From positions 1-62,565 of the forward strand of contig JAUWZX010000001.1 in NCBI GenBank assembly GCA_030615175.1: a stretch of 62,565 bases of DNA, written 5' to 3'. Under the pieces are notes generated by a model. The model saw only the letters and a program-made list of their open reading frames with translations. It was not told the DNA's origin and searched no databases. Shown here piece after piece: positions 1 to 62,565 of this stretch (position 1 is the stretch's first letter; every line of letters starts with the position of its first letter). The position numbers and the translations under genes are program-made. Source of the stretch: Candidatus Parvarchaeota archaeon. GTDB taxonomy: Archaea; Nanobdellota; Nanobdellia; WJKC01.

Positions 1-195
1 AGCCCTAGGAGAAGACAAAAACAACTGAATAGCCATCGCTAAAACCGCAGCAACACTTAAAGCAGACAACTCATGAGAATAAGCCATCATGAACTCTTGA
101 ACAGCAGAATCAGGCTCCCAATACTGATAATAATACTGAGCGAAAACAACACTACAAACAAAAAAACAAAGAAACAACACTAACACCCTTCTCAT
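1..195 (-). CDS. Secreted or membrane protein, N-terminus only (runs off window)
   Basis: An ATG at 195 on the minus strand opens 65 codons that stay open to the window edge, so the gene is partial. The protein starts MRRVLVLFLCFFVCSVVFAQ: two arginines, a strongly hydrophobic core, and VFA before Gln, which looks like a cleavable Sec signal peptide. A short Tyr-rich stretch (YYYQYWEP) follows. A second hydrophobic segment, LSVAAVLAMAIQLFLS, lies near residues 45-60 and may be a membrane helix. I do not recognise the family. It is transcribed divergently from the 278 gene, another membrane-anchored protein, in a neighbourhood rich in surface proteins. Confidence 0.6.
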   Translation of the reverse strand, partial: MRRVLVLFLCFFVCSVVFAQYYYQYWEPDSAVQEFMMAYSHELSALSVAAVLAMAIQLFLSSPRA

Positions 196-277
196 AACGA
201 TTAAATAGGATACTTTATTATAAAAAATTATTGATTACGAAAAACTTAAAAAAGAAGTAATTAATCTTTCATGAGTA

Positions 278-712
278 ATGGCTAAGAAAAACAACTATGG
301 TTTAATAATAATACTATTCGTGTTAGTGACGAGCACGCTTGGAGTATTCCAATTCATTAGTGTAAAGAAATTCACTGTGAACCTCGTGGTGGCAATGGAT
401 TCAGGAGTCCCTTACCAAGAAGTTGTAACTGTTGATGATAACTCTACAGCGTTAATGGCTTTAAGCAAGTTAATGAATGTGCAAGTCGAGAATGAGTCAA
501 TAAAGTGTGTTGGGAATTTATGTAATGAAGGAAATAATTCATGGATTACAATGACTCAGGGAGGTATAATGATTAATCCTTACACTTACAAGTTGTCAAA
601 TGATGAATTAATTTACTTCATGTACTTCACTAATGGGACTAACCCATTAACAGACACTAATAAGTCAGAGAAGGATAGGGAAGCACTCATGGAATTACTA
701 AAATTATCTTAG
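278..712 (+). CDS. Membrane-anchored small protein, possibly DUF4430-like
   Basis: This 144-residue protein has one N-terminal hydrophobic helix (about residues 8-27, GLIIILFVLVTSTLGVFQF), so it is probably anchored with the rest outside the cell. The pattern VTVDDNSTALMALSKL, followed by a Cys pair (CVGNLC) and a late segment ending IYFMY, resembles the layout of DUF4430/transcobalamin-like folds (V-x-V-x-x-x-TALDAL, then a gly/asn-rich turn and a final strand). That match is by eye only. TATA-like AACTTAAAAAA sits about 30 nt before the ATG, consistent with a leaderless transcript. No catalytic residues are evident. Role unknown; surface binding is a guess. Confidence 0.6.
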   Translation: MAKKNNYGLIIILFVLVTSTLGVFQFISVKKFTVNLVVAMDSGVPYQEVVTVDDNSTALMALSKLMNVQVENESIKCVGNLCNEGNNSWITMTQGGIMINPYTYKLSNDELIYFMYFTNGTNPLTDTNKSEKDREALMELLKLS

Positions 713-715
713 AAA

Positions 716-725
716 TACTTAAAAA
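716..725 (+). promoter_or_regulatory. TATA-like box of the C/D guide RNA
   Basis: TACTTAAAAA lies just after the stop codon of the 278 gene. Its centre is about 26 nt upstream of base 746, where the terminal stem of the C/D RNA begins, which is the usual archaeal TATA-to-start distance. The RNA is therefore probably transcribed from its own promoter. Confidence 0.5.
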
Positions 726-745
726 CGCGTAATTACACTTTAAAT

Positions 746-816
746 AGTGCGGATGATGTGGTGAATACCCCCTGACTAAATAAAGGGATGATGAGCTGGG
801 TAGCTACTGACGCACT
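746..816 (+). ncRNA. Box C/D guide sRNA (2'-O-methylation guide)
   Basis: All four boxes appear in order at archaeal spacing: box C-like GATGATG at 752-758, box D' CTGA at 772-775, box C' ATGATGA at 788-794 and box D CTGA at 807-810. The ends AGTGCG (746-751) and CGCACT (811-816) are perfectly complementary and close a terminal stem. Such RNAs bind L7Ae, Nop5 and fibrillarin and direct 2'-O-methylation of the base paired five positions upstream of D or D'. The guides are about 759-771 and 795-806. By the N+5 rule the targets would read GGGGUAUUCACCA and UAGCUACCCAGC, with methylation at the fifth base (U) of each. I could not assign either to an RNA. It sits in the gap between two convergent genes. 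Confidence 0.85.
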
Positions 817-846
817 ACTAATTAAACAATTCTTTTAGTCAAGGTT

Positions 847-1152
847 TTATTTTAGGAATTCTAGTTTCTTAATCCTCTTGCCCTTGGCCTGCACGTTCTG
901 CTTACCGCACTGCTTGCACTTGTACCTGAGGTCTAATTTCCTGTTTGACTTAGCATTCCTTTTCCTGTCCTTAGGCGGTTTCTTACTGTAGCGCCCCCTA
1001 TCACCATGCCCTTTAGCAACTTTATCCTTTCTTAAGCGCTGACCTGCCTTCATTGCACCTCTCTTGCCTCCCCTGCCAGCCTGGATTACTTCCTGCTCAG
1101 TCTGCACCCTGCACTTAGGGCAATAACGTTTAATGACTTTAGGCATCTTCAT
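847..1152 (-). CDS. rpl44e: 50S ribosomal protein L44e
   Basis: This is the archaeal/eukaryotic L44e (eL42) family: a small basic large-subunit protein with a zinc ribbon, located near the E site. The sequence has the N-terminal CPKC pair (YCPKCRVQTEQ), the Lys/Arg/Gly-rich middle and the C-terminal CKQCGK pair. Length is 101 residues from the ATG at 1152, or 99 from the second Met (MPKVIKRYCPKC), close to the usual 92-95. GGTGAT lies 7 nt upstream of the ATG at 1152 and could act as a ribosome binding site. The first 12 codons are duplicated 90 bases upstream (see the leader ORF and repeat entries), which is unusual for a ribosomal protein gene. Confidence 0.95.
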   Translation of the reverse strand: MKMPKVIKRYCPKCRVQTEQEVIQAGRGGKRGAMKAGQRLRKDKVAKGHGDRGRYSKKPPKDRKRNAKSNRKLDLRYKCKQCGKQNVQAKGKRIKKLEFLK

Positions 1153-1243
1153 AAATTAATCACCATTATCTCTTTCCGTCAACGATTTCTCTTCAGAGAA
1201 AGGGTTGGGGCAGTAACGTTTAATGACTTTAGGCATCTTCATA
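1118..1243 (-). repeat. rpl44e: Two 36-bp direct copies of the rpl44e 5' end, 90 bp apart
   Basis: Bases 1118-1153 (start codon and first 12 codons of rpl44e) recur at 1208-1243. The copies differ at one position (A at 1123, G at 1213), which is synonymous in the Tyr-Cys-Pro codons. The downstream copy continues as the intact gene; the upstream copy diverges after the 12th codon. This looks like a partial tandem duplication of the gene start. Confidence 0.9.
1156..1242 (-). CDS. Leader peptide from a partial rpl44e duplication
   Basis: The upstream copy of the rpl44e start opens a 28-codon reading frame beginning MKMPKVIKRYCP and then diverging to NPFSEEKSLTERDNGD before a TAA at 1156-1158. 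The stop is only 3 bases before the ATG of intact rpl44e, and the last two sense codons (GGT GAT) form the GGTGAT Shine-Dalgarno-like site of the downstream gene. A TATA-like CTTTTAAAG at 1267-1275 lies about 29 nt before this leader ATG, so a leaderless transcript would begin at the leader, not at rpl44e. It may be a translated leader that couples to rpl44e, or simply debris of a duplication. Confidence 0.55.
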   Translation of the reverse strand: MKMPKVIKRYCPNPFSEEKSLTERDNGD

Positions 1244-1266
1244 GAGAACAAGGAACTAATAAAAGA

Positions 1267-1275
1267 CTTTTAAAG
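1267..1275 (-). promoter_or_regulatory. TATA-like box for the rpl44e transcript
   Basis: Read on the minus strand, CTTTAAAAG is centred about 29 nt upstream of the ATG at 1242, the normal archaeal TATA-to-start distance for a leaderless mRNA. I see no comparable box at the right distance from the intact rpl44e start at 1152. The promoter therefore seems positioned for the duplicated leader copy. Confidence 0.5.
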
Positions 1276-1276
1276 T

Positions 1277-2338
1277 TTACCCTTCAACTCCTAAGAATTC
1301 AAGCATTAAATAATAAGTATAGTCAGAGCAGTTATTGTAAAGGAATCTGATTAATGAAGTGTTAACTATTGCATAAGACTTGCTTACCGAGTCATTGCAG
1401 TAAATTATCTTTCCATTATCCATCATTTTTATTACAGGACTCGTGTTCTCGCAGTCAAACCATTCACTTCTAATGGTTGGGAGGTAATTAATGGTTTTAA
1501 CGCTTAACAGGCTTGAATTAGATATAAAACTCTCATTCGTGTAATGGTCGCATGTCTTTAAGAAAGCGTCTGTTATGTTTTCTTCATAAAAGTCAAGTCC
1601 AGCCATTGACACTGCCTCGCTGCCGTAATAATAATCGCATAAATTATAGCCATTACTGAATAGTAATACTGGGAAATCCTTAACTGGTTCTGAAGCATTA
1701 GTTATGATGAAAATATTAACTTCCCCTTCACTTGAAGCTTCTGATATTAATTCATTTAATGCATCAGTTAAGTCATCAATTAATGACATCCTTTGTTCAA
1801 TGCTTAAGTAATCATAATTATTGTTTAAGCATTCTGCAAAATCACTTAATATTCTTTCAATTAAAGTAAGCCATTCCTGTTCAGTATAATTAGAATCCTG
1901 AGTAATGGAGATTATTGATGAGTTACACATTAAAAGTGACTCGCTTAACACTTCATCAATAACTTCACCTGACAGTGATTCATTTAATGCAAAGTCTAAC
2001 TCAGTAATTAATGACATCACTTGCTCATCGCTTAAGTCATAATTCCTGTCCAAGCAGTCTTCAGTATAACTTAGCATAAAACTAATTAAGTCATCAACTT
2101 CCTCTTCAGTGTAATTAAAGCCTTCAGGTATGAAGAATAATGATGAATTGCACTTTGAAGGCAGTCCTTTTATTGAATCATCAAAAGATTCAATTATTGA
2201 TTCTTCGGAAATATCTAGGTAAGTCAGTTCTGGCGTCGTGCTTGTTTCTAATAGGAGCATGACATATGCCATCACTAACACTACTGATACAATTATTAGA
2301 CTCACTGATGCCACTTTTAATACGTTCACTGTCTTCAT
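1277..2338 (-). CDS. Membrane-anchored extracellular protein with two internal repeats
   Basis: This 353-residue protein has a single N-terminal hydrophobic helix (about residues 9-30) and a long, acidic, Asn/Ser-rich exterior with many N-x-S/T sequons. Residues 63-127 and 138-202 are an internal duplication with a 75-residue period: each begins CNSS, then NYTE, a conserved Cys about 32 residues on (C95 and C170), then MSLI and a helix ending ALNE. The C-terminal third has further cysteines (CDYYYGSEA, CDHYTNES, CENTSP, NNCSDY). It is the last gene of a three-gene operon (6976 to 1277) of secreted proteins. I do not recognise the fold; a surface-structure or adhesion role is plausible only by context. 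Confidence 0.7.
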   Translation of the reverse strand: MKTVNVLKVASVSLIIVSVVLVMAYVMLLLETSTTPELTYLDISEESIIESFDDSIKGLPSKCNSSLFFIPEGFNYTEEEVDDLISFMLSYTEDCLDRNYDLSDEQVMSLITELDFALNESLSGEVIDEVLSESLLMCNSSIISITQDSNYTEQEWLTLIERILSDFAECLNNNYDYLSIEQRMSLIDDLTDALNELISEASSEGEVNIFIITNASEPVKDFPVLLFSNGYNLCDYYYGSEAVSMAGLDFYEENITDAFLKTCDHYTNESFISNSSLLSVKTINYLPTIRSEWFDCENTSPVIKMMDNGKIIYCNDSVSKSYAIVNTSLIRFLYNNCSDYTYYLMLEFLGVEG

Positions 2339-4044
2339 GGGTAGTCACTCCACTGCAGTAAAGCGTAATCATTACTCCTGTCCTTACTCCCTGAAATCCA
2401 TGTATGCTTTACAGTAGTGCGGCTGTGGCATGTCCAAGACCAGACGTCTGTGCAGTAAACCCAGTTATGACATTTTTTATAATAATAACAAGTAGAAAAG
2501 ACTTTTTCACATCCATTTATTACTACTGCAAGATCGCAATCCCACACCCAGCACGATTGAGTCTTTTGCTGGCATCCATACGTGCTTCCCTTCAAGCCCT
2601 TGCATACTTTATCAACAACTTTTGTATCAGTATAGTAAACGTTTACGCATCCTCCAGGAGTTGGAACTCCTGCCTCTGGCTTTGCATCAAATGAAGTAAT
2701 GCCTTCGCGCCCCATGCAGTCACTATCAGTCTTGCATGCTGTCCATTCCCATCCAGCGCACTCGTTTTGGCTTCCTATAAAGCAGTAAGGCGCTTTCCAG
2801 AAATTCAAAAGCCAGTCCTCAGGGCAGTCACTGTTACTACAGCACTCAGTGCAACTGGTACTGCATTCACTAAGCAGGTTGCAAGAGCCGGCAGGAAGGG
2901 TAGCTGTCTGAAGAGTAGCGCACCAACAATACTCAAATGACCCATAAGGAGGTATTGGTATGGTTTCGCAATATACCAGATTAGGGTCGCCTGGAAAACA
3001 TATTTCGTATGGAGCTCCTAATATTGTGCCTGTTTTTTCCACGTCAGTGCATTCATAGTGTTCCCAATTCTTGCCAACACAAGTAGGAGAGTGAGAGTAT
3101 TTAGTCTCGCAGTCAGAGGCAGCAATGCATTCAATACCTTCATGCCATACGCCATCCTTGCAAATGCCTGTTGGAGCAGTAGGAGGTCCTATTGAGAATA
3201 AATCAGGTGAACCATCAATTGTTCCTAAGTCACAGCAGTTATTCTCCCCTCCCTCACCAACCCATGTCCCGCCTGCAGTCTCGCAAGCGCACTGGGAGTC
3301 ATCCTCGTCAGTGTATACCTGGTCATTACAACAGATGTGCTCTAAGTCATGCCATGCTTCGCCAGCATCGTCGCCGCAGCACGCGTCAATACTGCTAACC
3401 CATGTACTGTCATAATATTCCTCCATCTCGCAGCAGTCAATATCATTATCAGCGTAATCAGTGAATAATGAATAGTCAACATCAAACCCTTCCCAATCCT
3501 CATAACAGAAGTCATCAGCAAAACCTTTAGAAAAAGGACCTAAAGGCGCGGCATCATAATCAAAACAGTAACCTCCACACGTGGGTCTATCACAACCCTG
3601 GTCCACCCAAGGAGTGTACGAACAAGTGCATGAAGAAGTGCATGCAATTGCAGTCCTTGTATACAAGTTTTCTGAAGTATATCCAAGGTCCTTACCGCAC
3701 GCACTCGTGTAAGTGCAGTCACCAACAGCATCACAAGCAGCACCACAAGACTGGGAGCACGTCGTAGTGCAACCGCTGCCAGAACAAGTGTAAGAACCGC
3801 AGTCCGCTAACTTGCAATAAGCATACCAAAACACTTCTTCATCGCCCAGGAACGCTTTTGTTCTTTTACAAACACCACTATATCTGTAACATGCATTACT
3901 ACAACCAGTACATTGAGTGCAATCCCATCCAGACTTTTGAGTTGTGGAACACTCTGCATCCGGTTCCTTATTACAAGCCCATACTGAAAATCCAGGAGTT
4001 AAACTTAAGAGAATCACTGCGAGCATTAATAATAATTTTTTCAT
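2335..4044 (-). CDS. Very Cys-rich secreted protein
   Basis: I place the start at the ATG at 4044: it is 5 nt after the upstream stop and begins a good signal peptide (MKKLLLMLAVILLSLTPGFS, cleavage near VWA-CNK). The frame is open upstream to a possible start at 4107, but that would overlap the previous gene. The mature protein (about 545 residues) is packed with cysteines in clusters such as CTQCTGC, CTSSCTC, CACCGDD-like (DACCGDDAG), CSTSCTECCSNSDC and CWVWDCD, which points to many disulfides or metal-free knots outside the cell. DACCGDD and NNCCDLG resemble modules in the neighbouring 975-residue protein. Its 3' end overlaps the start of the next gene by 4 nt. Function unknown. Confidence 0.7.
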   Translation of the reverse strand: MKKLLLMLAVILLSLTPGFSVWACNKEPDAECSTTQKSGWDCTQCTGCSNACYRYSGVCKRTKAFLGDEEVFWYAYCKLADCGSYTCSGSGCTTTCSQSCGAACDAVGDCTYTSACGKDLGYTSENLYTRTAIACTSSCTCSYTPWVDQGCDRPTCGGYCFDYDAAPLGPFSKGFADDFCYEDWEGFDVDYSLFTDYADNDIDCCEMEEYYDSTWVSSIDACCGDDAGEAWHDLEHICCNDQVYTDEDDSQCACETAGGTWVGEGGENNCCDLGTIDGSPDLFSIGPPTAPTGICKDGVWHEGIECIAASDCETKYSHSPTCVGKNWEHYECTDVEKTGTILGAPYEICFPGDPNLVYCETIPIPPYGSFEYCWCATLQTATLPAGSCNLLSECSTSCTECCSNSDCPEDWLLNFWKAPYCFIGSQNECAGWEWTACKTDSDCMGREGITSFDAKPEAGVPTPGGCVNVYYTDTKVVDKVCKGLKGSTYGCQQKTQSCWVWDCDLAVVINGCEKVFSTCYYYKKCHNWVYCTDVWSWTCHSRTTVKHTWISGSKDRSNDYALLQWSDYP

Positions 4045-4048
4045 CTTC

Positions 4049-6976
4049 TTAATTACCACCTGTGCAATAATAATCAATCTTTTGGGCTTCATAATTCTTT
4101 GCTTCACTGGCAGGTCTTACGCGGGCAGCTATGTAAATCCCTGTAGAGGGTCCGCAGTCATAAAAAGTGCCTCCATAACAAAACTTGTTTTCACCAATCA
4201 TGAAGTCATCATCATCACTGTCTACGCTGTCATCATTAGTTGAGTTCCCGTCATATGTGGTGTCATCACCGCAGCATAAGCCATTCCCGTCAGGTTCAAA
4301 CCAAGCCGCTCCATAAACATCAACGCAGCATGCTTCACTAACATCGCCGTCAGCGCAGTACTCAATAGTCACCCTCATACAATTATTACTGAAATCAAAA
4401 TCATCACTGTAAGGAGTCCTGACACAAGCAATGAGTCCGTGAGAATGTTTAAGGAATTCCACAAAAGGAGGAGCCACTAAGCCCTCTCCCAGGAGAGCAT
4501 CGTATAATTCCTCTCCAGACAGCAACTCTAAATCACTAATTAATTCAGTGCTGACAACAAAATCACTTAATTCAACAGAAACATATTCTTCAGGGAATTT
4601 ATAAAACGGGGGAGACTCAAGAGCCTCCTGGTTATAATAATACGCATAACCTTCTTCAGGAAAAACTAAAGAGTCATTATTAACATCAAAGAAAACGTCA
4701 ATGATTAATTCATCATTAAAGGCATTGCCATCACTTGTTCTTGAAATCCATAATTCATCAATCGTTAGCGTTTTATCTGAACTATAAATGTAATCATCAT
4801 TAAGTTCGCTCTCATAATTAGATAATAATAATGAGTCAGCCCTTAAATTATTAATGAATGGCCTACAGTCAGTGAATTCACTAATGTCCTCGCAATCACT
4901 GCAAGAACTGTTAAAGTAAGGCGTCTCACCCAAATCTGTTTCATCAACTCCTTTAAAAGTGATTTCAGTAACGTTAATTTTATTAATGTCAACCCACCAC
5001 TTAACTCCAGGGTACTTATCCTCAAGCATGCTTCCAACATTATGAAAACGGCTCTTCAATAATTCAGTAAGCATTGGAATGAATGATGTGCGAACAGCGT
5101 AATCACAGGTAGGAGGAGGAATACCTATACTTGTATAAGTAATATCGGGCTCTCCATCAGGGTCAGGGATTGAATCATCCATATCATTAAAAGAGTATTC
5201 ATAAGAGCCGGAAAGTATCTCATCACTTAACTCAGGAAAGTAAGAGCGATCCCAGCGCTGATCAACGAATAAGCTGAAGAAAGTTCCGTAACAATTAATG
5301 CAGGGAGTGTAAGACAAGTTAAGGCATGGATTCAAAGAGTAAGGCAGTGCATGGCACTTACCGCAATTATAAAGTAATTTACCCCAAGAAGTTACTGGTT
5401 CAATGGCAGGACCAGCAATGTAAGGATTGCTTGGGTCAATGTAATCCGCATAAGTTTCAGGATTGCACTCCTCTATGTATTCATCCTCGCACGTGACGCC
5501 AATGCCTGGCAGCCCCTTAACACCCCACTCTGGAAGAGTTAATGATTCGTACAGCCCGCTGGAATCATTGCCTTCATTAACACTTTTGTAATTGTAAACG
5601 TCATCACTGAAGTACTGGCAAACCTCTTTCAGAATATAAAAACACATTGGCTTTAAAGTAAAGCCTTCACCAAAAACTTCCTCCCAATCAGCATAATCCT
5701 CAATATTAAACCCGTAATAATTATACTTAGAATCATAAGGAGTGTTATTAAGGTACTCCTCGTACTTCATGTTGCTGCTGCCCTCAATCGGGACTTTAAC
5801 CCTAAGTTCAAAAAAAGAATGATAAAGCAATACTTCATTAACAATGCTTTCAATAACTGAATTCTTAACAGCGTCAATAGAAGCAGTCCTGAAGCGGGCG
5901 AAGTCGCTGTCAAAAGCATCAAAAATGTAAGTTGAGCCCTTATAATTAATATCAGCGTAATCACCCTTGAACTTAACAGTAAAGAAAGGAACGTTTAACG
6001 GGAAGAAATTAATGAAAATAGTGTTATTGCCGAAACCCTCAATCTCAGGAGTTACAGGGTTATCTTCAATTAATGTTTTATAATCAACAGGCGCGAAGTT
6101 AATTTTAACGTCATCAGCAGTGTAAGTTCCAAAACTAGCAGGATTGCGTATCGAAGTTAATGCAAAGTCATCAATTGTCTTAAAATTCTGGTCAACGAAC
6201 TCCTCAAACGTATTCTTAATAAAGTAAGGGTCAGGATAACAGGTTTCCTGACTAATAACTCTCTGTAAAATCATTAAAGGAGGATTATCCGAGTGGAAAT
6301 CATTTAAATTAATGCCTGCAGGGTAATCAGTCTTAAAGTCAGGGTCATTGCAGTAAGGAGTGCCATTATCCGTTAAGAGTGCTTCAGGAATTGAGTGAGT
6401 GCATAAGCCGTCTGGAGATGAGTTATCGCTGAGAATGATTAAGTGATTGCCGCCAACTAAGTGGAATGGAGCTGGGTCTGGACTGCCATTCACCGGCTCA
6501 CCGTTAACAAGGAACCAGCCAATATCCGTTTCCTTACCATCACCGATTTGAAGCATGTAATCAGCCTCGCGCACATTGTCAAAGCGGTAAGCAACCCAGT
6601 CATCGCCAGGCACTTCATTAAAACGGTAGCCAATGTAATTATAATACTCTTCAGTATCCTTAGCAGATTTCCAGTAAGGAATGTACTTATCAAGCTGTAA
6701 AGTGCTTAAGTTCATTGAAACACCGCAAGGACTGACGCCGTGAGGCCATAATCCAATACTGCCTAAGTGAATTCCTGCGTAATCAGCGCCAACCTGCCGC
6801 TCCTGTTTCTGAATACTTCTAACTGCTTGAACAAGGTCAGCAACCTTTAAGACTTCCTGCGCCTTTAACACCTGCGCTGAATTATCAACCAAGCGGTCGC
6901 TGACAATGCCTATAAGCGTTAACAACACGAATAAGATGCTGATAAACCATAAAATTGAATACTGACCTCTCCTCAT
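4049..6976 (-). CDS. Large extracellular protein with pilin-like N-terminal anchor
   Basis: A 975-residue protein that begins MRRGQYSILWFISILFVLLT. The basic RRGQ followed at once by a hydrophobic helix resembles archaeal class III (pilin-type) signals such as KRGQA in the pilin at 34810, but the usual Glu at +5 is missing. The exterior is long, acidic and aromatic, with Cys clusters CGKCHALPYSLNPC, TPCINC and, near the C-terminus, ACCVDVYG...LCCGDD, a module shared with the next gene. First gene of a three-gene operon with the Cys-rich 4044 and 2338 genes. It may be a large surface fibre or adhesin; I cannot assign a family. Confidence 0.7.
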   Translation of the reverse strand: MRRGQYSILWFISILFVLLTLIGIVSDRLVDNSAQVLKAQEVLKVADLVQAVRSIQKQERQVGADYAGIHLGSIGLWPHGVSPCGVSMNLSTLQLDKYIPYWKSAKDTEEYYNYIGYRFNEVPGDDWVAYRFDNVREADYMLQIGDGKETDIGWFLVNGEPVNGSPDPAPFHLVGGNHLIILSDNSSPDGLCTHSIPEALLTDNGTPYCNDPDFKTDYPAGINLNDFHSDNPPLMILQRVISQETCYPDPYFIKNTFEEFVDQNFKTIDDFALTSIRNPASFGTYTADDVKINFAPVDYKTLIEDNPVTPEIEGFGNNTIFINFFPLNVPFFTVKFKGDYADINYKGSTYIFDAFDSDFARFRTASIDAVKNSVIESIVNEVLLYHSFFELRVKVPIEGSSNMKYEEYLNNTPYDSKYNYYGFNIEDYADWEEVFGEGFTLKPMCFYILKEVCQYFSDDVYNYKSVNEGNDSSGLYESLTLPEWGVKGLPGIGVTCEDEYIEECNPETYADYIDPSNPYIAGPAIEPVTSWGKLLYNCGKCHALPYSLNPCLNLSYTPCINCYGTFFSLFVDQRWDRSYFPELSDEILSGSYEYSFNDMDDSIPDPDGEPDITYTSIGIPPPTCDYAVRTSFIPMLTELLKSRFHNVGSMLEDKYPGVKWWVDINKINVTEITFKGVDETDLGETPYFNSSCSDCEDISEFTDCRPFINNLRADSLLLSNYESELNDDYIYSSDKTLTIDELWISRTSDGNAFNDELIIDVFFDVNNDSLVFPEEGYAYYYNQEALESPPFYKFPEEYVSVELSDFVVSTELISDLELLSGEELYDALLGEGLVAPPFVEFLKHSHGLIACVRTPYSDDFDFSNNCMRVTIEYCADGDVSEACCVDVYGAAWFEPDGNGLCCGDDTTYDGNSTNDDSVDSDDDDFMIGENKFCYGGTFYDCGPSTGIYIAARVRPASEAKNYEAQKIDYYCTGGN

Positions 6977-7061
6977 CCGTAATTAAAAAATAAGCATTAC
7001 TTATTAAAAAAATAAGCGGTATTAATATAAAAATTAAAAGCTTATTAAATTAGTATTAATC
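6977..7061. promoter_or_regulatory. Divergent promoter region with AATAAG inverted repeats
   Basis: This 85-bp gap separates the divergent 6976 and 7062 genes. It contains AATAAG at 6989-6994 facing CTTATT at 7000-7005, and AATAAGC at 7011-7017 facing GCTTATT at 7040-7046. AATATAAAAATT near 7024-7034 is a candidate TATA box for the plus-strand gene. The repeated half-site could be an operator, or chance in A/T-rich DNA. Confidence 0.35.
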
Positions 7062-7886
7062 ATGGTATTAATTAAGTATTCACGCAAGAATCAAAGATTC
7101 TTGGAGCGCAAAGACAGAGTCTCTCGCGTATCAAGAACCGGTCCATTAAGGGCTTATCAGAAATCAATTAATGCATTAATTAATAATCCTAAAATAATAA
7201 TTCCATTCCTAATTGAATTACTAATACCGGTAATCATGGCAGCAGTATTCATTTACTGCTTCCTTGGTCCGGAAGCATATGAATTTTATTACAGCAGCAA
7301 TGTTTACATAACAACTGACCAGTCCCTGCTGCCTGGAATTCTGTTCACAATAGTTATAAGCATGACTTTTTCAATCTTCATTATTAGTTACTTTGACGTT
7401 GCTGGAATAATAATGTGCAATGACTCGCTGAGAAAAAAGAAAGTTGAGTTAATCAAAGCTTTCAGGAAAGCACCTAAATTTTACTTAAAGCAGACGATAA
7501 CACTTTTATCATTAATGTTTATTGGATTAATGCTCACCTTCCCTCTCTTAATATTAATAAGTATTGAACTGCCATACTATACTTACTGGGCTTACTCAAT
7601 AACTTCGCTGCTTATTTACTTTACAATAATACTGTACCCGAGGATTGCTTCAGTGCTGACAAAGGGTTCTGGGTTTAATGCATTAATTAAAGGAATTAAA
7701 TTCTTAATAGACTACCCGTTGTACAATACTGCTAACATTGGCGTGATAATAGTAATGTACTGTGCATTCTCATGGATTCGAGCATTAAGCCCGGCAATTC
7801 ATCAATTAATCAGCGCACTAATCCTGTTCCCATGGTTTAACATATTCCTAACTGCGACTTTTGAAATTAAACATTCAAAACTTTAG
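7062..7886 (+). CDS. Polytopic membrane protein, unknown function
   Basis: A 274-residue protein with a basic N-terminus (KYSRKNQRFLERKDRVSR) and about six hydrophobic segments, the first at IIPFLIELLIPVIMAAVFIYC and later ones at LFTIVISMTFSIFIISYF, ITLLSLMFIGLMLTFPLL, SITSLLIYFTIILY and the C-terminus. The arrangement (TM pairs separated by amphipathic loops such as LRKKKVELIKAFRKAPKF) resembles DUF4013/glycerophosphoryl-domain-type membrane proteins of archaea, but I see no signature that settles it. No catalytic residues stand out. It is monocistronic and convergent with the 8239 gene, 11 nt from its end. Confidence 0.65.
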   Translation: MVLIKYSRKNQRFLERKDRVSRVSRTGPLRAYQKSINALINNPKIIIPFLIELLIPVIMAAVFIYCFLGPEAYEFYYSSNVYITTDQSLLPGILFTIVISMTFSIFIISYFDVAGIIMCNDSLRKKKVELIKAFRKAPKFYLKQTITLLSLMFIGLMLTFPLLILISIELPYYTYWAYSITSLLIYFTIILYPRIASVLTKGSGFNALIKGIKFLIDYPLYNTANIGVIIVMYCAFSWIRALSPAIHQLISALILFPWFNIFLTATFEIKHSKL

Positions 7887-7897
7887 GTTTTAAAACT

Positions 7898-8239
7898 TTA
7901 GGTTTTAATGCTCCAAGAACGCTTTCTCGTGAATTTAGAAAAAGATTTAGTTCTTGCCTTGTCAAGCAGGATGTGGCATGAGTAACCATAAATCAGTCCT
8001 GAGAATGGAGTGAAACTGAAAGGCGTGAAAATAATTAATGAAGCAGTAAAAGCAGTCCATGAATGAAAGAACTTCCTGTGATACTTGCTCCTCGGCTTCT
8101 CAATGTAGTCAGGAAGGCTTGCAGTTAAAATGCATAACACTGAGAATAATAAAACATTAAGGAAGTCATCATACAAGGCCATGCCTGAAAGCAACCCAAT
8201 AAATGCATTGAATAACATGTGATTATTACTTCTTGGCAT
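7898..8239 (-). CDS. YdjM/DUF457-family membrane-bound metal-dependent hydrolase-like protein
   Basis: The sequence has the family layout: His early in the first helix region, a DDF turn, then LPDYIEKPRSKYHRKFFHSW and, in the last helix, GYSCHILLDKART. These conserved Asp/His residues (PD, HR, HS, CHxLLD) match the YdjM-type inner-membrane hydrolases (PF04307), which bind metal and act on unknown, perhaps lipid, substrates. At 113 residues it is shorter than the usual 150-200 and lacks the C-terminal helices, so it may be a minimal version. I chose the ATG at 8239 over the TTG at 8242. It is divergent from pth2. Confidence 0.7.
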   Translation of the reverse strand: MPRSNNHMLFNAFIGLLSGMALYDDFLNVLLFSVLCILTASLPDYIEKPRSKYHRKFFHSWTAFTASLIIFTPFSFTPFSGLIYGYSCHILLDKARTKSFSKFTRKRSWSIKT

Positions 8240-8274
8240 CAATTTTATTAAGTAAGCAGCTCTTAAAAATATTA

Positions 8275-8616
8275 ATGCATAAGCAGGTAATAATTATGCG
8301 CGAAGACCTTGGCATGAGTCAGGGCAAACTTGCAGTCCAGTGCGCTCACGCCAGTCTAGGAGCTTACAGGAAGGCTAAGAAAAAGGATTTGCTTAAGTGG
8401 CAGTTGGAAGGCGAGAAAAAAGTAGTGGTGTTGTGCAATGACTTAAATGAGTTAAAAAAAATAATGAAGAAGGCAAAGTCCTTAGGCATTAATTCTTACT
8501 TAGTTCAGGATGCCGGCTTAACTGAACTGCCTCCGCGCACAATAACTTGCCTTGGCTTGGGTCCTGTAAGGGAAGAATTAATGAACAAGGTAACTGGCGG
8601 GCTTAAGACTGTTTAA
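8275..8616 (+). CDS. pth2: Peptidyl-tRNA hydrolase, archaeal type (Pth2)
   Basis: Pth2 releases peptides from prematurely dropped peptidyl-tRNA so the tRNA can be reused. The signature KQVIIMREDLGMSQGKLAVQ followed by CAHASLGAY contains the family motif (RxDLxMxxGKxxAQxxHA), and the core ends LPPRTITCLGLGP as expected. I start at the ATG at 8275 because family members begin M-x-K-Q; the upstream in-frame codons back to 8233 have no match. That gives 113 residues, the normal size. The last bases overlap the 3' end of the convergent 9155 gene by 4 nt. Confidence 0.95.
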   Translation: MHKQVIIMREDLGMSQGKLAVQCAHASLGAYRKAKKKDLLKWQLEGEKKVVVLCNDLNELKKIMKKAKSLGINSYLVQDAGLTELPPRTITCLGLGPVREELMNKVTGGLKTV

Positions 8617-9155
8617 GTAAGGTCTTCAATTAATCCTTTAATACTGTATGATAAACCACTTCTCACTTTTTCAAGATTCTTTATTAATTCATGAACGTCT
8701 TCAGAAAATCCTTCCCTTACTAATGGTTCGTAAGTTAATCCTGTTAATCCCGCATAAGTCATTAAGTCATCATCAGATAATAATTCTAGCGGTGAGTGCC
8801 TTACTTTTAATAAATCCTTCCTGCCTTTAAAGAATCCTGTTAGCACGCGGATTGAAATATCAGTTAAGTTCTCCTGATTTAAATTTTTCAATCCTGCAAC
8901 CTTATTTTTATTTGAATAAACAGTCAATCCTTTATGCTTCTCAGCTAGCAGGCATAACAAGTAGAATAAGACGCAGTCATTAGAGTTCTTAATGATTACT
9001 AGCACTTTCTCTTTTTTGCCTATTAATTTATTATTAGTTATTGACTTGCTGAAGCGCTTGAAAACTATTTTCTTAAAGCAATTCCTGCAAGCCTTCCTGC
9101 CTAATGACTTAATGAGTATTACTCCATTATTCTTCTTGCACTTAATGCACTTCAT
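8613..9155 (-). CDS. Ncs2/Ctu2-like tRNA 2-thiolation protein with degenerate PP-loop
   Basis: The N-terminus is a zinc-binding module, MKCIKCKKNNGVILI then ACRNCFKKIVFKRF, which closely resembles the CxxC...CRxCF start of the TtuA/Ncs6/Ncs2 family of tRNA wobble-uridine thiolases. Where catalytic members have the ATP-binding SGGxDS loop, this protein has VLVIIKNSNDCVLFYLLCLL, the same context with the motif lost. Eukaryotic Ncs2/Ctu2 shows the same kind of loss and acts as a non-catalytic partner of Ncs6. At 180 residues it is about half the usual length, and the C-terminal zinc-ligand region is absent. It overlaps the upstream 10528 gene by 4 nt. The assignment rests on pattern matching by eye. 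Confidence 0.5.
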   Translation of the reverse strand: MKCIKCKKNNGVILIKSLGRKACRNCFKKIVFKRFSKSITNNKLIGKKEKVLVIIKNSNDCVLFYLLCLLAEKHKGLTVYSNKNKVAGLKNLNQENLTDISIRVLTGFFKGRKDLLKVRHSPLELLSDDDLMTYAGLTGLTYEPLVREGFSEDVHELIKNLEKVRSGLSYSIKGLIEDLT

Positions 9156-10528
9156 CCTAATCCGCCGAGAACTCCAAGCAACCCGCTTAAATCACTTTCA
9201 CTGCTTAACTGTCCTCCTAACGCGCCTAACTGGCCGGTTATTTGACTTGTTAATAAATTTGAGAAGACAAAGCAGTACTCATCAATGTCAGCCAGTAATC
9301 TGCACCCGCATATACTGGTTTCATTAATGTTTGCTGAGCACACGTGAATGTAATTATCAACGCTCTTGCCTTTATGTTTAAAAGCGCATAAGTCAAGGCC
9401 CTGCATTACCGTCAGCGGGTTCTGTATAATATAATTCTGCATTGCAGTGCTGAACTCTGCTTGAGTAAGACTTGTTGACATTACAAGCAGGTAATCAATG
9501 CTTTCATAAGTGTATCGTGACAGTGGAGTCATTAAGTTCTCATTAGGGTATAAACCGTTAACTCTTTCACTAATGCTTTGAGGCACTTCCACGTTTTCAA
9601 CAACATCATTGTATAATCCATTGTTAACAATGTATAATAAGTCAATAATTGTTAAGCATGAAGTATCATTAATACTGTAATTAGTGAACACTGCCTGGTC
9701 TTGTGCGCTGGCTTCGCCAGTGAATGACAGTTTATTAGTAATCTCCTTGATTGAATCCTCATTAACGAGTAACAGCATGAATACTGCGAGCACGATTCCA
9801 ATAATAACTCCTGCCAGCATCCTGTCATTCTTTGCTAAAGTCCTTAACGCTTTCTTAATCTTCTGAGCGTAAGCCATGTTAATTTGTATGAAGGAAACAT
9901 TATCGCCTGTGTAAAAGTCAAACCCTATTCTGTACTCATCAAGTTTTTCATCCTTAATTATGAAGTAAGCAATTTCTTCCTTCCTTTCCTTAGTGATTAA
10001 GTCATACTTAGTAATTTTCTTTGATTTTAAGAATTCCTTTAATGCATCCTCTAATTTCTTGCTGCTTAACTTTTCAGGCAGTATTTTCTTTCGTTCCAGC
10101 ATTGCCTTCAACTTCTTTAATTCATTTGTTAATTTTTCAAACGCTTTCCTTAATTTAATGAATTCTTTTGTTGTAACGAACTTGCCTAATTCTTTATGGT
10201 CGCCTGAGATTAACCATAATATTAAGTAAAGCATCACTGCTGTCATGAATGCCTGAAGCATTCCTTCAAGGAAAGGTAATTGTATTGGAATTACCTGGTT
10301 AAGTAAAACTCCTCCAATTAAGCATATAATGCCGAAGACAAGTGAACCGATTAGTTTTATACCCCAATTCTTATACCTCTTCCAGCCATGCATTACTAAT
10401 CCACCTAAGAATAAGCATACAGTGAAGTAAATGATTTTTTCAATTAAGGAAAAGATTTGCGGCAGACTGCTTATTAACCCTGAAGCGCCCTGCATTAATC
10501 CAATAACATCGCTTAAACCAGTAGTCAT
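9152..10528 (-). CDS. Membrane protein with long cytoplasmic coiled region, unknown function
   Basis: A 458-residue protein with four hydrophobic segments near the N-terminus (about residues 30-115), then a charged, helical Lys-rich stretch (about 125-225, FIKLRKAFEKLTNELKKLKAML), another membrane helix around residue 245 (MLAGVIIGIVLAVFMLLLV) and a C-terminal, probably external, domain with several cysteines (CAFKHKG, VCSANI, ICGCRLL). It ends in a Gly-rich tail (LGVLGGLG). I do not recognise it. It shares a 4-nt ATGA overlap with the Ncs2-like gene downstream, so the two are cotranscribed. Confidence 0.65.
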   Translation of the reverse strand: MTTGLSDVIGLMQGASGLISSLPQIFSLIEKIIYFTVCLFLGGLVMHGWKRYKNWGIKLIGSLVFGIICLIGGVLLNQVIPIQLPFLEGMLQAFMTAVMLYLILWLISGDHKELGKFVTTKEFIKLRKAFEKLTNELKKLKAMLERKKILPEKLSSKKLEDALKEFLKSKKITKYDLITKERKEEIAYFIIKDEKLDEYRIGFDFYTGDNVSFIQINMAYAQKIKKALRTLAKNDRMLAGVIIGIVLAVFMLLLVNEDSIKEITNKLSFTGEASAQDQAVFTNYSINDTSCLTIIDLLYIVNNGLYNDVVENVEVPQSISERVNGLYPNENLMTPLSRYTYESIDYLLVMSTSLTQAEFSTAMQNYIIQNPLTVMQGLDLCAFKHKGKSVDNYIHVCSANINETSICGCRLLADIDEYCFVFSNLLTSQITGQLGALGGQLSSESDLSGLLGVLGGLG

Positions 10529-10565
10529 TTAAAAGTTTATAATGAATTGTTAATTAAATAAATTT

Positions 10566-11576
10566 ATGTTATTAATCAATGGCTCTTACGGAGAGTCAGG
10601 CGGGCAAATCGTGAGAATGGCTGTAGCATTTTCAGTTATCTTCCAAAAACCCATCAAAGTGATTAACATACGCTCTGGCAGGACTAAGCCAGGACTCAAG
10701 CACCAGCACTTAAACGCAATCAAGGCTCTTGCTGAATTAACTGACGCTGGCGTTAAGGGATTGGAATTAGGAAGTGGCTCATTAGAGTTCAGTCCTAAAG
10801 GACTTGTTAAGGATGAAGTGAAAATTAATATTCCAACCGCCGGCTCAATAGGATTATGCCTTCAATGCCTGATTCCTGCATTAATGCTTGTTAAAAAACA
10901 AGTCACTATTAATTTCAGTGGCGGCGCTACGTGCGGCAAGGGCTCGCCTCCGCTTGATTACATTCAAAACGTCTGGTTCACTAACATGAATTTATGGGGC
11001 TTGAATCCTGCTTCAGTAATTGTTGAACGCGAAGGATACTACCCCAAAGGAGGTGCAGCTGTCATTGTAAAGACTAATCCTTCAAGGATTCACCCTTACA
11101 CTGCTTTAAGCAGGGGAAAAGTATTGAGAATTAGGGGTTTAAGCCACTGTTCAAAGCATCTCGAGAAGAGGATGGTTGCGGACCGCCAGGCTCGCGAAGC
11201 ATTAAGACTCTTAAGTGCAGATTATGATGTAAAGATTAAGAGACTCTACTCTGACTCTGTTTGCCCCGGCTCAAGTATTACTTTATGGGCTGAATGCGAG
11301 AACAGTGTTATTGGCGCTGACGCTCTCGGGCACCTCGGAGTTGCTTCTGAACAAGTGGCGCGCGAGGCGGTGAAGAAACTCAAGAATGAGTTGGACTCTA
11401 ATGCCTCGTTTGACAGGCATATGACGGACATGCTAATCCCTGTAATGGCTCTTACAGGGGATTCAAGCATTACTGCAAGTGAAATCACTAATCATGCTAA
11501 AACGAATATCTGGCTGTGCGAGAAATTCATTGATAAAAAATTCATATTAAAAGATGACTTGATTAGTATTGATTAA
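10566..11576 (+). CDS. rtcA: RNA 3'-terminal phosphate cyclase
   Basis: RtcA converts an RNA 3'-phosphate to a 2',3'-cyclic phosphate using ATP, through an enzyme-AMP intermediate. The sequence opens with the family signature GSYGESGGQIVRMAVAFS and the RSGRTKPGLKHQHLN segment. It has the Gly-rich GGATCGKGSPP loop and the C-terminal FDRHMTDMLIP, in which H285 is the expected adenylylated histidine. Length (336) is normal. TATA-like AATTAAATAAATTT lies close upstream of the ATG. It is monocistronic and convergent with the kinase-like gene ending at 11670. Confidence 0.95.
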   Translation: MLLINGSYGESGGQIVRMAVAFSVIFQKPIKVINIRSGRTKPGLKHQHLNAIKALAELTDAGVKGLELGSGSLEFSPKGLVKDEVKINIPTAGSIGLCLQCLIPALMLVKKQVTINFSGGATCGKGSPPLDYIQNVWFTNMNLWGLNPASVIVEREGYYPKGGAAVIVKTNPSRIHPYTALSRGKVLRIRGLSHCSKHLEKRMVADRQAREALRLLSADYDVKIKRLYSDSVCPGSSITLWAECENSVIGADALGHLGVASEQVAREAVKKLKNELDSNASFDRHMTDMLIPVMALTGDSSITASEITNHAKTNIWLCEKFIDKKFILKDDLISID

Positions 11577-11630
11577 GTAATGAAGGACTGACCCTCTCGG
11601 AGGAGGAAGGGATGAAAAGGACAACCCCTC

Positions 11631-11659
11631 ATACTCAATCATACAAAGTATGATAGTAT
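11631..11659. terminator. Hairpin between convergent genes (bidirectional terminator)
   Basis: ATCATAC (11638-11644) and GTATGAT (11648-11654) form a perfect 7-bp stem around an AAA loop. ATACT (11631-11635) and AGTAT (11655-11659) extend it to 12 bp with a CA bulge. It lies between the stops of rtcA and the convergent 12218 gene, with T-rich sequence (TGTTTTATCTTT) on the rtcA side. Confidence 0.55.
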
Positions 11660-11669
11660 TGTTTTATCT

Positions 11670-12218
11670 TTATAAATGTTTCGCGTTTACTTTGTCAAGA
11701 ATTATTTTAATACGCCTCTTAATGTTTTCATCCTTATCATCTGAGAATACCGGCAATTCAATTACTTCGCATCCTGAATCAAGGTATAATTTCTTTATTA
11801 AACTGCCAAGCATTCTGGATGTTTTCTCATCCTCCCATCTTTCAGAATCCTTGCTGTAATTATTTAATGGACGCAAGTAAAAAACAAGGTGGTACTTAAT
11901 CATGCCTGGTAATTCCAAGACTGCTTTCGGGATTTTACCACCCTTGTATAATAAGTAACCAATCGTGTCATGAATCCCCCTGTCAAAGAAGATTAAATCT
12001 GATTTATTGACTGACTTAACAATTGATAATTGCTTGTTTAATATTTCAAGTTCAAAACTGTAAAAATCCTTCCATGGAAGTATTTTGGAATTAGTACTTA
12101 ATCCTTTCTTAATTAATTCTCTTGCAACCTCTCCAACCGTTTTAAAACCCTTCCCTTTCAAAGTGTTAATGAGTGTGGTCTTGCCAGAGCATGACGGGCC
12201 AGTAATCATGACCTTCAT
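11670..12218 (-). CDS. P-loop ATPase/kinase-like protein (AAA_28 type)
   Basis: The protein begins MKVMITGPSCSGKTTLINTL, a clear Walker A at residues 7-15, followed by VGEVARELIKKG and, mid-protein, IFFDRGIHDTIGYLLY, which together match the AAA_28/NadR-C family of small nucleoside- or nucleotide-kinase-like ATPases. Members often carry the E-x-A-R and DRG motifs seen here. The substrate is not known. At 182 residues it has the usual single-domain size. It is divergent from the DHH phosphoesterase at 12256 and convergent with rtcA. Confidence 0.75.
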   Translation of the reverse strand: MKVMITGPSCSGKTTLINTLKGKGFKTVGEVARELIKKGLSTNSKILPWKDFYSFELEILNKQLSIVKSVNKSDLIFFDRGIHDTIGYLLYKGGKIPKAVLELPGMIKYHLVFYLRPLNNYSKDSERWEDEKTSRMLGSLIKKLYLDSGCEVIELPVFSDDKDENIKRRIKIILDKVNAKHL

Positions 12219-12255
12219 GGTTGATTATTAATACTACCTCAACATTTTAAGTATT

Positions 12256-13320
12256 ATGAATAAGAAGGAGCGAATGCTTGAATGGATTAATAAATCATTA
12301 TCAATTGACATTGTGCACCACATTGACTCTGACGGCTTATGCGCGGCAGCTCAGATGATTAAATTCTTAGAAAAGAAAGGCAAGGACTACAACCTCGTGT
12401 CTGGAAGCCCTCAGCGCATGCGTTACTCAAACTTTTATAATAAACTTAAGAATGAGTTAATAATATTCCTTGACCTGCCCGCCGACCAGTTCATGGAAGA
12501 GATTTACAAACTAAATAACAGGGCTAATATCATAATAATTGACCATCACGTCTTGAACAAGGACATGAATAGTGATTCAATAATTCATTACAATCCAGTG
12601 CTTGACGGGATTAATAAGTACTGCCCTTCAAGCAAGCAGGTTTATGACTTATTCAAGAAGCATGACTGGATTGCAGTTATCGGCGTTCTAGGCGACTTAG
12701 GAGGCAAGCACTGGAGGGATTGGATTAACAGGGTTGAAAGAAAGCATGGCTTAAAACCATGCAGTGGAGAGAACTGTCTTGACTCTGAATTCGTTAAGTA
12801 TGACCACTTAATTAATTCTGCACGCATGGTTAAGGGCGAGGAAGGAAGTGATAAAGCATTAAAGGTTTTAATTGACAGCAAGTCATTTGAGGAATTCAAG
12901 GAAGAGAGTGTGAAGTTAATGGACTGGGAAAAGGAAGTAAGTGATTATTTAGACGAGTTAAAGGATACGTTTGAGAAAGATAAACTGGAGAATGAAAAAC
13001 TTGAATTATTAACTTATACTTTAAGGAATCTTAAATATAATATTGGCAGCGCGTTAAGCACTATTGTTAGCATGAAGCACCATAATAAGACTGTTGTGTT
13101 ATTCATTATTAAAGGCTCAATAGTTAATGTTAATTTAAGAAGACAGGACGGAAAGTATGACATGGCTGAACTATCCCGCCAGAGCACTAAAGGATTATTA
13201 AAAGCGTCTGGAGGAGGACATGCAAAAGCTGCTGGAGCGAGTTTAAGACTCGTGGACTACGCTGAATTCAGGAATAAATTAAGGAATAACTTAAGGGTTC
13301 AGATGAAAACTGCCAAGTAA
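12256..13320 (+). CDS. DHH/DHHA1-family phosphoesterase (RecJ-like)
   Basis: DHH phosphoesterases are Mn-dependent nucleases or phosphodiesterases that include RecJ, archaeal GAN and the oligonucleotide-degrading Nrn enzymes. The sequence has motif I HHIDSDGLCAA (residues 21-31), motif II IIFLDLPADQ, motif III IIIIDHHVLN, and motif IV GVLGDLGG. The C-terminal DHHA1 domain has the substrate-binding SGGGHAKAAG. At 354 residues it is shorter than typical archaeal GAN/RecJ proteins (about 450 or more). I therefore call the family and not a specific nuclease. Its 3' end overlaps the convergent 14561 gene by 22 nt. Confidence 0.85.
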   Translation: MNKKERMLEWINKSLSIDIVHHIDSDGLCAAAQMIKFLEKKGKDYNLVSGSPQRMRYSNFYNKLKNELIIFLDLPADQFMEEIYKLNNRANIIIIDHHVLNKDMNSDSIIHYNPVLDGINKYCPSSKQVYDLFKKHDWIAVIGVLGDLGGKHWRDWINRVERKHGLKPCSGENCLDSEFVKYDHLINSARMVKGEEGSDKALKVLIDSKSFEEFKEESVKLMDWEKEVSDYLDELKDTFEKDKLENEKLELLTYTLRNLKYNIGSALSTIVSMKHHNKTVVLFIIKGSIVNVNLRRQDGKYDMAELSRQSTKGLLKASGGGHAKAAGASLRLVDYAEFRNKLRNNLRVQMKTAK

Positions 13321-14561
13321 TTTTCAATAATCAATATGCAAATTATCAAGGTAGTCCAGGACAAGCTTACAGCAATCATCTTGCTGATTAATTTCTTATC
13401 CCTTGACGACTTAACAAATATTATCTTGTCAAGCAGTGAAATAACGCACGCGAAAACGAATAAGTTAACGCCCAGCATGAAGTTAATGCTGCCAGAAGCC
13501 ATTAATGATGAAATGCTTGCAACGCTTGCGTAAACACTCACTAATGATGATAAGAGGATAATAACGTACACGAGGTTAGGGTTAATGAATTCAGATGTTA
13601 AAGTCACTGCTTGAATGAAGATGAATAAAAGGAATGCGAACTTTAATGCAGGGACAATGCTGAACGGGTTGTCGTACTTAACTTCATGATGATAACCCTT
13701 AGTGTTTTTATGAAAGATTAAAAGCATTACAGCAGTTGAAATGAATAAAGGCAGGAATACGTAATTAAATAACTCCATGCCATTATAATTAAATAAACTG
13801 ATTAGTATGCAGAAAGAAATATTCGAAGCCATTGAAAGAATCATTCCATTAAAAGCATCCTGTCTTAAGTTTTTATCAAGCCTTACTTTAATTGCTAAAC
13901 TATTAACAGTTAATTTGCTGCTAATGAATCCTCCAAGGAATCCAGTGACTGCCAAGCCGTTCTTCACAATCCTTAAAGTAATATAAGAAAAGAATGAAAT
14001 TCCTGCCACAAGAATAACTGTAAGCCAGAACCTGAACGGGTTAAAAACCTTAAAAGGGTCAATGTACGCGTCAGGCATTAATGGCAGTATGATGAAGGCA
14101 AGGGCTGCGAACTCAATCGTTGACCTAATCTCCTTTAAATTCATTAATTTCACAACTCCATGCAATTCATGCTTAACTGTTAAGAAACCGGTAGTCACGA
14201 CAGATATTATAACTGCAACTAAGTACTGTGAGAAACCGACAAGCAGTCCGATAAGGAAACTAATTATAATCGCGAAATAACTTGTCATGCCAATTAAATG
14301 ACTTCTTGAACGAGTAAAGTAATTTGAAACAACTAAGATTAGAACAGTTACTAAACCCAAGGCAATTGAGACATTAATGTCAATGAATTCGCCTAGGAAA
14401 ACAAATATTAAGCCGATTAATGATATGAGGATTGTCGTCCTAATCCCGAAGGGCAGCTCCATATGCTTCTTCTTCCTCCAGTACTCCCTTTCAAGTCCAA
14501 TTAATCCTCCAAGGCATACTGCAAGTAATACGCCGAGTAATGCAGTAAGTAATTCAACCAT
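13299..14561 (-). CDS. MgtC/SapB-family membrane protein with DUF4010 C-terminus
   Basis: The N-terminal third matches the MgtC/SapB family: a first helix ending in GGLIGLEREYWRKKK, then PFGIRTTILISLIGLIFV, the conserved E-R and G-x-R-T motifs. It continues through about eight more hydrophobic helices, giving the 400-residue MgtC plus DUF4010 layout known in archaea and bacteria. The family is linked to Mg2+ homeostasis or membrane stress, but the transport activity is not settled. Length 420 is normal. It is divergent from the Dph2 fragment at 14597, with an A/T-rich 35-bp promoter gap between them. Confidence 0.8.
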   Translation of the reverse strand: MVELLTALLGVLLAVCLGGLIGLEREYWRKKKHMELPFGIRTTILISLIGLIFVFLGEFIDINVSIALGLVTVLILVVSNYFTRSRSHLIGMTSYFAIIISFLIGLLVGFSQYLVAVIISVVTTGFLTVKHELHGVVKLMNLKEIRSTIEFAALAFIILPLMPDAYIDPFKVFNPFRFWLTVILVAGISFFSYITLRIVKNGLAVTGFLGGFISSKLTVNSLAIKVRLDKNLRQDAFNGMILSMASNISFCILISLFNYNGMELFNYVFLPLFISTAVMLLIFHKNTKGYHHEVKYDNPFSIVPALKFAFLLFIFIQAVTLTSEFINPNLVYVIILLSSLVSVYASVASISSLMASGSINFMLGVNLFVFACVISLLDKIIFVKSSRDKKLISKMIAVSLSWTTLIICILIIENYLAVFI

Positions 14562-14596
14562 TAAATTATTATAATAACTAATAATTTATATCCATT

Positions 14597-14836
14597 ATGT
14601 ATGACCTTGAGCTTGAAAGAGTGAAGAAAGAAATAAGAAAGCTTAAAGCAAAAAAAGTTTTAGTGCAATTGCCTGCAGGACTCATGAGCAATGCTTTAAT
14701 GATTGTTAAGGAGTTAAGGAAGACAGGTGCTGAAGTAATTCTCTGGGCTGGAAGTAATTACGGTGCATGCGATTTAGCTGATTACGCGGAATGTGATTTA
14801 TTAATTCATTTCGGACATGAAAACACTATTTCTTAG
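14597..14836 (+). pseudogene. dph2: Truncated diphthamide synthase subunit Dph2 (N-terminal fragment)
   Basis: Dph2 is the 4Fe-4S enzyme that starts diphthamide formation on EF-2; it is normally about 330 residues with three cysteines, one per domain. Only the first domain is left. The frame has VLVQLPAGLMSNALMI, SNYGACDLADYAECD with the first cluster Cys, and LLIHFGHENT, then stops after 79 codons. The rest is missing: the following DNA encodes a different gene on the other strand, which overlaps by 11 bp. No other frame continues the family. The upstream reading frame itself is undamaged, so it could still be translated. Confidence 0.75.
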
Positions 14837-15068
14837 GCTTCTTCTTTAAGTTAACCCATTTTATCTTCTTATTCGGGTCTTCAACAACATCAGCAATGTT
14901 GCGCAAGCCCTTAGCAACTTCTTTACGAGCCATCTTAAGTAATGGACCTTCCTTTACTTTAACATCAACCTTTATGATATTCTTCTCAACGAACTTATTA
15001 ATATCTAATAATAATTTCTGCGTTGCCTTAACCACATCCTCAGTATCCTTAATTATTTCCTTGCTCAT
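14826..15068 (-). CDS. Small charged hypothetical protein
   Basis: An 80-residue, predominantly helical and very charged protein starting MSKEIIKDTEDVVKATQKLL and ending with a Lys-rich tail (KWVNLKKKPKK). No signal peptide, membrane helix or metal motif. I do not recognise it. It is divergent from RNase HII and its 3' end overlaps the truncated dph2. The clean start, the divergent promoter gap and the ordered charge pattern support a real gene. Confidence 0.6.
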   Translation of the reverse strand: MSKEIIKDTEDVVKATQKLLLDINKFVEKNIIKVDVKVKEGPLLKMARKEVAKGLRNIADVVEDPNKKIKWVNLKKKPKK

Positions 15069-15110
15069 AAGAAAAAGTTATAATCACGGAGTTAATAAAT
15101 TTTTTTGAAG

Positions 15111-15767
15111 ATGAAAGTTTTAGGCATTGACGAGGCTGGCAGGGGGGCTTTTATAGGTCCTTTAGTAGTGGCTGGATTCATGATTGAAGAAAAAAGGATT
15201 CCATTACTTAAGGAAATGGGTGTTAAGGATTCTAAATTATTAAGCAAGCGCAGAAGAGAATCCCTTTATGATGAATTAATAAGAATAGGTAAGTATGAGG
15301 TTATTAAGACTTCTCCAAGAGAGATTGACCAGCGCTTCAGGAATGGAATGAACCTGAATCAATTGGAACTCATTAAGATGGCTGAAATAATTAATAAATT
15401 AAAGCCTGATAAAGCAATCATTGACAGCCCTCACCCAATACCTGACAAGTTCAAGATAGAGATAGAATTAAAAGTTGACCATAAGAAGTGCGAAGTTGTA
15501 TGCGAGAACAAGGCTGATTACAAGTACGTGATTGTTGGTGCTGGCTCAGTAATTGCTAAAGTAGTAAGGGACCGTGAGATAGAAAAAATTGAGAAAGAAG
15601 TTGGGGTGGAGTTAGGCGTTGGTTACCCTCATAGTGAGAAAACTCTTGAATTCGCGCGTAAAGCGATAAGGACTGGCAGGGGTTTAATACACGTGCGGAA
15701 GTCATGGGAGACTTACTCAAGGCTTAAGGCAGAGGGCGAGCAGAAGAGTATTGGTGATTTCAAGTGA
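15111..15767 (+). CDS. rnhB: Ribonuclease HII
   Basis: RNase HII removes ribonucleotides and RNA primers from RNA-DNA hybrids. The N-terminus MKVLGIDEAGRGAFIGPLVV has the DEAGRG signature with catalytic D7 and E8. The later acidic residues lie in KAIIDSPHPIPD and the substrate-binding tyrosine region in ELGVGYPHSEK. I use the ATG at 15111, not the in-frame TTG at 15105, because family members begin just before GIDEAGRG. This gives 219 residues, normal for archaea. The stop overlaps the GTG start of the next gene by 4 nt. Confidence 0.95.
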   Translation: MKVLGIDEAGRGAFIGPLVVAGFMIEEKRIPLLKEMGVKDSKLLSKRRRESLYDELIRIGKYEVIKTSPREIDQRFRNGMNLNQLELIKMAEIINKLKPDKAIIDSPHPIPDKFKIEIELKVDHKKCEVVCENKADYKYVIVGAGSVIAKVVRDREIEKIEKEVGVELGVGYPHSEKTLEFARKAIRTGRGLIHVRKSWETYSRLKAEGEQKSIGDFK

Positions 15768-16252
15768 GGCGGTGGCTGACTAGTTCAGAAGAAAGAGGTT
15801 TTAGTTTCGGCTTAACGTCAGGTATTATAACAACTCTTGGATTAATAATCGGGTTATACTCATCAACTGAGTCAGTAATTGTTGTGTTGGCCGGAATTTT
15901 AAGTATTGCTATTGCCGATTCCTTCTCTGATGCTATGGGAATTCACGTTTCAGAGGAAGCCAAGAAAGGCAGCACTTCAAGAAGTATTTGGAGGGCCACT
16001 ATATACACCTTCCTTGCAAAACTCTTCTTCGCGTTATCATTCATGATTCCAATCATAATATTTGAACTAGGATTGGCATTAATAATCTGCATAACTTACG
16101 GCTTGATATTAATCGCGGTTTATAGTTATTACATTTCAGTAAGGCATGGGAAGAAGCCTTATGCAGCAATAATCGAGCACGTATTAATAGTATTAATAGT
16201 GATTGCAATAACTTACTTTGTTGGAAACTTACTTAAAGGACTTCAGTCATAA
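15764..16252 (+). CDS. VIT1/CCC1-family metal transporter-like membrane protein
   Basis: This 162-residue protein has five hydrophobic helices. The start, GFSFGLTSGIITTLGLIIGL, and the conserved segment IADSFSDAMGIHVSEEA match the VIT1/CCC1 family of Fe/Mn transporters, in which an Asp in the first helix and a Gly-x-x-S/A motif line the path. Here the first-helix Asp (usual GxxDGxxT) is replaced (GLTSGIITT), as in short archaeal homologues, so transport is uncertain. The GTG start overlaps the rnhB stop by 4 nt, so the pair is cotranscribed. Confidence 0.65.
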   Translation: MRRWLTSSEERGFSFGLTSGIITTLGLIIGLYSSTESVIVVLAGILSIAIADSFSDAMGIHVSEEAKKGSTSRSIWRATIYTFLAKLFFALSFMIPIIIFELGLALIICITYGLILIAVYSYYISVRHGKKPYAAIIEHVLIVLIVIAITYFVGNLLKGLQS

Positions 16253-16262
16253 AAGAATTAAA

Positions 16263-17186
16263 ATGCTTGAATGCGTTGAATTCATTAAACATAACTTGTA
16301 CTCTAAGAAGGAAGAGGTTGAGGATAATTTTAAATTAATAAGTAATCAAAGACCTTGTAAAATAATTGCGGTTGACGGCGGTTCAAGCATTATTAATGAC
16401 GGCGGTTCATGGCTTATTGCTAAGATAAAGACTGCAAGCACTTACTATGATGGTGATAAGAGGATTCCTAAGAAGGAATTAGTGAATAATTATTACATGA
16501 GTTTAATTAATAACTCAGGGAGGCATATTCAGAGATTCAGTCCTGAAATTTCTTTAAGCACTAATTACAGTGGTATTAGGGAGTTAAGCGAGGCCCCGTC
16601 CGTCGCCATGAAAGCCATTGAATTATTTCATGCTGCTGGAAGAATTAATGACTTGGGCAGGGATTCATTATTACTTGTTGACGGGCTCTTGAAAGCTGAG
16701 TCAATTGACCAGGAAAAAGCTCTTAAGGAATTGGAAGAAAAATCCTGTTCTAAGGGCGTTCACGTTATCGGGCTTGCTAAGACTTGCCGGTTCGGTCTTA
16801 AAGGCAGAAGCGTTATCGGGTCCTTGCTGCGGGCTAAACCTGATGATAAGTGGTTTTACCATCCAGTCAGTGGTGAAGAAGTGTTCATTATTAAATTGCA
16901 TGAGAAGAGCAAGTATGCTTACATGCTTGATTTATTCCCTCACTCAATGAATAGCATTGACTTGTTAATGCCCTCATTATGCTTTTACGCCCGTGACCCA
17001 GAACTCCTAGGATACCCTTATCCGTTATTAAGGGCTGATAAGATTGCGCGCGTAGGCGAGCATGAGAAGAAGCAGGAGGAGTCAAGGCTCAGGATACTGA
17101 GCAAGATGGAAGGCTACTCATTCCTGGAAACTGATAAGCGCGCCACTGACATGCATGCGAGAATGGATAAGCGGGCTTATCGATAA
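16263..17186 (+). CDS. nurA: NurA nuclease
   Basis: NurA is the 5'-3' nuclease that works with the HerA translocase and Mre11-Rad50 to resect DNA double-strand breaks in archaea. The protein shows the RNase H-like motif IIAVDGGSSI (D38), an acidic LLVDGLLKAE, and HVIGLAKTCRF, followed by FIIKLHEKSKYAYMLDLF, all in family order. I prefer the ATG at 16263 over the TTG at 16218, which would overlap the previous gene and lacks family match. 308 residues is normal. herA, mre11 and rad50 follow within 5 kb, supporting the call. Confidence 0.85.
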   Translation: MLECVEFIKHNLYSKKEEVEDNFKLISNQRPCKIIAVDGGSSIINDGGSWLIAKIKTASTYYDGDKRIPKKELVNNYYMSLINNSGRHIQRFSPEISLSTNYSGIRELSEAPSVAMKAIELFHAAGRINDLGRDSLLLVDGLLKAESIDQEKALKELEEKSCSKGVHVIGLAKTCRFGLKGRSVIGSLLRAKPDDKWFYHPVSGEEVFIIKLHEKSKYAYMLDLFPHSMNSIDLLMPSLCFYARDPELLGYPYPLLRADKIARVGEHEKKQEESRLRILSKMEGYSFLETDKRATDMHARMDKRAYR

Positions 17187-17219
17187 TGAAATAAATTAGT
17201 ACTACGTGAAGAATTACTA

Positions 17220-17843
17220 ATGAAGTTATATGAGTTTTTCAAGGCTGATGACCGGCTGCTTGACTTGTTTGAGAGGATTAGGGCTGAATTAATAAGCAGT
17301 GACTTAGACCAGGTGTGGAATCATACTAAAAGGGTTATTAAGAATTTATTCATAATCAAGGATTACGTTAATTTTGACTTAAAGAAGGCGCTAATTGCTG
17401 CAATCATTCATGACATAGGATTCATGGAAGTAGTGAATGGTCATGAAATGGTTTCAACACAGATGATGAAGACAGCGCTTGATAAATTATGGGACCACGT
17501 AACAGTTAATGAAGTATGCCACATAGTCGAGGCACATCAATTCAATGGTAAAGTAAGGCCTCAAACAATTGAAGCAAAGGCATTGCATGATGCTGACGTC
17601 ATGGACTACGCTGGTGAGAAGGGAATAATTAATTTATTCAAATTATTAAAGAACTTAGGATTCAGGGATTCAAGGGTGGCGAAGTGGATTCATGAATTAA
17701 CAAAAGATGGATTCATAATCCCTGAAGTCAGGAAGAATCATGATAAGGATTTAAAGCAGACAGAGAACTTCTTCCTGAACTTCGTTAAGGACTTAAGCAG
17801 GGAAAGAGTTGACTTCAAGAAGTATGGAATGGACAATATCTAA
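17220..17843 (+). CDS. HD-domain phosphohydrolase-like protein
   Basis: A 207-residue protein with a single HD domain: an early His (VWNHTKRV), the catalytic pair in IAAIIHDIGF (H64, D65), and later HIVEAHQFN and LHDADVMDYAG. These are the H...HD...H...D metal ligands. HD proteins cleave phosphomonoesters or cyclic nucleotides, or act on dNTPs; the sequence alone does not choose. It lies between nurA and herA, so a link to DNA repair or nucleotide supply is possible but unproven. It starts 33 nt after nurA, likely in the same transcript. Confidence 0.8.
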   Translation: MKLYEFFKADDRLLDLFERIRAELISSDLDQVWNHTKRVIKNLFIIKDYVNFDLKKALIAAIIHDIGFMEVVNGHEMVSTQMMKTALDKLWDHVTVNEVCHIVEAHQFNGKVRPQTIEAKALHDADVMDYAGEKGIINLFKLLKNLGFRDSRVAKWIHELTKDGFIIPEVRKNHDKDLKQTENFFLNFVKDLSRERVDFKKYGMDNI

Positions 17844-18313
17844 GACTTTGCCTTTTTCTTATAAAATTTTTTCAACACCTTATTAAAGGTTTTAGAAAAC
17901 TCCTGGTACTTAATTGAATTCGTGTACGGCTTGATTTCTTCATTAATACTATTAACCATATATTTAATACCATCTTCTGTAAAGCATAATAAGTAATCCT
18001 TGATGTTCTCATAATCAGTTTTAACATTGGATTCATCATCAACTAAGTCAAGGAAACTAAAAATGTATAAGTCCTGAAGCCCATACTTTAAGTAAGGAGT
18101 AGTCATTCCCTTAGGACCAGCAATAATGGGCGTCATATTATAACCTTTAGCATTTAATTCAATAAGAATCTTTGACAAATCCTTATAAGAAATTAAGTTA
18201 TTGCCTTTAAAATCCATAATCCTCTTAAAAACGTCAAAGATGATGGGCTCACTCATATTCCCTTTATACACGTTTTCAAGGAAATCCATGAAACAATTAA
18301 CAAGTGTTCTCAT
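17840..18313 (-). CDS. Hypothetical protein, possibly DNA-binding
   Basis: A 157-residue mixed helical protein (start MRTLVNCFMDFLENVYKGNM). It has no signal peptide, membrane helix or Cys motif. The middle (ISYKDLSKILIELNAKGYNMTPIIAGPKGMTT) could be a helix-turn-helix with a Gly-rich wing, but I do not recognise it. It is the only minus-strand gene inside the nurA-rad50 run and overlaps the end of the HD gene by 4 nt. It is divergent from herA, with about 65 bp of A/T-rich promoter between. Confidence 0.55.
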   Translation of the reverse strand: MRTLVNCFMDFLENVYKGNMSEPIIFDVFKRIMDFKGNNLISYKDLSKILIELNAKGYNMTPIIAGPKGMTTPYLKYGLQDLYIFSFLDLVDDESNVKTDYENIKDYLLCFTEDGIKYMVNSINEEIKPYTNSIKYQEFSKTFNKVLKKFYKKKAKS

Positions 18314-18377
18314 ATTTATACATTATTATCCCGCACAATAATCCTTAAAAAACTAAAGTATTTGAATTAATTTAGTA

Positions 18378-19952
18378 ATGGAATTTGGCAAGGTTATCGG
18401 CGGGTCTGCAAGTGATAAATTATTAATCAGGGTTAAGAGCAGTGAAGAAGCAAGCATTGGAGATATAGTGATAGTAAAGGATGCTGGCTGCACTTACTTT
18501 GTAAAGATTGTTAACGTATTAATAACAAGTCAGTTGCCAAGGCAGTTCATTGAAGACATTGCAGGACAGAAATTAGAGCATGACGTTGACATTAACTTAT
18601 TCGACGAGGAAGACCGGTTCTACAGGCTCTGCGAAGGCAAAGTACTAAAAGTAAGAACTAAGGAAGGATTCAAGCCTCCGAGAAGCATGCCTCACTACTT
18701 CTGCAAGGCAGTAAAGCCATCTCCTAAGGATTTCGAATTCTTAAAGGACAAAGGCGAAGTAAGGATTGGCTACTTGCGGCTTGGGAACAGGATAATAACT
18801 GACTTTGACGTTGCACTCCCTGCTGAGAAATTAATAAGCCACCACGTCCTTGTTTCAGCCGCTACTGGCAAAGGCAAGAGTAATTTCGCCAAAGTATTCG
18901 TAAGCGGCTTACTATCAATACCTAATATTTCATCAATAGTTCTTGACCCTCACAATGAATACTATGGAAGCAAAGGAATTAAAGGCTTAAGAGACCATAA
19001 GGAAAGGAGCAGGATTGAGTACTTCACTCCAAGAGCCAAAGACTTCCCTGGAAGCGAATCATTAAGGATTCATGCAACTGACTTAAGCCCAGGCGACTTC
19101 TATGGAGTAGTCAGGTTCAGTGACGCGCAGCAGCAGGCAATGGACTTAAGTTACAGGACTTACGGCAGGGACTGGGTGAATAACTTACTAACTGAAAAGA
19201 ATATTAAGGAAATAGTTATTGACTTACAGGGCAAAGTAATACCAGCAACCATTGCAAGCCTTAAGAGAAAATTGCTTTACGTGCTTGAATTAGACCCAGG
19301 CACTTATAACGGGTTAGTATTCACACTTAAGGAAAGAATTGAAGCATCACTTTTTGAGAAAGTGAAAAGAGCAGTATTAGAAGGTAAAGTAGTAATAATT
19401 GACACAAGCCTTGTTGGTTTCGAAGCAGAAAAATTAGTAGCATCCAGTATTGTAAGAAAGATTTTTAGCCTTTACAGACGAACTAAGCAGTTAGCTCCTG
19501 AGAAATTTGAAACACTGCCTGAACTAATGATATTATTTGAGGAAGCGCCCAGAGTGCTTGGCAGGGAAGTCCTGACAGGAAGTTCAAATATTTTTTCAAG
19601 AATAGCGCGTGAGGGAAGGAAGTTCAAGGTTGGCTTATGCGCAATAACCCAGATGCCAAGCCTCCTGTCAAGAGAGATACTGAGCCAGATGAATACTAAA
19701 ATAATACTCGGCATTCCAAGCCCTGCTGACAGACAGGCAGTTATTGATTCAAGCGCTCAGGACATTAGCGACGAGTCAGCAGAAATTCAAATGCTTGACA
19801 GAGGGGAAGCAATAATCACGAGCCCGTTCATTGACTTCCCAATGCCGTTAAAGATATACTTATTTGATGACTTAGTAAAACACCATGCGCCAAAAAAGAA
19901 ATCCTACGCGGATAAAAGTAAGAACAGTGAACTAAATATTGGAATCGAGTAA
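18378..19952 (+). CDS. herA: HerA hexameric DNA helicase/translocase
   Basis: HerA is a FtsK/VirB4-like ATPase that pumps DNA through the NurA nuclease during end resection. The N-terminal HAS-barrel (about 1-100, MEFGKVIGGSASDKLLIRV) is followed by the RecA core with Walker A SAATGKGKSNFAKV at about residues 160-170 and Walker B LMILFEEAPRVLG. Later come SRIAREGRKFKVGLCAITQMP and the sensor/arginine region typical of the family. Length 524 is normal. It opens a run of plus-strand genes, herA-qng1-mre11-rad50, with gaps of about 35 nt. Confidence 0.95.
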   Translation: MEFGKVIGGSASDKLLIRVKSSEEASIGDIVIVKDAGCTYFVKIVNVLITSQLPRQFIEDIAGQKLEHDVDINLFDEEDRFYRLCEGKVLKVRTKEGFKPPRSMPHYFCKAVKPSPKDFEFLKDKGEVRIGYLRLGNRIITDFDVALPAEKLISHHVLVSAATGKGKSNFAKVFVSGLLSIPNISSIVLDPHNEYYGSKGIKGLRDHKERSRIEYFTPRAKDFPGSESLRIHATDLSPGDFYGVVRFSDAQQQAMDLSYRTYGRDWVNNLLTEKNIKEIVIDLQGKVIPATIASLKRKLLYVLELDPGTYNGLVFTLKERIEASLFEKVKRAVLEGKVVIIDTSLVGFEAEKLVASSIVRKIFSLYRRTKQLAPEKFETLPELMILFEEAPRVLGREVLTGSSNIFSRIAREGRKFKVGLCAITQMPSLLSREILSQMNTKIILGIPSPADRQAVIDSSAQDISDESAEIQMLDRGEAIITSPFIDFPMPLKIYLFDDLVKHHAPKKKSYADKSKNSELNIGIE

Positions 19953-19985
19953 TCCTTAAATAATCATTAAAACCTAAAGAGTGGC

Positions 19986-20987
19986 ATGAATCCTGTGAGG
20001 GAGGGAGCATATAAATTTATTAAGCTAACAAAGCCAAGGTATGTTACACTTATTCCTGAAAGAATCATTGACTGCGCAAATGAAACGTATGATGACCCTG
20101 GATTATTCTACCTGCCTAACTGGAAGAACAGGGAAGGAGAAAATGTTTACCCTGATGAAGACTGGAGCAAGGATGACATAATTGACTTCTTCTTCATAGG
20201 TAATTCAATGAACTTCTTATTCTGGCATCTTAATGATAATGGTTTTGAAAGGTATAAAGTGAAATTCGGGGATGAGGAGATTACCGGCTCAAACGCAATG
20301 TTCAGAGGAATAAAGGACAACTTTGACAGGTTCAAGCCCAGCGGCTTAATCAATAATCCTCCTTTCACATTAAAAGAAACTCACAATTATTTAAGGAATA
20401 TTCCATACGCTAAAGAGAGAACAAATATACTGAATGAATTAAGAGAGGTTTTCATGGAAACCGGTCACACCAAATTCAGTGATTATATAGGGAATACAAG
20501 GAAAGTATTTGATTATGGTGAAGGGCTTGTTGAGAGAGTGGTTAAGGACTTTAAGTCATTTAATGATGTTGGATTCTATAAAGGATTTGAATTCCCAATA
20601 TATAAGAGGGCTCAATTACTGCCTGCAATGCTTTACGAAAGACTGGGGCAAAGCGAGTTCCCAGTAGATGATATAAATGAATTAACTGTCTTCGCTGACT
20701 ATCAGGTGCCTAAAGGTTTAGAGTCAAAAGGCTTAATAAAGTACAGTAAAGGGCTTAAGCATAAAATACTTAATCACATCATAATAAAGAAGGACAGTCT
20801 TGAAGAGTATAAGATAAGGACTTGCACGATTGTTGCAAGTGATTTATACAAAAAGGAAGTGAACAAAGCCCGTGAAGAGAATGGACTTGAAGGCAGAATA
20901 AATGACTTAAACGTTGACGGGTTCTTCTGGTACATGGGCACGAAGAATGAAAACCCATTCCACTTGACATACACTACTGCGTACTAA
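19986..20987 (+). CDS. qng1: Queuosine salvage N-glycosylase family protein (Qng1/DUF2419)
   Basis: Qng1 (DUF2419) removes the base queuine from queuosine 5'-phosphate so it can be reused in tRNA modification. The conserved pieces are all here: FYLPNW near the start, a segment ending SMNFLFWHL (the family's LNFSFW region), KRAQLLPAML at residue 207, TVFADYQVPKGLESKGLIKY at 234-253, and a C-terminal HLTYTTAY like the family's H-R-T-x-T-I-x-Y end. At 333 residues it has the usual size. The family is mostly eukaryotic and bacterial, so its presence here is notable. It sits between herA and mre11, 33 nt after herA. Confidence 0.8.
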   Translation: MNPVREGAYKFIKLTKPRYVTLIPERIIDCANETYDDPGLFYLPNWKNREGENVYPDEDWSKDDIIDFFFIGNSMNFLFWHLNDNGFERYKVKFGDEEITGSNAMFRGIKDNFDRFKPSGLINNPPFTLKETHNYLRNIPYAKERTNILNELREVFMETGHTKFSDYIGNTRKVFDYGEGLVERVVKDFKSFNDVGFYKGFEFPIYKRAQLLPAMLYERLGQSEFPVDDINELTVFADYQVPKGLESKGLIKYSKGLKHKILNHIIIKKDSLEEYKIRTCTIVASDLYKKEVNKAREENGLEGRINDLNVDGFFWYMGTKNENPFHLTYTTAY

Positions 20988-21021
20988 ATATTTATATTAT
21001 AATTACATTATTGAGTAAGAT

Positions 21022-22164
21022 GTGAGATTCGTTCATTTCAGTGACACGCACTTAGGCGCCAGTAATTTCAGGTTAAGCGAGCGCAGACAGGATTTCTATA
21101 AAGCATTCAAGCAAGTGATAGACTTCTGCCTGGAGAAGAAGCCTGACTTCGTGATTCATACAGGCGATTTATTTGACGCCGGCAAACCTGACAATGAAAC
21201 AATCCTGTTCGCAATAGATGAATTAAAGAAATTAAAAAAAGCAGGAATACGCTTCCTAGTAATACCCGGAAGCCATGACGTAAGCGTTGAAGGAACATTC
21301 CTGTCCATTCTTGAACGCGTTGGACTGCTCACTAACTTAAGCAATCCAAGATACTATGAGAATAATGAAGGGGAAGTAATAGTTAACGGTGAAGTAATAG
21401 GGGACGCGTTCATCTGCGGAGTTCCCGGCAGGAGGGCTAATATTAAGGAAATGTATGAGCACTTAAGAATTAACAAGCCGAAAAGCAAGTTCGGATTATT
21501 CATGTTCCATCACATAGTGAGCGACGTGGCACGCACAGAAGTATTCGCTGACATACCAAAAAGCCTTCTTCCATTAGGAATGGACTACTATGCTGGAGGG
21601 CACTGGCATGAGCATGAAGAATTAAGAGTTAACGGGAAGCCATTAATTTATCCAGGAAGCACTGAACATCAGAATATTGGTTCAATGGAAAAGAACAATG
21701 ATAAAGGATTCATTTACTACGATGAAAAACCATGCTTCGTGAAAGTGAAAACAAGAGAGGTCAGTGTATTAAGGATTAACTGCAATGCATTAACGCCTGA
21801 AGAAATTATGAATAAGTGCCTGAATAATATTGGAACATCAAGCAATGGACTCATAATCCTAAAATTATGCGGTGAATTAAGAAGAGGGCTTAAAGGAGAG
21901 ATTAACAGGGAATTAATAAGAAATGCTTATAAGGATGCTGGCTGGCTTTACTGCGAGGTAAGAATCAAGGACTTAAGCGACCCGGGCAAGTCAGTAGTGA
22001 GTCATAAGAAAACCTTAAGCGAAGTAGAGCACGAGTACTTAAGAAAGCAGGGGTACAGCAAGAAAGAAGTGTCAAAAGCCAAGGCATTCATTAACCTGTT
22101 CGGGCAAAGCCTGACAAGAAATGAATTAAGCAATGCAGTGGCGGAGGCAATGAAGTTATTATGA
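21022..22164 (+). CDS. mre11: Mre11 DNA double-strand-break repair nuclease
   Basis: Mre11 is the Mn-dependent nuclease of the Mre11-Rad50 complex. The phosphoesterase motifs are in order: FSDTHLGASNF, HTGDLFDAGKPDNE, IPGSHDVS, FHHIVSD and GGHWHEHEEL, with a cap and helical C-terminal Rad50-binding region after about residue 240. The start is a GTG, since MRFVHFSDTHLG is the family start and no ATG fits. Length 380 is normal. The stop overlaps the rad50 ATG by 4 nt, giving translational coupling. Confidence 0.97.
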   Translation: MRFVHFSDTHLGASNFRLSERRQDFYKAFKQVIDFCLEKKPDFVIHTGDLFDAGKPDNETILFAIDELKKLKKAGIRFLVIPGSHDVSVEGTFLSILERVGLLTNLSNPRYYENNEGEVIVNGEVIGDAFICGVPGRRANIKEMYEHLRINKPKSKFGLFMFHHIVSDVARTEVFADIPKSLLPLGMDYYAGGHWHEHEELRVNGKPLIYPGSTEHQNIGSMEKNNDKGFIYYDEKPCFVKVKTREVSVLRINCNALTPEEIMNKCLNNIGTSSNGLIILKLCGELRRGLKGEINRELIRNAYKDAGWLYCEVRIKDLSDPGKSVVSHKKTLSEVEHEYLRKQGYSKKEVSKAKAFINLFGQSLTRNELSNAVAEAMKLL

Positions 22165-24134
22165 AAATCAAGAGCATTGAATTAAACAATATTAGGAGTC
22201 ATAAGTCAAGCAGGATTAATTTTAAGGATGGAGTAACAATACTTTCAGGCAGGACTGGCTCAGGCAAGTCATCATTCCTGTTAAGCATTGAGTACGCATT
22301 ATTCGGAGCAGATGTTAACTTAACTAATAACATGATGTTAAAGCGTAACACGCGTGAAGGATATGTGAAACTCGTGTTCACTGAATCAGGCATGGAATAC
22401 GAAGTTGTAAGAGGCTTAATTAAGAAAGGCAGGAACTTAACAGTCAACCCTGATAAGTTATGGATTAAAAAGGGCGGAGTGAAACTGCCAATTATTTCAA
22501 GAAGCAGCGAAGTTAATGAAAAGATTTTAAAAATACTGCAATACCCCTCAGACGTTAAGCCAAAAGAGTTATTCGAGGTCACTAGTTACGCAAAGCAGGA
22601 TGAGATTAGGAAGTTAATTGAAATGACCAGTGAGAACAGGCAGAAGTACATTGACAGGGTATTGCAGTTAAGCAAGTACCAACTCACCTGGGAGAACCTA
22701 AAGGAATTAATTAATGAATTAAGGAATAAACTGGCAAACCTTAAAGGACTGACTGATTCACTGCCAAGAATCATTGATGAATATGAATCAAGAAACAGGG
22801 AGTTAAAACAAAAACAGGCAACGCTTAAAGAAGTTAATGAAGAATTAAAAAAAATTAATGATGAATCAAAAAAATTTAAAGATGCCTTCTTAAAGAAAAA
22901 AGAAGAATTGGAAAAAGCCTTGAAGTCAGATAATGAATTTAAACAAGTCAAGGCATTAATTAATGAATTAAGAATTCAGGAGAAAGATTTTAAATCAGAG
23001 ATTAAAGAAATCAGGACTGAACTGTTAAGTTATGCTGAATTAAAAGAAGTTAATGTCAAGGAATTAATCAGGAAGCAGGCAATGCTTAACCAGGAGAAAT
23101 TAATGATTAAGGATTTAATAAGAACTCTTCAAAAGGAATTATTAAATATTAATGAGTTAAAAGGCAAGTGCCCTTTATGCAAACAGGAAATTAATGAAGA
23201 GCACAGGCAGGAAATTAAGGAAGAATATCATTCAAGGATGGAGCGTGAAAGCATTAAGTTAGATAAATTAAGCAGTGAATTAAGATTATTGAATGAGGAG
23301 TTAAGCAGGGTAAGAATCATTGAGGAAGAATTAAGCAGGAAGAAATCACTGCAGAATGGTTTGTCAAGCAAGAAGAAATCACTAAATCAGTTAAAAAGCA
23401 GAATAAAGAGTTTATTAAAACGAAAAGATGGAATTAAGACAGCCACTGACTTGGATGAATTAAGGAAGGAGTATGAAGAATTAATTAATAATGATAAGAA
23501 GTTAAGCAGCGAATTAAGTGCTCTTAAAGAAAAGCATGGAATACTGAATAATTTAGTTAATGAATTAAGGGTTGAGTTAAAGGAAAGGAAGGAATTAATA
23601 AAGAACTTAAGCGAGAAAGAGGATGAGATTGGATTGCTTGAGAAGAATTTAAGTTTCATTACAAGGGTTAGGGAGGATATAAGGAATATCAGGGAAGTAG
23701 TCAGGGCAAGGTTCTTAGAAGATTTCAGAGCAGAGTTCCAGAAAAAGTATGAAGAGATAAGAGGCGAAGATGATTACGTAATGGAAATCCAGACTAATTA
23801 CGAGCCAATTGCTTACAGCGGAGGCATTGGAGCACCTATTAATACTCTTTCAGGCGGAGAGAAGACAAGTGTTGCCCTTGCTTACAGGTTAGCGCTTGCA
23901 GAGGTAGCTGCCACTGTTTCAGACGTTGCGCGTTCAGAATTACTAATACTTGACGAGCCCACTTATGGTTTTGACAGGGATGACATTAAGGCACTGCCTC
24001 AGGCCTTAAGAAGCATTAAGACAATACCCCAGATGATAATTGTAAGTCATGAGGATGAATTAAAATCAAGCGCTGATTACAAATACCAAGTTAATAAAAG
24101 AGCAGGAGTTTCAGAAGTCAAACTGCTCGATTAA
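22161..24134 (+). CDS. rad50: Rad50 ATPase, short form
   Basis: Rad50 is the ABC-type ATPase partner of Mre11. It has Walker A LSGRTGSGKSSFLLSIEYAL near residue 33, long coiled coils, the zinc hook CPLC at residues 337-340, the signature TLSGGEKTSVALAYRLA and Walker B LLILDEPTYGFDRDD, so it should be catalytically complete. At 657 residues it is shorter than typical archaeal Rad50 (about 850-900); the loss is in the coiled-coil arms, which are about 190 residues on each side of the hook. Its 3' end overlaps the convergent 24423 gene by 17 bp. Confidence 0.95.
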   Translation: MKIKSIELNNIRSHKSSRINFKDGVTILSGRTGSGKSSFLLSIEYALFGADVNLTNNMMLKRNTREGYVKLVFTESGMEYEVVRGLIKKGRNLTVNPDKLWIKKGGVKLPIISRSSEVNEKILKILQYPSDVKPKELFEVTSYAKQDEIRKLIEMTSENRQKYIDRVLQLSKYQLTWENLKELINELRNKLANLKGLTDSLPRIIDEYESRNRELKQKQATLKEVNEELKKINDESKKFKDAFLKKKEELEKALKSDNEFKQVKALINELRIQEKDFKSEIKEIRTELLSYAELKEVNVKELIRKQAMLNQEKLMIKDLIRTLQKELLNINELKGKCPLCKQEINEEHRQEIKEEYHSRMERESIKLDKLSSELRLLNEELSRVRIIEEELSRKKSLQNGLSSKKKSLNQLKSRIKSLLKRKDGIKTATDLDELRKEYEELINNDKKLSSELSALKEKHGILNNLVNELRVELKERKELIKNLSEKEDEIGLLEKNLSFITRVREDIRNIREVVRARFLEDFRAEFQKKYEEIRGEDDYVMEIQTNYEPIAYSGGIGAPINTLSGGEKTSVALAYRLALAEVAATVSDVARSELLILDEPTYGFDRDDIKALPQALRSIKTIPQMIIVSHEDELKSSADYKYQVNKRAGVSEVKLLD

Positions 24135-24423
24135 AAATTGTCTTGCACTTATTATCCTTACAAATACATAACAACTTGCTGCTGATTTCCTGATGCCTCC
24201 TAACAACTTCCGGGTCATGATTGCAGTTAAAATCCTTATCCCGATGCATGCATTCAAAAACAGGATGGTACATGCAGTCAAAGTCAGCACTGCACGCGTA
24301 ATACTCACTGGGAAGTCTTCTAGGGCAGTCAGGAACTCTAATTATAACACTGAATATTATTAATAATCCAACAATGCTTAGTGACAGTATTAATATTAAG
24401 AAAATCATTAATTCATGCCTCAT
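24118..24423 (-). CDS. Small Cys-rich membrane-anchored protein
   Basis: A 101-residue protein with one N-terminal hydrophobic helix (MIFLILILSLSIVGLLIIFS) and an extracellular domain holding eight cysteines (PDCPRR, YACSADFDC, ECMH, NCNH, LCICKDNKC). It is small enough to be a disulfide-stabilised mini-domain. I do not recognise the family. It shares a 4-nt overlap with trm56 upstream and its last 17 bp overlap rad50 in the opposite direction. A second protein of similar type lies at 28936. Confidence 0.6.
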   Translation of the reverse strand: MRHELMIFLILILSLSIVGLLIIFSVIIRVPDCPRRLPSEYYACSADFDCMYHPVFECMHRDKDFNCNHDPEVVRRHQEISSKLLCICKDNKCKTIFNRAV

Positions 24424-24956
24424 TTCTTCCCAACCCTCTTAACCTTCTTGCCTCTAAACTGAGGCATTATTACTAACTCCGGTGTTGTAAACTTCTTCTC
24501 TAACTCCTTTCCATTAAATAATCTGTCAAGGAATACTGCTAAGGCAGCCACCTCACTGTGCGGCTGCAAAGTAATGCTAACATTATGCCTTGCTATTTCA
24601 TAAACTTCTCCCGGCACCTTCTCAGCTCCAATAATTATTAATTTATCCTTCTTCGAGCGCTTAATATTATTAATCACTTTATTAACCGGCCGGCCGTACA
24701 TTGTTAAATGCATTACTTCAAACCCATCACGCACCTTCTTCTTTAACCATACACGCCAATTAGGAATGTAAGCAATCTCGAAAGGACCGCCCCATCGATT
24801 AATAATGTCCTGTACGCTAATAATTATGCTCGTATCCCTGTCACCAGTGAAGAATAAACCGTCAGCACCAAAAGCTCTTGCAACAAGCGCGCAGTGAGTT
24901 GTGACCCTGTGATCTCTTTGAACCCTGTGACCCAAGCGAAGCACGTAAACCTTCAT
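24420..24956 (-). CDS. trm56: tRNA (cytidine-56-2'-O)-methyltransferase aTrm56
   Basis: aTrm56 is the archaeal SPOUT enzyme that methylates ribose of C56 in the T loop of tRNAs. The protein starts MKVYVLRLGHRVQRDHRVTT, matching the family start (VLRLGHRxxRDxRxTTH), followed by ARAFGADGLFFTGD. The SAM-binding trefoil knot includes LTMYGRPV, LIIIGAEKVP and NVSITLQPHSEVAALAVFLDRL. I use the ATG at 24956; the in-frame TTG at 24977 adds residues not seen in the family. 178 residues is normal. Confidence 0.95.
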   Translation of the reverse strand: MKVYVLRLGHRVQRDHRVTTHCALVARAFGADGLFFTGDRDTSIIISVQDIINRWGGPFEIAYIPNWRVWLKKKVRDGFEVMHLTMYGRPVNKVINNIKRSKKDKLIIIGAEKVPGEVYEIARHNVSITLQPHSEVAALAVFLDRLFNGKELEKKFTTPELVIMPQFRGKKVKRVGKK

Positions 24957-24995
24957 AAATAAATTAGAGGGCTTCAAGATTTATTATTCTTTAGA

Positions 24996-25607
24996 TTACT
25001 GCAAGTATTTATCCATTACATTAAACAAGTTAGTGATGAATAATTCAGGATTCTTAACGTACTCTTCGTTCTTAATGTAGTAAGAATTAATTGAATCATT
25101 AATTAATAATTTAACATTATCTGGCAATCCTTTCTCCTTAAAACCGGAAGCGTATAACTCATTAGTTAATGCCGTGCTCTCAAATCCCAGGATTAATAAT
25201 TCATAATCATAACCAGGACCCATAATTAAAGGATTAATCCTTGGATTAAAGTATAAGAAATTAATCCTTAAACGAGTGTTCTTATAAATTATTGAAGCAC
25301 CAAGTGATGGCCTTAAGAATTTCTTAGTAAAGGGGAATGCTTTATCCATTAAGAAGGTGGTGCCTCCCAGAATCGAATAAGTCACCTTGCAATCATAATC
25401 CTTAAATAATTCCTTAATCTTAAGAGCGAAAGCATCCCACTCCCTCTTAATCAAGTAAAACCATAATAAAACGGTTAATACAATGATTAACAAGGAAATT
25501 ATTCTCAAGTCAGGCAGTAATATTAATGAAAGAATTAGTCCGGCAACTAATAATGCAAAAGATAAGTGATACACCCACCTGCTCCAAACCCTGAAATTAA
25601 AGTTCAT
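24996..25607 (-). CDS. Membrane protein with two helices and a cytoplasmic domain, unknown
   Basis: Two adjacent hydrophobic helices near the N-terminus (WVYHLSFALLVAGLILSLILL and IISLLIIVLTVLLWFYLI) are followed by about 150 residues of soluble, mixed alpha/beta sequence. I do not recognise the soluble domain. The ATG at 25607 is preferred; a TTG at 25631 is also in frame. It is divergent from truD and 40 nt upstream of trm56, so probably cotranscribed with trm56. Confidence 0.6.
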   Translation of the reverse strand: MNFNFRVWSRWVYHLSFALLVAGLILSLILLPDLRIISLLIIVLTVLLWFYLIKREWDAFALKIKELFKDYDCKVTYSILGGTTFLMDKAFPFTKKFLRPSLGASIIYKNTRLRINFLYFNPRINPLIMGPGYDYELLILGFESTALTNELYASGFKEKGLPDNVKLLINDSINSYYIKNEEYVKNPELFITNLFNVMDKYLQ

Positions 25608-25642
25608 TAAGTTTAATAAGTTATTAATCAATTTAAAAGATT

Positions 25643-26656
25643 GTGAACTGGATTGATTACGGGATTAAAGGCTACATGACTAAAAGCAGGCCAGTAAAAG
25701 GTGAAATTATGAGGCCTGGCGGATTCATTGTTAATGAACTGCCAAGCGAGTACGGACCTGGAGAGCACACTCACTTCACATTAAAGAAGACTAATTACAC
25801 AACCATAAGGGCTTTAGAAGCAATGGCAAGAAGACTTAATGTAAGCGTTAAAAGATTCTCATGCGCTGGCAACAAAGATAAGAAGGCAGTGACAACTCAA
25901 AGAGCCAGTGCTTATAAAGTGCCTAAAGAGCGGTTAGAGAAATTAAAAATCAAGGATATTGAATTAAGCGATATTAAGGAAAAAATGGAAAGAATTGCTC
26001 TTGGCTCGCATCAAGGCAATGAATTCATAATAACAATTAGTAATGTTAAGAACGCGCAGGAATTAAATGAATTCATTAAACAAGCACTTAAGGGGCTGCC
26101 TAATTTTTACGGACCGCAACGCTTCGGCATACAGAGGCCTAACACTCACTTAATCGGCAAAGCAGTGCTTGACAGGAACTGTGAGGAAGCGTTAAGAATA
26201 CTTTTATGCCATCCAGGAGATAATGTTAAGGCAAGGGACTGGCTTAATGAGAATTGGGGTTCATGGAAAGAAGCTTTAAGGAAGTTTCCAAGAAGATTAG
26301 GCATTGAAAAAAAAATCCTTCATTACTTAAGCAGGCACCCAAAGGATTATGTATCAGCATTAAAGCAGCCGCACAAGAGGTTAAGATTACTGTGGATTAA
26401 CGCATGGCAGTCCTATGAATGGAATAATGAATTATCAAAGAATATGAAGAATCCTCCTGAAAAGATATTAATGAATTCTTACCCAATGATTCCTGAAATG
26501 CCTGAATTACATGAATTCAAAGGCGGTTACAGGAACTCATTAATGACTCCTGAAGGGCTTAAAGGAAAATTAAAGAATGATGAAGTAACGCTGAAATTCA
26601 GACTGGGAAAAGGCGAGTACGCAAGCATTGTATTAAGGGAGTTAATGAAGGCGTAA
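25643..26656 (+). CDS. truD: tRNA pseudouridine synthase D (TruD/Pus7 family)
   Basis: TruD/Pus7 enzymes make pseudouridine at position 13 of tRNA, and other sites in archaea. The catalytic motif FSCAGNKDKKAVTTQ gives the nucleophile D79; the FYGPQRFGIQRPNTHLIGKA segment is the second family signature. The C-terminus (GGYRNSLMTPEG, LKFRLGKGEYASIVLRELMK) also fits. Length 337 is a little short relative to about 400, as expected for a smaller insertion domain. The start is GTG, since family members begin with an aromatic-containing segment here and the previous in-frame codons have no match. Confidence 0.95.
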   Translation: MNWIDYGIKGYMTKSRPVKGEIMRPGGFIVNELPSEYGPGEHTHFTLKKTNYTTIRALEAMARRLNVSVKRFSCAGNKDKKAVTTQRASAYKVPKERLEKLKIKDIELSDIKEKMERIALGSHQGNEFIITISNVKNAQELNEFIKQALKGLPNFYGPQRFGIQRPNTHLIGKAVLDRNCEEALRILLCHPGDNVKARDWLNENWGSWKEALRKFPRRLGIEKKILHYLSRHPKDYVSALKQPHKRLRLLWINAWQSYEWNNELSKNMKNPPEKILMNSYPMIPEMPELHEFKGGYRNSLMTPEGLKGKLKNDEVTLKFRLGKGEYASIVLRELMKA

Positions 26657-26695
26657 GGAATACTTAAAAGTTAATAAAACCCTTAAAAACCTGTA

Positions 26696-27973
26696 ATGGT
26701 GGAGCATTTCGTGATAATAGACTTCCTAACACTGGTTAGTTTAATGATATACTTCTTCCTGATTTACTGCGCGATTTACTTCCTTTACATATCAATCAAG
26801 AGGAGCAGGGATTTACCGACAACACTATACCATCCAGGCATAAGCGTTATAATACCTGTATATAATGAAGAGGAAAACATTCATAACGCAATAACATCAG
26901 TAATGGAGCAGGACTACTCAGGACCAATAGAGATACTGGCAGTAGATGACGGTTCAACAGATGGCTCAAGAAAAATACTGAAAGAATATGAAAGAAAAGG
27001 ATTCATAAGATTCATAAAGAAGAATAAACCAGGCAAGCCAACAGGCAAGGTGTCAAGCCTTAACTTAGGCATTAAACTCGCAAAGCATGACTATATATGC
27101 GTGCTTGACTGCGACTCAATAATTGAATCAAATGTTTTCAAAGAATTAATCGGTTACTTTGAAAACCCTAAAGTGGGTGTGGCAGTCCCTATTATTAAGA
27201 TTTACAAGCCAGAAACACTGCTTGAAAAACTTCAAAGCGTAGAGTACACTCTATCAATGTGCATCAGGAAGATATTAAGTAATGTTGGGGGGTTATTCAT
27301 GACTCATGGCGTTGGCACAATATTCAGGAAAAAAGCATTAATAGGTGTCGGCGGATTCATTGAGGGAACGCAGACAGAGGACTTAAACATTGCATTAAAA
27401 CTAATAGAAAGAGGATACATTATTAAGTCATCATTCAATGCGATTGGCTACACTGTTGCGCCTAAAAAACTTAAAAGCCTGTACTTGCAGAGGGTTAGGT
27501 GGAATTCAGGTTTAATTGAGAACTTAATATGGTATAAACACATGATATTAAACAGGGAGTACGGCAACCTGGGATTATTCGTGCTGCCAATAAACATAGT
27601 AGGCAGTTTCATCATGGTATACACTCTTGGATTAATGGCTTATGAAGTAGTAAAGAATATTTATTACGATGTGCGGGATTTAACACTAACTAACTTTGAC
27701 TTTAATTACTTTGTAAGCCAGAAAATTAATAATTTCATGAACTTTGATACAAGCATTCTAACAATTTTAGGTGCAATAGCGTTAATCTTATTCATAATAT
27801 TTTTTTATTACATGAGTAAGAAGATTAATTTAAGTTCAAGAGAATTAATTAAGAGTTATTTATTACTGCCTCTCTACTTCACAATATTTTTTATACTATC
27901 AGCAGTCTTTTATATTGTATCACCATATTATGCTAAGAAGAGGTGGAATAAGGGATGGTTAAAAGATCATTAA
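26696..27973 (+). CDS. Membrane-bound family 2 glycosyltransferase
   Basis: A GT-A fold enzyme flanked by membrane helices: one at residues 9-34 and about three at the C-terminus. It has the nucleotide-sugar motif GISVIIPVYNEEENI, the LAVDDGSTDGS loop (D84, D85), a CVLDCDS D-x-D, the acceptor motif TQTEDLNIAL and the QRVRWNSG Q-x-x-R-W. That set matches processive GT2 enzymes such as those making polysaccharides, but the product is not predictable. It overlaps the 27955 gene by 19 nt. Confidence 0.85.
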   Translation: MVEHFVIIDFLTLVSLMIYFFLIYCAIYFLYISIKRSRDLPTTLYHPGISVIIPVYNEEENIHNAITSVMEQDYSGPIEILAVDDGSTDGSRKILKEYERKGFIRFIKKNKPGKPTGKVSSLNLGIKLAKHDYICVLDCDSIIESNVFKELIGYFENPKVGVAVPIIKIYKPETLLEKLQSVEYTLSMCIRKILSNVGGLFMTHGVGTIFRKKALIGVGGFIEGTQTEDLNIALKLIERGYIIKSSFNAIGYTVAPKKLKSLYLQRVRWNSGLIENLIWYKHMILNREYGNLGLFVLPINIVGSFIMVYTLGLMAYEVVKNIYYDVRDLTLTNFDFNYFVSQKINNFMNFDTSILTILGAIALILFIIFFYYMSKKINLSSRELIKSYLLLPLYFTIFFILSAVFYIVSPYYAKKRWNKGWLKDH

Positions 27974-28677
27974 AGGACCACTTAACTGTGTTCATAATAT
28001 CAGTAACCCTGTTCAGCATGGGATTAATGATTGGACTAACTTCCAGTAAGATACAGTCAAGCGATATTGAATTAAGAATTAATGAATTTGAAAAGAATTT
28101 GAACAGCTTGGAAGTAGGATTCTTATTATCCGGCGCCATTAAGAATAAAACGATAAGCTGCAATTACTTGCAGGCAAAGATAATCCAGATTAAAGAGCAG
28201 ATTAAGGATGTTGGTGAAGCAGTCATAAGGTATGAAGAGCAGGCAAAGATTAAGGACCCTGACTACTTATTATTAAAGAAGCAGTACACTTATGTTAGGG
28301 CGCAGTACTGGATAATGCTTGAACGATTAAAGAATGAATGCAGCACTAATTACACGGTAATACTTTACTTCTACAGAACTAAAGAGCCCTGCCCTGAATG
28401 CAGGGACCAGGGAGTAGTCTTATCCCACCTTGAAGGACTGAATGATGACTTATACGCGGTCCCGGTTGACTCTGATGAGGACTTACTAATCATTGAAACA
28501 TTAAAGAAAGCGTTTAACGTCACTAAGACACCGTCATTAGTCATTAATTCACAGACAAGGCTTGAAGGATTAATCTTTGAGGATGAATTAATTGATTACT
28601 TGTATAATCAAAGCGCTAAGATGGAAGCCCTGAACTCTCAGGGCTTAGTAAACCAATCCTTATTGGAGAGCCATTAA
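27955..28677 (+). CDS. Membrane-anchored thioredoxin-like protein
   Basis: A 240-residue protein with an N-terminal membrane helix (about residues 9-27), a helical stalk (about 40-130), and a C-terminal thioredoxin-like domain. The domain has VILYFYRTKEPCPECRD with the redox motif C146-P-E-C149, and VTKTPSLVIN, the cis-Pro segment. It probably acts outside the cell in forming or reducing disulfides, which fits the many Cys-rich secreted proteins in the window. It overlaps the glycosyltransferase upstream by 19 nt, so the two are coexpressed. Confidence 0.75.
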   Translation: MVKRSLKDHLTVFIISVTLFSMGLMIGLTSSKIQSSDIELRINEFEKNLNSLEVGFLLSGAIKNKTISCNYLQAKIIQIKEQIKDVGEAVIRYEEQAKIKDPDYLLLKKQYTYVRAQYWIMLERLKNECSTNYTVILYFYRTKEPCPECRDQGVVLSHLEGLNDDLYAVPVDSDEDLLIIETLKKAFNVTKTPSLVINSQTRLEGLIFEDELIDYLYNQSAKMEALNSQGLVNQSLLESH

Positions 28678-28936
28678 TCATGCAGTCGCAGGCGCATAAT
28701 GGTGAAGTAATCTTATCCAAGTCAGGCGTGCCTGTCTTAAAACCTTCAAAATAGCATAAACAGTCCTTATCCAACTCTGCTAACTGGAATGTCAGGTTAG
28801 CGCAGAAAGAGTTTCGTTCATTAATGACTTCCTGAATGCGCGAGTCATTGACTAATTTAAAGCAAGAGTAAATCATGAATATAATGAAGCAGAACAAGCT
28901 AATCAAGTACAAATTATTCTTAAGTTTGCGCCTCAT
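28616..28936 (-). CDS. Small Cys-rich membrane-anchored protein
   Basis: A 106-residue protein with an N-terminal hydrophobic helix (LYLISLFCFIIFMIYSCF) and an extracellular domain with CANL, CLCYFEGF and CACDCM. I do not recognise it. It resembles the protein at 24423 in size and plan but not in detail. Its 3' part overlaps the end of the convergent thioredoxin-like gene by about 60 bp. Position and composition are consistent with a real gene, but the overlap lowers certainty. Confidence 0.5.
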   Translation of the reverse strand: MRRKLKNNLYLISLFCFIIFMIYSCFKLVNDSRIQEVINERNSFCANLTFQLAELDKDCLCYFEGFKTGTPDLDKITSPLCACDCMINGSPIRIGLLSPESSGLPS

Positions 28937-28991
28937 AGAATAAGTGTTGATTAATTATTAATTATTAAAGTTTTTTGGTTCTAAAAAGCTC

Positions 28992-29042
28992 AACGCAGTC
29001 TTGTGCGTTAAAAAAATAAAAAAAGAAAAAGAAAAAAGGTTT
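28992..29042 (-). terminator. T-tract and hairpin terminator of the S-layer gene
   Basis: On the minus strand, right after the S-layer stop, the sequence is a run of T tracts (TTTTTTCTTTTTCTTTTTTT and more) at about 29010-29037. A 6-bp hairpin follows: AACGCA at 28992-28997 and TGCGTT at 29004-29009. Archaeal RNA polymerase stops at T-rich tracts, so this fits an efficient terminator for a highly expressed gene. Confidence 0.65.
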
Positions 29043-29051
29043 TCTTTACAT

Positions 29052-31409
29052 TTATACAACAGTAACGTCTGAGTAAGTTGCACCTGCAGTGTTCAATGTT
29101 GAGTTCGTACCAGTTAAGCCCATGTCTACTCCTAAGGCCTGGCTTGCAACTACTTGCGCTGCCAGTCTAGTGTCCTTGCCAGCATAACCAGCAATGACCA
29201 TGGCTGTCTTATTGTTGAACGCGTTCTCAACTAGTTCAACGTAAGCCCTGTCAACCTCGTAATCAGCTGATGCCCTGCTCTTATTCTCGTCTACCAGGCT
29301 CTTAACTAACTGGTTAACTGCTGGTCCGCCAACCAAGATTATTGGCTTAGCTAATGTACTCGTTGTTATCTCAGTGTCAAGTTTTGCCAGTCCAATTGCA
29401 ATCGCGTTCACAGTCTCTGCTGTTCCGCCAGCGCTTGCAAGAGTCACATCCAATCTAGAGCTATACTCTCCGGCTGTTAAATTGTATTGCACTTTGTCTA
29501 CCTTGCCAAGCGATATGTCGCCTATTCTTGGTGCGTCAGGGTATTCAATTATTACCTGCGTTCCGCTAACCCTTGTCAACTTAGTGCCCCAGTCAATCGT
29601 GTAAATAGTGCTGCCTACACTTGCAATAGTGTTAATTAAGTCTGTTGTGTCAACGCCGCTAGCTAGGGCAATGTCTCCGCTAGTCCATGTTATTGTAACT
29701 GTATCAGTGTTATTCTCAGTTAGTGTCAACGTACCGTTCAATGATGAAGGTGATGACTGCCAAAGGCCTTCCGTGACTGCTGTCAAATTGTACACTAAAG
29801 AGTTGTTTATTATTGGCATGTTCACATCTGACGTGAAGTCCATCACTGTCAAGTTAACCTTCCTACTAACGCATCCTGATGCTGCTGCTGCATCTGTATC
29901 CCAAGTTACGTTAGCGAAAACAGTGTACCCTGTGATATTACCGTGCGTGGCATCGATTACGAACGGGGTTCCGTTATCAATCACTAAGTCTGGATGAGGG
30001 TAACTCCACATAACACTGTTTGACAGATTTAACTGGCTGCCGTCGCCAATGCACTCAAGTTTCCACACTCTGTTCTCCAACCAAGTGAATGTTGTCTCAT
30101 TAGTTGCCGTGCTAAAAGTCCTGTCCTGGATTAATCCAAGGTCCACGTAGTGCAGTGAGTCATTCTCGTCAGTGAATGTTACTTCAAAGCCAGTGCCTGT
30201 AGTTGCGCTTGAACCGTCATTAACTGTTACAATTATTGTATCCTTTGTTGTTGAATTAATTTTTAATGCTGCTGTTGTTACTTTAAAGAATCCTCCAAGC
30301 AACTGGAGTTCTGACCCTGCATTAACGTACGTGCCTAATTGGTTGTAATACTTCCATGCAATTGACGAAATTTCATCATTCAAATCTCCAATGTGAATAG
30401 TCCAGTTAGGCCATGTAGAACTCTCTCTTGTAACTGAATCACTGTCAAGTAATTTCAGTGTGCTCGTTGTCCAGTCAATAACCGCGTCAACCGTGCCGTC
30501 AGTAAGTACTTTCAATGTCTTTAAGTTTATTGTAATGCCTAAAGCATCGCTTGAATAACTTCCGCCTTCACTCCAGTACTTATTGTCAACTAAAACAGTG
30601 CCGTCCGCTTCCTTAATTAACATTCTTGCCTGAGGCGTTTCAGTTGCTGCAGTTATTTCAACAGTAACTCCTGAATCACCAATGTCATACGCTGTGTTTA
30701 ATTCTGCAGTAATGCTTTCTAAAGCACCTAAAGTAACGTTCTGCTCATTGCCATCGCTTGTGTAGTTAATAATCTGGTATTCCTGTCCGTCTGGGAATGG
30801 AATTCCCTTAGTGGCATTGCCTACTCCCTTATTACCTGTTGTTCCTAAATCACTGTTAAAGGTTAGGTTGTATATAATAGCCCCAGGGCCAATGTAAACC
30901 CTGCCATCCTCTTTCTGGTAAAGACCGCTTCCTGTAACTGATAATTTACCTGTTACATTGGCAAATTCGTCGTTAGTTGAGTTAGTAACAGTCTTGTTAG
31001 CAATCCATGAAAAACCAGTGCTGGTACTTATCCATTCCTGTGCCTCGTTGCCTGCTCCAATTGCAGAATAAGAGTTATTCAAATGTCCTGCTGTTGTGTT
31101 TCTCTCTAACACTGCTGTACCGCTTGTTGCTGATGTGGTTTTTGCCTGCTGGGCAAACGCTGCTGCAACCTCTATTGCTCCGGCAATGTCCTTAGCCATT
31201 CCAGCTGAGTTCTCGCACGTTATTGCCGTATTCCAAGTGCATGTACCTACTGCTATGTAAGTATCGAATTCTCCTTCTGTAATGAAAGTACTTGTCAAAG
31301 CTGATAAATCGGCTGTTGCTAATGCCCCGCTAATGGGCATCATTGTCATCAATGCTGCTGATGCTACTGCTGTAATCTTCTTTACAAATTTTTTTGTTTC
31401 AAATTTCAT
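29052..31409 (-). CDS. S-layer protein
   Basis: The major surface-lattice protein. I start at the ATG at 31409, preceded by GGGTGA 7 nt upstream; the frame is open to 31463, but those codons read through the 5' leader. The N-terminus MKFETKKFVKKITAVASAAL is a clear Sec signal, followed by ISGALATADLSAL and the domain with FDTYIAVGTCTWNTAIT and AGAIEVAAAFAQ. The long middle is Thr/Asn-rich with many N-x-S/T sequons. The C-terminal half has LAKPIILVGGPAVNQLVKSL and MVIAGYAGKDTRLAAQVVAS, as in S-layer proteins of methanogens and DPANN archaea. Strong SD, promoter and terminator suggest high expression. Confidence 0.85.
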   Translation of the reverse strand: MKFETKKFVKKITAVASAALMTMMPISGALATADLSALTSTFITEGEFDTYIAVGTCTWNTAITCENSAGMAKDIAGAIEVAAAFAQQAKTTSATSGTAVLERNTTAGHLNNSYSAIGAGNEAQEWISTSTGFSWIANKTVTNSTNDEFANVTGKLSVTGSGLYQKEDGRVYIGPGAIIYNLTFNSDLGTTGNKGVGNATKGIPFPDGQEYQIINYTSDGNEQNVTLGALESITAELNTAYDIGDSGVTVEITAATETPQARMLIKEADGTVLVDNKYWSEGGSYSSDALGITINLKTLKVLTDGTVDAVIDWTTSTLKLLDSDSVTRESSTWPNWTIHIGDLNDEISSIAWKYYNQLGTYVNAGSELQLLGGFFKVTTAALKINSTTKDTIIVTVNDGSSATTGTGFEVTFTDENDSLHYVDLGLIQDRTFSTATNETTFTWLENRVWKLECIGDGSQLNLSNSVMWSYPHPDLVIDNGTPFVIDATHGNITGYTVFANVTWDTDAAAASGCVSRKVNLTVMDFTSDVNMPIINNSLVYNLTAVTEGLWQSSPSSLNGTLTLTENNTDTVTITWTSGDIALASGVDTTDLINTIASVGSTIYTIDWGTKLTRVSGTQVIIEYPDAPRIGDISLGKVDKVQYNLTAGEYSSRLDVTLASAGGTAETVNAIAIGLAKLDTEITTSTLAKPIILVGGPAVNQLVKSLVDENKSRASADYEVDRAYVELVENAFNNKTAMVIAGYAGKDTRLAAQVVASQALGVDMGLTGTNSTLNTAGATYSDVTVV

Positions 31410-31427
31410 AATAAATTCACCCGACCT

Positions 31428-31437
31428 CCTCCGGAGG
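31428..31437 (-). promoter_or_regulatory. Palindromic Shine-Dalgarno-like element in the S-layer leader
   Basis: CCTCCGGAGG is a perfect palindrome in the 5' leader, read by RNA as a hairpin whose 3' arm carries GGAGG (with GGAGGAGG extending to about 31426). This places an SD-like sequence and its complement in one short hairpin about 19 nt before the ATG. A nearer GGGTGA at the normal distance remains free. It could control access to the ribosome or mRNA stability. Confidence 0.4.
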
Positions 31438-31463
31438 GGTATTAATAAGACTAAAATTATCAA

Positions 31464-31473
31464 TATATATAAA
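31464..31473 (-). promoter_or_regulatory. TATA box of the S-layer gene
   Basis: Minus-strand TTTATATATA is a near-ideal archaeal TATA box. Transcription would start about 25 nt on, near 31440, giving a leader of roughly 30 nt with the SD palindrome. The rest of the 31474-31612 gap holds T/A-rich sequence after the 31613 gene end and nothing else that I can see. Confidence 0.6.
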
Positions 31474-31612
31474 TGTTATGGTAAAGAAAGCCTAAAAAAA
31501 GCGTTTTTCCTGTTAAAAATTTCTTATGGAGCTTAAAAACTTTAAAAACCCGCAAAACAAGGTTATTCTTTTTAAAAATCAAAAAATAAGTGTTTTCACT
31601 ACTATCTTGTGA

Positions 31613-31999
31613 TTAATTTACTTTCTTTTTGAGCAAAATGTTTTCAACAGTTAATCTTTCAATAATTCTTGACATATCATGCAGTTTACCAACAAGGTCT
31701 GATAATGTATTTTGTATTTCAATGCTCTTAATAATTATTTCATCAGGTTCAAGTATCTCAATAAACGTTGGACCAAAATCAAGAATGCATGAAAACAAGT
31801 CTTCAAAATTATTAAATCTCACCTCAACCTCTAAGACAGTTGAAAACATTTCAGAGTTCTTAACTTTTTTAGGCTTCATTACCTCCTTATACAGCACTTT
31901 ATACCGTTCATTAATGGTTAAAACAACGTTTTCAAGTGTCTTTAACAAAATCTCCTTGGGTTTGCCCAAAACCTCAATCATTAACCTTGCTTCAATCAA
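31613..31999 (-). CDS. Conserved-looking hypothetical protein with C-terminal coiled coil
   Basis: A 128-residue soluble protein with no signal peptide. The start EARLMIEVLGKPKEILLKTLENV and the segment FEDLFSCILDFGPTFIEILEP (beta-strand pattern, Gly-Pro turn) suggest a ferredoxin-like alpha/beta fold; residues from about 95 form a helical coil (IQNTLSDLVGKLHDMSRIIERL). I do not recognise the family. The TTG start at 31999 is used; an ATG at 31981 is also possible. It follows the 33226 gene by 3 nt and precedes the S-layer gene, so it may be tied to envelope biogenesis. Confidence 0.55.
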   Translation of the reverse strand: MIEARLMIEVLGKPKEILLKTLENVVLTINERYKVLYKEVMKPKKVKNSEMFSTVLEVEVRFNNFEDLFSCILDFGPTFIEILEPDEIIIKSIEIQNTLSDLVGKLHDMSRIIERLTVENILLKKKVN

Positions 32000-32002
32000 T
32001 GC

Positions 32003-33226
32003 TCAAAACCGCCTTATCAATAAACCAAATCCAATTATGGATACAGTGATAACAATCAAATATAAAATCGTTTCCATATTCACGCCAAGCTCCTCCTGCT
32101 TAAAAGCGTAAGCACCAGTAACCATGCTTTTCGAATCACTAACTTGACTTTCGACACTTGCTGGTGACGAATCCTCAATATTTTCTGTTTTTGTTTTTGT
32201 CATTCTTGTTTCATTGAGGTATTGTTTGAAACTAAATTCCTTGGCATCTATCAGGAAACCATTATCAAATAAGTAAGCATAGACATTTTGGTCTATGTTG
32301 CTTAATTCCTGTTTTACTTCAAATGAATGCCTTGGTTTTATTATTACATCATGCCTTGCTGAGTCATTGCTTGTTACAATTATTAAACTCGCATTGCCTT
32401 CTGCTTCTCCAGTATTGGATACAGTCAATCTTACTGAACTATTTAACTGCGCCACAGGACTCAAAATTAGTCTGGACTCATTTTTCTTTAACACAATAAT
32501 CCGCCTCTTAACATCATAGTACTCGCCGTCAGCATACCGAACCATTACCTTAAAATCAAACACTCCTGTCACATTTATCCTATTAATTAATTCAAACCCT
32601 GCAGTCTCCATGGACTGCAACTCTGCCTGAACCTTATTTGCAAGCCATGAACCCTCACTTACACACTTGCTTTTATTGTAAGCGTACGAGTAAGCAGTTA
32701 CATTAATTGAATAGTCCTTATTATTCGTTATTTTAACTGTTGAAGTAAAAGGTTCTGACTGATTAACTCTCTCCAGTATCCCTGATTCAACACTTACTGC
32801 TGGCAGCGTGCTGTTAACGATTATGACAGAGGGCTCATTATTATTAATTAAAAGGAACTGGTTGCCCTTATCACAGTCCCTGTAATAACTGCTGTTATAA
32901 GCTAAGCGCAAGCAAATACGGTAAAACCCTGAATCAGTGTCATTTAATCTTAAAATAATAGGGGAAATATCTTCCGGGTTCACTTCAAAATAATCCATTA
33001 ATACCTTATCAATTGTGTAATCAAAACCATTTTCTTCAGCATCATACTCGTTTAAGTAAACCTTAACCCGCGCATCGCTCTTAACAGTCTCGTTTAATAA
33101 GTAACTAATCACTATCTCTGTATTACTGTCACCTTTATGAGGCGTTACTTCCCCCTCTATTGTCCAGGCAAATGCAGTGCTTAACAAGCTAGCTGAAATA
33201 AGTGTTAGCGCGAGCAGTTTCATCAT
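32003..33226 (-). CDS. Membrane-anchored surface protein (signal peptide and C-terminal helix)
   Basis: A 407-residue protein with an N-terminal signal MMKLLALTLISASLLSTAFA and a single C-terminal membrane helix (TILYLIVITVSIIGFGLLIRRF), so it is an externally facing anchored protein. The body is beta-rich and N-x-S/T-rich, and looks like two or three Ig/CARDB-like domains (for example VSVESGILERVNQSEPF and LSPVAQLNSSVRLTVSNTG). There are few cysteines. It overlaps amrS by 38 nt and lies upstream of the S-layer gene. It could help anchor or support the S-layer. Confidence 0.65.
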   Translation of the reverse strand: MMKLLALTLISASLLSTAFAWTIEGEVTPHKGDSNTEIVISYLLNETVKSDARVKVYLNEYDAEENGFDYTIDKVLMDYFEVNPEDISPIILRLNDTDSGFYRICLRLAYNSSYYRDCDKGNQFLLINNNEPSVIIVNSTLPAVSVESGILERVNQSEPFTSTVKITNNKDYSINVTAYSYAYNKSKCVSEGSWLANKVQAELQSMETAGFELINRINVTGVFDFKVMVRYADGEYYDVKRRIIVLKKNESRLILSPVAQLNSSVRLTVSNTGEAEGNASLIIVTSNDSARHDVIIKPRHSFEVKQELSNIDQNVYAYLFDNGFLIDAKEFSFKQYLNETRMTKTKTENIEDSSPASVESQVSDSKSMVTGAYAFKQEELGVNMETILYLIVITVSIIGFGLLIRRF

Positions 33227-34232
33227 GAATTTTTCCAGTGATTGGGATTTCTCGTCTGCAACTAGGGCATGACTTACCCTTTAAAAATGACTTAATGAAC
33301 ATTAACCAGCGCCTCTGAATTAATAATTCACTGCACTCCGGGCAGTAAGTATTATCCCTGCCTGTTTCAATATTGCCAACGTAAACGTACTCCATTCCCT
33401 CCTCCTTTGCAACATCACAGCATTTAAGAAGCGTTTCTTTAGGTGTTTGAGGCACATTACTCATCCGGTACAAAGGAGAGAACCTTATAAAGTGAATTGG
33501 CGTCCCAGCCCCTAACCACTTCTTAACATACTTAACTAAACCTCTTACCTCGCTTAAGTCATCATTTAAGCCCGGCACCACGAGGTTTGTTACCTCCTTG
33601 TGCACGTGCTCGTACTTGCTGTAATACTTAACCCCATTCTTAGTGAATGACAGTGGAGCGTGAACATACTTATTATTAAACTCCTCGCTAAAACCCTTAA
33701 AGTCAATAACAACAGCATCCAAGCAATCATGAACCTCCTCCAAGGCACTCTGAGTTATTGAACCATTAGACACCATGACATTGAACAACCCCTCCTTCCT
33801 TGCGAGTTTCATCACGTCATAAGCGTATTCAAGGAATATTGTTGGCTCATTATAAGTGTAAGCAATGCCCTGACAATTAGCCGCCAATGCTCCAGTCACT
33901 ACTTCCTGCGGAGTGATTTCTACTGTCTCCCTATCAGGCGCTGACTGGCTGAATGCCCAGTTGCAACAATAATCACATCTAAAATTACATCCGAGCGTTC
34001 CGAAACTATAAGCCCATGAACCAGGATTAAAGTGGTAGAATGGCTTCTTCTCTATCGGGTCTGCCTGAAACCCTGTCTGACTGCCGTAAACAAGCGAATA
34101 TAATTCTCCTTTAATATTCTCCCTTGTCCTGCAAAACCCCCTCTCACCTTCCTTTATCATGCAGTTCCACTGGCAGAGCGTGCACTTAACAGCATTACCT
34201 TTTAACTTCTTGTAAAACAATGCTTTTTTCAC
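33189..34232 (-). CDS. amrS: AmmeMemoRadiSam system radical SAM enzyme AmrS
   Basis: AmrS is a radical SAM protein of the AmmeMemoRadiSam group, often encoded with AMMECR1 and MEMO homologues; its substrate is not known. The 4Fe-4S site is GCNFRCDYC (C82, C86, C89). N-terminal CTLCQWNC and C-terminal CPECSELL and CPSCRRE motifs are also typical. Length 347 matches the family. The AMMECR1 and MEMO partners are not in this window. Cotranscription with the 33226 surface protein, by a 38-nt overlap, is unusual. Confidence 0.9.
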   Translation of the reverse strand: MKKALFYKKLKGNAVKCTLCQWNCMIKEGERGFCRTRENIKGELYSLVYGSQTGFQADPIEKKPFYHFNPGSWAYSFGTLGCNFRCDYCCNWAFSQSAPDRETVEITPQEVVTGALAANCQGIAYTYNEPTIFLEYAYDVMKLARKEGLFNVMVSNGSITQSALEEVHDCLDAVVIDFKGFSEEFNNKYVHAPLSFTKNGVKYYSKYEHVHKEVTNLVVPGLNDDLSEVRGLVKYVKKWLGAGTPIHFIRFSPLYRMSNVPQTPKETLLKCCDVAKEEGMEYVYVGNIETGRDNTYCPECSELLIQRRWLMFIKSFLKGKSCPSCRREIPITGKIHDETARANTYFS

Positions 34233-34276
34233 AACAATTTTTTTTTAAGAGTTATTATAATAAATAAGTGTTGCCC

Positions 34277-34312
34277 TTAAAAAAAATTAAAAATGAAGAA
34301 GAAAAAGTAAAA
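34277..34312 (-). terminator. T-tract terminator of the major pilin gene
   Basis: Minus-strand sequence after the pilin stop contains several T runs (TTTTACTTTTTCTTCTTC, then TTTTTAATTTTTTTT). This is a typical archaeal multi-T terminator, consistent with a strongly transcribed single pilin gene. Confidence 0.6.
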
Positions 34313-34315
34313 GTT

Positions 34316-34810
34316 TTATTCCCACTTACCGTTGCATGTTGCTGTGTCCGAATGTCCTGGGATTCCTCCAACAACATCATAAGTTATTGTCAATGTTGCC
34401 CCGCTGTACGCGTCTCCAACGCTTTGCCCGCTTAATGAACCACCAGTTGCATTTATTGTAGCTTGACCATTTGCTATTATCTCAACTTCCCCTGAACCGC
34501 AGCCTCCCTGAGTGCCGACTAAACCTGTTGGGGTTACTATAGTAGTTCCATCCCTCAATGTTAATGTAACAGCTGTTACGCAAACCTTGTCCTTGGCACT
34601 GCCTAATTGCGCAACAATTGGGTCTCCATCATTTGCAAATAAGTGGTCTACATATGAAAGCGCGCTGAATCCTAGACAACCTTTACCTGCCGCAAATATT
34701 TGCGGGCTGAAGAATCCCAGCGCAAATAATGCTGCTCCAACGATAACTATGGCCATTATTGCCCAGCCATAAGTCATTAAAAATTCCAGTGCTGCTTGAC
34801 CTCTTTTCAT
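34316..34810 (-). CDS. Type IV pilin (major pilin candidate)
   Basis: Archaeal type IV pilins carry a class III signal: a short basic leader, then a hydrophobic assembly helix. Here MKRGQAALEFLMTYGWAIMA fits, with predicted cleavage after GQA-x by the FlaK/PibD-type peptidase and a Glu at +5 relative to the cleavage (A-A-L-E-F). The C-terminal part is Gly/Thr/Ala-rich with four cysteines (two disulfides possible). At 164 residues it is compact. It has its own TATA box and T-tract terminator, separate from the assembly operon 49 nt upstream, which suggests high stoichiometry. Confidence 0.85.
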   Translation of the reverse strand: MKRGQAALEFLMTYGWAIMAIVIVGAALFALGFFSPQIFAAGKGCLGFSALSYVDHLFANDGDPIVAQLGSAKDKVCVTAVTLTLRDGTTIVTPTGLVGTQGGCGSGEVEIIANGQATINATGGSLSGQSVGDAYSGATLTITYDVVGGIPGHSDTATCNGKWE

Positions 34811-34840
34811 TTTGTATCAATATTATATTAATTCCTAAGG

Positions 34841-34850
34841 ATATAAAAAA
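34841..34850 (-). promoter_or_regulatory. TATA box of the pilin gene
   Basis: Minus-strand TTTTTTATAT lies about 31-40 nt before the pilin ATG, consistent with a transcript start a few bases upstream of the ATG. The gap between the assembly operon (ends 34859) and the pilin holds no other feature I can see. Confidence 0.55.
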
Positions 34851-34858
34851 GTATTCCT

Positions 34859-35848
34859 TTATATCGAAATTGTTGTAAAAATTGATTTTACAAGAAAACT
34901 TGCAAAATTAAAAACAATTATTCCTAAGATAAGCAGTATTGGAATGTACTTTATCCCTTTTTTCTCCTCTCCTTTCTCAATTAAACCTATTATTAATGAA
35001 CCAAAAAAACTTGTTATTGCAATTGACGCTAATGCAAAGTAAGTTAAGAACTCTGAAGAAACCTGGCCAGCACTTAACTGTAAAAAAGGCACTCCCGCCC
35101 CGGCGAGTTCAGGAACTTCAATAACTCCTACTTCTCCAATCATGTCAACCAAGAATATTGAAATAGCGAAAAGCATTGGAGCAACAACTCCTGCTGCAAT
35201 GAAAATGAATATAACATACATCATGACGTTTGCCCTTATCTCTGCTTTCACGAGTTCTGTATGCTTCAAGTCCTCTGCAATCCCCTGTAATAATGTTGCA
35301 AGCTCGCCTCCTGCTTTTGAACCTTCAATTATTAAGGAAAAAGTTCTTGACAGGACTTCTGAATTAACTCTTTGCTCCATATTCTTTAAGGCTCCTTCAA
35401 AGGATTTGCCTGACATTATTTCATTGCTTGTTATATCCATCTCATCCTTTAAAGGGCCGAATTCCTTTCTGGCAGAGACGAGCATGGCTTGGGATGGGAT
35501 TACTCCTGACTTTATGTTTGAAGCCATTAAGGTTAAGGCGCTTGGAAGCATTTGCTCAATAAACCTTACCCTCTTATCAACTACAAGAACCAATGAAACA
35601 TAAGAAACAATGTTTATTCCAATTAAAATAAAAACGGACAGTATGATTGCTAAGTAAAAATCTAAATTAAATAATATACCATCAATCAGTACTCCAATTG
35701 ATAAAAAAATTGAGAATAAAAAGAAGAATCCAACCCACTTCTCAGGGTTTACTTCTATGCCAGAACTCATTAATAATCTCTTAATATGCTTAATGTACTT
35801 CTTGGGCAGAAGCTCTGCCGCCCTCTCGTATGCTTTAAAACTCATCAT
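34859..35848 (-). CDS. Type IV pilus assembly membrane protein (T2SF, TadC/FlaJ-like)
   Basis: A 329-residue GspF/T2SF-domain protein of the archaeal pilus/archaellum assembly platform. The cytoplasmic four-helix bundle includes SALTLMASNIKSGVIPSQAML and GKSFEGALKNMEQRVNSEVLSRT, and is framed by hydrophobic helices at the N-terminus, at LVKAEIRANVMMYVIFIFIA and at the C-terminus. It pairs with the next T2SF protein (4-nt overlap), as TadB/TadC do. The pair interacts with the ATPase at 38447. Confidence 0.9.
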   Translation of the reverse strand: MMSFKAYERAAELLPKKYIKHIKRLLMSSGIEVNPEKWVGFFFLFSIFLSIGVLIDGILFNLDFYLAIILSVFILIGINIVSYVSLVLVVDKRVRFIEQMLPSALTLMASNIKSGVIPSQAMLVSARKEFGPLKDEMDITSNEIMSGKSFEGALKNMEQRVNSEVLSRTFSLIIEGSKAGGELATLLQGIAEDLKHTELVKAEIRANVMMYVIFIFIAAGVVAPMLFAISIFLVDMIGEVGVIEVPELAGAGVPFLQLSAGQVSSEFLTYFALASIAITSFFGSLIIGLIEKGEEKKGIKYIPILLILGIIVFNFASFLVKSIFTTISI

Positions 35849-36780
35849 CTTATCAATGAAGGCCTCCTTGTTTTTATGACCCCGATGAAGAAGAATTGGA
35901 ATAATGCTAATAAAACTAGGATTACGTAAAATATTTCCTGCGATATCTTAACTTTCAGAAATGATGAGAGAATGATTAAAAAAGTTATTCCAAGAGTTGG
36001 AATTATAACTGAAAGCATCATGTAAACAAGGGCTAATGGATTTAATTCAGCGCCGTAACTCTTTATTTCAACCATTTGCTCTCTTGAAAGGTTTTCAATA
36101 GAGGCTTCCAGTGTTCTTGAAATGTCAGCTCCTGTCTTCATGCTGCTAACCATTTGCCATATCGCCTCCCTGAAGTAGCCTGAACCGCTTCTTAAAGCCA
36201 TTTCCTCTAAAGCAGCGTCTATCGTCTTGCCTGCTTCAATTTCCTTAACAGCTTTTTTAAATTCTTCCGAAATCATGCCATAATTTGAACTTGAAATCCC
36301 AACCATAGAGTTATATAATGGAATGCCTGACTTTGACCTTATTAGTAATTCCCTTAGAGCATACAATAAGTCCTTTTCAACTTCCTTTTCCTTTTTTAAA
36401 GCAATGCTTTTCGGGTACGAGATTGCTATGAAGCACGTGAAGCCTGATAAACCAAATGAGCCGGCAGTTATAAAAGTTAAATTCATCAGGGTAAGCAGGT
36501 CCCCTATTATTAAGATAAAGAAAAATATTGTAAAGAACAGGAAGAAATTAACAAGCGTGTTTAAAATAATGACTGCAAGGTATTCATCATCCTCGTAAGG
36601 GAGGTCTGACTGCATCAAGTTTAATTTTAAGTCAGGGAGGAAGCATGAGAATATTCTTGCAACTCCATAAAACCTTTTCGCTAACTTCTTTGACGCTTTC
36701 AGTGGCAGCGTGGTGAATGGAATTTTCTTCTGGGAAGACTTTTTCCTGGCGCCCCAAGAACTCGTTCTTGCAGGCTTCAT
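35845..36780 (-). CDS. Type IV pilus assembly membrane protein (T2SF, TadB-like)
   Basis: A 311-residue T2SF-domain protein, the second half of a split assembly platform. It has a basic N-terminus (KPARTSSWGARKKSSQKK), hydrophobic helices at about 75-130, and a cytoplasmic bundle with SKSGIPLYNSMVGIS, IEAGKTIDAALEEMA and MKTGADISRTLEASIENLS. It ends in two C-terminal helices. It overlaps its neighbours on both sides by 4 nt, in the order ATPase, TadB-like, TadC-like, which is the usual archaeal layout. Confidence 0.9.
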   Translation of the reverse strand: MKPARTSSWGARKKSSQKKIPFTTLPLKASKKLAKRFYGVARIFSCFLPDLKLNLMQSDLPYEDDEYLAVIILNTLVNFFLFFTIFFFILIIGDLLTLMNLTFITAGSFGLSGFTCFIAISYPKSIALKKEKEVEKDLLYALRELLIRSKSGIPLYNSMVGISSSNYGMISEEFKKAVKEIEAGKTIDAALEEMALRSGSGYFREAIWQMVSSMKTGADISRTLEASIENLSREQMVEIKSYGAELNPLALVYMMLSVIIPTLGITFLIILSSFLKVKISQEIFYVILVLLALFQFFFIGVIKTRRPSLIR

Positions 36781-38447
36781 TCTTCTAACTCCTTTACTAA
36801 GTCCCCGAGAAGCGCTTTTGGTTTTTCCTTTTCATTCACAACTTTTAAGACAAACTTCGGGTCAGAGTAATAACTGCTTATGACTTTTCCAACAGTGTTA
36901 ACCGTGTTTATTTTATTCTCGCACACCCATTCAAGGATTTTTTCTTTCTCAGCTAAGTCCTTTAACACTTCATTCCTTGACATGCCTGCATGCATTAATA
37001 AATCATTAATTAATCTTACACTCTTGCCTATTTTTTCAATTTTATCTGATCTTGGATTCCACCTGTACAAGATATTTGCTCTTAATTTTTCATTATCTGA
37101 TTTTGGATGGATGACTTCAGCAACTTCGAAAACTCTTCTAATCCCAAGCCTTCTGTGCCTAAATAAGACAATTATTAATGGCAAGGCTTCAATCATTGTT
37201 GCTGGTAAATTAATTGGCGGGGTTATCATTCTCTTTATTGTCTGGTCTGCCGTGTCCGCGTGCAGCGTGGCGTAAACAGAGTGCCCTGTATGAAGTGCTT
37301 CAAATAATACTTCTGCTTCTCTTTGCCTTCTAATCTCGCCAACTATTAACCTGTCAGGCCTCATTCTTAAAGAGTTCACTAATAAGTCAAGCATTGAAAT
37401 CTCTCCCTCACCTTCAGGGTTCGGGGCGCGGGTTACCATTGGAATCCAGTGCTGGAAGTCCGCGAGCATTATCTCCCGCGTATCCTCTATTGATATTATC
37501 CTATGATTTGACGGGATGAATGGCAGGCAACAGCCAAGCATTGAAGTCTTGCCTGATGCAGTGCCGCCTGAAAATAATGTGCTGATTTCATACTGGAATG
37601 ACAGCCACAGCAACGCAACTATTTCTGGGTTAAATGTCTTGTTAAAGATGAAGTCCGTGATTGTCCAGGGCTTTCTTCTGAATTTTCTTATGGTTATCGT
37701 GTTCCCTTTTGTTGATATTGGGAATAGTGTTGCATTCACCCTGTCTCCTGTTATTAAGTGAGCATCCATTAGCGGGTTTAAGTTCGTGATTGTTCTACCA
37801 ACTTTTCTTCCTATAAATCTTGAGTAATGGTATATTTGCGTTTCATCGTCAAGAACAACGTTTGTTTTTAACCAGCCATGCTTTTTATGGTAAACCCATA
37901 CTGGTTCTAACACATTATTAATCACGACTTCTTCCAAGTTATCATCGCCGAGTAATATTTCAATTGTGCCAATGCCAATTACTTCATGAAGCAGGAATCC
38001 TGTTAGAATATCTGCTTTACCTTCACTTACGCGTGGCAGTTCAGTTTTCAGTAATTCCTTTATTTTCTTGGCAAACTTCTTCTTTAATAGTATTTCTGAT
38101 TTTATGTCAAGCGCTTCAGTTGGCTTTATCACTATCTCGCGCGCGAGTTCTTTTTTTATTGATTCAAGAACTGCTTTTGTTCCTGGCTCTACTTTAGGCA
38201 GTTTTACAGCGTATATGTAAACAAATTCTTTAGGATCCGAAATTATGCTTACTCTTGCAGGGATTTTGTCTACCATTATTCCGTATGTTTCAATTACGCG
38301 TTTAATTCTGTCAAAGCGCGCAGGAAGGGTTCTGATTCTTGCAGGTTTTCGTTTTGGTGCCTTAAGAGATTTGCTCTTAGCGCCAAGACCGCGTTTTGCT
38401 GGTTTCCGTTTTGGTGCTTTGAGAGTTTTACTCTTATTTCTCTTCAT
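36777..38447 (-). CDS. Type II/IV secretion ATPase (pilus assembly, TadA/FlaI-like)
   Basis: The hexameric motor that powers pilus assembly. After an N-terminal domain (about 100-260) comes the RecA core with Walker A GGTASGKTS at residues 294-302. The Asp box is IISIEDTREIML, Walker B RPDRLIVGEIRR, and the His box FEALHTGHSVYATLHAD. The first 43 residues are an unusual Lys/Arg-rich tail with the repeat SKxLKAPKRKPA, encoded by a 57-nt tandem repeat. It overlaps the small wHTH gene upstream by 14 nt. Confidence 0.95.
   Translation of the reverse strand: MKRNKSKTLKAPKRKPAKRGLGAKSKSLKAPKRKPARIRTLPARFDRIKRVIETYGIMVDKIPARVSIISDPKEFVYIYAVKLPKVEPGTKAVLESIKKELAREIVIKPTEALDIKSEILLKKKFAKKIKELLKTELPRVSEGKADILTGFLLHEVIGIGTIEILLGDDNLEEVVINNVLEPVWVYHKKHGWLKTNVVLDDETQIYHYSRFIGRKVGRTITNLNPLMDAHLITGDRVNATLFPISTKGNTITIRKFRRKPWTITDFIFNKTFNPEIVALLWLSFQYEISTLFSGGTASGKTSMLGCCLPFIPSNHRIISIEDTREIMLADFQHWIPMVTRAPNPEGEGEISMLDLLVNSLRMRPDRLIVGEIRRQREAEVLFEALHTGHSVYATLHADTADQTIKRMITPPINLPATMIEALPLIIVLFRHRRLGIRRVFEVAEVIHPKSDNEKLRANILYRWNPRSDKIEKIGKSVRLINDLLMHAGMSRNEVLKDLAEKEKILEWVCENKINTVNTVGKVISSYYSDPKFVLKVVNEKEKPKALLGDLVKELEE
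38341..38436 (-). repeat. 57-nt tandem repeat encoding the ATPase basic tail
   Basis: Bases 38341-38379 recur at 38398-38436 with a few differences, giving a 57-nt period (19 codons) and the protein repeat SK-x-LKAPKRKPA. The reading frame is kept, so the repeat adds a highly basic arm to the ATPase. Confidence 0.75.
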
Positions 38448-38823
38448 GCAGTCTCCTCAAATATGGTTTTTTAAACGGGTTTTCAGGATAAACTAACTCA
38501 ACCAATCCCTGTTCTTCAAGCAGTCTGCCCCAGTCCTCAATTTTTTCCGATTCTTGTTTTAGTTTCCTGGCAATTTCATCAATAGAAACCTCTTTCCTAG
38601 TACCAACTATCTCCAGTAATTCATCAATCTGCGTTGTTAGTTTTTCTGCCGGCTTTGGACTTTTTTTAATAATCTTCCCCAGCTTCGCTCCCTTCTTCCT
38701 AATTATTTTCTTCAGCTTCGCGCGTCTCGTAAGACTGGGTTTTTTTTCAGGTTTCTTCTTCCTTCTTAAAAGAATATTAAAAGCATTAATTATTTTACAA
38801 AAAAAAACATTCCTCTTCTTCAT
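38434..38823 (-). CDS. Small basic protein with winged-helix domain, first gene of the pilus motor operon
   Basis: A 129-residue protein with a very basic N-terminal half (RRKKKPEKKPSLTRRAKLKKIIRKK...) and a C-terminal domain (VSIDEIARKLKQESEKIEDWGRLLEEQGLVELVYP) that looks like a winged helix (helix-turn-helix, then a wing). The basic arm resembles the repeat in the ATPase tail. It overlaps the ATPase by 14 nt. It might bind DNA, RNA or the motor; I cannot tell. Similar small proteins before pilus ATPases are seen in DPANN genomes by my recollection, but I cannot verify it. Confidence 0.6.
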   Translation of the reverse strand: MKKRNVFFCKIINAFNILLRRKKKPEKKPSLTRRAKLKKIIRKKGAKLGKIIKKSPKPAEKLTTQIDELLEIVGTRKEVSIDEIARKLKQESEKIEDWGRLLEEQGLVELVYPENPFKKPYLRRLHEEK

Positions 38824-38891
38824 ATATTAATTATATAATAATCCATTCTTTAATACACTTACGAACATGAAATTGTTCTTGCTTGTAATAC

Positions 38892-40115
38892 CTAAATTAA
38901 CTCGCTAACACCGTAAGGCGTGGCGTTCTCTGCATCAATCCTGAACCATGACTGCTTCACGCCGCGCGCGCTGGCGCCGGCATCATCTACTGCATTAAAA
39001 TACAGGTAATCAACAAGCGACTCGCCAGACTTGATTGGAATGTCATTAGCGTAAAGCTCTTCAAGATTAACAACTGACTCCAATCCACTGCCATCCTCAT
39101 TAAATAATTTGCCCTCAAGTCTTTCAAGGAAGCTGGGACCATTAACAGACTCGAGATAATACCCTTTATCAATTAATTCCTCCAAGTTCTCAAGACTCCA
39201 TGCCTTAACTGTCGCGTTATCAATATAGAGTTTCTCATCATCACCAATAATTAAGAGAGCATTACTAACACCAACCAGGAAAGGCATGCCCGCGCTTGGA
39301 GTCAAATCCTCCTCGCCAATAACGCCGGCAAACCCAATCAAAGTAATGGAAGGAACGGCGCTCGCATTATCAGTAACCAAAACTTTCTCATCCTTGTCCT
39401 GAACTGACTCAATGAATGATGAATTACTTGACTCGGATAAAACAGCCCTGCCAATAACAGTACTATTAACTTGCAGGCCGGGAAATGAATAAGTTAAGTT
39501 AGGATGCGGATTCTTAATAAAAATCCTCCTAACCCGTCCATAAGTGTTTAACAGGAAAACAGGATCTTCAAAATCCTCAACAGACATGCTAATATTTTTC
39601 ACAACAATCTTGTCAATCCTCATATCCTGACCCATAACACTAACATTCAAGACGTAGCCAATCCCTATCCTTACATTAAAACTGTCAAGCATGCTGACAT
39701 TAAAAGAAATAAAATTAAAACTCGTATTAAAACCAATATTTCCTCCCTTATAAACCACTTCATCCCTCCAGTGCGTTAAAGTATTCTCCTGCATTAAGTA
39801 CTCTTCCTCACCGTAAAGAGTTCCATTAAAAACTGCCTCCTCAATTCTTAGTTTTGAATCATCCAAGTAATCATTATTTGATATAACATAATTAACACAG
39901 GAAATTAAAGCCCTCTTAGAAGTAATGCTTAATGCCTTTAAAATGTCCCTCTCAAGCGAAGCAGAATACTTCTGCATCTGGTCTGAAAGCACTTTCTTTA
40001 ATGAGACAGTATCAAGACTTGACAAATAATTAGCCCTTGCAGAAATCATTAAGAAAATGGCTGACATCATTATTAATGAAATTGTTGAAAAAAGAATGCC
40101 CTTCCTCAAATCCAC
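38892..40115 (-). CDS. Pilus-locus membrane-anchored extracellular protein
   Basis: A 407-residue protein starting MDLRKGILFSTISLIMMSAIF: a short basic leader and single hydrophobic helix like a class III signal, then a long extracellular domain of beta type rich in N-x-S/T. A helical stalk (about 30-65, SLKKVLSDQMQKYSASLERDI) follows the anchor, as in pilin-like minor components. The GTG start overlaps the vWA gene by 10 nt, so it is coupled to it. No known domain. Confidence 0.65.
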   Translation of the reverse strand: MDLRKGILFSTISLIMMSAIFLMISARANYLSSLDTVSLKKVLSDQMQKYSASLERDILKALSITSKRALISCVNYVISNNDYLDDSKLRIEEAVFNGTLYGEEEYLMQENTLTHWRDEVVYKGGNIGFNTSFNFISFNVSMLDSFNVRIGIGYVLNVSVMGQDMRIDKIVVKNISMSVEDFEDPVFLLNTYGRVRRIFIKNPHPNLTYSFPGLQVNSTVIGRAVLSESSNSSFIESVQDKDEKVLVTDNASAVPSITLIGFAGVIGEEDLTPSAGMPFLVGVSNALLIIGDDEKLYIDNATVKAWSLENLEELIDKGYYLESVNGPSFLERLEGKLFNEDGSGLESVVNLEELYANDIPIKSGESLVDYLYFNAVDDAGASARGVKQSWFRIDAENATPYGVSELI

Positions 40116-42826
40116 ACCACCATTTTAAAATCAGTAGGACCCCACAGCCATGAAACTTCAGGCACAGACGTTCCCTGCACTTCAATCTCTGATACTACAA
40201 TATCAATAGGATTGCCCTGCTCACCATCATCATCCCCTGCATCATTAATGAAGTTTAATTTATCAAGCAACCTTAAAAACGCATCATCCAAGGCGTCAAC
40301 GCCGGGGTCGAACTCGTCATCAGTATTATTACCAATTAAGACTTGAACAGAACCGTCAGCAACTCCATCCTGGTTAGAATCATACCACACAGTCTTATTA
40401 GAGCCAAGGGACTTGGAGAATACTTCACCATAAGGCACGAAGACATTAAGACTTGTTTCAAAAATAACCTTGCAATCAGGACTCCCTCCAGTCGTGTACG
40501 TTTCATTAATCCCCGTGTCAATGAGTACAGAATTACTACCAGGCGCTAAGAGTTCTGGAGGAATTTGAATCACATAAGGGTCTCCTAACCCCCTGTAATC
40601 AGCATCGTAATCCCATAACTTAAAAACAGGCACTAACTCCCCGGTCTTATTAAAATATAACCTGTCAGTCCAGTAATTAGAAGAATAAGAAATTACTCTG
40701 GCACTTATTGGACTTGAATTTTCAGGAATTAAAAAATAACCCTGTTTCGGGGACTCCACAACGCCTCCAAACCTAGGACCTTCCAATTTTACAGTAATTT
40801 CACCATACTCTGGAGTGAATGCTGTGCGCGTATAATTAATCTTAACATAAGAGTCAGGGTAGAGTATGTTATCCAACCCAACATCCCCCTCTGCCTCTAT
40901 TGTCTGCCCTACATAACTCATATTAGTTATATTCATTCCAATTATTTGATAAAGTGAAGTAAGTTCTGTTAAGTTCGTGACCTCGTAAGCAAGCCCGCCA
41001 CCGCACTCAGCTATCTCCCATAAAGTATCCATATCAGCATCAGCGCCGAACCCGACAGTATAAACAGTAATATTATATAATTCATGAGCATCGCAGGCTG
41101 CTTGTATTGCATCCGTCTTAGCCTTCTTACGATTAAGGTGCCCGTTACACCTGTAATTAGCCTCCCCATCACTCATCACAAGCATTGACCTATGCCTGGT
41201 TTCATTACTTAAAATTAATATATTCGTGGCACTGACAATACCGCAGCATATGCAGGTGCCGCCGCCCAAATCATAAGAATTAATTTCATAATACAAAGAA
41301 GCAGAATCATTGCTTAAATCATGCGTGCTGGCTGTTGTCTCATTATAAGCAACTAGTCCAACCATGTTCCCAGTCGCGTTCAGGACAACATCAATAAACT
41401 CTTTTCCAGCATCCTTTGCAATGTCAAGCTTGGTGTTATTGCAGCAGCAGTCATGATTTCTCGCTGTCTTGGGCCAGCAACTGCCGCACTCAGTGCCACT
41501 GCAAGTCTCGGACTCGCATGTCTTTGAAAAAGGGCAAATCCAATCCTCCTCCTGAAAACCCCAGGAGCAGCAGTCATAACTGCACGCGCAGGTGCAGTCA
41601 GCGCAGTCCTTCATGCTCCCTGAAATGTCTGTTACTAAAATAGAGTCAGCAGTGCCACCAAAACCAGTAAGGAAATAAGAAATATTCTCAGACATGAACC
41701 TCAATGGAATTGTTTTATTGCTTATTTCCGCATAATTCAAACCCTTAAGTTGGATGTACGCGTCGTCAAGAATGACATTAGTCTCGCCCTCTGAAGGCGT
41801 GCTGTAAATTGTTGTGTTGCCAAGCGTTAATGAAACAGTGAAATTACTATTATAATGAAGGTAGACTTCCATTGAATTAACGCTTCCAGGAGCGTAAAAA
41901 GAAGAGTATAAATTAATAACTCCTTTAATTCCAGGGAACCAGTAAGTCTCTGTTAAGTTCTCTTCAGTGCCAGTGACGAGCAGTTCAGATATGTTATAAT
42001 CAACTTTAATGTAACCGCCACTGATGTAAGCCCTGCTTTGATTAAGGAACTCCATATTAATAACGTTCAAGCCCGGCTTAAAGTATGAACTACTAATCTC
42101 CCAATAATCAGCAGACATGTTAGTCTCTGTTTTCTGGTACGTGCCTGAATAATTCCCATTAACGTATAATTTAAAACCACTTCCAATCTCTGCTTCCATG
42201 CTGGAACTTAACACGCCATCCAGGTTAGGAGGCAGGAACAAGTACTTAGATATATTCCCCTCCCCAACATAACCCCCGAAATAAGCATACTCTGAATCAG
42301 TTCTCCATCCCTTTGACAGTGATGCTCTTGAAACATAACCTTTCACCGTCTTATTCAAGGCATAACCAGAAATCAGGGTTTTACTCACAACCATTGTTCT
42401 TAAAAAAGTCTTATTACTCCCTGCCAGAACTGCCTGCTCTGTTCCATTGCCAATAATTAATTCATACCCAACACTGTCAGGCAAGTAATAATCAACTACT
42501 TCCTTAGTAATATTCTCAGCAATAACTGTCTCATTTATGAGGTAGAAGTAACCAATTAAATCAATAATCGTCTTATCTAAATCATCCTCCTTAATAACGC
42601 CTTCATTAAGGTAATAATTAATTGATGACAAATTCCGTGATTCACTGACAGTCATGTATTCAAGCACTGCCAGCACGTCATAAGATAATATATTAAGTTC
42701 ATTATACTCTGTTGAAGGCGTATTCAAAGAATAAGTCAGCAAACTCAAAAGCCATATCCCAATTAATAAGAATCCAATGGATAACATGGCATCCACACTG
42801 AAAAAAGCTCCTTTCCTTACTCCCAT
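40106..42826 (-). CDS. Large von Willebrand factor A protein with pilin-like anchor
   Basis: A 906-residue protein with MGVRKGAFFSVDAMLSIGFL, a pilin-like anchor, an extracellular beta-rich region (about 150-390), and a vWA domain from about 395. The MIDAS DISGS is at residues 400-404, with MLVMSDGEAN and VYTVGFGADADMDTLWEIA as later vWA motifs. Between the MIDAS and the first helix (NTKLDIAKDAGKEF) is a loop of about 55 residues with 14 cysteines. After the vWA domain another beta-rich region runs to the C-terminus. Such vWA proteins act as pilus-tip adhesins in bacteria (PilY1-like), which fits this locus. Confidence 0.8.
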   Translation of the reverse strand: MGVRKGAFFSVDAMLSIGFLLIGIWLLSLLTYSLNTPSTEYNELNILSYDVLAVLEYMTVSESRNLSSINYYLNEGVIKEDDLDKTIIDLIGYFYLINETVIAENITKEVVDYYLPDSVGYELIIGNGTEQAVLAGSNKTFLRTMVVSKTLISGYALNKTVKGYVSRASLSKGWRTDSEYAYFGGYVGEGNISKYLFLPPNLDGVLSSSMEAEIGSGFKLYVNGNYSGTYQKTETNMSADYWEISSSYFKPGLNVINMEFLNQSRAYISGGYIKVDYNISELLVTGTEENLTETYWFPGIKGVINLYSSFYAPGSVNSMEVYLHYNSNFTVSLTLGNTTIYSTPSEGETNVILDDAYIQLKGLNYAEISNKTIPLRFMSENISYFLTGFGGTADSILVTDISGSMKDCADCTCACSYDCCSWGFQEEDWICPFSKTCESETCSGTECGSCWPKTARNHDCCCNNTKLDIAKDAGKEFIDVVLNATGNMVGLVAYNETTASTHDLSNDSASLYYEINSYDLGGGTCICCGIVSATNILILSNETRHRSMLVMSDGEANYRCNGHLNRKKAKTDAIQAACDAHELYNITVYTVGFGADADMDTLWEIAECGGGLAYEVTNLTELTSLYQIIGMNITNMSYVGQTIEAEGDVGLDNILYPDSYVKINYTRTAFTPEYGEITVKLEGPRFGGVVESPKQGYFLIPENSSPISARVISYSSNYWTDRLYFNKTGELVPVFKLWDYDADYRGLGDPYVIQIPPELLAPGSNSVLIDTGINETYTTGGSPDCKVIFETSLNVFVPYGEVFSKSLGSNKTVWYDSNQDGVADGSVQVLIGNNTDDEFDPGVDALDDAFLRLLDKLNFINDAGDDDGEQGNPIDIVVSEIEVQGTSVPEVSWLWGPTDFKMVVWI

Positions 42827-43260
42827 AAAATCACTGTTAGCATAACAGGCTTCCCGTCCAATAAGACAAACCTTTTAACAGGCATTACCTTGCCTGAATT
42901 TGAATAATTACCGCACTTAGTATCTGAAAACAAGACAATCTCATCTAAGTCCCTGACTTCAAGATAAAAATTATAATTAATGTCAAAAAATTCCTTAAAC
43001 TCTAAGCAGCTAATACTGCTTAACTGATTTAACTTCTCCTGAGATATCCTGTTATTGCTGACTGCCAAGCCAAGACCTTCCTGACTCTTAATTAGTAAGT
43101 CAGATAAGAGAACAACTGTCTCTCTCATATCCATTACTATCTCTGTTTCCTGGAACTGGTTGCTCGAGTAATTCCACAAAAAAGAAGTCAGTATTAAAAG
43201 AGGCGTGAAAATCATAAGACTTATCATGAAGTCAATTGAAAACATCTGCGCTTTACTCAA
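42817..43260 (-). CDS. Pilin-like minor component
   Basis: A 147-residue protein beginning MSKAQMFSIDFMISLMIFTP, a class III-like leader with a hydrophobic assembly helix, then a helical spine and a C-terminal beta domain with two cysteines (SSISCLEF, DTKCGNY). The start is TTG, at the 8-nt overlap with the previous gene. It overlaps the vWA gene by 10 nt. Probably a minor pilin or priming subunit. Confidence 0.7.
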   Translation of the reverse strand: MSKAQMFSIDFMISLMIFTPLLILTSFLWNYSSNQFQETEIVMDMRETVVLLSDLLIKSQEGLGLAVSNNRISQEKLNQLSSISCLEFKEFFDINYNFYLEVRDLDEIVLFSDTKCGNYSNSGKVMPVKRFVLLDGKPVMLTVILWE

Positions 43261-43651
43261 TCCTTATCACCCCATTAATATTCCTGATTATATTAGCTCC
43301 TTTTTTAAAAGAGCCAGTAATATCTTCAGTGAATAACGGTGCTTCATAAACACTCCCCTCCTGCTCTGCCTGAACACTTCCATTCTGGATTGTTAAATTA
43401 TAATCCCTATTATTAACGTAATGAGGAACTGAAAGCTTAATGGAGTACCCGTCACCTTCCAGGCAGGCAATATTAATAATGCTTGACACTTCTTTTGCAA
43501 CCTTTTTAATCTCTAAAAAGGAATTATGCGCTTCTATATCACTCCTGTGGCTTACCATTAGTACTGAGAAAACACCGAATACAAGCAAGGCAAAACTAAG
43601 CACGCCCATGAATTCAATAGATGCCTGTGACTTACGGCAAGATGTCAACAT
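43253..43651 (-). CDS. Pilin-like minor component
   Basis: A 132-residue protein, MLTSCRKSQASIEFMGVLSF: basic leader, then S-Q-A before the hydrophobic helix with Glu at +5 (A-S-I-E-F), which is a good class III cleavage context. The rest is a short helical and beta segment. It overlaps its neighbours by 8 and 20 nt. The extra residues before the leader (MLTSC) make the start slightly uncertain. Confidence 0.7.
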   Translation of the reverse strand: MLTSCRKSQASIEFMGVLSFALLVFGVFSVLMVSHRSDIEAHNSFLEIKKVAKEVSSIINIACLEGDGYSIKLSVPHYVNNRDYNLTIQNGSVQAEQEGSVYEAPLFTEDITGSFKKGANIIRNINGVIRIE

Positions 43652-44024
43652 AACCGCCTTCTGATTTAATAGTTATGTAATGATAACCTTCTGTTATCGG
43701 CAAATCCCCTGCCAAGTCAGCAATTGATTCAGAATAAATATTATTACCCAATAAAGTGATAGACACTTTATTCCCATTAACAGAAACTGAATCAATTCCT
43801 TTTGGAAAATAAATTTTTAAACGAACTTTTGCAGGAATTCCCTGCACGTGAACAAAATCAGCCGCGTCAGTTATCCTATTAACAGCAGTTCTTGCATACT
43901 CAGTCTTAAAACTGAACTCAATATCACTTGAATATAATGAAATGTAAATCCAGAAAGGAGTTAATAGGAGAACAACTAAGCCAACAACCATTAAGTATTC
44001 AAGCGCTACTTGTGCCTTAGCCAT
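43632..44024 (-). CDS. Pilin-like component, first gene of the pilin cluster
   Basis: A 130-residue protein, MAKAQVALEYLMVVGLVVLL, with the class III leader, cleavage context KAQ-V-A-L-E-Y and a hydrophobic helix, then a beta domain without cysteines. It begins a run (44024 to 38892) of overlapping genes with pilin-like starts and the vWA protein. It is divergent from the 44085 gene. Confidence 0.75.
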   Translation of the reverse strand: MAKAQVALEYLMVVGLVVLLLTPFWIYISLYSSDIEFSFKTEYARTAVNRITDAADFVHVQGIPAKVRLKIYFPKGIDSVSVNGNKVSITLLGNNIYSESIADLAGDLPITEGYHYITIKSEGGYVDILP

Positions 44025-44084
44025 ATTACTTGTTTAATTCCTTTTAAGATAAATATTTATACCCAAAGCATCTTTTATGTATTT

Positions 44085-44624
44085 ATGGCTTTATTCGGTA
44101 AAAAGAAGAAGGAAGAACCAGCAGAGCTTGGTTTTGGATTCCCTGCAGGGAGCAAGGAAAAGGAAAACCTTGGAACTGGATTACCTCCACCACCAGAGGC
44201 TAAGCCGCCTGAAGAAAGGATGGAGGCCTCACGCGTAATGCCTGCACCAACACCAGAAGTCCCGCGCGCGCTTATACCAAAACCAATAACGGCTCCGAAA
44301 CCAATTACGCTGGCAGCAACGCCTGCAATTGAGCCTAAACCAATAATCCCCAGAACAATGCCTGAAGAATTAATTGCTCCGAGAACTCCTGAAATCACAA
44401 CGCTCAGACCTCACGTTTTCCTAAAAATTGACAAGTACAAAGAAGTGATGAGCAGTATTGACAGGATTTCAAGCCAGTTAAAAGACTTAAAGAGAGGTTT
44501 AGAGAACTTGAAGGACTTGGAGGAAAAAGAATCATTAAAGATTAAGGACAGCGAGACAATACTTAATGAATTGGACTCAATAGCTAAGCGTTTTGACAAA
44601 ATCTTCACAAACCCTGCAAAATAA
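44085..44624 (+). CDS. Pro-rich protein with C-terminal coiled coil
   Basis: A 180-residue protein that begins MALFGKKKKEEPAELGFGFP. The start at 44085 is chosen because a TATA-like AAATATTTATA lies about 30 nt upstream, and the earlier in-frame ATG would run through it. The middle is a Pro/Ala/Lys-rich linker with repeats of the type KPITxxPxxxIxPKPI. The C-terminus (HVFLKIDKYKEVMSSIDRIS onward) is a coiled coil. It is divergent from the pilin cluster and may be a cytoplasmic pilus-associated adaptor; this is context only. Confidence 0.6.
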   Translation: MALFGKKKKEEPAELGFGFPAGSKEKENLGTGLPPPPEAKPPEERMEASRVMPAPTPEVPRALIPKPITAPKPITLAATPAIEPKPIIPRTMPEELIAPRTPEITTLRPHVFLKIDKYKEVMSSIDRISSQLKDLKRGLENLKDLEEKESLKIKDSETILNELDSIAKRFDKIFTNPAK

Positions 44625-45453
44625 GCAGGTAAAATACTATGTTCAGTGAAATGAGCAGAGAGTTAAGGCAAGTCATATACTTATTAATTTTAAGAACTGA
44701 GTCGCGCAGTTTAAGCTTCTTAACCACGTAAAGGAATGCAAAGTATATTGGTACAACCGTGAATACAATGTAGAAAATTAATTCAGTGAATAATAACAAA
44801 GTAATGAGTGCTGCTGGAACAATCATTAATACTCTGCCAGCAATAATCTCCCTTCTATCAATCTTAAACTTGCCCTTGTAATGGTCGCTGTACAATGTTA
44901 TTTGCAGAATTGAGTAAAGATAAAGGCTTGCTGGAATCATGAAGTAAATTATTGGATGATTAATCTCACCTGCATTAACACTCCATCCGGCAAGAAGTTT
45001 CAAGTACTGCAGCCCAGCTAATATTAATGCTGCCCTGGCAGTGCTCTTCTTAACCTTAAAGAATGGGTGGCTGTAAACAATGTTGCCTAAAACTAAGAGG
45101 GAGATGCATAAAGCGCTTAATGGATTAATAAGTATTAATGATGCCAAGAACCCCATAATAATAATTACTCCACACAGGATTAATGCATGAGAAGGATTAA
45201 TCCTGCCGCTTGGTATCGGCCTGTGCTTCTTAATTGGATGCTTCTTATCGTACTGGCAGTCAAATAAGTCATTAATCACGTAAACACATGAGTAAACGCT
45301 TACGAAAACAATGATGCCGGTCACTGCCTTGAATAAATTAAACTCAAGATAGTAAAAAACTGAAATAAAGTATCCAAGCATGAAGTAAAAAGCATTTTTC
45401 TGAGCATGCACTTTCAGCCTTGCTGATTCAATGAATAACTTAATAAAACTCAT
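44605..45453 (-). CDS. UbiA-family prenyltransferase (DPPR synthase-like)
   Basis: An integral membrane prenyltransferase of 282 residues with about eight helices. The first Asp-rich motif is NDLFDCQYDKKHPIKKHRPI (N61, D62, D65, D69) and the second is YSDHYKGKFKIDRREI. The HPxKxxRPIxSG extension is closer to decaprenyl-phosphate phosphoribosyltransferase (DPPR synthase) than to 4-hydroxybenzoate or geranylgeranylglyceryl-phosphate enzymes, so a polyprenyl-phosphate-sugar product is plausible. It overlaps the convergent 44085 gene by 20 nt. Confidence 0.8.
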   Translation of the reverse strand: MSFIKLFIESARLKVHAQKNAFYFMLGYFISVFYYLEFNLFKAVTGIIVFVSVYSCVYVINDLFDCQYDKKHPIKKHRPIPSGRINPSHALILCGVIIIMGFLASLILINPLSALCISLLVLGNIVYSHPFFKVKKSTARAALILAGLQYLKLLAGWSVNAGEINHPIIYFMIPASLYLYSILQITLYSDHYKGKFKIDRREIIAGRVLMIVPAALITLLLFTELIFYIVFTVVPIYFAFLYVVKKLKLRDSVLKINKYMTCLNSLLISLNIVFYLLILQGL

Positions 45454-45486
45454 TTAAAAAGAAAAACAATTAATAACTTAAAAAAC

Positions 45487-48400
45487 TTACTCAGGCAGTT
45501 TTATTGAAACAACGCTTGACAAGCCGTCAGGATTCATTGATACACCAAACAAGTAGTTAGCATTGGATATCATATTATCATTATGAGTTACGACTATGAA
45601 TTGAGCATTACCTGAATAATTCCTTAACAATTCTGAAAGAGTTTCACTGTTCAATTTGTCAAGCGCTGCATCAACCTCATCCATAATGTAGAACGGTGCT
45701 GGCTCGTACTCCTGTATTGCAAAAATAAATGCTAATGCAGTGATCGTCTTCTCGCCTCCACTCATTGACTTAAGAGTTAATATCCTCTTGCCTTTAGGTC
45801 TTGCAATTATTTCAATGCCTTCATCAAAAGGGTTTTCAGGATTGCTTAAGTACATTTTTGCCACGCCTCCAGGGCTTAAAGTACTGAATACCTCGCTGAA
45901 ATTCTTTACAACATGATTAAAAGTCTGAAGAAACGCATGCTTCTTCTTTGACTCGATTTCATTAATTATGTTAATCACTTCCTGCTTCTCGCTTACGAGT
46001 TTGTCAGATTTGCCTTTAACTTTATCATAATTCTTCTTAGCTTCATTAAAAGCGTCTAAAGCTTTAAGATTAACATTGCCGAAGCCTGCAATCTTTATTT
46101 CAAGATTCCTAATGCCTGCTTCAATCTCAGGCACAGGCTTTTTTAATAACCTGGTTTGAATGCCTCTGAATTCTGCAAAAACTGTTTGCAATCCTTCAAT
46201 TTTTGCAACAACTCCTGCAAGCCTTATCCTGTCCTCTTGAGTGCGCTCTCTTAACTTGTAAATCTTATCCTTTAACTTTGCCTCTTCACTCTCTAATTTA
46301 TTAATTAATTTCTCAGCCCTCTCGCGTTTGGCATAGAAGTCTTTTAATTTACTGTAAAACCTTGACTCTTCAGCCTGCTTCGCCTTCAAGTCCTTTAATG
46401 CCTGGCTTAGTGAATTCCTTGAATTAATTAATTCTTCATTAAACTCCTTTTTCTCCCTGCCCAAGTTTAATAATATTTTCTTTAACTTGCTTGACTCCTT
46501 AATTAATAAGTTATTTAATTCTGATTCAATAGTATTCTTCTCAATCAAGAAATTATTAATCTTGTCTGTTAAATCATTAATTAATTCCTTCACTGAATTA
46601 AGTCTTTGCTTGTCAAATTTTACTTCAGTTCTTGGCTTTAATTCATCCCTCTTATGCTCCAATTCCTTTATCTCATTTAGTATTAAATCGTAATTAACGC
46701 TTGCCTTGATTTTAGGCTTTAATTCTTCAAGTTTATTTTTTAATTCATTAATTACTGAATCCTGCCCTGCCCGCTCCTCTCTCTGCTTCATTAATTCCTC
46801 TCTTAACTGCGTTACTGCTCGTTTAAGTTCTTTTAAGTAACGCTCATACTTCTTTTTCTTAAATGTCAATGAATCAATTGATTCATCAACTCCCTGCTCA
46901 ATGAATGAAACTCTGCCAGGACTTCTATAACCACCAGTCATTAAACCTGAACGCTCAATTAAATCACCTTTCAAAGTAACCATTCTTACTGTTCCCGCTC
47001 CAATATTCCTCGCTGATTCAATGTCATGCACGACTAATGTATTGCCTAATGCGAGTTCAAATGCTGGTCTGTATTTTTCATCAAAATTAATTAAATTAAT
47101 TGCGAAGTCAATGACTCCGGACTTCCTCCTCAATCCTTTAATTGAATCATTAATTCGTGAACCCTTAACCTTGTTTAATGGCATGAATGACGCAACCCCT
47201 AACTTATTATTCCTTAAGTAATTAATGCATTGCTCTGCAATTAAGTCATCACTCGTAATGATTGAGGATAACTTGCCGCCTGCTGCAACGCTTAAGGCAT
47301 TAGCATATCTCTTGTCAACAATGCCTAACTCGCTTAAAGTTCCATTAACTCCTCTAATCCTGTCCCTTGCTTTCAGCACTTCGCGAACGCCCTTATTAAA
47401 GTAATTAATGCCTGCCTGCTTCCTTGCCTCAAGTTTTAATAATTCAATGTTTAAATTGTTAAGAAACTTCATTACTTCTTCTAACTTGCTGCCTGCTTCT
47501 CCCTGCCTGCCCTTTAATTCATTAATTTCATTATTAATCTTCTTTAATTTATTCTCAGCGCTTACCTGTCTTGAATATAGCCTATCGTATTCCTTCATTT
47601 TCTCGCGCGAATCATTAACTGATAATAACTTGCTTTTACTCTCAAGCAATTCCTCCTTAACTTCCTGTAATTCTCTCTTAATTCTTAAGTAATCAACTTC
47701 ATCGCTTAAGTCGTATGATTTCTTTAACTTGCTTAATTCATCATTCTTTAACTTAATTAGCGAGGATAATTCTTTAAGCCTTAATCCCTGCTTGTTTATT
47801 TTATTATCAACATCGCTTAATTCCTTTTGAACACCTATGCTCCTGTCATTAATGCGCTTAATCTCTGCTTCATAATTATTTATTTGATTCCCAAGTATTA
47901 TTTTCTTCTCCTTCAGTGATTCAAGTTCCCTTACAAGCCTGACCTGCTCTGCCTGCCCGCGCTGCTCGACTTCTGACTTAATGCCTTCAAGTTCTTCATT
48001 CTTTTTTAATGCTTTATCATTTAATTCCCTGATTCGCTTCTCGTATTCTTCAACATGCTTGTTTGCTGAGTTAAATCTTGATTCAATCCCCTGCTTCCTT
48101 GTCTTCTGCAAGTAAATCTTCTTAAATAAGAGGTTGGCTTTTCTCTCTTTTAGTTCATCTTTTAGTTTTAAGTACTTCTCTGCCTGTCTTTTCTCATTTA
48201 TTAATTCCTTTAGGAATCGCTCTCTTTCTGACAGCACTGCATTTGCTTCTTTTAATTTATTCTCAACTTTTCCTAATTCAAGCATTGACTTATGCTTCTT
48301 ATTCTCGTATATTGATATGCCTGATATCTCCTCTATTATTGACCTTCTCTGCTCCGGACTTAAGTCAACGAATTTCTGTATGTCTCCCTGCAGTATGATG

Positions 48401-48819
48401 TTGTAGCCGTCAGGGTTAAGGTTCGCCCTTGCTAACGCGTTTAGTATTTCCTGCCTTTTAACAACCCCTTCATTTATTTTATAAATACTCTTGCCATCCC
48501 TTCTTACTATCCTCGTTATTGATAATTCATCGCCAGCGTAAGGAAATACTTTTTTAGTGTTATCAAGTATTACTGTAACGCTGCAACTCTTAGCCGGCTT
48601 GCCTTTCTTGCCTCCATTATATATTAAGTCATTTAGTTTCTCAGCCCTCATGCTCTTCTTACTAATTTTTCCCAGAACAAAACATAACCCGTCTATTACA
48701 TTTGATTTGCCAGTTCCATTCTCCCCTACCAGCATTACTAAACCTTTAGGAAAACTAAAAGTAGTCTTATGAGCAAATGACTTAAAGCCATGCATCACTA
48801 ATGACTTGATATAAGTCAT
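45487..48819 (-). CDS. smc: SMC chromosome condensation ATPase
   Basis: SMC forms the ring of archaeal condensin with ScpA and ScpB. It has Walker A VGENGTGKSNV (residues 31-41), the N-terminal coil, a hinge with Gly-rich segments near residues 480-650 (for example NTLVVHDIESARNIG), the second coil, the signature LKSMSGGEKTITALAF and Walker B FYIMDEVDAALD. Length 1110 is normal. scpA and scpB are present at 56427 and 57103 rather than next to it. It is 33 nt from the UbiA gene and probably cotranscribed with it. Confidence 0.95.
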   Translation of the reverse strand: MTYIKSLVMHGFKSFAHKTTFSFPKGLVMLVGENGTGKSNVIDGLCFVLGKISKKSMRAEKLNDLIYNGGKKGKPAKSCSVTVILDNTKKVFPYAGDELSITRIVRRDGKSIYKINEGVVKRQEILNALARANLNPDGYNIILQGDIQKFVDLSPEQRRSIIEEISGISIYENKKHKSMLELGKVENKLKEANAVLSERERFLKELINEKRQAEKYLKLKDELKERKANLLFKKIYLQKTRKQGIESRFNSANKHVEEYEKRIRELNDKALKKNEELEGIKSEVEQRGQAEQVRLVRELESLKEKKIILGNQINNYEAEIKRINDRSIGVQKELSDVDNKINKQGLRLKELSSLIKLKNDELSKLKKSYDLSDEVDYLRIKRELQEVKEELLESKSKLLSVNDSREKMKEYDRLYSRQVSAENKLKKINNEINELKGRQGEAGSKLEEVMKFLNNLNIELLKLEARKQAGINYFNKGVREVLKARDRIRGVNGTLSELGIVDKRYANALSVAAGGKLSSIITSDDLIAEQCINYLRNNKLGVASFMPLNKVKGSRINDSIKGLRRKSGVIDFAINLINFDEKYRPAFELALGNTLVVHDIESARNIGAGTVRMVTLKGDLIERSGLMTGGYRSPGRVSFIEQGVDESIDSLTFKKKKYERYLKELKRAVTQLREELMKQREERAGQDSVINELKNKLEELKPKIKASVNYDLILNEIKELEHKRDELKPRTEVKFDKQRLNSVKELINDLTDKINNFLIEKNTIESELNNLLIKESSKLKKILLNLGREKKEFNEELINSRNSLSQALKDLKAKQAEESRFYSKLKDFYAKRERAEKLINKLESEEAKLKDKIYKLRERTQEDRIRLAGVVAKIEGLQTVFAEFRGIQTRLLKKPVPEIEAGIRNLEIKIAGFGNVNLKALDAFNEAKKNYDKVKGKSDKLVSEKQEVINIINEIESKKKHAFLQTFNHVVKNFSEVFSTLSPGGVAKMYLSNPENPFDEGIEIIARPKGKRILTLKSMSGGEKTITALAFIFAIQEYEPAPFYIMDEVDAALDKLNSETLSELLRNYSGNAQFIVVTHNDNMISNANYLFGVSMNPDGLSSVVSIKLPE

Positions 48820-48858
48820 AAATAATTTCAGTAAAACGTATTTAATAAATCTATTGCA

Positions 48859-49293
48859 CTATAGAACTTTTGGAATAAACATTTTCGTCGTCTTCATGCT
48901 TTTAGCATAATCCGGCAATTTCTTGATTAATATGTTATCCTCGACTGAAGCTCTTAAGTAAAGGTATGGGAATACGAGGATTCCTGTGTATAATAAAAAG
49001 GCCAGCGAATTAATTGATAATACAACGCCTAAGTGAATTATTAGTATGCTTAAGTATACCGGGTGACGTATGTACTTATATAAACCGTCCTTAATGAACG
49101 AGTTCTCCTGCCGTTTCTGCGAGCCCCATAAGCCGGTTTGAACACCAATGTGATAAGCATAAATTACTGCGCCAGTAATTATTAACGGGAGTCCAGTAAT
49201 TATTATTGTATTAAAAGTCATTATGAAAATAAGCACTGACAGGACTAATACTAACTTAACTGAGTTCAATGATGAGTGTATCTCGTCAAACAT
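48859..49293 (-). CDS. ICMT/NnrU-like membrane methyltransferase (paralogue 2)
   Basis: A 144-residue protein with three to four hydrophobic helices and the isoprenylcysteine carboxyl methyltransferase signature GLYKYIRHPVYLSILI, followed by PYLYLRASVEDNILIKKLPDYAK, which binds SAM in the family. It ends KTTKMFIPKVL, as does its tandem paralogue upstream. The substrate is unknown; many archaeal members are not true ICMTs. It lies 24 nt after the paralogue, in the aspS operon. Confidence 0.75.
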   Translation of the reverse strand: MFDEIHSSLNSVKLVLVLSVLIFIMTFNTIIITGLPLIITGAVIYAYHIGVQTGLWGSQKRQENSFIKDGLYKYIRHPVYLSILIIHLGVVLSINSLAFLLYTGILVFPYLYLRASVEDNILIKKLPDYAKSMKTTKMFIPKVL

Positions 49294-49317
49294 TGATTAA
49301 GAATTATATACGCTCAC

Positions 49318-49779
49318 TTAAAGTATTTTCGGTATGAACATCTTAGTGTTCTTCATGTATTCAGCGTATCCTGGCAGGGTTTTTACTAATAATTTTTCTT
49401 CAATCAGCGACCTTGCGTAAAGATAAGGGATTATAATGAATGTAAAAAGGATTGTGAACTGCATTGACATTGTTGACATTATCAACCCCAAGCAGGCTAT
49501 TAATATGCCAGTGTATAATGGGTGGCGTACATGCCTGAATAACCCTTTATTCACTAATTCCTCCTTTGGCTCAACTTCAATGCTCCACGCTGAACCCATT
49601 GTATAATGACTTGTTATGTATACAGTGGCTCCTAGAACTATTAGTGGAATTCCCAGAGGCGAGTGATTAAACAAGTAAGGACTAAGAGTTACTGCTGAAA
49701 TAATCACTAATGCAATTGCTGAGTATCTTGATTTGATTAATTCTTTAATCATTGAATTTAATTTGATTAATTTAATCAT
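49318..49779 (-). CDS. ICMT/NnrU-like membrane methyltransferase (paralogue 1)
   Basis: A 153-residue paralogue of the next gene: GLFRHVRHPLYTGILIACLG, then PYLYARSLIEEKLLVKTLPGYAE and the same end (KNTKMFIPKIL). The RHP-LY and E-E motifs fit a SAM-binding ICMT-like fold. It overlaps the end of aspS by 4 nt. The pair looks like a recent tandem duplication that has diverged, with about half of residues the same in the conserved core by eye. Confidence 0.75.
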   Translation of the reverse strand: MIKLIKLNSMIKELIKSRYSAIALVIISAVTLSPYLFNHSPLGIPLIVLGATVYITSHYTMGSAWSIEVEPKEELVNKGLFRHVRHPLYTGILIACLGLIMSTMSMQFTILFTFIIIPYLYARSLIEEKLLVKTLPGYAEYMKNTKMFIPKIL

Positions 49780-51095
49780 GGAATTATTCTTTCAACATCC
49801 CTTGGGTATAGAATTGCTTCCCTGATATTTTTTAAGCCAAGTAATTGCTTCACTAGTCTTGGAATGCCAAGTGAGAAGCCTCCGTGAGGGGGCACGCCGT
49901 ACTTGAATACTTCAGTGAACCATTTAATGTAATTCATCGTCATCTTCTTCTCCTTAACTTGTTTAATTAATTTCTCATAGCGGTGCTCTCTTTGACCTCC
50001 TGAACTTAATTCCATGCCTTTGTAAATTAAGTCAGTGCTGCGGGCAAAATTAGGTTCTCCATCAACTTTCATAACGTAGAATGGCTTTAATTTAGATGGG
50101 AAGTGATTAATGAAGAATGCATTACTATTATACTTCTTCTTAACGTACTCTGCAAGCAAGTGTTCTGCTTCAGCATCAATGTCCTTGCCTTCTTTAATTG
50201 GGTGCTTAAGTTTTTTCAGGATTTCATAAATTTCTGGAAATTCAAGCACTGGCAGCGGAAGTTTAGGAATGTTAATTCTTGCATTTAATAATTTTAATTC
50301 ATTTTTGCATTCATTCCTTACTTTTTTAAGAATGGCAGTGAATAATTCTTCCTCTACTTTCATGACATCATACTCGTCGTCAATGAATCCGATTTCGCAG
50401 ACAATGGTGTCGTACTCGCATACGTGGCGCGCAGTATGCGATAATTCAGCCCTCCATGAAGGCCCAATCTCATAAATCTTGTCAAAGCCGCCTGCAATTG
50501 TTAACTGCCTGTGCAGTTGCGGGTCCTGTCTGAGGAATGCCTCCTTGTTAAAGTAGATTATTGGGAATACTTCAGAGCCTCCTTCTGCAGGCACGCCTAG
50601 TATTCTTGGAGTGAATACTTGAATGAATCCTTTCTTATTTAAGTGATTGACTGCTGCTTCAATTATTTTTGCCTGAACCTTGAATATAGCTGTGTTCTTA
50701 TGAGTTCTTAAGTCAATGCTTCTCCAATCTAACCGCCTGTCAAGCCCTGACTCTATCTTTCCTGAAATATCAAGCGGCACTGGCTGCTCTGCTTGCGCGA
50801 TTATTTTAATTTTTTCCGGTATCATTTCAGCGCCCCCAGGAGCCTGCTTTGATGCCTTAATAACTCCCTGAACTGCAATGACGGATTCCTTTCTTAATTC
50901 ATTGAATTTATTGAATAATGAATCACTGACAACTCCTTTTGGGAACGTGACTTGCATTAAACCCTCGCAGTCCCTGAGTATTAAGAACTTGATTTTTCCT
51001 AATTTCCTGGTTTCAAAAACCCATCCAGCAATTATGATTTTCTTATTCTTTAATGATAATGCTTTACTAGTGTAAACGCGTTTTTTTAATTTCAT
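49776..51095 (-). CDS. aspS: Aspartyl-tRNA synthetase
   Basis: AspRS charges tRNA-Asp (and, if non-discriminating, tRNA-Asn). The N-terminal OB-fold (about 1-110) is followed by the class II core: motif 1 near LNKKGFIQVFTPRILG, motif 2 YEIGPSWRAELSHTARH, and motif 3 GGFSLGIPRLVKQLLGL. ELSSGGQREHRY and the C-terminal NIREAILYPRD are also typical. Length 439 matches archaeal AspRS. QDPQLHRQ replaces the usual QSPQLYKQ, and ARHVCEYDTIVCEIGF is an unusual motif-2 loop, so the subtype is not certain. Confidence 0.9.
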   Translation of the reverse strand: MKLKKRVYTSKALSLKNKKIIIAGWVFETRKLGKIKFLILRDCEGLMQVTFPKGVVSDSLFNKFNELRKESVIAVQGVIKASKQAPGGAEMIPEKIKIIAQAEQPVPLDISGKIESGLDRRLDWRSIDLRTHKNTAIFKVQAKIIEAAVNHLNKKGFIQVFTPRILGVPAEGGSEVFPIIYFNKEAFLRQDPQLHRQLTIAGGFDKIYEIGPSWRAELSHTARHVCEYDTIVCEIGFIDDEYDVMKVEEELFTAILKKVRNECKNELKLLNARINIPKLPLPVLEFPEIYEILKKLKHPIKEGKDIDAEAEHLLAEYVKKKYNSNAFFINHFPSKLKPFYVMKVDGEPNFARSTDLIYKGMELSSGGQREHRYEKLIKQVKEKKMTMNYIKWFTEVFKYGVPPHGGFSLGIPRLVKQLLGLKNIREAILYPRDVERIIP

Positions 51096-51152
51096 TAAAT
51101 ATAAAGTAAAAAACAGAGGTATTTAAAAGTCTTTATTTAAGAAATAAAGCGG

Positions 51153-52811
51153 TTACATCATGTTCATTGGCTTGAGTCCGAGTAAGTGAATTACTTTGCC
51201 CATAACGATTAAATAGGTCTTAATTATCTTGGCTCGCGAACCCGAGTACTCGCTCTTAATGACCGGGCAGTGCTCGTAGAACTTGCTGAACGCTGTTGCT
51301 AATTCATAAGCGTAGCGGGCAATGACTGGAGGGTTAAGCTTTTTGTAAGCACTGGCGTAAACAGCAGGGAATTTGTTTAGTTGATTCACTAACCCGTACT
51401 CATAGTCATTTTCAATTTTAATCATCTGCGCCCTGGCTTTGCCGAGTTTTTTAAGAATCTTCTTAGCCCTGACGTAACTATATTGAATGTAAGGTCCGGT
51501 GTTGCCCTCAAATGAAAGCCAATCCTTGTAGTCAAAGAGTATTTTCCTGTTCAAGTCACGACTAAGCATGCCATACTTCATGGCGCTCATAGCAATTTGA
51601 TGAGAGAGCTCCTCCTGCTTCTTAAGTTTTAATTTAGGATTACGCTTCTGAACTTCTGTTAATGCTAAGTTAAACATTTTTTCATAAAGTTCTGTGAATA
51701 ATATTAAGTTGCCAGTCCTGGATGACATCCTGCCCTCCTTTAAGCCAACTAATTCATAAACCCTGTGAACGCTGTTCTCAGCCCATTTCCAGCCTGCGAG
51801 TTCAAAAATCTTGAATAATTGCTTGAAGTAAAGTAATTGCTCAACAGCAACTACGTGAATGACTTTTGAAACCTTATGCTTCTTGAATTCAAGTTCAGCA
51901 AGTCCTAAATCCTTAGCAAGGTATAATGGAGTCCCGTCCTTTGCGACTATAACAACGACTTCTAAACCATGCTTTGTTAAGTCAGCAATGATTGCTCCTT
52001 CTGATTCTTTAAGCACGCCTTTTTTCAACAACTGCTTTGCAATCTTTAAGCCAGACTTCTCAACCTGGCTTTCCCAGAGAAAAGAGTTCATCTTAGTGTT
52101 AACGAGTTTCAGGACTTTATTCATATGATTAATGCTCCAATTCCTGGTCAACTTCCATACAGTCACTAATGATTTATCACCAGCGTATAATCTGTTATTG
52201 ACGCTGTTAACTTCCTTCTTTTTCTGTTCAGTATTGATTTTCTCATTTGCAATAGCATAGACTCTGCCAAGCCACTCTCCCTTATCACCTTCTGGCTTTA
52301 AGTTAAGATTCATGTAACCCCACAAGCACTTGGCAACGTGTGGTCCAATGTCACCGCCATAAGTTGTTCTAACTACCCTTATGCCTTTTTCCTCAAGAAT
52401 TCTGGAGATGGATTCACCTATGATTACGTTACGGGTATGCCCAATGTGAATTCCTTTATGAGTATTAGGCTGGAAAAATTCAACCATTACGCGCTCAGGC
52501 TTTGACTTCTTAATTAATTCTTTTTTATTTAATTCCTTAATTATCTCCTGCGACGCCCTGTCCTTGTCAAGGAAGAAGTTAATGTAAGGACCGAATGATG
52601 TTACGCCAGTGAATATTGTGCCCTTTAATTTTATTTTTTTAACAACTTCTTTTGCAATTACTGAAGGATTTCTCTTCTCCTTCTCAGCAAGAGTGAAACA
52701 TGGGAAAGCAATGTCCCCTAGTTTAGCGTCTTTAGGGATTTCAATAGCAAAATCCTTCTCTCTGGGCAGTGCTTTCTTCAATACTTTCACAGCTTCCTTC
52801 TTAAAGTCCAT
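51153..52811 (-). CDS. argS: Arginyl-tRNA synthetase
   Basis: ArgRS is a class I synthetase that needs tRNA for arginine activation. It has the N-terminal additional domain (about 1-105), FFQPNTHKGIHIGHTRN with the HIGH motif near residue 125, LKEGRMSSRTGNLI as the degenerate KMSKS, and the C-terminal anticodon-binding DALR domain (KILKKLGKARAQ, YELATAFSKFYEHCPV). The ATG at 52811 is preferred over the TTG at 52823; it gives 552 residues, normal for the family. Confidence 0.95.
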   Translation of the reverse strand: MDFKKEAVKVLKKALPREKDFAIEIPKDAKLGDIAFPCFTLAEKEKRNPSVIAKEVVKKIKLKGTIFTGVTSFGPYINFFLDKDRASQEIIKELNKKELIKKSKPERVMVEFFQPNTHKGIHIGHTRNVIIGESISRILEEKGIRVVRTTYGGDIGPHVAKCLWGYMNLNLKPEGDKGEWLGRVYAIANEKINTEQKKKEVNSVNNRLYAGDKSLVTVWKLTRNWSINHMNKVLKLVNTKMNSFLWESQVEKSGLKIAKQLLKKGVLKESEGAIIADLTKHGLEVVVIVAKDGTPLYLAKDLGLAELEFKKHKVSKVIHVVAVEQLLYFKQLFKIFELAGWKWAENSVHRVYELVGLKEGRMSSRTGNLILFTELYEKMFNLALTEVQKRNPKLKLKKQEELSHQIAMSAMKYGMLSRDLNRKILFDYKDWLSFEGNTGPYIQYSYVRAKKILKKLGKARAQMIKIENDYEYGLVNQLNKFPAVYASAYKKLNPPVIARYAYELATAFSKFYEHCPVIKSEYSGSRAKIIKTYLIVMGKVIHLLGLKPMNMM

Positions 52812-52837
52812 AAAGGATAACAAGAAGTGATAATTAT

Positions 52838-53737
52838 TTATAAATTTCTAATAGTTTTTTTAGTTTCTAATGCCAAAAATTTTGCAGAAGAAAGCAAAGG
52901 AGTGTCATGTCCTGAAATAAAAGAAGGAGCATACGAGTCTATTATTAACTTGTCAGCAAGACTTCCTCTTTCAATTTCAAATATTTTTATAGGACCCTCT
53001 TCCCTTATGATGTGCTTGTAATCATAAATTTCTTTCCTTGAAAAAAGCCATAATGCTCTGTTAATCATACTGTCTCTGGAGTTATGATAAAGTAAAAGAG
53101 GACATTTTAATTCTCTTAAATTAACATAACCCTCTTTTTGTCCATAATAAAAATCTACTCTCTTTTCAGTGCTTTTTAAAATTGTTTTAGCACTTTGAAA
53201 AGACAATGAACCCCCCATAGGAAATGTCTTTGTTATTATGAATATATAAGATAATATTTTTGAATGTAATCTAAAAGCATTGTATTGTAAACTAGCAAGT
53301 CCATTAAGACTTAAGATTGCATTTACTTTGTATTCATCACTTAATCTATGCCCTAAATAAAGACTAAACCATGCTCCAAGAGAGTGACCGCAGAATACGT
53401 TTTTATTAAAGGAACCATACTCATCCTCAACAAGCCCCATTAGTGCAAGATTATCACTGAAAACTTCTCTGGGTTCTAGAATCCCCCTGTAAGTCCCTAT
53501 AGTGTCATCATCATAGTGCCCCCTCATTGTTGGTGTCACTACAGTGCAACCTTTTGCAGTAAACTCATTTCTCATAATATGAATAACATCATCTTCTTTA
53601 TCAGGGTCTTTATTAGAGCCCAGCCCGTGGAATAAGTATACAAGAGTGCCTGAACTGTTTTCAGGGAAATAAATATTTGTACTAAAAAGCACTCCATTAT
53701 TTTTGTATTCTAATTTTTCTTTAAGCACATACTGCAC
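52838..53737 (-). CDS. Alpha/beta hydrolase
   Basis: A 299-residue alpha/beta-fold hydrolase. The oxyanion LVYLFHGLGSNKD, the nucleophile elbow CGHSLGAW (S119), a late acid in LLLYHNSRDSMINR and the His in FISGHDTPLL complete a possible triad. No signal peptide. Substrate unknown. The start is GTG; no ATG is in frame nearby. The local sequence has noticeably fewer of the TTAAT-type words that dominate neighbouring genes, which might mean foreign origin. Confidence 0.75.
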   Translation of the reverse strand: MQYVLKEKLEYKNNGVLFSTNIYFPENSSGTLVYLFHGLGSNKDPDKEDDVIHIMRNEFTAKGCTVVTPTMRGHYDDDTIGTYRGILEPREVFSDNLALMGLVEDEYGSFNKNVFCGHSLGAWFSLYLGHRLSDEYKVNAILSLNGLASLQYNAFRLHSKILSYIFIITKTFPMGGSLSFQSAKTILKSTEKRVDFYYGQKEGYVNLRELKCPLLLYHNSRDSMINRALWLFSRKEIYDYKHIIREEGPIKIFEIERGSLADKLIIDSYAPSFISGHDTPLLSSAKFLALETKKTIRNL

Positions 53738-53789
53738 TTATAAAAAATTAATTTTTAAATATATCCCTAACAACACCAACAAAAGAGAA

Positions 53790-53804
53790 AGTTATTTAAA
53801 TAGG
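53790..53804 (+). promoter_or_regulatory. TATA-like box of the HTH-cdc48 operon
   Basis: AGTTATTTAAATAGG is a BRE/TATA-like element. Its centre is about 26 nt before base 53823, so transcription should start between the possible GTG at 53815 and the ATG at 53839. This supports the ATG as the start of the first gene. Confidence 0.5.
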
Positions 53805-53838
53805 TTCTAGTTTAGTGTTGGTATCGGAGACTAACATT

Positions 53839-54159
53839 ATGGCCGTGGTTGATGAGTTCAGAGAGATGAGCAGGCGAATGGATGAATTAGCAAACGCTAT
53901 GTTCATAGACCCATTTAATAATGATTTCTTTGAAGCATTCACGCGCAAGAGAATTGAATTAATAAGGGCAATAATAGATAAAGAACCGGATAGTATTAGG
54001 GGTCTGGCAAAGCAAGTTCAGAGAAATATTAAGAACGTATTCGATGACTTGCAAGTCCTGAATGAATTTAAAATCATAACTTTTGAAGAGCAGGGCAGGC
54101 GCAAGAAACCAATTGTTAGTAAGAAAACAATTATTTTCAGGTTTAAAACATTGAGGTGA
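53839..54159 (+). CDS. Winged helix-turn-helix regulator
   Basis: A 106-residue protein with an N-terminal helical segment and a wHTH (about 53-100): SIRGLAKQVQRNIKNVFDDL, LQVLNEFKIITF and a wing EEQGRRKKPIVSKKT. The plan matches small archaeal MarR/ArsR-like regulators. I choose the ATG at 53839 from the TATA position; the longer start at 53815 would precede the expected transcript start. It is 6 nt before cdc48 and may control the operon. Confidence 0.7.
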   Translation: MAVVDEFREMSRRMDELANAMFIDPFNNDFFEAFTRKRIELIRAIIDKEPDSIRGLAKQVQRNIKNVFDDLQVLNEFKIITFEEQGRRKKPIVSKKTIIFRFKTLR

Positions 54160-54165
54160 TAATTA

Positions 54166-56430
54166 ATGAATGAAGTTAAGTTAAAGGTTGCAGAAGCATA
54201 TCAGAAAGATTTGGGTAAGGGGATTATTCGAATTGATTCTAAAACAATAAAGGAGTTAGGAGTAAGCGAGGGCGATTATATAATTATTTCAGGAAAAAAG
54301 GAGACAGTTGCAATGGTTGACAGGGCTCTGCCGGCAGACATTGGGCTGAGATTAATAAGGATGGATGGTTATTTAAGGCGCTCAGCAAGCGTTGGAGTAA
54401 GTGAGGTCGTCACATTAAAGAAAGCAGACGTGAAACCAGCAATCAATGTAACGCTCGCGCCGGCACAGGAAGGAATACGCATTCAAATTAATCCGCAAGG
54501 CGTGAAGAACAGTTTGCTTGGAAGGGCTATGATTCAAGGAGACATAATCACTCTTGGAGGAGTGAAGAGGCGCAGGAATATTATGAGTTCAGGCTCACCA
54601 TTTGATGATATTTTTAAAATGTTTGAAATGAATGTCTTCCAAGGCTTTGCTGGAGAAATTAAATTAGTGGCTATTAAAACAAAACCAAAAGGTCCAGTAG
54701 TCATAACAGAGAAAACCCACATAGAAATAAGTCCTGAAGCAGCAAAGCATATTGAAAGAATACCTGACATCAGTTATGAAGATATTGGAGGACTTGATGA
54801 GGAAATCAGGAAAGTCAGGGAAATGGTTGAACTGCCATTAAGGAACCCTGAAATATTCAAGCAGTTAGGAATTGAACCTCCAAAAGGAGTATTATTATAC
54901 GGTCCGCCAGGATGCGGGAAGACTTTGTTAGCAAGGGCAGTTGCTAATGAATCAGAAGCTAATTTCATAAGTTTGGTTGGCAGTGAAGTAATGAGTAAGT
55001 GGGTTGGGGAAGCAGAGAAGAGGATTCGCGACTTATTCGAGCAAGCAGAAAAGCAGGCACCAACAATAGTATTCATTGACGAGATTGATTCAATTGCGCC
55101 TAAAAGAGAGGAAGTTACTGGAGAGGTTGAGCGAAGAGTTGTTGCCCAATTACTCGCTAGCATGGACGGCTTAAAAGGCAGAGGCAAGGTAGTTGTTATT
55201 GGAGCAACTAACAGGCAGAATGCCCTGGATCCTGCGCTCAGGCGGCCAGGAAGGTTTGACCGTGAGATTGAGATTGGCGTGCCAGACGTTCGTGGCAGGG
55301 AAAAAATACTGAAGATTCACACAAGAAACATGCCGTTTGATAAGGACATTGACCTCAAGCAATTAGCCAGGATAACTCATGGATTTGTTGGAGCAGACCT
55401 TGAAGCATTATGCAAGGAGGCAGCAATGAGCGTGATAAGAAGGATTTTGCCAGAAATTAATTTAGAAGAAGGTGAAAGGGTATCACCTGATGATTTAAAG
55501 AAATTAATAGTTAAGGCAAAGGATTTCAAGGAGGCATTAAAGTTAGTGCGTCCTTCAGTAATGAGGGAAGTATTAATTGAAGTTCCTAACGTTAAGTACT
55601 CTGACATTGGAGGTCTTGAAGATACTAAGAGGCAGTTGCGCGAAACGATTGAATGGCCTTTAGAGCATCCTGAAAGTTTCAAGCGCATGGGCATAAAACC
55701 TCCTAAAGGATTATTACTTCTTGGCCCGCCAGGATGCGGGAAGACAATGCTTGCCAAGGCAGTTGCTACTGAATCAGAAGCAAACTTCATAAGCATTAAA
55801 GGCCCTTCATTGTTTAGTAAGTGGGTTGGAGAATCAGAGAAAGCAATCAGGGAAATATTCAGGAAGGCAAGGCAGGTTAGTCCTGCAATAATCTTTTTTG
55901 ACGAGATTGACAGTTTAGCGCCTAAAAGAAGTGGAGGCGAGTCAAGCAGGGCTTACGAGCAAGTAGTTAATCAATTATTAACTGAATTAGACGGACTTGA
56001 GGAACTTAATGATGTTGTGGTTATTGGAGCAACCAACAGACCTGACATTATAGACCATGGATTATTAAGGCCTGGAAGGTTTGACAGGATAATTGTAGTG
56101 CCTCAGCCTGATAAGGATTCAAGGCTTAAGATATTTGAAGTGCATACTAAGGGCATGCCTTTAGTAAAGGATATTAACTTAGTGAAAATGGCTGAAATAA
56201 CAGATGGTTATTCAGGAGCAGATATTGAATCTCTTTGCAGGGAGGCAGCAATGAATGCATTAAGGGAGAATATGAATTCAAAACAAGTTTTAAAGAAGCA
56301 CTTTGATAAGGCATTTGAAACTACCAAGCCAAGCCTTAGGGCAGAGGATACGAGGATTTATGAAAGATTTGCTGAAAGAGCTCAAAACACTGAAGCAATA
56401 AGCAAAGAAATCAGCGCTTACATGGGGTGA
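54166..56430 (+). CDS. cdc48: Cdc48/VAT-family AAA+ ATPase
   Basis: Cdc48 (p97/VAT) unfolds proteins for degradation or release. The N domain (about 1-180, double-psi barrel) starts [19 protein letters not shown]; two AAA modules follow. D1 Walker A is [10 protein letters not shown] (246-255) and D2 Walker [11 protein letters not shown] (520-529); Walker [11 protein letters not shown] and [10 protein letters not shown] and the arginine fingers RRPGRFDRE and LRPGRFDRI are intact. Length 754 is normal. SD GGTGAT lies 7 nt before the ATG. The stop overlaps the scpA GTG by 4 nt. Confidence 0.97.
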
Positions 56431-57128
56431 AAATCACGGAGCAGGATAAATTATTTGATTACATACTCTCAGACGAACTTACTTGGGAGGGATTAATAAG
56501 GGATATTGTGCGCGAGGAGCGCATGAACCCTTGGAATATTGACGTTGGCAGGCTTGCAGTCAAGTACTCAAAACGCATTAAGAACATAGTTAACATTGAC
56601 TTCAGAACATCAGGCAAGTTCTTACTAACTGCTTCAATATTATTGAAGATGAAGAGTGATTACTTGCTTAAGGACTTGGAAGAGAAAGGAAGTGATGAAG
56701 GAATATTATTATCATTCATTTTCAAGGACTTGGATTATCACTTTAAGACTGCAAGCGGTGAGTTAATACCAAAGATTCCAATGATGAAGAAGCGTAGGGT
56801 AACGCTTCCAGAATTAATAGCTGCATTAAAAAAGGCTGTTGAGGTTAATGAGCGCAGGATTGCAAGGCAGCGAGAGAATAAGAAAAGTATTCGATTAAAT
56901 ATTAAGAAGATTGATTTACCTGAGAAAATAATTGAAGTCTATTCAAAAATTACAATGTTCTTCAAAAATCTTAAAAAAGAGGAAATAACTTTTAAGGAAT
57001 TACTGCCTAGTAATGATAAGTTTGACATTATTTGGACATTCATGCCATTGCTTTACTTAAACAATGAAGGCAAGATAATGTTAAGACAAGAGGAATTATT
57101 CGGTGAAATTTACATTGGGAAACCTTAA
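56427..57128 (+). CDS. scpA: ScpA, condensin kleisin
   Basis: ScpA is the kleisin that bridges the two SMC heads. The N-terminus (LFDYILSDELTWEGLIRDIV, RMNPWNIDVGRLAVKYSKRI) and the C-terminal winged-helix region (EITFKELLPSNDKFDIIWTFMPLLYL) match the family. Length 233 is normal. The GTG start shares 4 nt with the cdc48 stop, and its 3' end overlaps scpB by 26 nt, so the operon is tightly coupled. Confidence 0.92.
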   Translation: MKITEQDKLFDYILSDELTWEGLIRDIVREERMNPWNIDVGRLAVKYSKRIKNIVNIDFRTSGKFLLTASILLKMKSDYLLKDLEEKGSDEGILLSFIFKDLDYHFKTASGELIPKIPMMKKRRVTLPELIAALKKAVEVNERRIARQRENKKSIRLNIKKIDLPEKIIEVYSKITMFFKNLKKEEITFKELLPSNDKFDIIWTFMPLLYLNNEGKIMLRQEELFGEIYIGKP

Positions 57129-57591
57129 GACTGGGATTGAAGCCCTGCTATTCGCCACGCAGGGATTAAATATTGAGCAGTTATGCTCTAAGACTGGCAG
57201 CGTTAAGAATAAAGTATTGAAAGCCTTGGAGGAATTAAGGAAGGATTATGAGTCACGTGATTCAGCGTTCATAATCACTTGCGATGCCGGCGTCTGGAAA
57301 TTAACAGTTCACTCTCATCACGTTTCACTAGTTAAGGACTTAATTCCAAGCGAGTTCCCTAAAAGCATTCTCGAGACGCTGGCAGTTATTGCTTACAGGA
57401 AGCCTGTATTGCAGTCAGAAGTTGTGAAGATTAGAGGCAACAAGGCTTATGACCACATCAAGGGATTGGAAAAACTTGAATTTATTCGCCTGAAGAAGAA
57501 GGGCAGGACTAATGAGATTTCATTATGCGATAAATTCTACGATTACTTTAACACAACGCCAAGAGAAGTTAAGGAATCGTTTAACGCTTAA
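57103..57591 (+). CDS. scpB: ScpB, condensin accessory subunit
   Basis: ScpB binds the ScpA middle region and helps SMC ring function. The two winged helices are visible: the first from GIEALLFATQGLNIEQL to KVLKALEELRKDY, the second from SILETLAVIAYRKPVLQSE to GLEKLEFIRL. Length 162 is normal for a short archaeal ScpB. GTG start, 26-nt overlap with scpA. Confidence 0.92.
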   Translation: MKFTLGNLKTGIEALLFATQGLNIEQLCSKTGSVKNKVLKALEELRKDYESRDSAFIITCDAGVWKLTVHSHHVSLVKDLIPSEFPKSILETLAVIAYRKPVLQSEVVKIRGNKAYDHIKGLEKLEFIRLKKKGRTNEISLCDKFYDYFNTTPREVKESFNA

Positions 57592-57634
57592 AGGATAATA
57601 AAGTATTTATTCCATAAAAACCATAATAATATTC

Positions 57635-57928
57635 ATGCTTAAATTAAAGAGGATTAGTGAAATACTTAATATGAAGGTTTACACTGACGGCGGGGATTAC
57701 TTTGGCGACTTAGAGGAAGCAGAATTAGTTGAGAACAGGGTTTTCGGCTGGAAAATCAAGTCAACAAAGGATTCATTCCTAAGCAAGGCAGTTGGAGGAG
57801 CCAAGGGAGTAATAGTCCCTCACAACCTTGTCAGGGCAATAGGTGACATCTTCATTATTTCGAAAACGGCCATTCCAACAGGTTATGAGGAAGAAAAGGG
57901 AACCCCGATGAAGCCAATACCTGAATAA
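57635..57928 (+). CDS. PRC-barrel domain protein
   Basis: A 97-residue PRC-barrel: LKRISEILNMKVYTDGGDYF, then GDLEEAELVENRVFGWKI and VPHNLVRAIGDIFIIS are the family strands. PRC-barrel proteins in archaea include CdpB-type division proteins and small regulatory partners. No catalytic residues. It follows scpB by 43 nt, so may share its transcript, and a link to chromosome segregation or division is suggested by context. Confidence 0.75.
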   Translation: MLKLKRISEILNMKVYTDGGDYFGDLEEAELVENRVFGWKIKSTKDSFLSKAVGGAKGVIVPHNLVRAIGDIFIISKTAIPTGYEEEKGTPMKPIPE

Positions 57929-58026
57929 AGTAAGGAAAACTGTCCACGAAATCTGTGAACAATTGCTGAATTAAATCATTATTTTTAGGAATCTTTTAAA
58001 ATACCTGCGCATTAATACTGATTAGA

Positions 58027-59928
58027 ATGGAATTCAAATTCAAAACAACAAAAGACATTAAAGTGCCTACCAGAATAGTTGACCAAGTCATTGGACAGGA
58101 CGCGGCTATTAAGATTATTAAAAAAGCTGCAAAACAGAGGCGCAACGTAGTATTAGTTGGAGACCCTGGAACAGGAAAATCAATGCTGGCTCAATCACTG
58201 GCAGAATTACTCCCAAAGGAAGAATTAACTGACATTCTTGTATACCCCAATCCAAAAGATGATAATAATCCATTAATCAAGGAAGTTCCTGCAGGAAAGG
58301 GTTCATCAATTATTCAGGCAGCAAAGACGAAATTATTATCAAGAAGTCAATCAGGCGGTTGGACAATGTTCATTGCAATACTAGTAGTGCTGACGATTGC
58401 TCAATTCGTTATTGACTGGATTGTTGGCTCAGAGAAAAGCGAGATATTACAAGCAGCTGACAGGATTTCAGGAACACTATTCATGCTTGCAATAATGGGC
58501 GTATTAGTGCTCGTCTTCGCAACTTCAAAGCTTAGAATGCCAATGCAAAAGGCAAGAGGTCCTAAATTACTTGTTGATAATAAGGGCAGAAAGAAAGCGC
58601 CATTCATTGATGCAACTGGCTCTCATGAAGGAGCATTACTCGGCGACGTGCGCCACGACCCACTGCAAAGTGGGGGCTTGGGAACTCCAGCACATGAAAG
58701 AATCACTTCCGGAGCAATCCACAAAGCTAATGGAGGAGTTTTATTCATTGACGAGATTGCAACCCTGCGCCCTGAAAGCCAGATTGATTTATTAACCGCA
58801 ATGCAGGAAAAAAAATTCCCGATAACAGGCAGGAGTGAACGCTCTTCAGGAGCAATGACTCAAACTCAGCCAGTGCCATGCGACTTCGTACTGGCCGCTG
58901 CAGGCAATCTTGAAACTATTAGGAAAGTTCATCCAGCACTGCGTTCAAGAGTCAGGGGTTACGGCTACGAAGTGTACATGAATACTGAAATGGATGACAC
59001 GCCAGAGAACAGATTAAAACTTACGCGATTCGTTGCTCAGGAAATAAAGAAGGATAAAGGCAAGACTCCTCACTTCACTAAGGAATCTGTCTTAGAAATT
59101 ATTCATCAAGCGCAAAAGAAGGCTGATCGCAGGGGCAAGTTAACAATGAGGTTAAGGGAGCTTGGAGGACTAATCAGGGCTGCAGGCGACACAGCCAGAG
59201 AGCAAGGCGCTAAATTAGTTGAGAAAAAGCATGTTTTACAGGCAATTAAGACTGCCGGCAGCCTGGAACAGCAGTTAAGCGACAGGTACACTAAATTAAA
59301 GAAAGAGTATGACGTGATAAGGGTTAAGGGTTCTGAAGTTGGCAGGGTTAATGGATTAGCAGTTCTTAAAGCAGGTCCAAAAGCGCTTGGCTCAGGAATC
59401 GTCATGCCAATTGAAGCTGCCGTGGTGCCTGGGTTAACCAAAGGCAAGGCGGCAATAATCGCGACAGGGAAATTAGGCGACATTGCTAAGGAAGCAGTGC
59501 AGAATGTTTCAGCAGTTTTTAAAAAATACTCTGACAAGGACTTAAGCAGATATGACATTCACATTCAATTCGTTCAAGCATTTGAAGGCGTTGAAGGAGA
59601 TTCTGCAAGCATTAGCATAGCAACCGCAGTGTTATCAGCTCTTGAAGGAGTGCCTGTTAAGCAGGACGTGGCAATGACAGGCAGTTTATCAATCAGAGGC
59701 GAAGTCCTCCCTGTTGGAGGCGTAAGCACTAAAGTGGAAGCGGCTTACGAGGCAGGCATTAAGACAGTGATTGTGCCTAAGATGAACTTAAAGGACGTAT
59801 TGCTTGATGGCATGAAGAAAATAAAGATAGTGCCTGCTGAAACAATTGCTGACGTTTTAGAGCACGCTTTTAATTGGAAAGGCAGGAGCAGAGCAGTATT
59901 ACAGAAGATTAAAAGAGAATTCAAGTAA
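58027..59928 (+). CDS. lonB: Archaeal membrane-bound Lon protease (LonB)
   Basis: LonB is the ATP-dependent membrane protease of archaea. The AAA+ module starts [10 protein letters not shown] and has Walker [10 protein letters not shown] (residues 45-53), and Walker B with [18 protein letters not shown]. Two membrane helices (about 118-168) are inserted in the AAA+ domain, as in LonB. The protease domain has the Ser-Lys dyad: S526 in VEGDSASIS and K569 in [12 protein letters not shown]. Length 633 is normal. An independent start: TATA-like TTTTAAAATACC is upstream. Confidence 0.97.
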
Positions 59929-59962
59929 AACTTTTAAAAACATTCTAACTCATAAAATCAGT

Positions 59963-61333
59963 GTGATAAACTTCTCGAAATTGCTGAAGAAATATGAACC
60001 GCGATTTGATTATGCCGACATCAGGACTGAAGAAGGAGTTTCAGAAGTCATTAATTTAGAGAATAAAAATATTTCATTAATTAATAACAAGGATTTCAGT
60101 TATGGAATAAGAGTTCTTATTAACGGCGCGTGGGGCTTATCATACAGTAATGAATTAAAGAATGCTGAAAAAGTGTTTAAAAAAGCTTTAAGAACTGCCA
60201 AGATTTCAAGCAAGCACTTAAAGGAAAAAGTAATGATTGTGAAACCTGAACCAGTTAAAGCAAGATTCAGGATTAAAATAAAGGAAGACCCCTTTACTGT
60301 TGACATTAAAGAGAAGATTAATTACTTAAAAGACTACAGGAAGGCGTTAAGTAGTGAGGAGAGAATTAAGAATGCCAGGGCAATTATGACTTCAGGGCGG
60401 GTCAAGAAGAAATTCATTAATATTGAAAGCAATATTACTCAGGAGTTTAATATTAATATCTTAAGGTTCAGTGCTACAGCAAGTGAAGGCGGTTTAATTG
60501 AGCAGACTTCGAAAGGGTATTGCCGGCTTGGCGGTTATGAAGTCATCAGGGATTATGACCACTTAGGCACTGCGGACGAGATTAAGAAATCAGTGATTCA
60601 ATTGCTTCACGCAAGAGGACCTAAACCTGGCAGGATGCCTGTAGTATGCGACCCAGAAATGACAGGGTTATTCTTTCACGAAGCAGTTGGTCATGCATGC
60701 GAGGCAGACCTCGTAATTAATAAATCAAGCATTTTTTCAAACTTGCTGAACAAGCAAATCGCTAGTAATGAAGTTAACTTAACTGACGACCCTACAATTA
60801 ATGCACGTGGTTTCTACTGGTTTGATGATGAAGGCATAAAGGCAAGTGAAACAGAATTAATAACTAATGGAATCCTTAAAGGGTGCCTGCACTCAATTGA
60901 TACTGCAGGCGCTTTACGCATGAAGCCAACTGGCAATGGAAGGGTTGAAAGCCCTGCTTTCAGGCCAATTCCAAGAATGAGTAATACAGTGTTAAAGCCT
61001 GGGAAATGGTCTTTTAATGACTTATTAAAAGAGGCATGGAATGGTATTTACGTTAAAGGGTTTTCAGGAGGCATTGTTGAACCTAACTCAGGCCAGTTTA
61101 GTTTCGGCGCCAGGGAATGCTACCTTATAGAAAATGGAGAGTTAACAAAACCTCTAAAGGGCGTGACTCTTGCAGGAAGCATTCTTGAAATACTTAAAGG
61201 CATTAGTGTTGGTAATGACTTAACTAATCCATTCACTACCGGAACTTGCGGCAAGGGAGGGCAGGGAGTCAGGGTTGGTGACATGACACCGCACATATTA
61301 TTAAAGGAGGCGATTGTTGGTGGAAATGATTAA
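59963..61333 (+). CDS. tldD: TldD metalloprotease subunit
   Basis: TldD is the metal-binding half of the TldD/TldE protease, which degrades unfolded short peptides. The zinc site FFHEAVGHACEAD has H239-E240 and H244, followed by the Gly/Asp-rich GFYWFDDEG and the C-terminal GTCGKGGQGVRVGDMTP, all typical. Length 456 is normal. GTG start, family-like start INFSKLLKKY. It overlaps tldE by 14 nt. Confidence 0.95.
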   Translation: MINFSKLLKKYEPRFDYADIRTEEGVSEVINLENKNISLINNKDFSYGIRVLINGAWGLSYSNELKNAEKVFKKALRTAKISSKHLKEKVMIVKPEPVKARFRIKIKEDPFTVDIKEKINYLKDYRKALSSEERIKNARAIMTSGRVKKKFINIESNITQEFNINILRFSATASEGGLIEQTSKGYCRLGGYEVIRDYDHLGTADEIKKSVIQLLHARGPKPGRMPVVCDPEMTGLFFHEAVGHACEADLVINKSSIFSNLLNKQIASNEVNLTDDPTINARGFYWFDDEGIKASETELITNGILKGCLHSIDTAGALRMKPTGNGRVESPAFRPIPRMSNTVLKPGKWSFNDLLKEAWNGIYVKGFSGGIVEPNSGQFSFGARECYLIENGELTKPLKGVTLAGSILEILKGISVGNDLTNPFTTGTCGKGGQGVRVGDMTPHILLKEAIVGGND

Positions 61334-62565
61334 TATGATTAATAAAGCAGTTTCTTACGCCTCTAAATTCGGTGACGCTGAATTAAGGATTACTAAGGAA
61401 GAGGAAACAGAGGTTATTTTTGAGAATGAATCACTTAAGAATTTGAATGCTGGCGAGAATTACGGGTTAAGCGTCAGGGTTGCGAAGAATAAGAGGTTTG
61501 GTTATGCCCAGACAACTGACTTAAGCAAGTGGCGTGAATGCGTTGACAGCGCTGTTAAATTAATGAAGGTTAATGAACCATTGCTTGTTAAGCCCAGATT
61601 ATCAAGGACGAGGCTTGCCAGAGGGTTTAACGCCGGCTTTGAATTAAAAGAAGTGTCTGATGATGAATTAATTAATAATGCTTTATTAATTATTAAAGGC
61701 GCTAAAGAAGTTAGTGAAAAAATTCTTGTTTCAAGCGCAGGCATTTCTATTAATTCCATTGAAACAAGGTTCATTAATAGTGTTGGCAGTGACGCCAGTT
61801 ATACTAAGCGCCTGATTAATTCAGAAGTTCAGTGCGTTAGCGGGAGGTCAAGCGGTTTTGATTGCAGGACTAGCAGGAGGCTTAATATTGATTTCAAGTC
61901 ATTAGGTGACAGCGCTGCCAAGTTATGCATTAAATCAATTAATCCTAACAAGGTTTCTTCGCAAAAGGCTGATTTAACCATTGATTACTTAGGATTAATT
62001 CAATTGCTTGACTTACTATCAAATAGTTTACTCGCGAGTAATGTGTTGGAGAATAAGTCAGTTTTTAAGGGCAGGGTTGGCGAGTGCATTCTAAGCTCCA
62101 AAGTGTCAATTACTGATGACGCAACCCTTGCTTTAGGCATTGCTTCGCAACCGTTTGATGCTGAGGGCACTAACTCTAAGCGGGCTGAGTTAATCACTAA
62201 TGGAGTTCTTAACGGATTCCTTCATGATAATTATACTGCTAAGCGCATGAGAACAAATAGTACTGGTAATTGCGCTGGTCTCGCAACCAGGCCAAGCGTT
62301 TCATACAATAATTTGATAATTAAGGAAGGAAGAGCGAGTGATGAAGAATTACTTAATGACTGCTTTTACACTCATAGTTTAATGGGTGCTCACATGGCTA
62401 ACCAAGTGTCAGGCGACTTTGCTTTAAATTTATTGAACGCCTTCAGAATTGAGAATGATGAATGGATTCCTATTAGGGATGCAATGGTTTCAGGCAACTT
62501 ATTCAATTTATGGAATAACGTTAAGGCAGTTGGCAAGGAATTGAGAATGGATTCAAGCATTATAA
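61320..62565 (+). CDS. tldE: TldE/PmbA subunit, partial (runs off window)
   Basis: The frame opens at a GTG at 61320 (or the ATG at 61326) and stays open to the end of the window, about 415 codons. It encodes the non-catalytic TldE/PmbA partner: GDAELRITKEEETEV at the start, then GRSSGFDCRTSRRLN, and the C-terminal region LFNLWNNVKAVGKELRMDS. No HExxxH zinc motif, as expected for this subunit. It overlaps tldD by 14 nt and forms an operon with it. Confidence 0.9.
   Translation, partial: MEMINMINKAVSYASKFGDAELRITKEEETEVIFENESLKNLNAGENYGLSVRVAKNKRFGYAQTTDLSKWRECVDSAVKLMKVNEPLLVKPRLSRTRLARGFNAGFELKEVSDDELINNALLIIKGAKEVSEKILVSSAGISINSIETRFINSVGSDASYTKRLINSEVQCVSGRSSGFDCRTSRRLNIDFKSLGDSAAKLCIKSINPNKVSSQKADLTIDYLGLIQLLDLLSNSLLASNVLENKSVFKGRVGECILSSKVSITDDATLALGIASQPFDAEGTNSKRAELITNGVLNGFLHDNYTAKRMRTNSTGNCAGLATRPSVSYNNLIIKEGRASDEELLNDCFYTHSLMGAHMANQVSGDFALNLLNAFRIENDEWIPIRDAMVSGNLFNLWNNVKAVGKELRMDSSII

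Follow-up and report, generated by a model that had tools for sequence, protein, structure and literature searches.

The duplicated rpl44e start of a Parvarchaeota archaeon encloses a member of a probably mobile, intron-related hairpin family

REP elements, MITEs and introners are small, non-coding and hairpin-forming sequences that occur in multiple copies, and introners become introns on insertion. In Thermoproteales, near-identical short introns are found in different tRNA genes and at different positions, implying that they have spread (Fujishima et al., 2010, in the account given by PMC4090602), and in the same review the mechanism of intron transposition between tRNAs is called unknown. 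Introns, archaeal ones included, have also been proposed to insert like mobile elements and to leave direct repeats of 4–30 bp (Rogers and Bendich, 2025; PMC11782384). Larger integrative elements are known at gene ends, such as SSV1, whose integration at tRNA-Arg is marked by a 44-bp duplication of the tRNA 3′ end, and a tRNA-Thr is disrupted in Caldiarchaeum (PMC3293823). Here we analyzed a window of 62,565 nt of Candidatus Parvarchaeota archaeon (contig JAUWZX010000001.1 of GCA_030615175.1), in which the start of a ribosomal protein gene is duplicated, and we conclude that the locus belongs to a probably mobile family of intron-related hairpins, in which insertion at a gene end leaves two copies of that end that both remain coding-like.

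The gene, rpl44e (847–1152, minus strand), is an intact ORF of 101 aa whose product (P0001) was assigned to ribosomal protein L44e (PF00935, E = 2e-8). Upstream of it on the same strand, two large, partly Cys-rich ORFs that look surface-protein-like by eye occupy 2335–6976. The first codons of rpl44e together with the base before its ATG (1118–1153, minus strand; the gene-proximal copy, T_right) recur as a direct repeat at 1208–1243 (minus strand; the upstream copy, T_left), with TAT/TAC as the single and silent difference; when extended to 1115–1153 and 1205–1243, the repeat covers 39 nt with 37/39 (95%) identity at a spacing of exactly 90. Such a 35/36 match 90 bp apart at the start of a gene is not chance. 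The first-pass annotation, which was made from the sequence alone, had described this repeat as the first 36 bases of rpl44e with one silent difference; the repeat is real, but one of its bases (1153) lies upstream of the ATG at 1150–1152.

The upstream copy opens a leader ORF of 28 codons, MKMPKVIKRYCPNPFSEEKSLTERDNGD (1156–1242, minus strand), which runs to a TAA at 1156–1158, so that a TTT alone separates its stop from the rpl44e ATG. Its last two codons, GGT GAT (1159–1164, minus strand), supply the SD-like site of rpl44e, and a TATA-like box, TTTAAAA (1268–1274, minus strand), is placed for the upstream ATG, its hexamers starting 31–32 nt before it. These three features bear out what had been proposed at first reading. 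In the ORF survey of the window, a TATA hexamer was found 28–33 nt before the ATG in many of the 52 ORFs examined, and an SD-like site in just four of them. Read along the minus strand, the order is thus the TATA-like box, ATGAAGATGCCTAAAGTCATTAAACGTTACTGCCC (to 1208), CAACCCTTTCTCTGAAGAGAAATCGTTGACGG-AAAGA (1207–1171), GATAATGGTGATTAATT (1154–1170), and the rpl44e start from 1152. The 17 nt of GATAATGGTGATTAATT, which lie between the hairpin core described below and T_right and contain the GGTGAT, are unexplained sequence. No unusual stability was found for the leader RNA of rpl44e (z = −0.01).

When the locus was compared by BLAST with its own genome, unexpected matches fell on the spacer between the two copies. 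This spacer holds a hairpin of about 37 nt (1171–1207, minus strand), CAACCC-TTTCTC-TGAA-GAGAAA-TCGTTG-ACGG-AAAGA, hereafter E, whose left edge is exactly where T_left ends and which belongs to a family with 14 copies in the genome. A pattern search for E returned 13 matches in this genome and none with the reversed control; one match (L026) was rejected as a chance match within a coding gene, and the 14 copies are made up of the 12 genuine matches, the rpl44e copy and a variant at a tRNA 5′ end. The consensus core is x-AACCC-stem-loop-GCGTT-x′-ACGGAAAA, about 27–40 nt of structured sequence with a variable loop and a variable outer pair, followed by A-rich DNA. Although x and x′ were left free in the search pattern, they pair in 36/36 genuine matches (CG 16, GC 12, AT 5, TA 3). 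In the alignment of loop-trimmed cores, 97.5% of cells are paired and 41 double changes were counted versus 12.9 in shuffles; some of these cores were collected with a script demanding three outer pairs, and the unbiased pairing figure is therefore the 36/36. The base pairs of E covary strongly.

A covariance model, R1, built from loop-trimmed cores since loop length varies (loop lengths are hence not represented in it), matched the rpl44e locus at 1171–1208 with E = 1.2e-7 per genome, where one stem pair is missing owing to a T in place of the consensus G. At E ≤ 0.01, R1 found matches in 35 of 188 Aenigmatarchaeota-class genomes, with a patchy distribution and up to 37 matches per genome, and at E ≤ 1e-4 in 27 of 237 genomes sampled across the phylum, all belonging to the same class. 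The host itself falls among Candidatus Aenigmatarchaeota, judging from named loci of related L44e genes. Several variations on the core were noticed in passing. One genome (G089) carries head-to-tail arrays of up to four E copies with a 37-bp period (L164, at G089:C28:80400-81300, L167 and L168), two of which lie at contig ends, and a second hairpin repeat, AACTTTTAGAAAAAGTTTCATCAAAA, adjoins E copies in the same genome (L151, L154, L166). At L040, L049, L050 and others, the A/G run after ACGG mirrors the pyrimidine stem arm (for example TTTTCTCTC ... AAAAGAGAG), the arrangement expected of a purine third strand, and a second core variant reads CC-stem-GC...CCAAAA.

Eight of the own-genome copies interrupt tRNA genes: six are placed in the T-loop, and the remaining two, which are identical to each other, occupy the anticodon loop of tRNA-Pro. 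In all eight, deleting E together with 3–29 following nt gave a tRNA recognized by ARAGORN (tRNA-Leu three times, tRNA-Ser, tRNA-Pro twice, and two without a resolved anticodon), from which we infer that E must be removed from these transcripts at the RNA level. In relatives, a single tRNA can contain two or more copies, placed in the D-loop, at the anticodon and in the T-loop, and in one genome (L255 and L246, G009:C22) copies lie within a 23S rRNA gene, two of them close together, and overlap an archaeal RNase P RNA match that scores below the Rfam gathering score; removal is probably also needed in these rRNA and RNase P RNA genes. A strict fit to the canonical bulge-helix-bulge (BHB; 3-nt bulges, 4-bp central helix) failed in the six tRNA copies considered, the best helix reaching 1–3 of the 4 pairs, so that either a relaxed BHB motif is used or removal works differently. 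A 3′ partner of the E start, forming a helix of at least 5 bp, was found in 12 of 22 tRNA copies compared with 3.2 expected, and was absent at rpl44e (longest helix 3 bp) and at most gene-end copies; the tRNA classifier used here misses multi-intron tRNAs, and the non-tRNA class is therefore mixed. At rpl44e, it is the 3′ segment between the core and T_right that lacks this complement of the CAACCC start, which many tRNA-intron copies have.

At the non-intron sites, E has a partial copy of a gene end directly against its left edge and the full-length gene to its right. Besides the rpl44e 5′ end and one intergenic site, the remaining copies in this genome lie at the 3′ end of 5S rRNA, where the direct repeat is 39/39 identical, at the 3′ ends of a metallophosphoesterase-like gene and an FtsX-like permease gene, and at the 5′ end of a tRNA gene (called by Rfam; tRNA-Glu by eye). 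By anchored alignment, 16 of 84 E copies scored above the 99% level of a null composed of left–right pairs from different loci, which is conservative as the set holds the same site twice; among them are rpl44e (score 68), 5S rRNA, the permease gene and a gene of G089 (44/44). The duplications vary in length from 19 to 46 nt, and the copy starts are separated by about 50–130 bp. Further gene-end cases were read by eye with an ORF check in relatives, namely thrS (PF08915), pop5 (identified by eye, its 50-residue piece being without a Pfam match) and several gene 3′ ends. The 3′ (right) side of E bore the intact gene in 17 of 18 hand-read cases; among these, L053 and L263 may not count as two separate cases, since their gene site seems to be shared. 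The two come from genomes of different families (G046 and G038, respectively), and shared ancestry, transfer or a hot spot could account for E at apparently the same gene end. Gene 3′ ends and RNA genes account for most of the gene-end copies, and E runs antisense to the gene wherever it occupies a 3′ end.

Both gene-end copies were coding while they diverged. In 12 protein-gene pairs, differences between the copies numbered 10, 4 and 42 at codon positions 1, 2 and 3, respectively (42/56 at the third), with no indels, and 37 synonymous versus 9 nonsynonymous codons differed. This third-position bias has p = 2e-10 against an expectation of one third, and 1e-5 against an assumed mixture in which the gene-attached copy alone was constrained. 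Among the pairs that reach a stop, both copies retain one in most, often as different codons. Since the differences fall mainly at third positions, neither copy behaves as dead debris, and the suggestion that the extra rpl44e copy could be just debris is too simple. A simple inert target duplication would not be expected to give such a bias, and exchange with another genome or continued selection must therefore be added to it; the bias points either to gene ends being exchanged among related genomes when E inserts, or to frequent reversion, by excision, to the single-copy state.

Based on these findings, we consider it likely that rpl44e was once leaderless and that a small mobile hairpin, E, entered at its 5′ end, with 36 nt of the gene start being duplicated on the left of the hairpin. 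E would travel in the form of DNA or RNA, duplicating its target in the process, and its insertion at the presumed ancestral leaderless start would have shifted the intact rpl44e 90 nt downstream, whereupon the orphaned upstream copy would now hold the original promoter and ATG position. The upstream copy is most likely the ancestral leaderless start, because its ATG has the usual TATA spacing and because a TATA-like box was seen by eye upstream of the unduplicated rpl44e in the only genome of the same family, G001, whose L44e is 44% identical. Translation of the displaced gene would probably start from the GGTGAT, whether or not it is coupled to the 28-codon ORF. At protein genes in general, E would be tolerated beside gene ends because one end copy remains joined to the gene body.

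We more tentatively propose, with somewhat less than even confidence, that the Aenigmatarchaeota have in E a minimal mobile element of a new class, with a structured core of about 30–40 nt, which would act as an intron in stable RNA genes and as a polar, target-duplicating insertion at protein-gene ends where both end copies are coding-competent, and which at rpl44e, thrS and pop5 would in addition create a coupled leader ORF. At thrS and pop5, the other two sense-strand protein-gene cases, the upstream ORFs likewise stop close to the real start, the TGA of the thrS ORF overlapping the GTG start. The recurrence of this layout makes coupling at rpl44e worth testing, where the leader ORF may be translated and coupled to the gene. 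At pop5 (L252, G038:C14), the GTG of the upstream copy is GTA in the gene-attached one, and an in-frame ATG, GTG or TTG start is not visible; either a rare start codon or RNA splicing would apply there.

Candidate mobilizing enzymes were compared with the E content of 188 genomes, and no association was found for Cas1, RVT_1 or Y1_Tnp, although absences from draft genomes, some of them well below 90% complete, do not amount to proof. None of the three was found in nine E-rich genomes (G000, G009, G029, G037, G038, G053, G075, G089 and G143). Cas1-type integration, an idea suggested by the long duplications, was rejected with Cas1 in 18/188 genomes, none of them E-rich; a reverse transcriptase was not found in nine of the ten richest genomes examined, the other one, G025, having RVT_1; and an IS200-type Y1 transposase of the REP-like kind was not found in the same nine. 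G025, with 11 E copies, has both RVT_1 and Y1_Tnp. With respect to DNA transposons and MITEs, the family is multicopy, dispersed and related in sequence and is accompanied by target site duplications, whose lengths of 19–46 nt are long and variable for a transposase. E was also seen on two viral-class contigs, L228 and L229 (IMGVR_UViG_3300027726_000013 and IMGVR_UViG_3300027792_000041), with portal-like and terminase-like genes and a LAGLIDADG-like ORF by eye, and on L230 (IMGVR_UViG_3300009285_002298), which has a duplicated tRNA 3′ end. Viruses or plasmids may thus carry E.

These contigs bear on a somewhat unlikely alternative, in which a larger integrative element, a virus or plasmid with a site-specific recombinase, used E as its attachment site or left it as a scar; this element would have brought a functional replacement gene end, in the manner of tRNA-targeting integrases, and its bulk would have been lost or act in trans. 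The coding conservation of both end copies, with stop codons that often differ as if the element had brought its own gene end, the 17:1 polarity, the IMG/VR copy beside a duplicated tRNA 3′ end and the presence of E on two related tailed-virus-like IMG/VR contigs all agree with it, but only E and short flanks lie between the copies at about 18 sites, the same core occupies mid-gene positions in tRNAs, and no integrase came to be linked with E, the enzyme searches having covered Cas1, RVT_1 and Y1_Tnp. The regulatory leader favored by the first-pass annotation, in which the 28-codon ORF is translated from a leaderless mRNA, stops 3 nt short and allows reinitiation at rpl44e while free L44e may bind the copy and thereby adjust its own synthesis, is less likely still. 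Its anatomy was correctly described, coupling by termination and reinitiation is physically plausible, and the TATA placement, an ORF open through E to the real start, the SD in its last codons, the purely silent changes between the two copies and the similar layouts of thrS and pop5 argue for it. Nevertheless, an origin in rpl44e-specific feedback is unsupported, as the hairpin leaves like footprints at unrelated genes; a leader could not form at most gene-end copies, which are located at the 3′ ends of genes or in RNA genes, and there is no excess RNA structure. Conservation in related genomes, which had also been raised, does not favor it either, the start duplication being absent at all other rpl44e loci inspected in the class, including that of G001. 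A regulatory leader peptide at rpl44e is possible as a secondary use, but a leader is not needed to explain the origin of the duplication. Overall, the earlier reading is partly supported, with its anatomy partly right and the cause missed.

That E and the gene-proximal copy (90 nt) are instead spliced out of the rpl44e mRNA, joining the upstream 12 codons to the gene body and restoring the ancestral leaderless mRNA, seems quite improbable. Family members in tRNAs must be removed, the promoter position favors the upstream ATG, and the GTA of the gene-proximal pop5 copy would agree with splicing; against this, the intron-type 3′ partner seen in tRNAs is absent at rpl44e and most gene-end copies, rpl44e has kept an ATG and an SD of its own, 3′-end copies of E run antisense to their genes, not even the tRNA copies fit a strict BHB, and the rpl44e RNA overall is without excess stability. 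A chance tandem duplication or a mis-assembly at a contig end has hardly any probability. The locus does lie about 1 kb from the end of its contig (C5), but the copies are separated by a family element seen at many unrelated sites in many assemblies; mis-assembly is unlikely because several other genomes repeat this architecture at other genes, and tandem duplication alone was rejected because the DNA between the copies is that element. Insertion of E at the rpl44e start stays our preferred explanation.

If the new-class reading is true, E would be an archaeal counterpart of introners and a missing link for the transposition of archaeal introns. One family was found here both as apparent introns of RNA genes and as gene-end insertions that leave footprints in the form of direct repeats, polarity and boundaries. 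The spread of short archaeal introns thereby becomes testable in sequence data, through empty sites, excision products, circular RNAs and candidate enzymes. The locus also indicates that a ribosomal-protein gene pushed off its leaderless start can still keep an intact coding sequence, and it matters for the hairpin family rather than for the leader peptide. No description of E was found in the openly accessible journal papers that were searched.

Compared with the described systems, E resembles the tRNA introns of Thermoproteales in that near-identical copies within a genome occupy various tRNA genes and various sites in them, but differs from them in also occurring at protein-gene ends with duplicated ends, in its covarying outer pairs, in the lack of a canonical BHB fit and in its host group, the Aenigmatarchaeota. 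The direct repeats at E reach 39–46 nt, flank a defined family at non-intron sites and keep coding sense, in contrast to the repeats proposed for inserting introns (PMC11782384). As in SSV1-type integration, a gene-end duplication, a reconstituted gene and tRNA targets were found at E sites, whereas the insert is only tens of bp without an integrase (copy starts about 50–130 bp apart) and the targets include protein-gene 5′ and 3′ ends as well as 5S rRNA. Finally, E is small, non-coding, hairpin-forming and multicopy like REP elements, MITEs and introners, while it is set apart from them by target duplications that greatly exceed in length the ones made by common transposases, and no Y1 transposase was found in most E-rich genomes.
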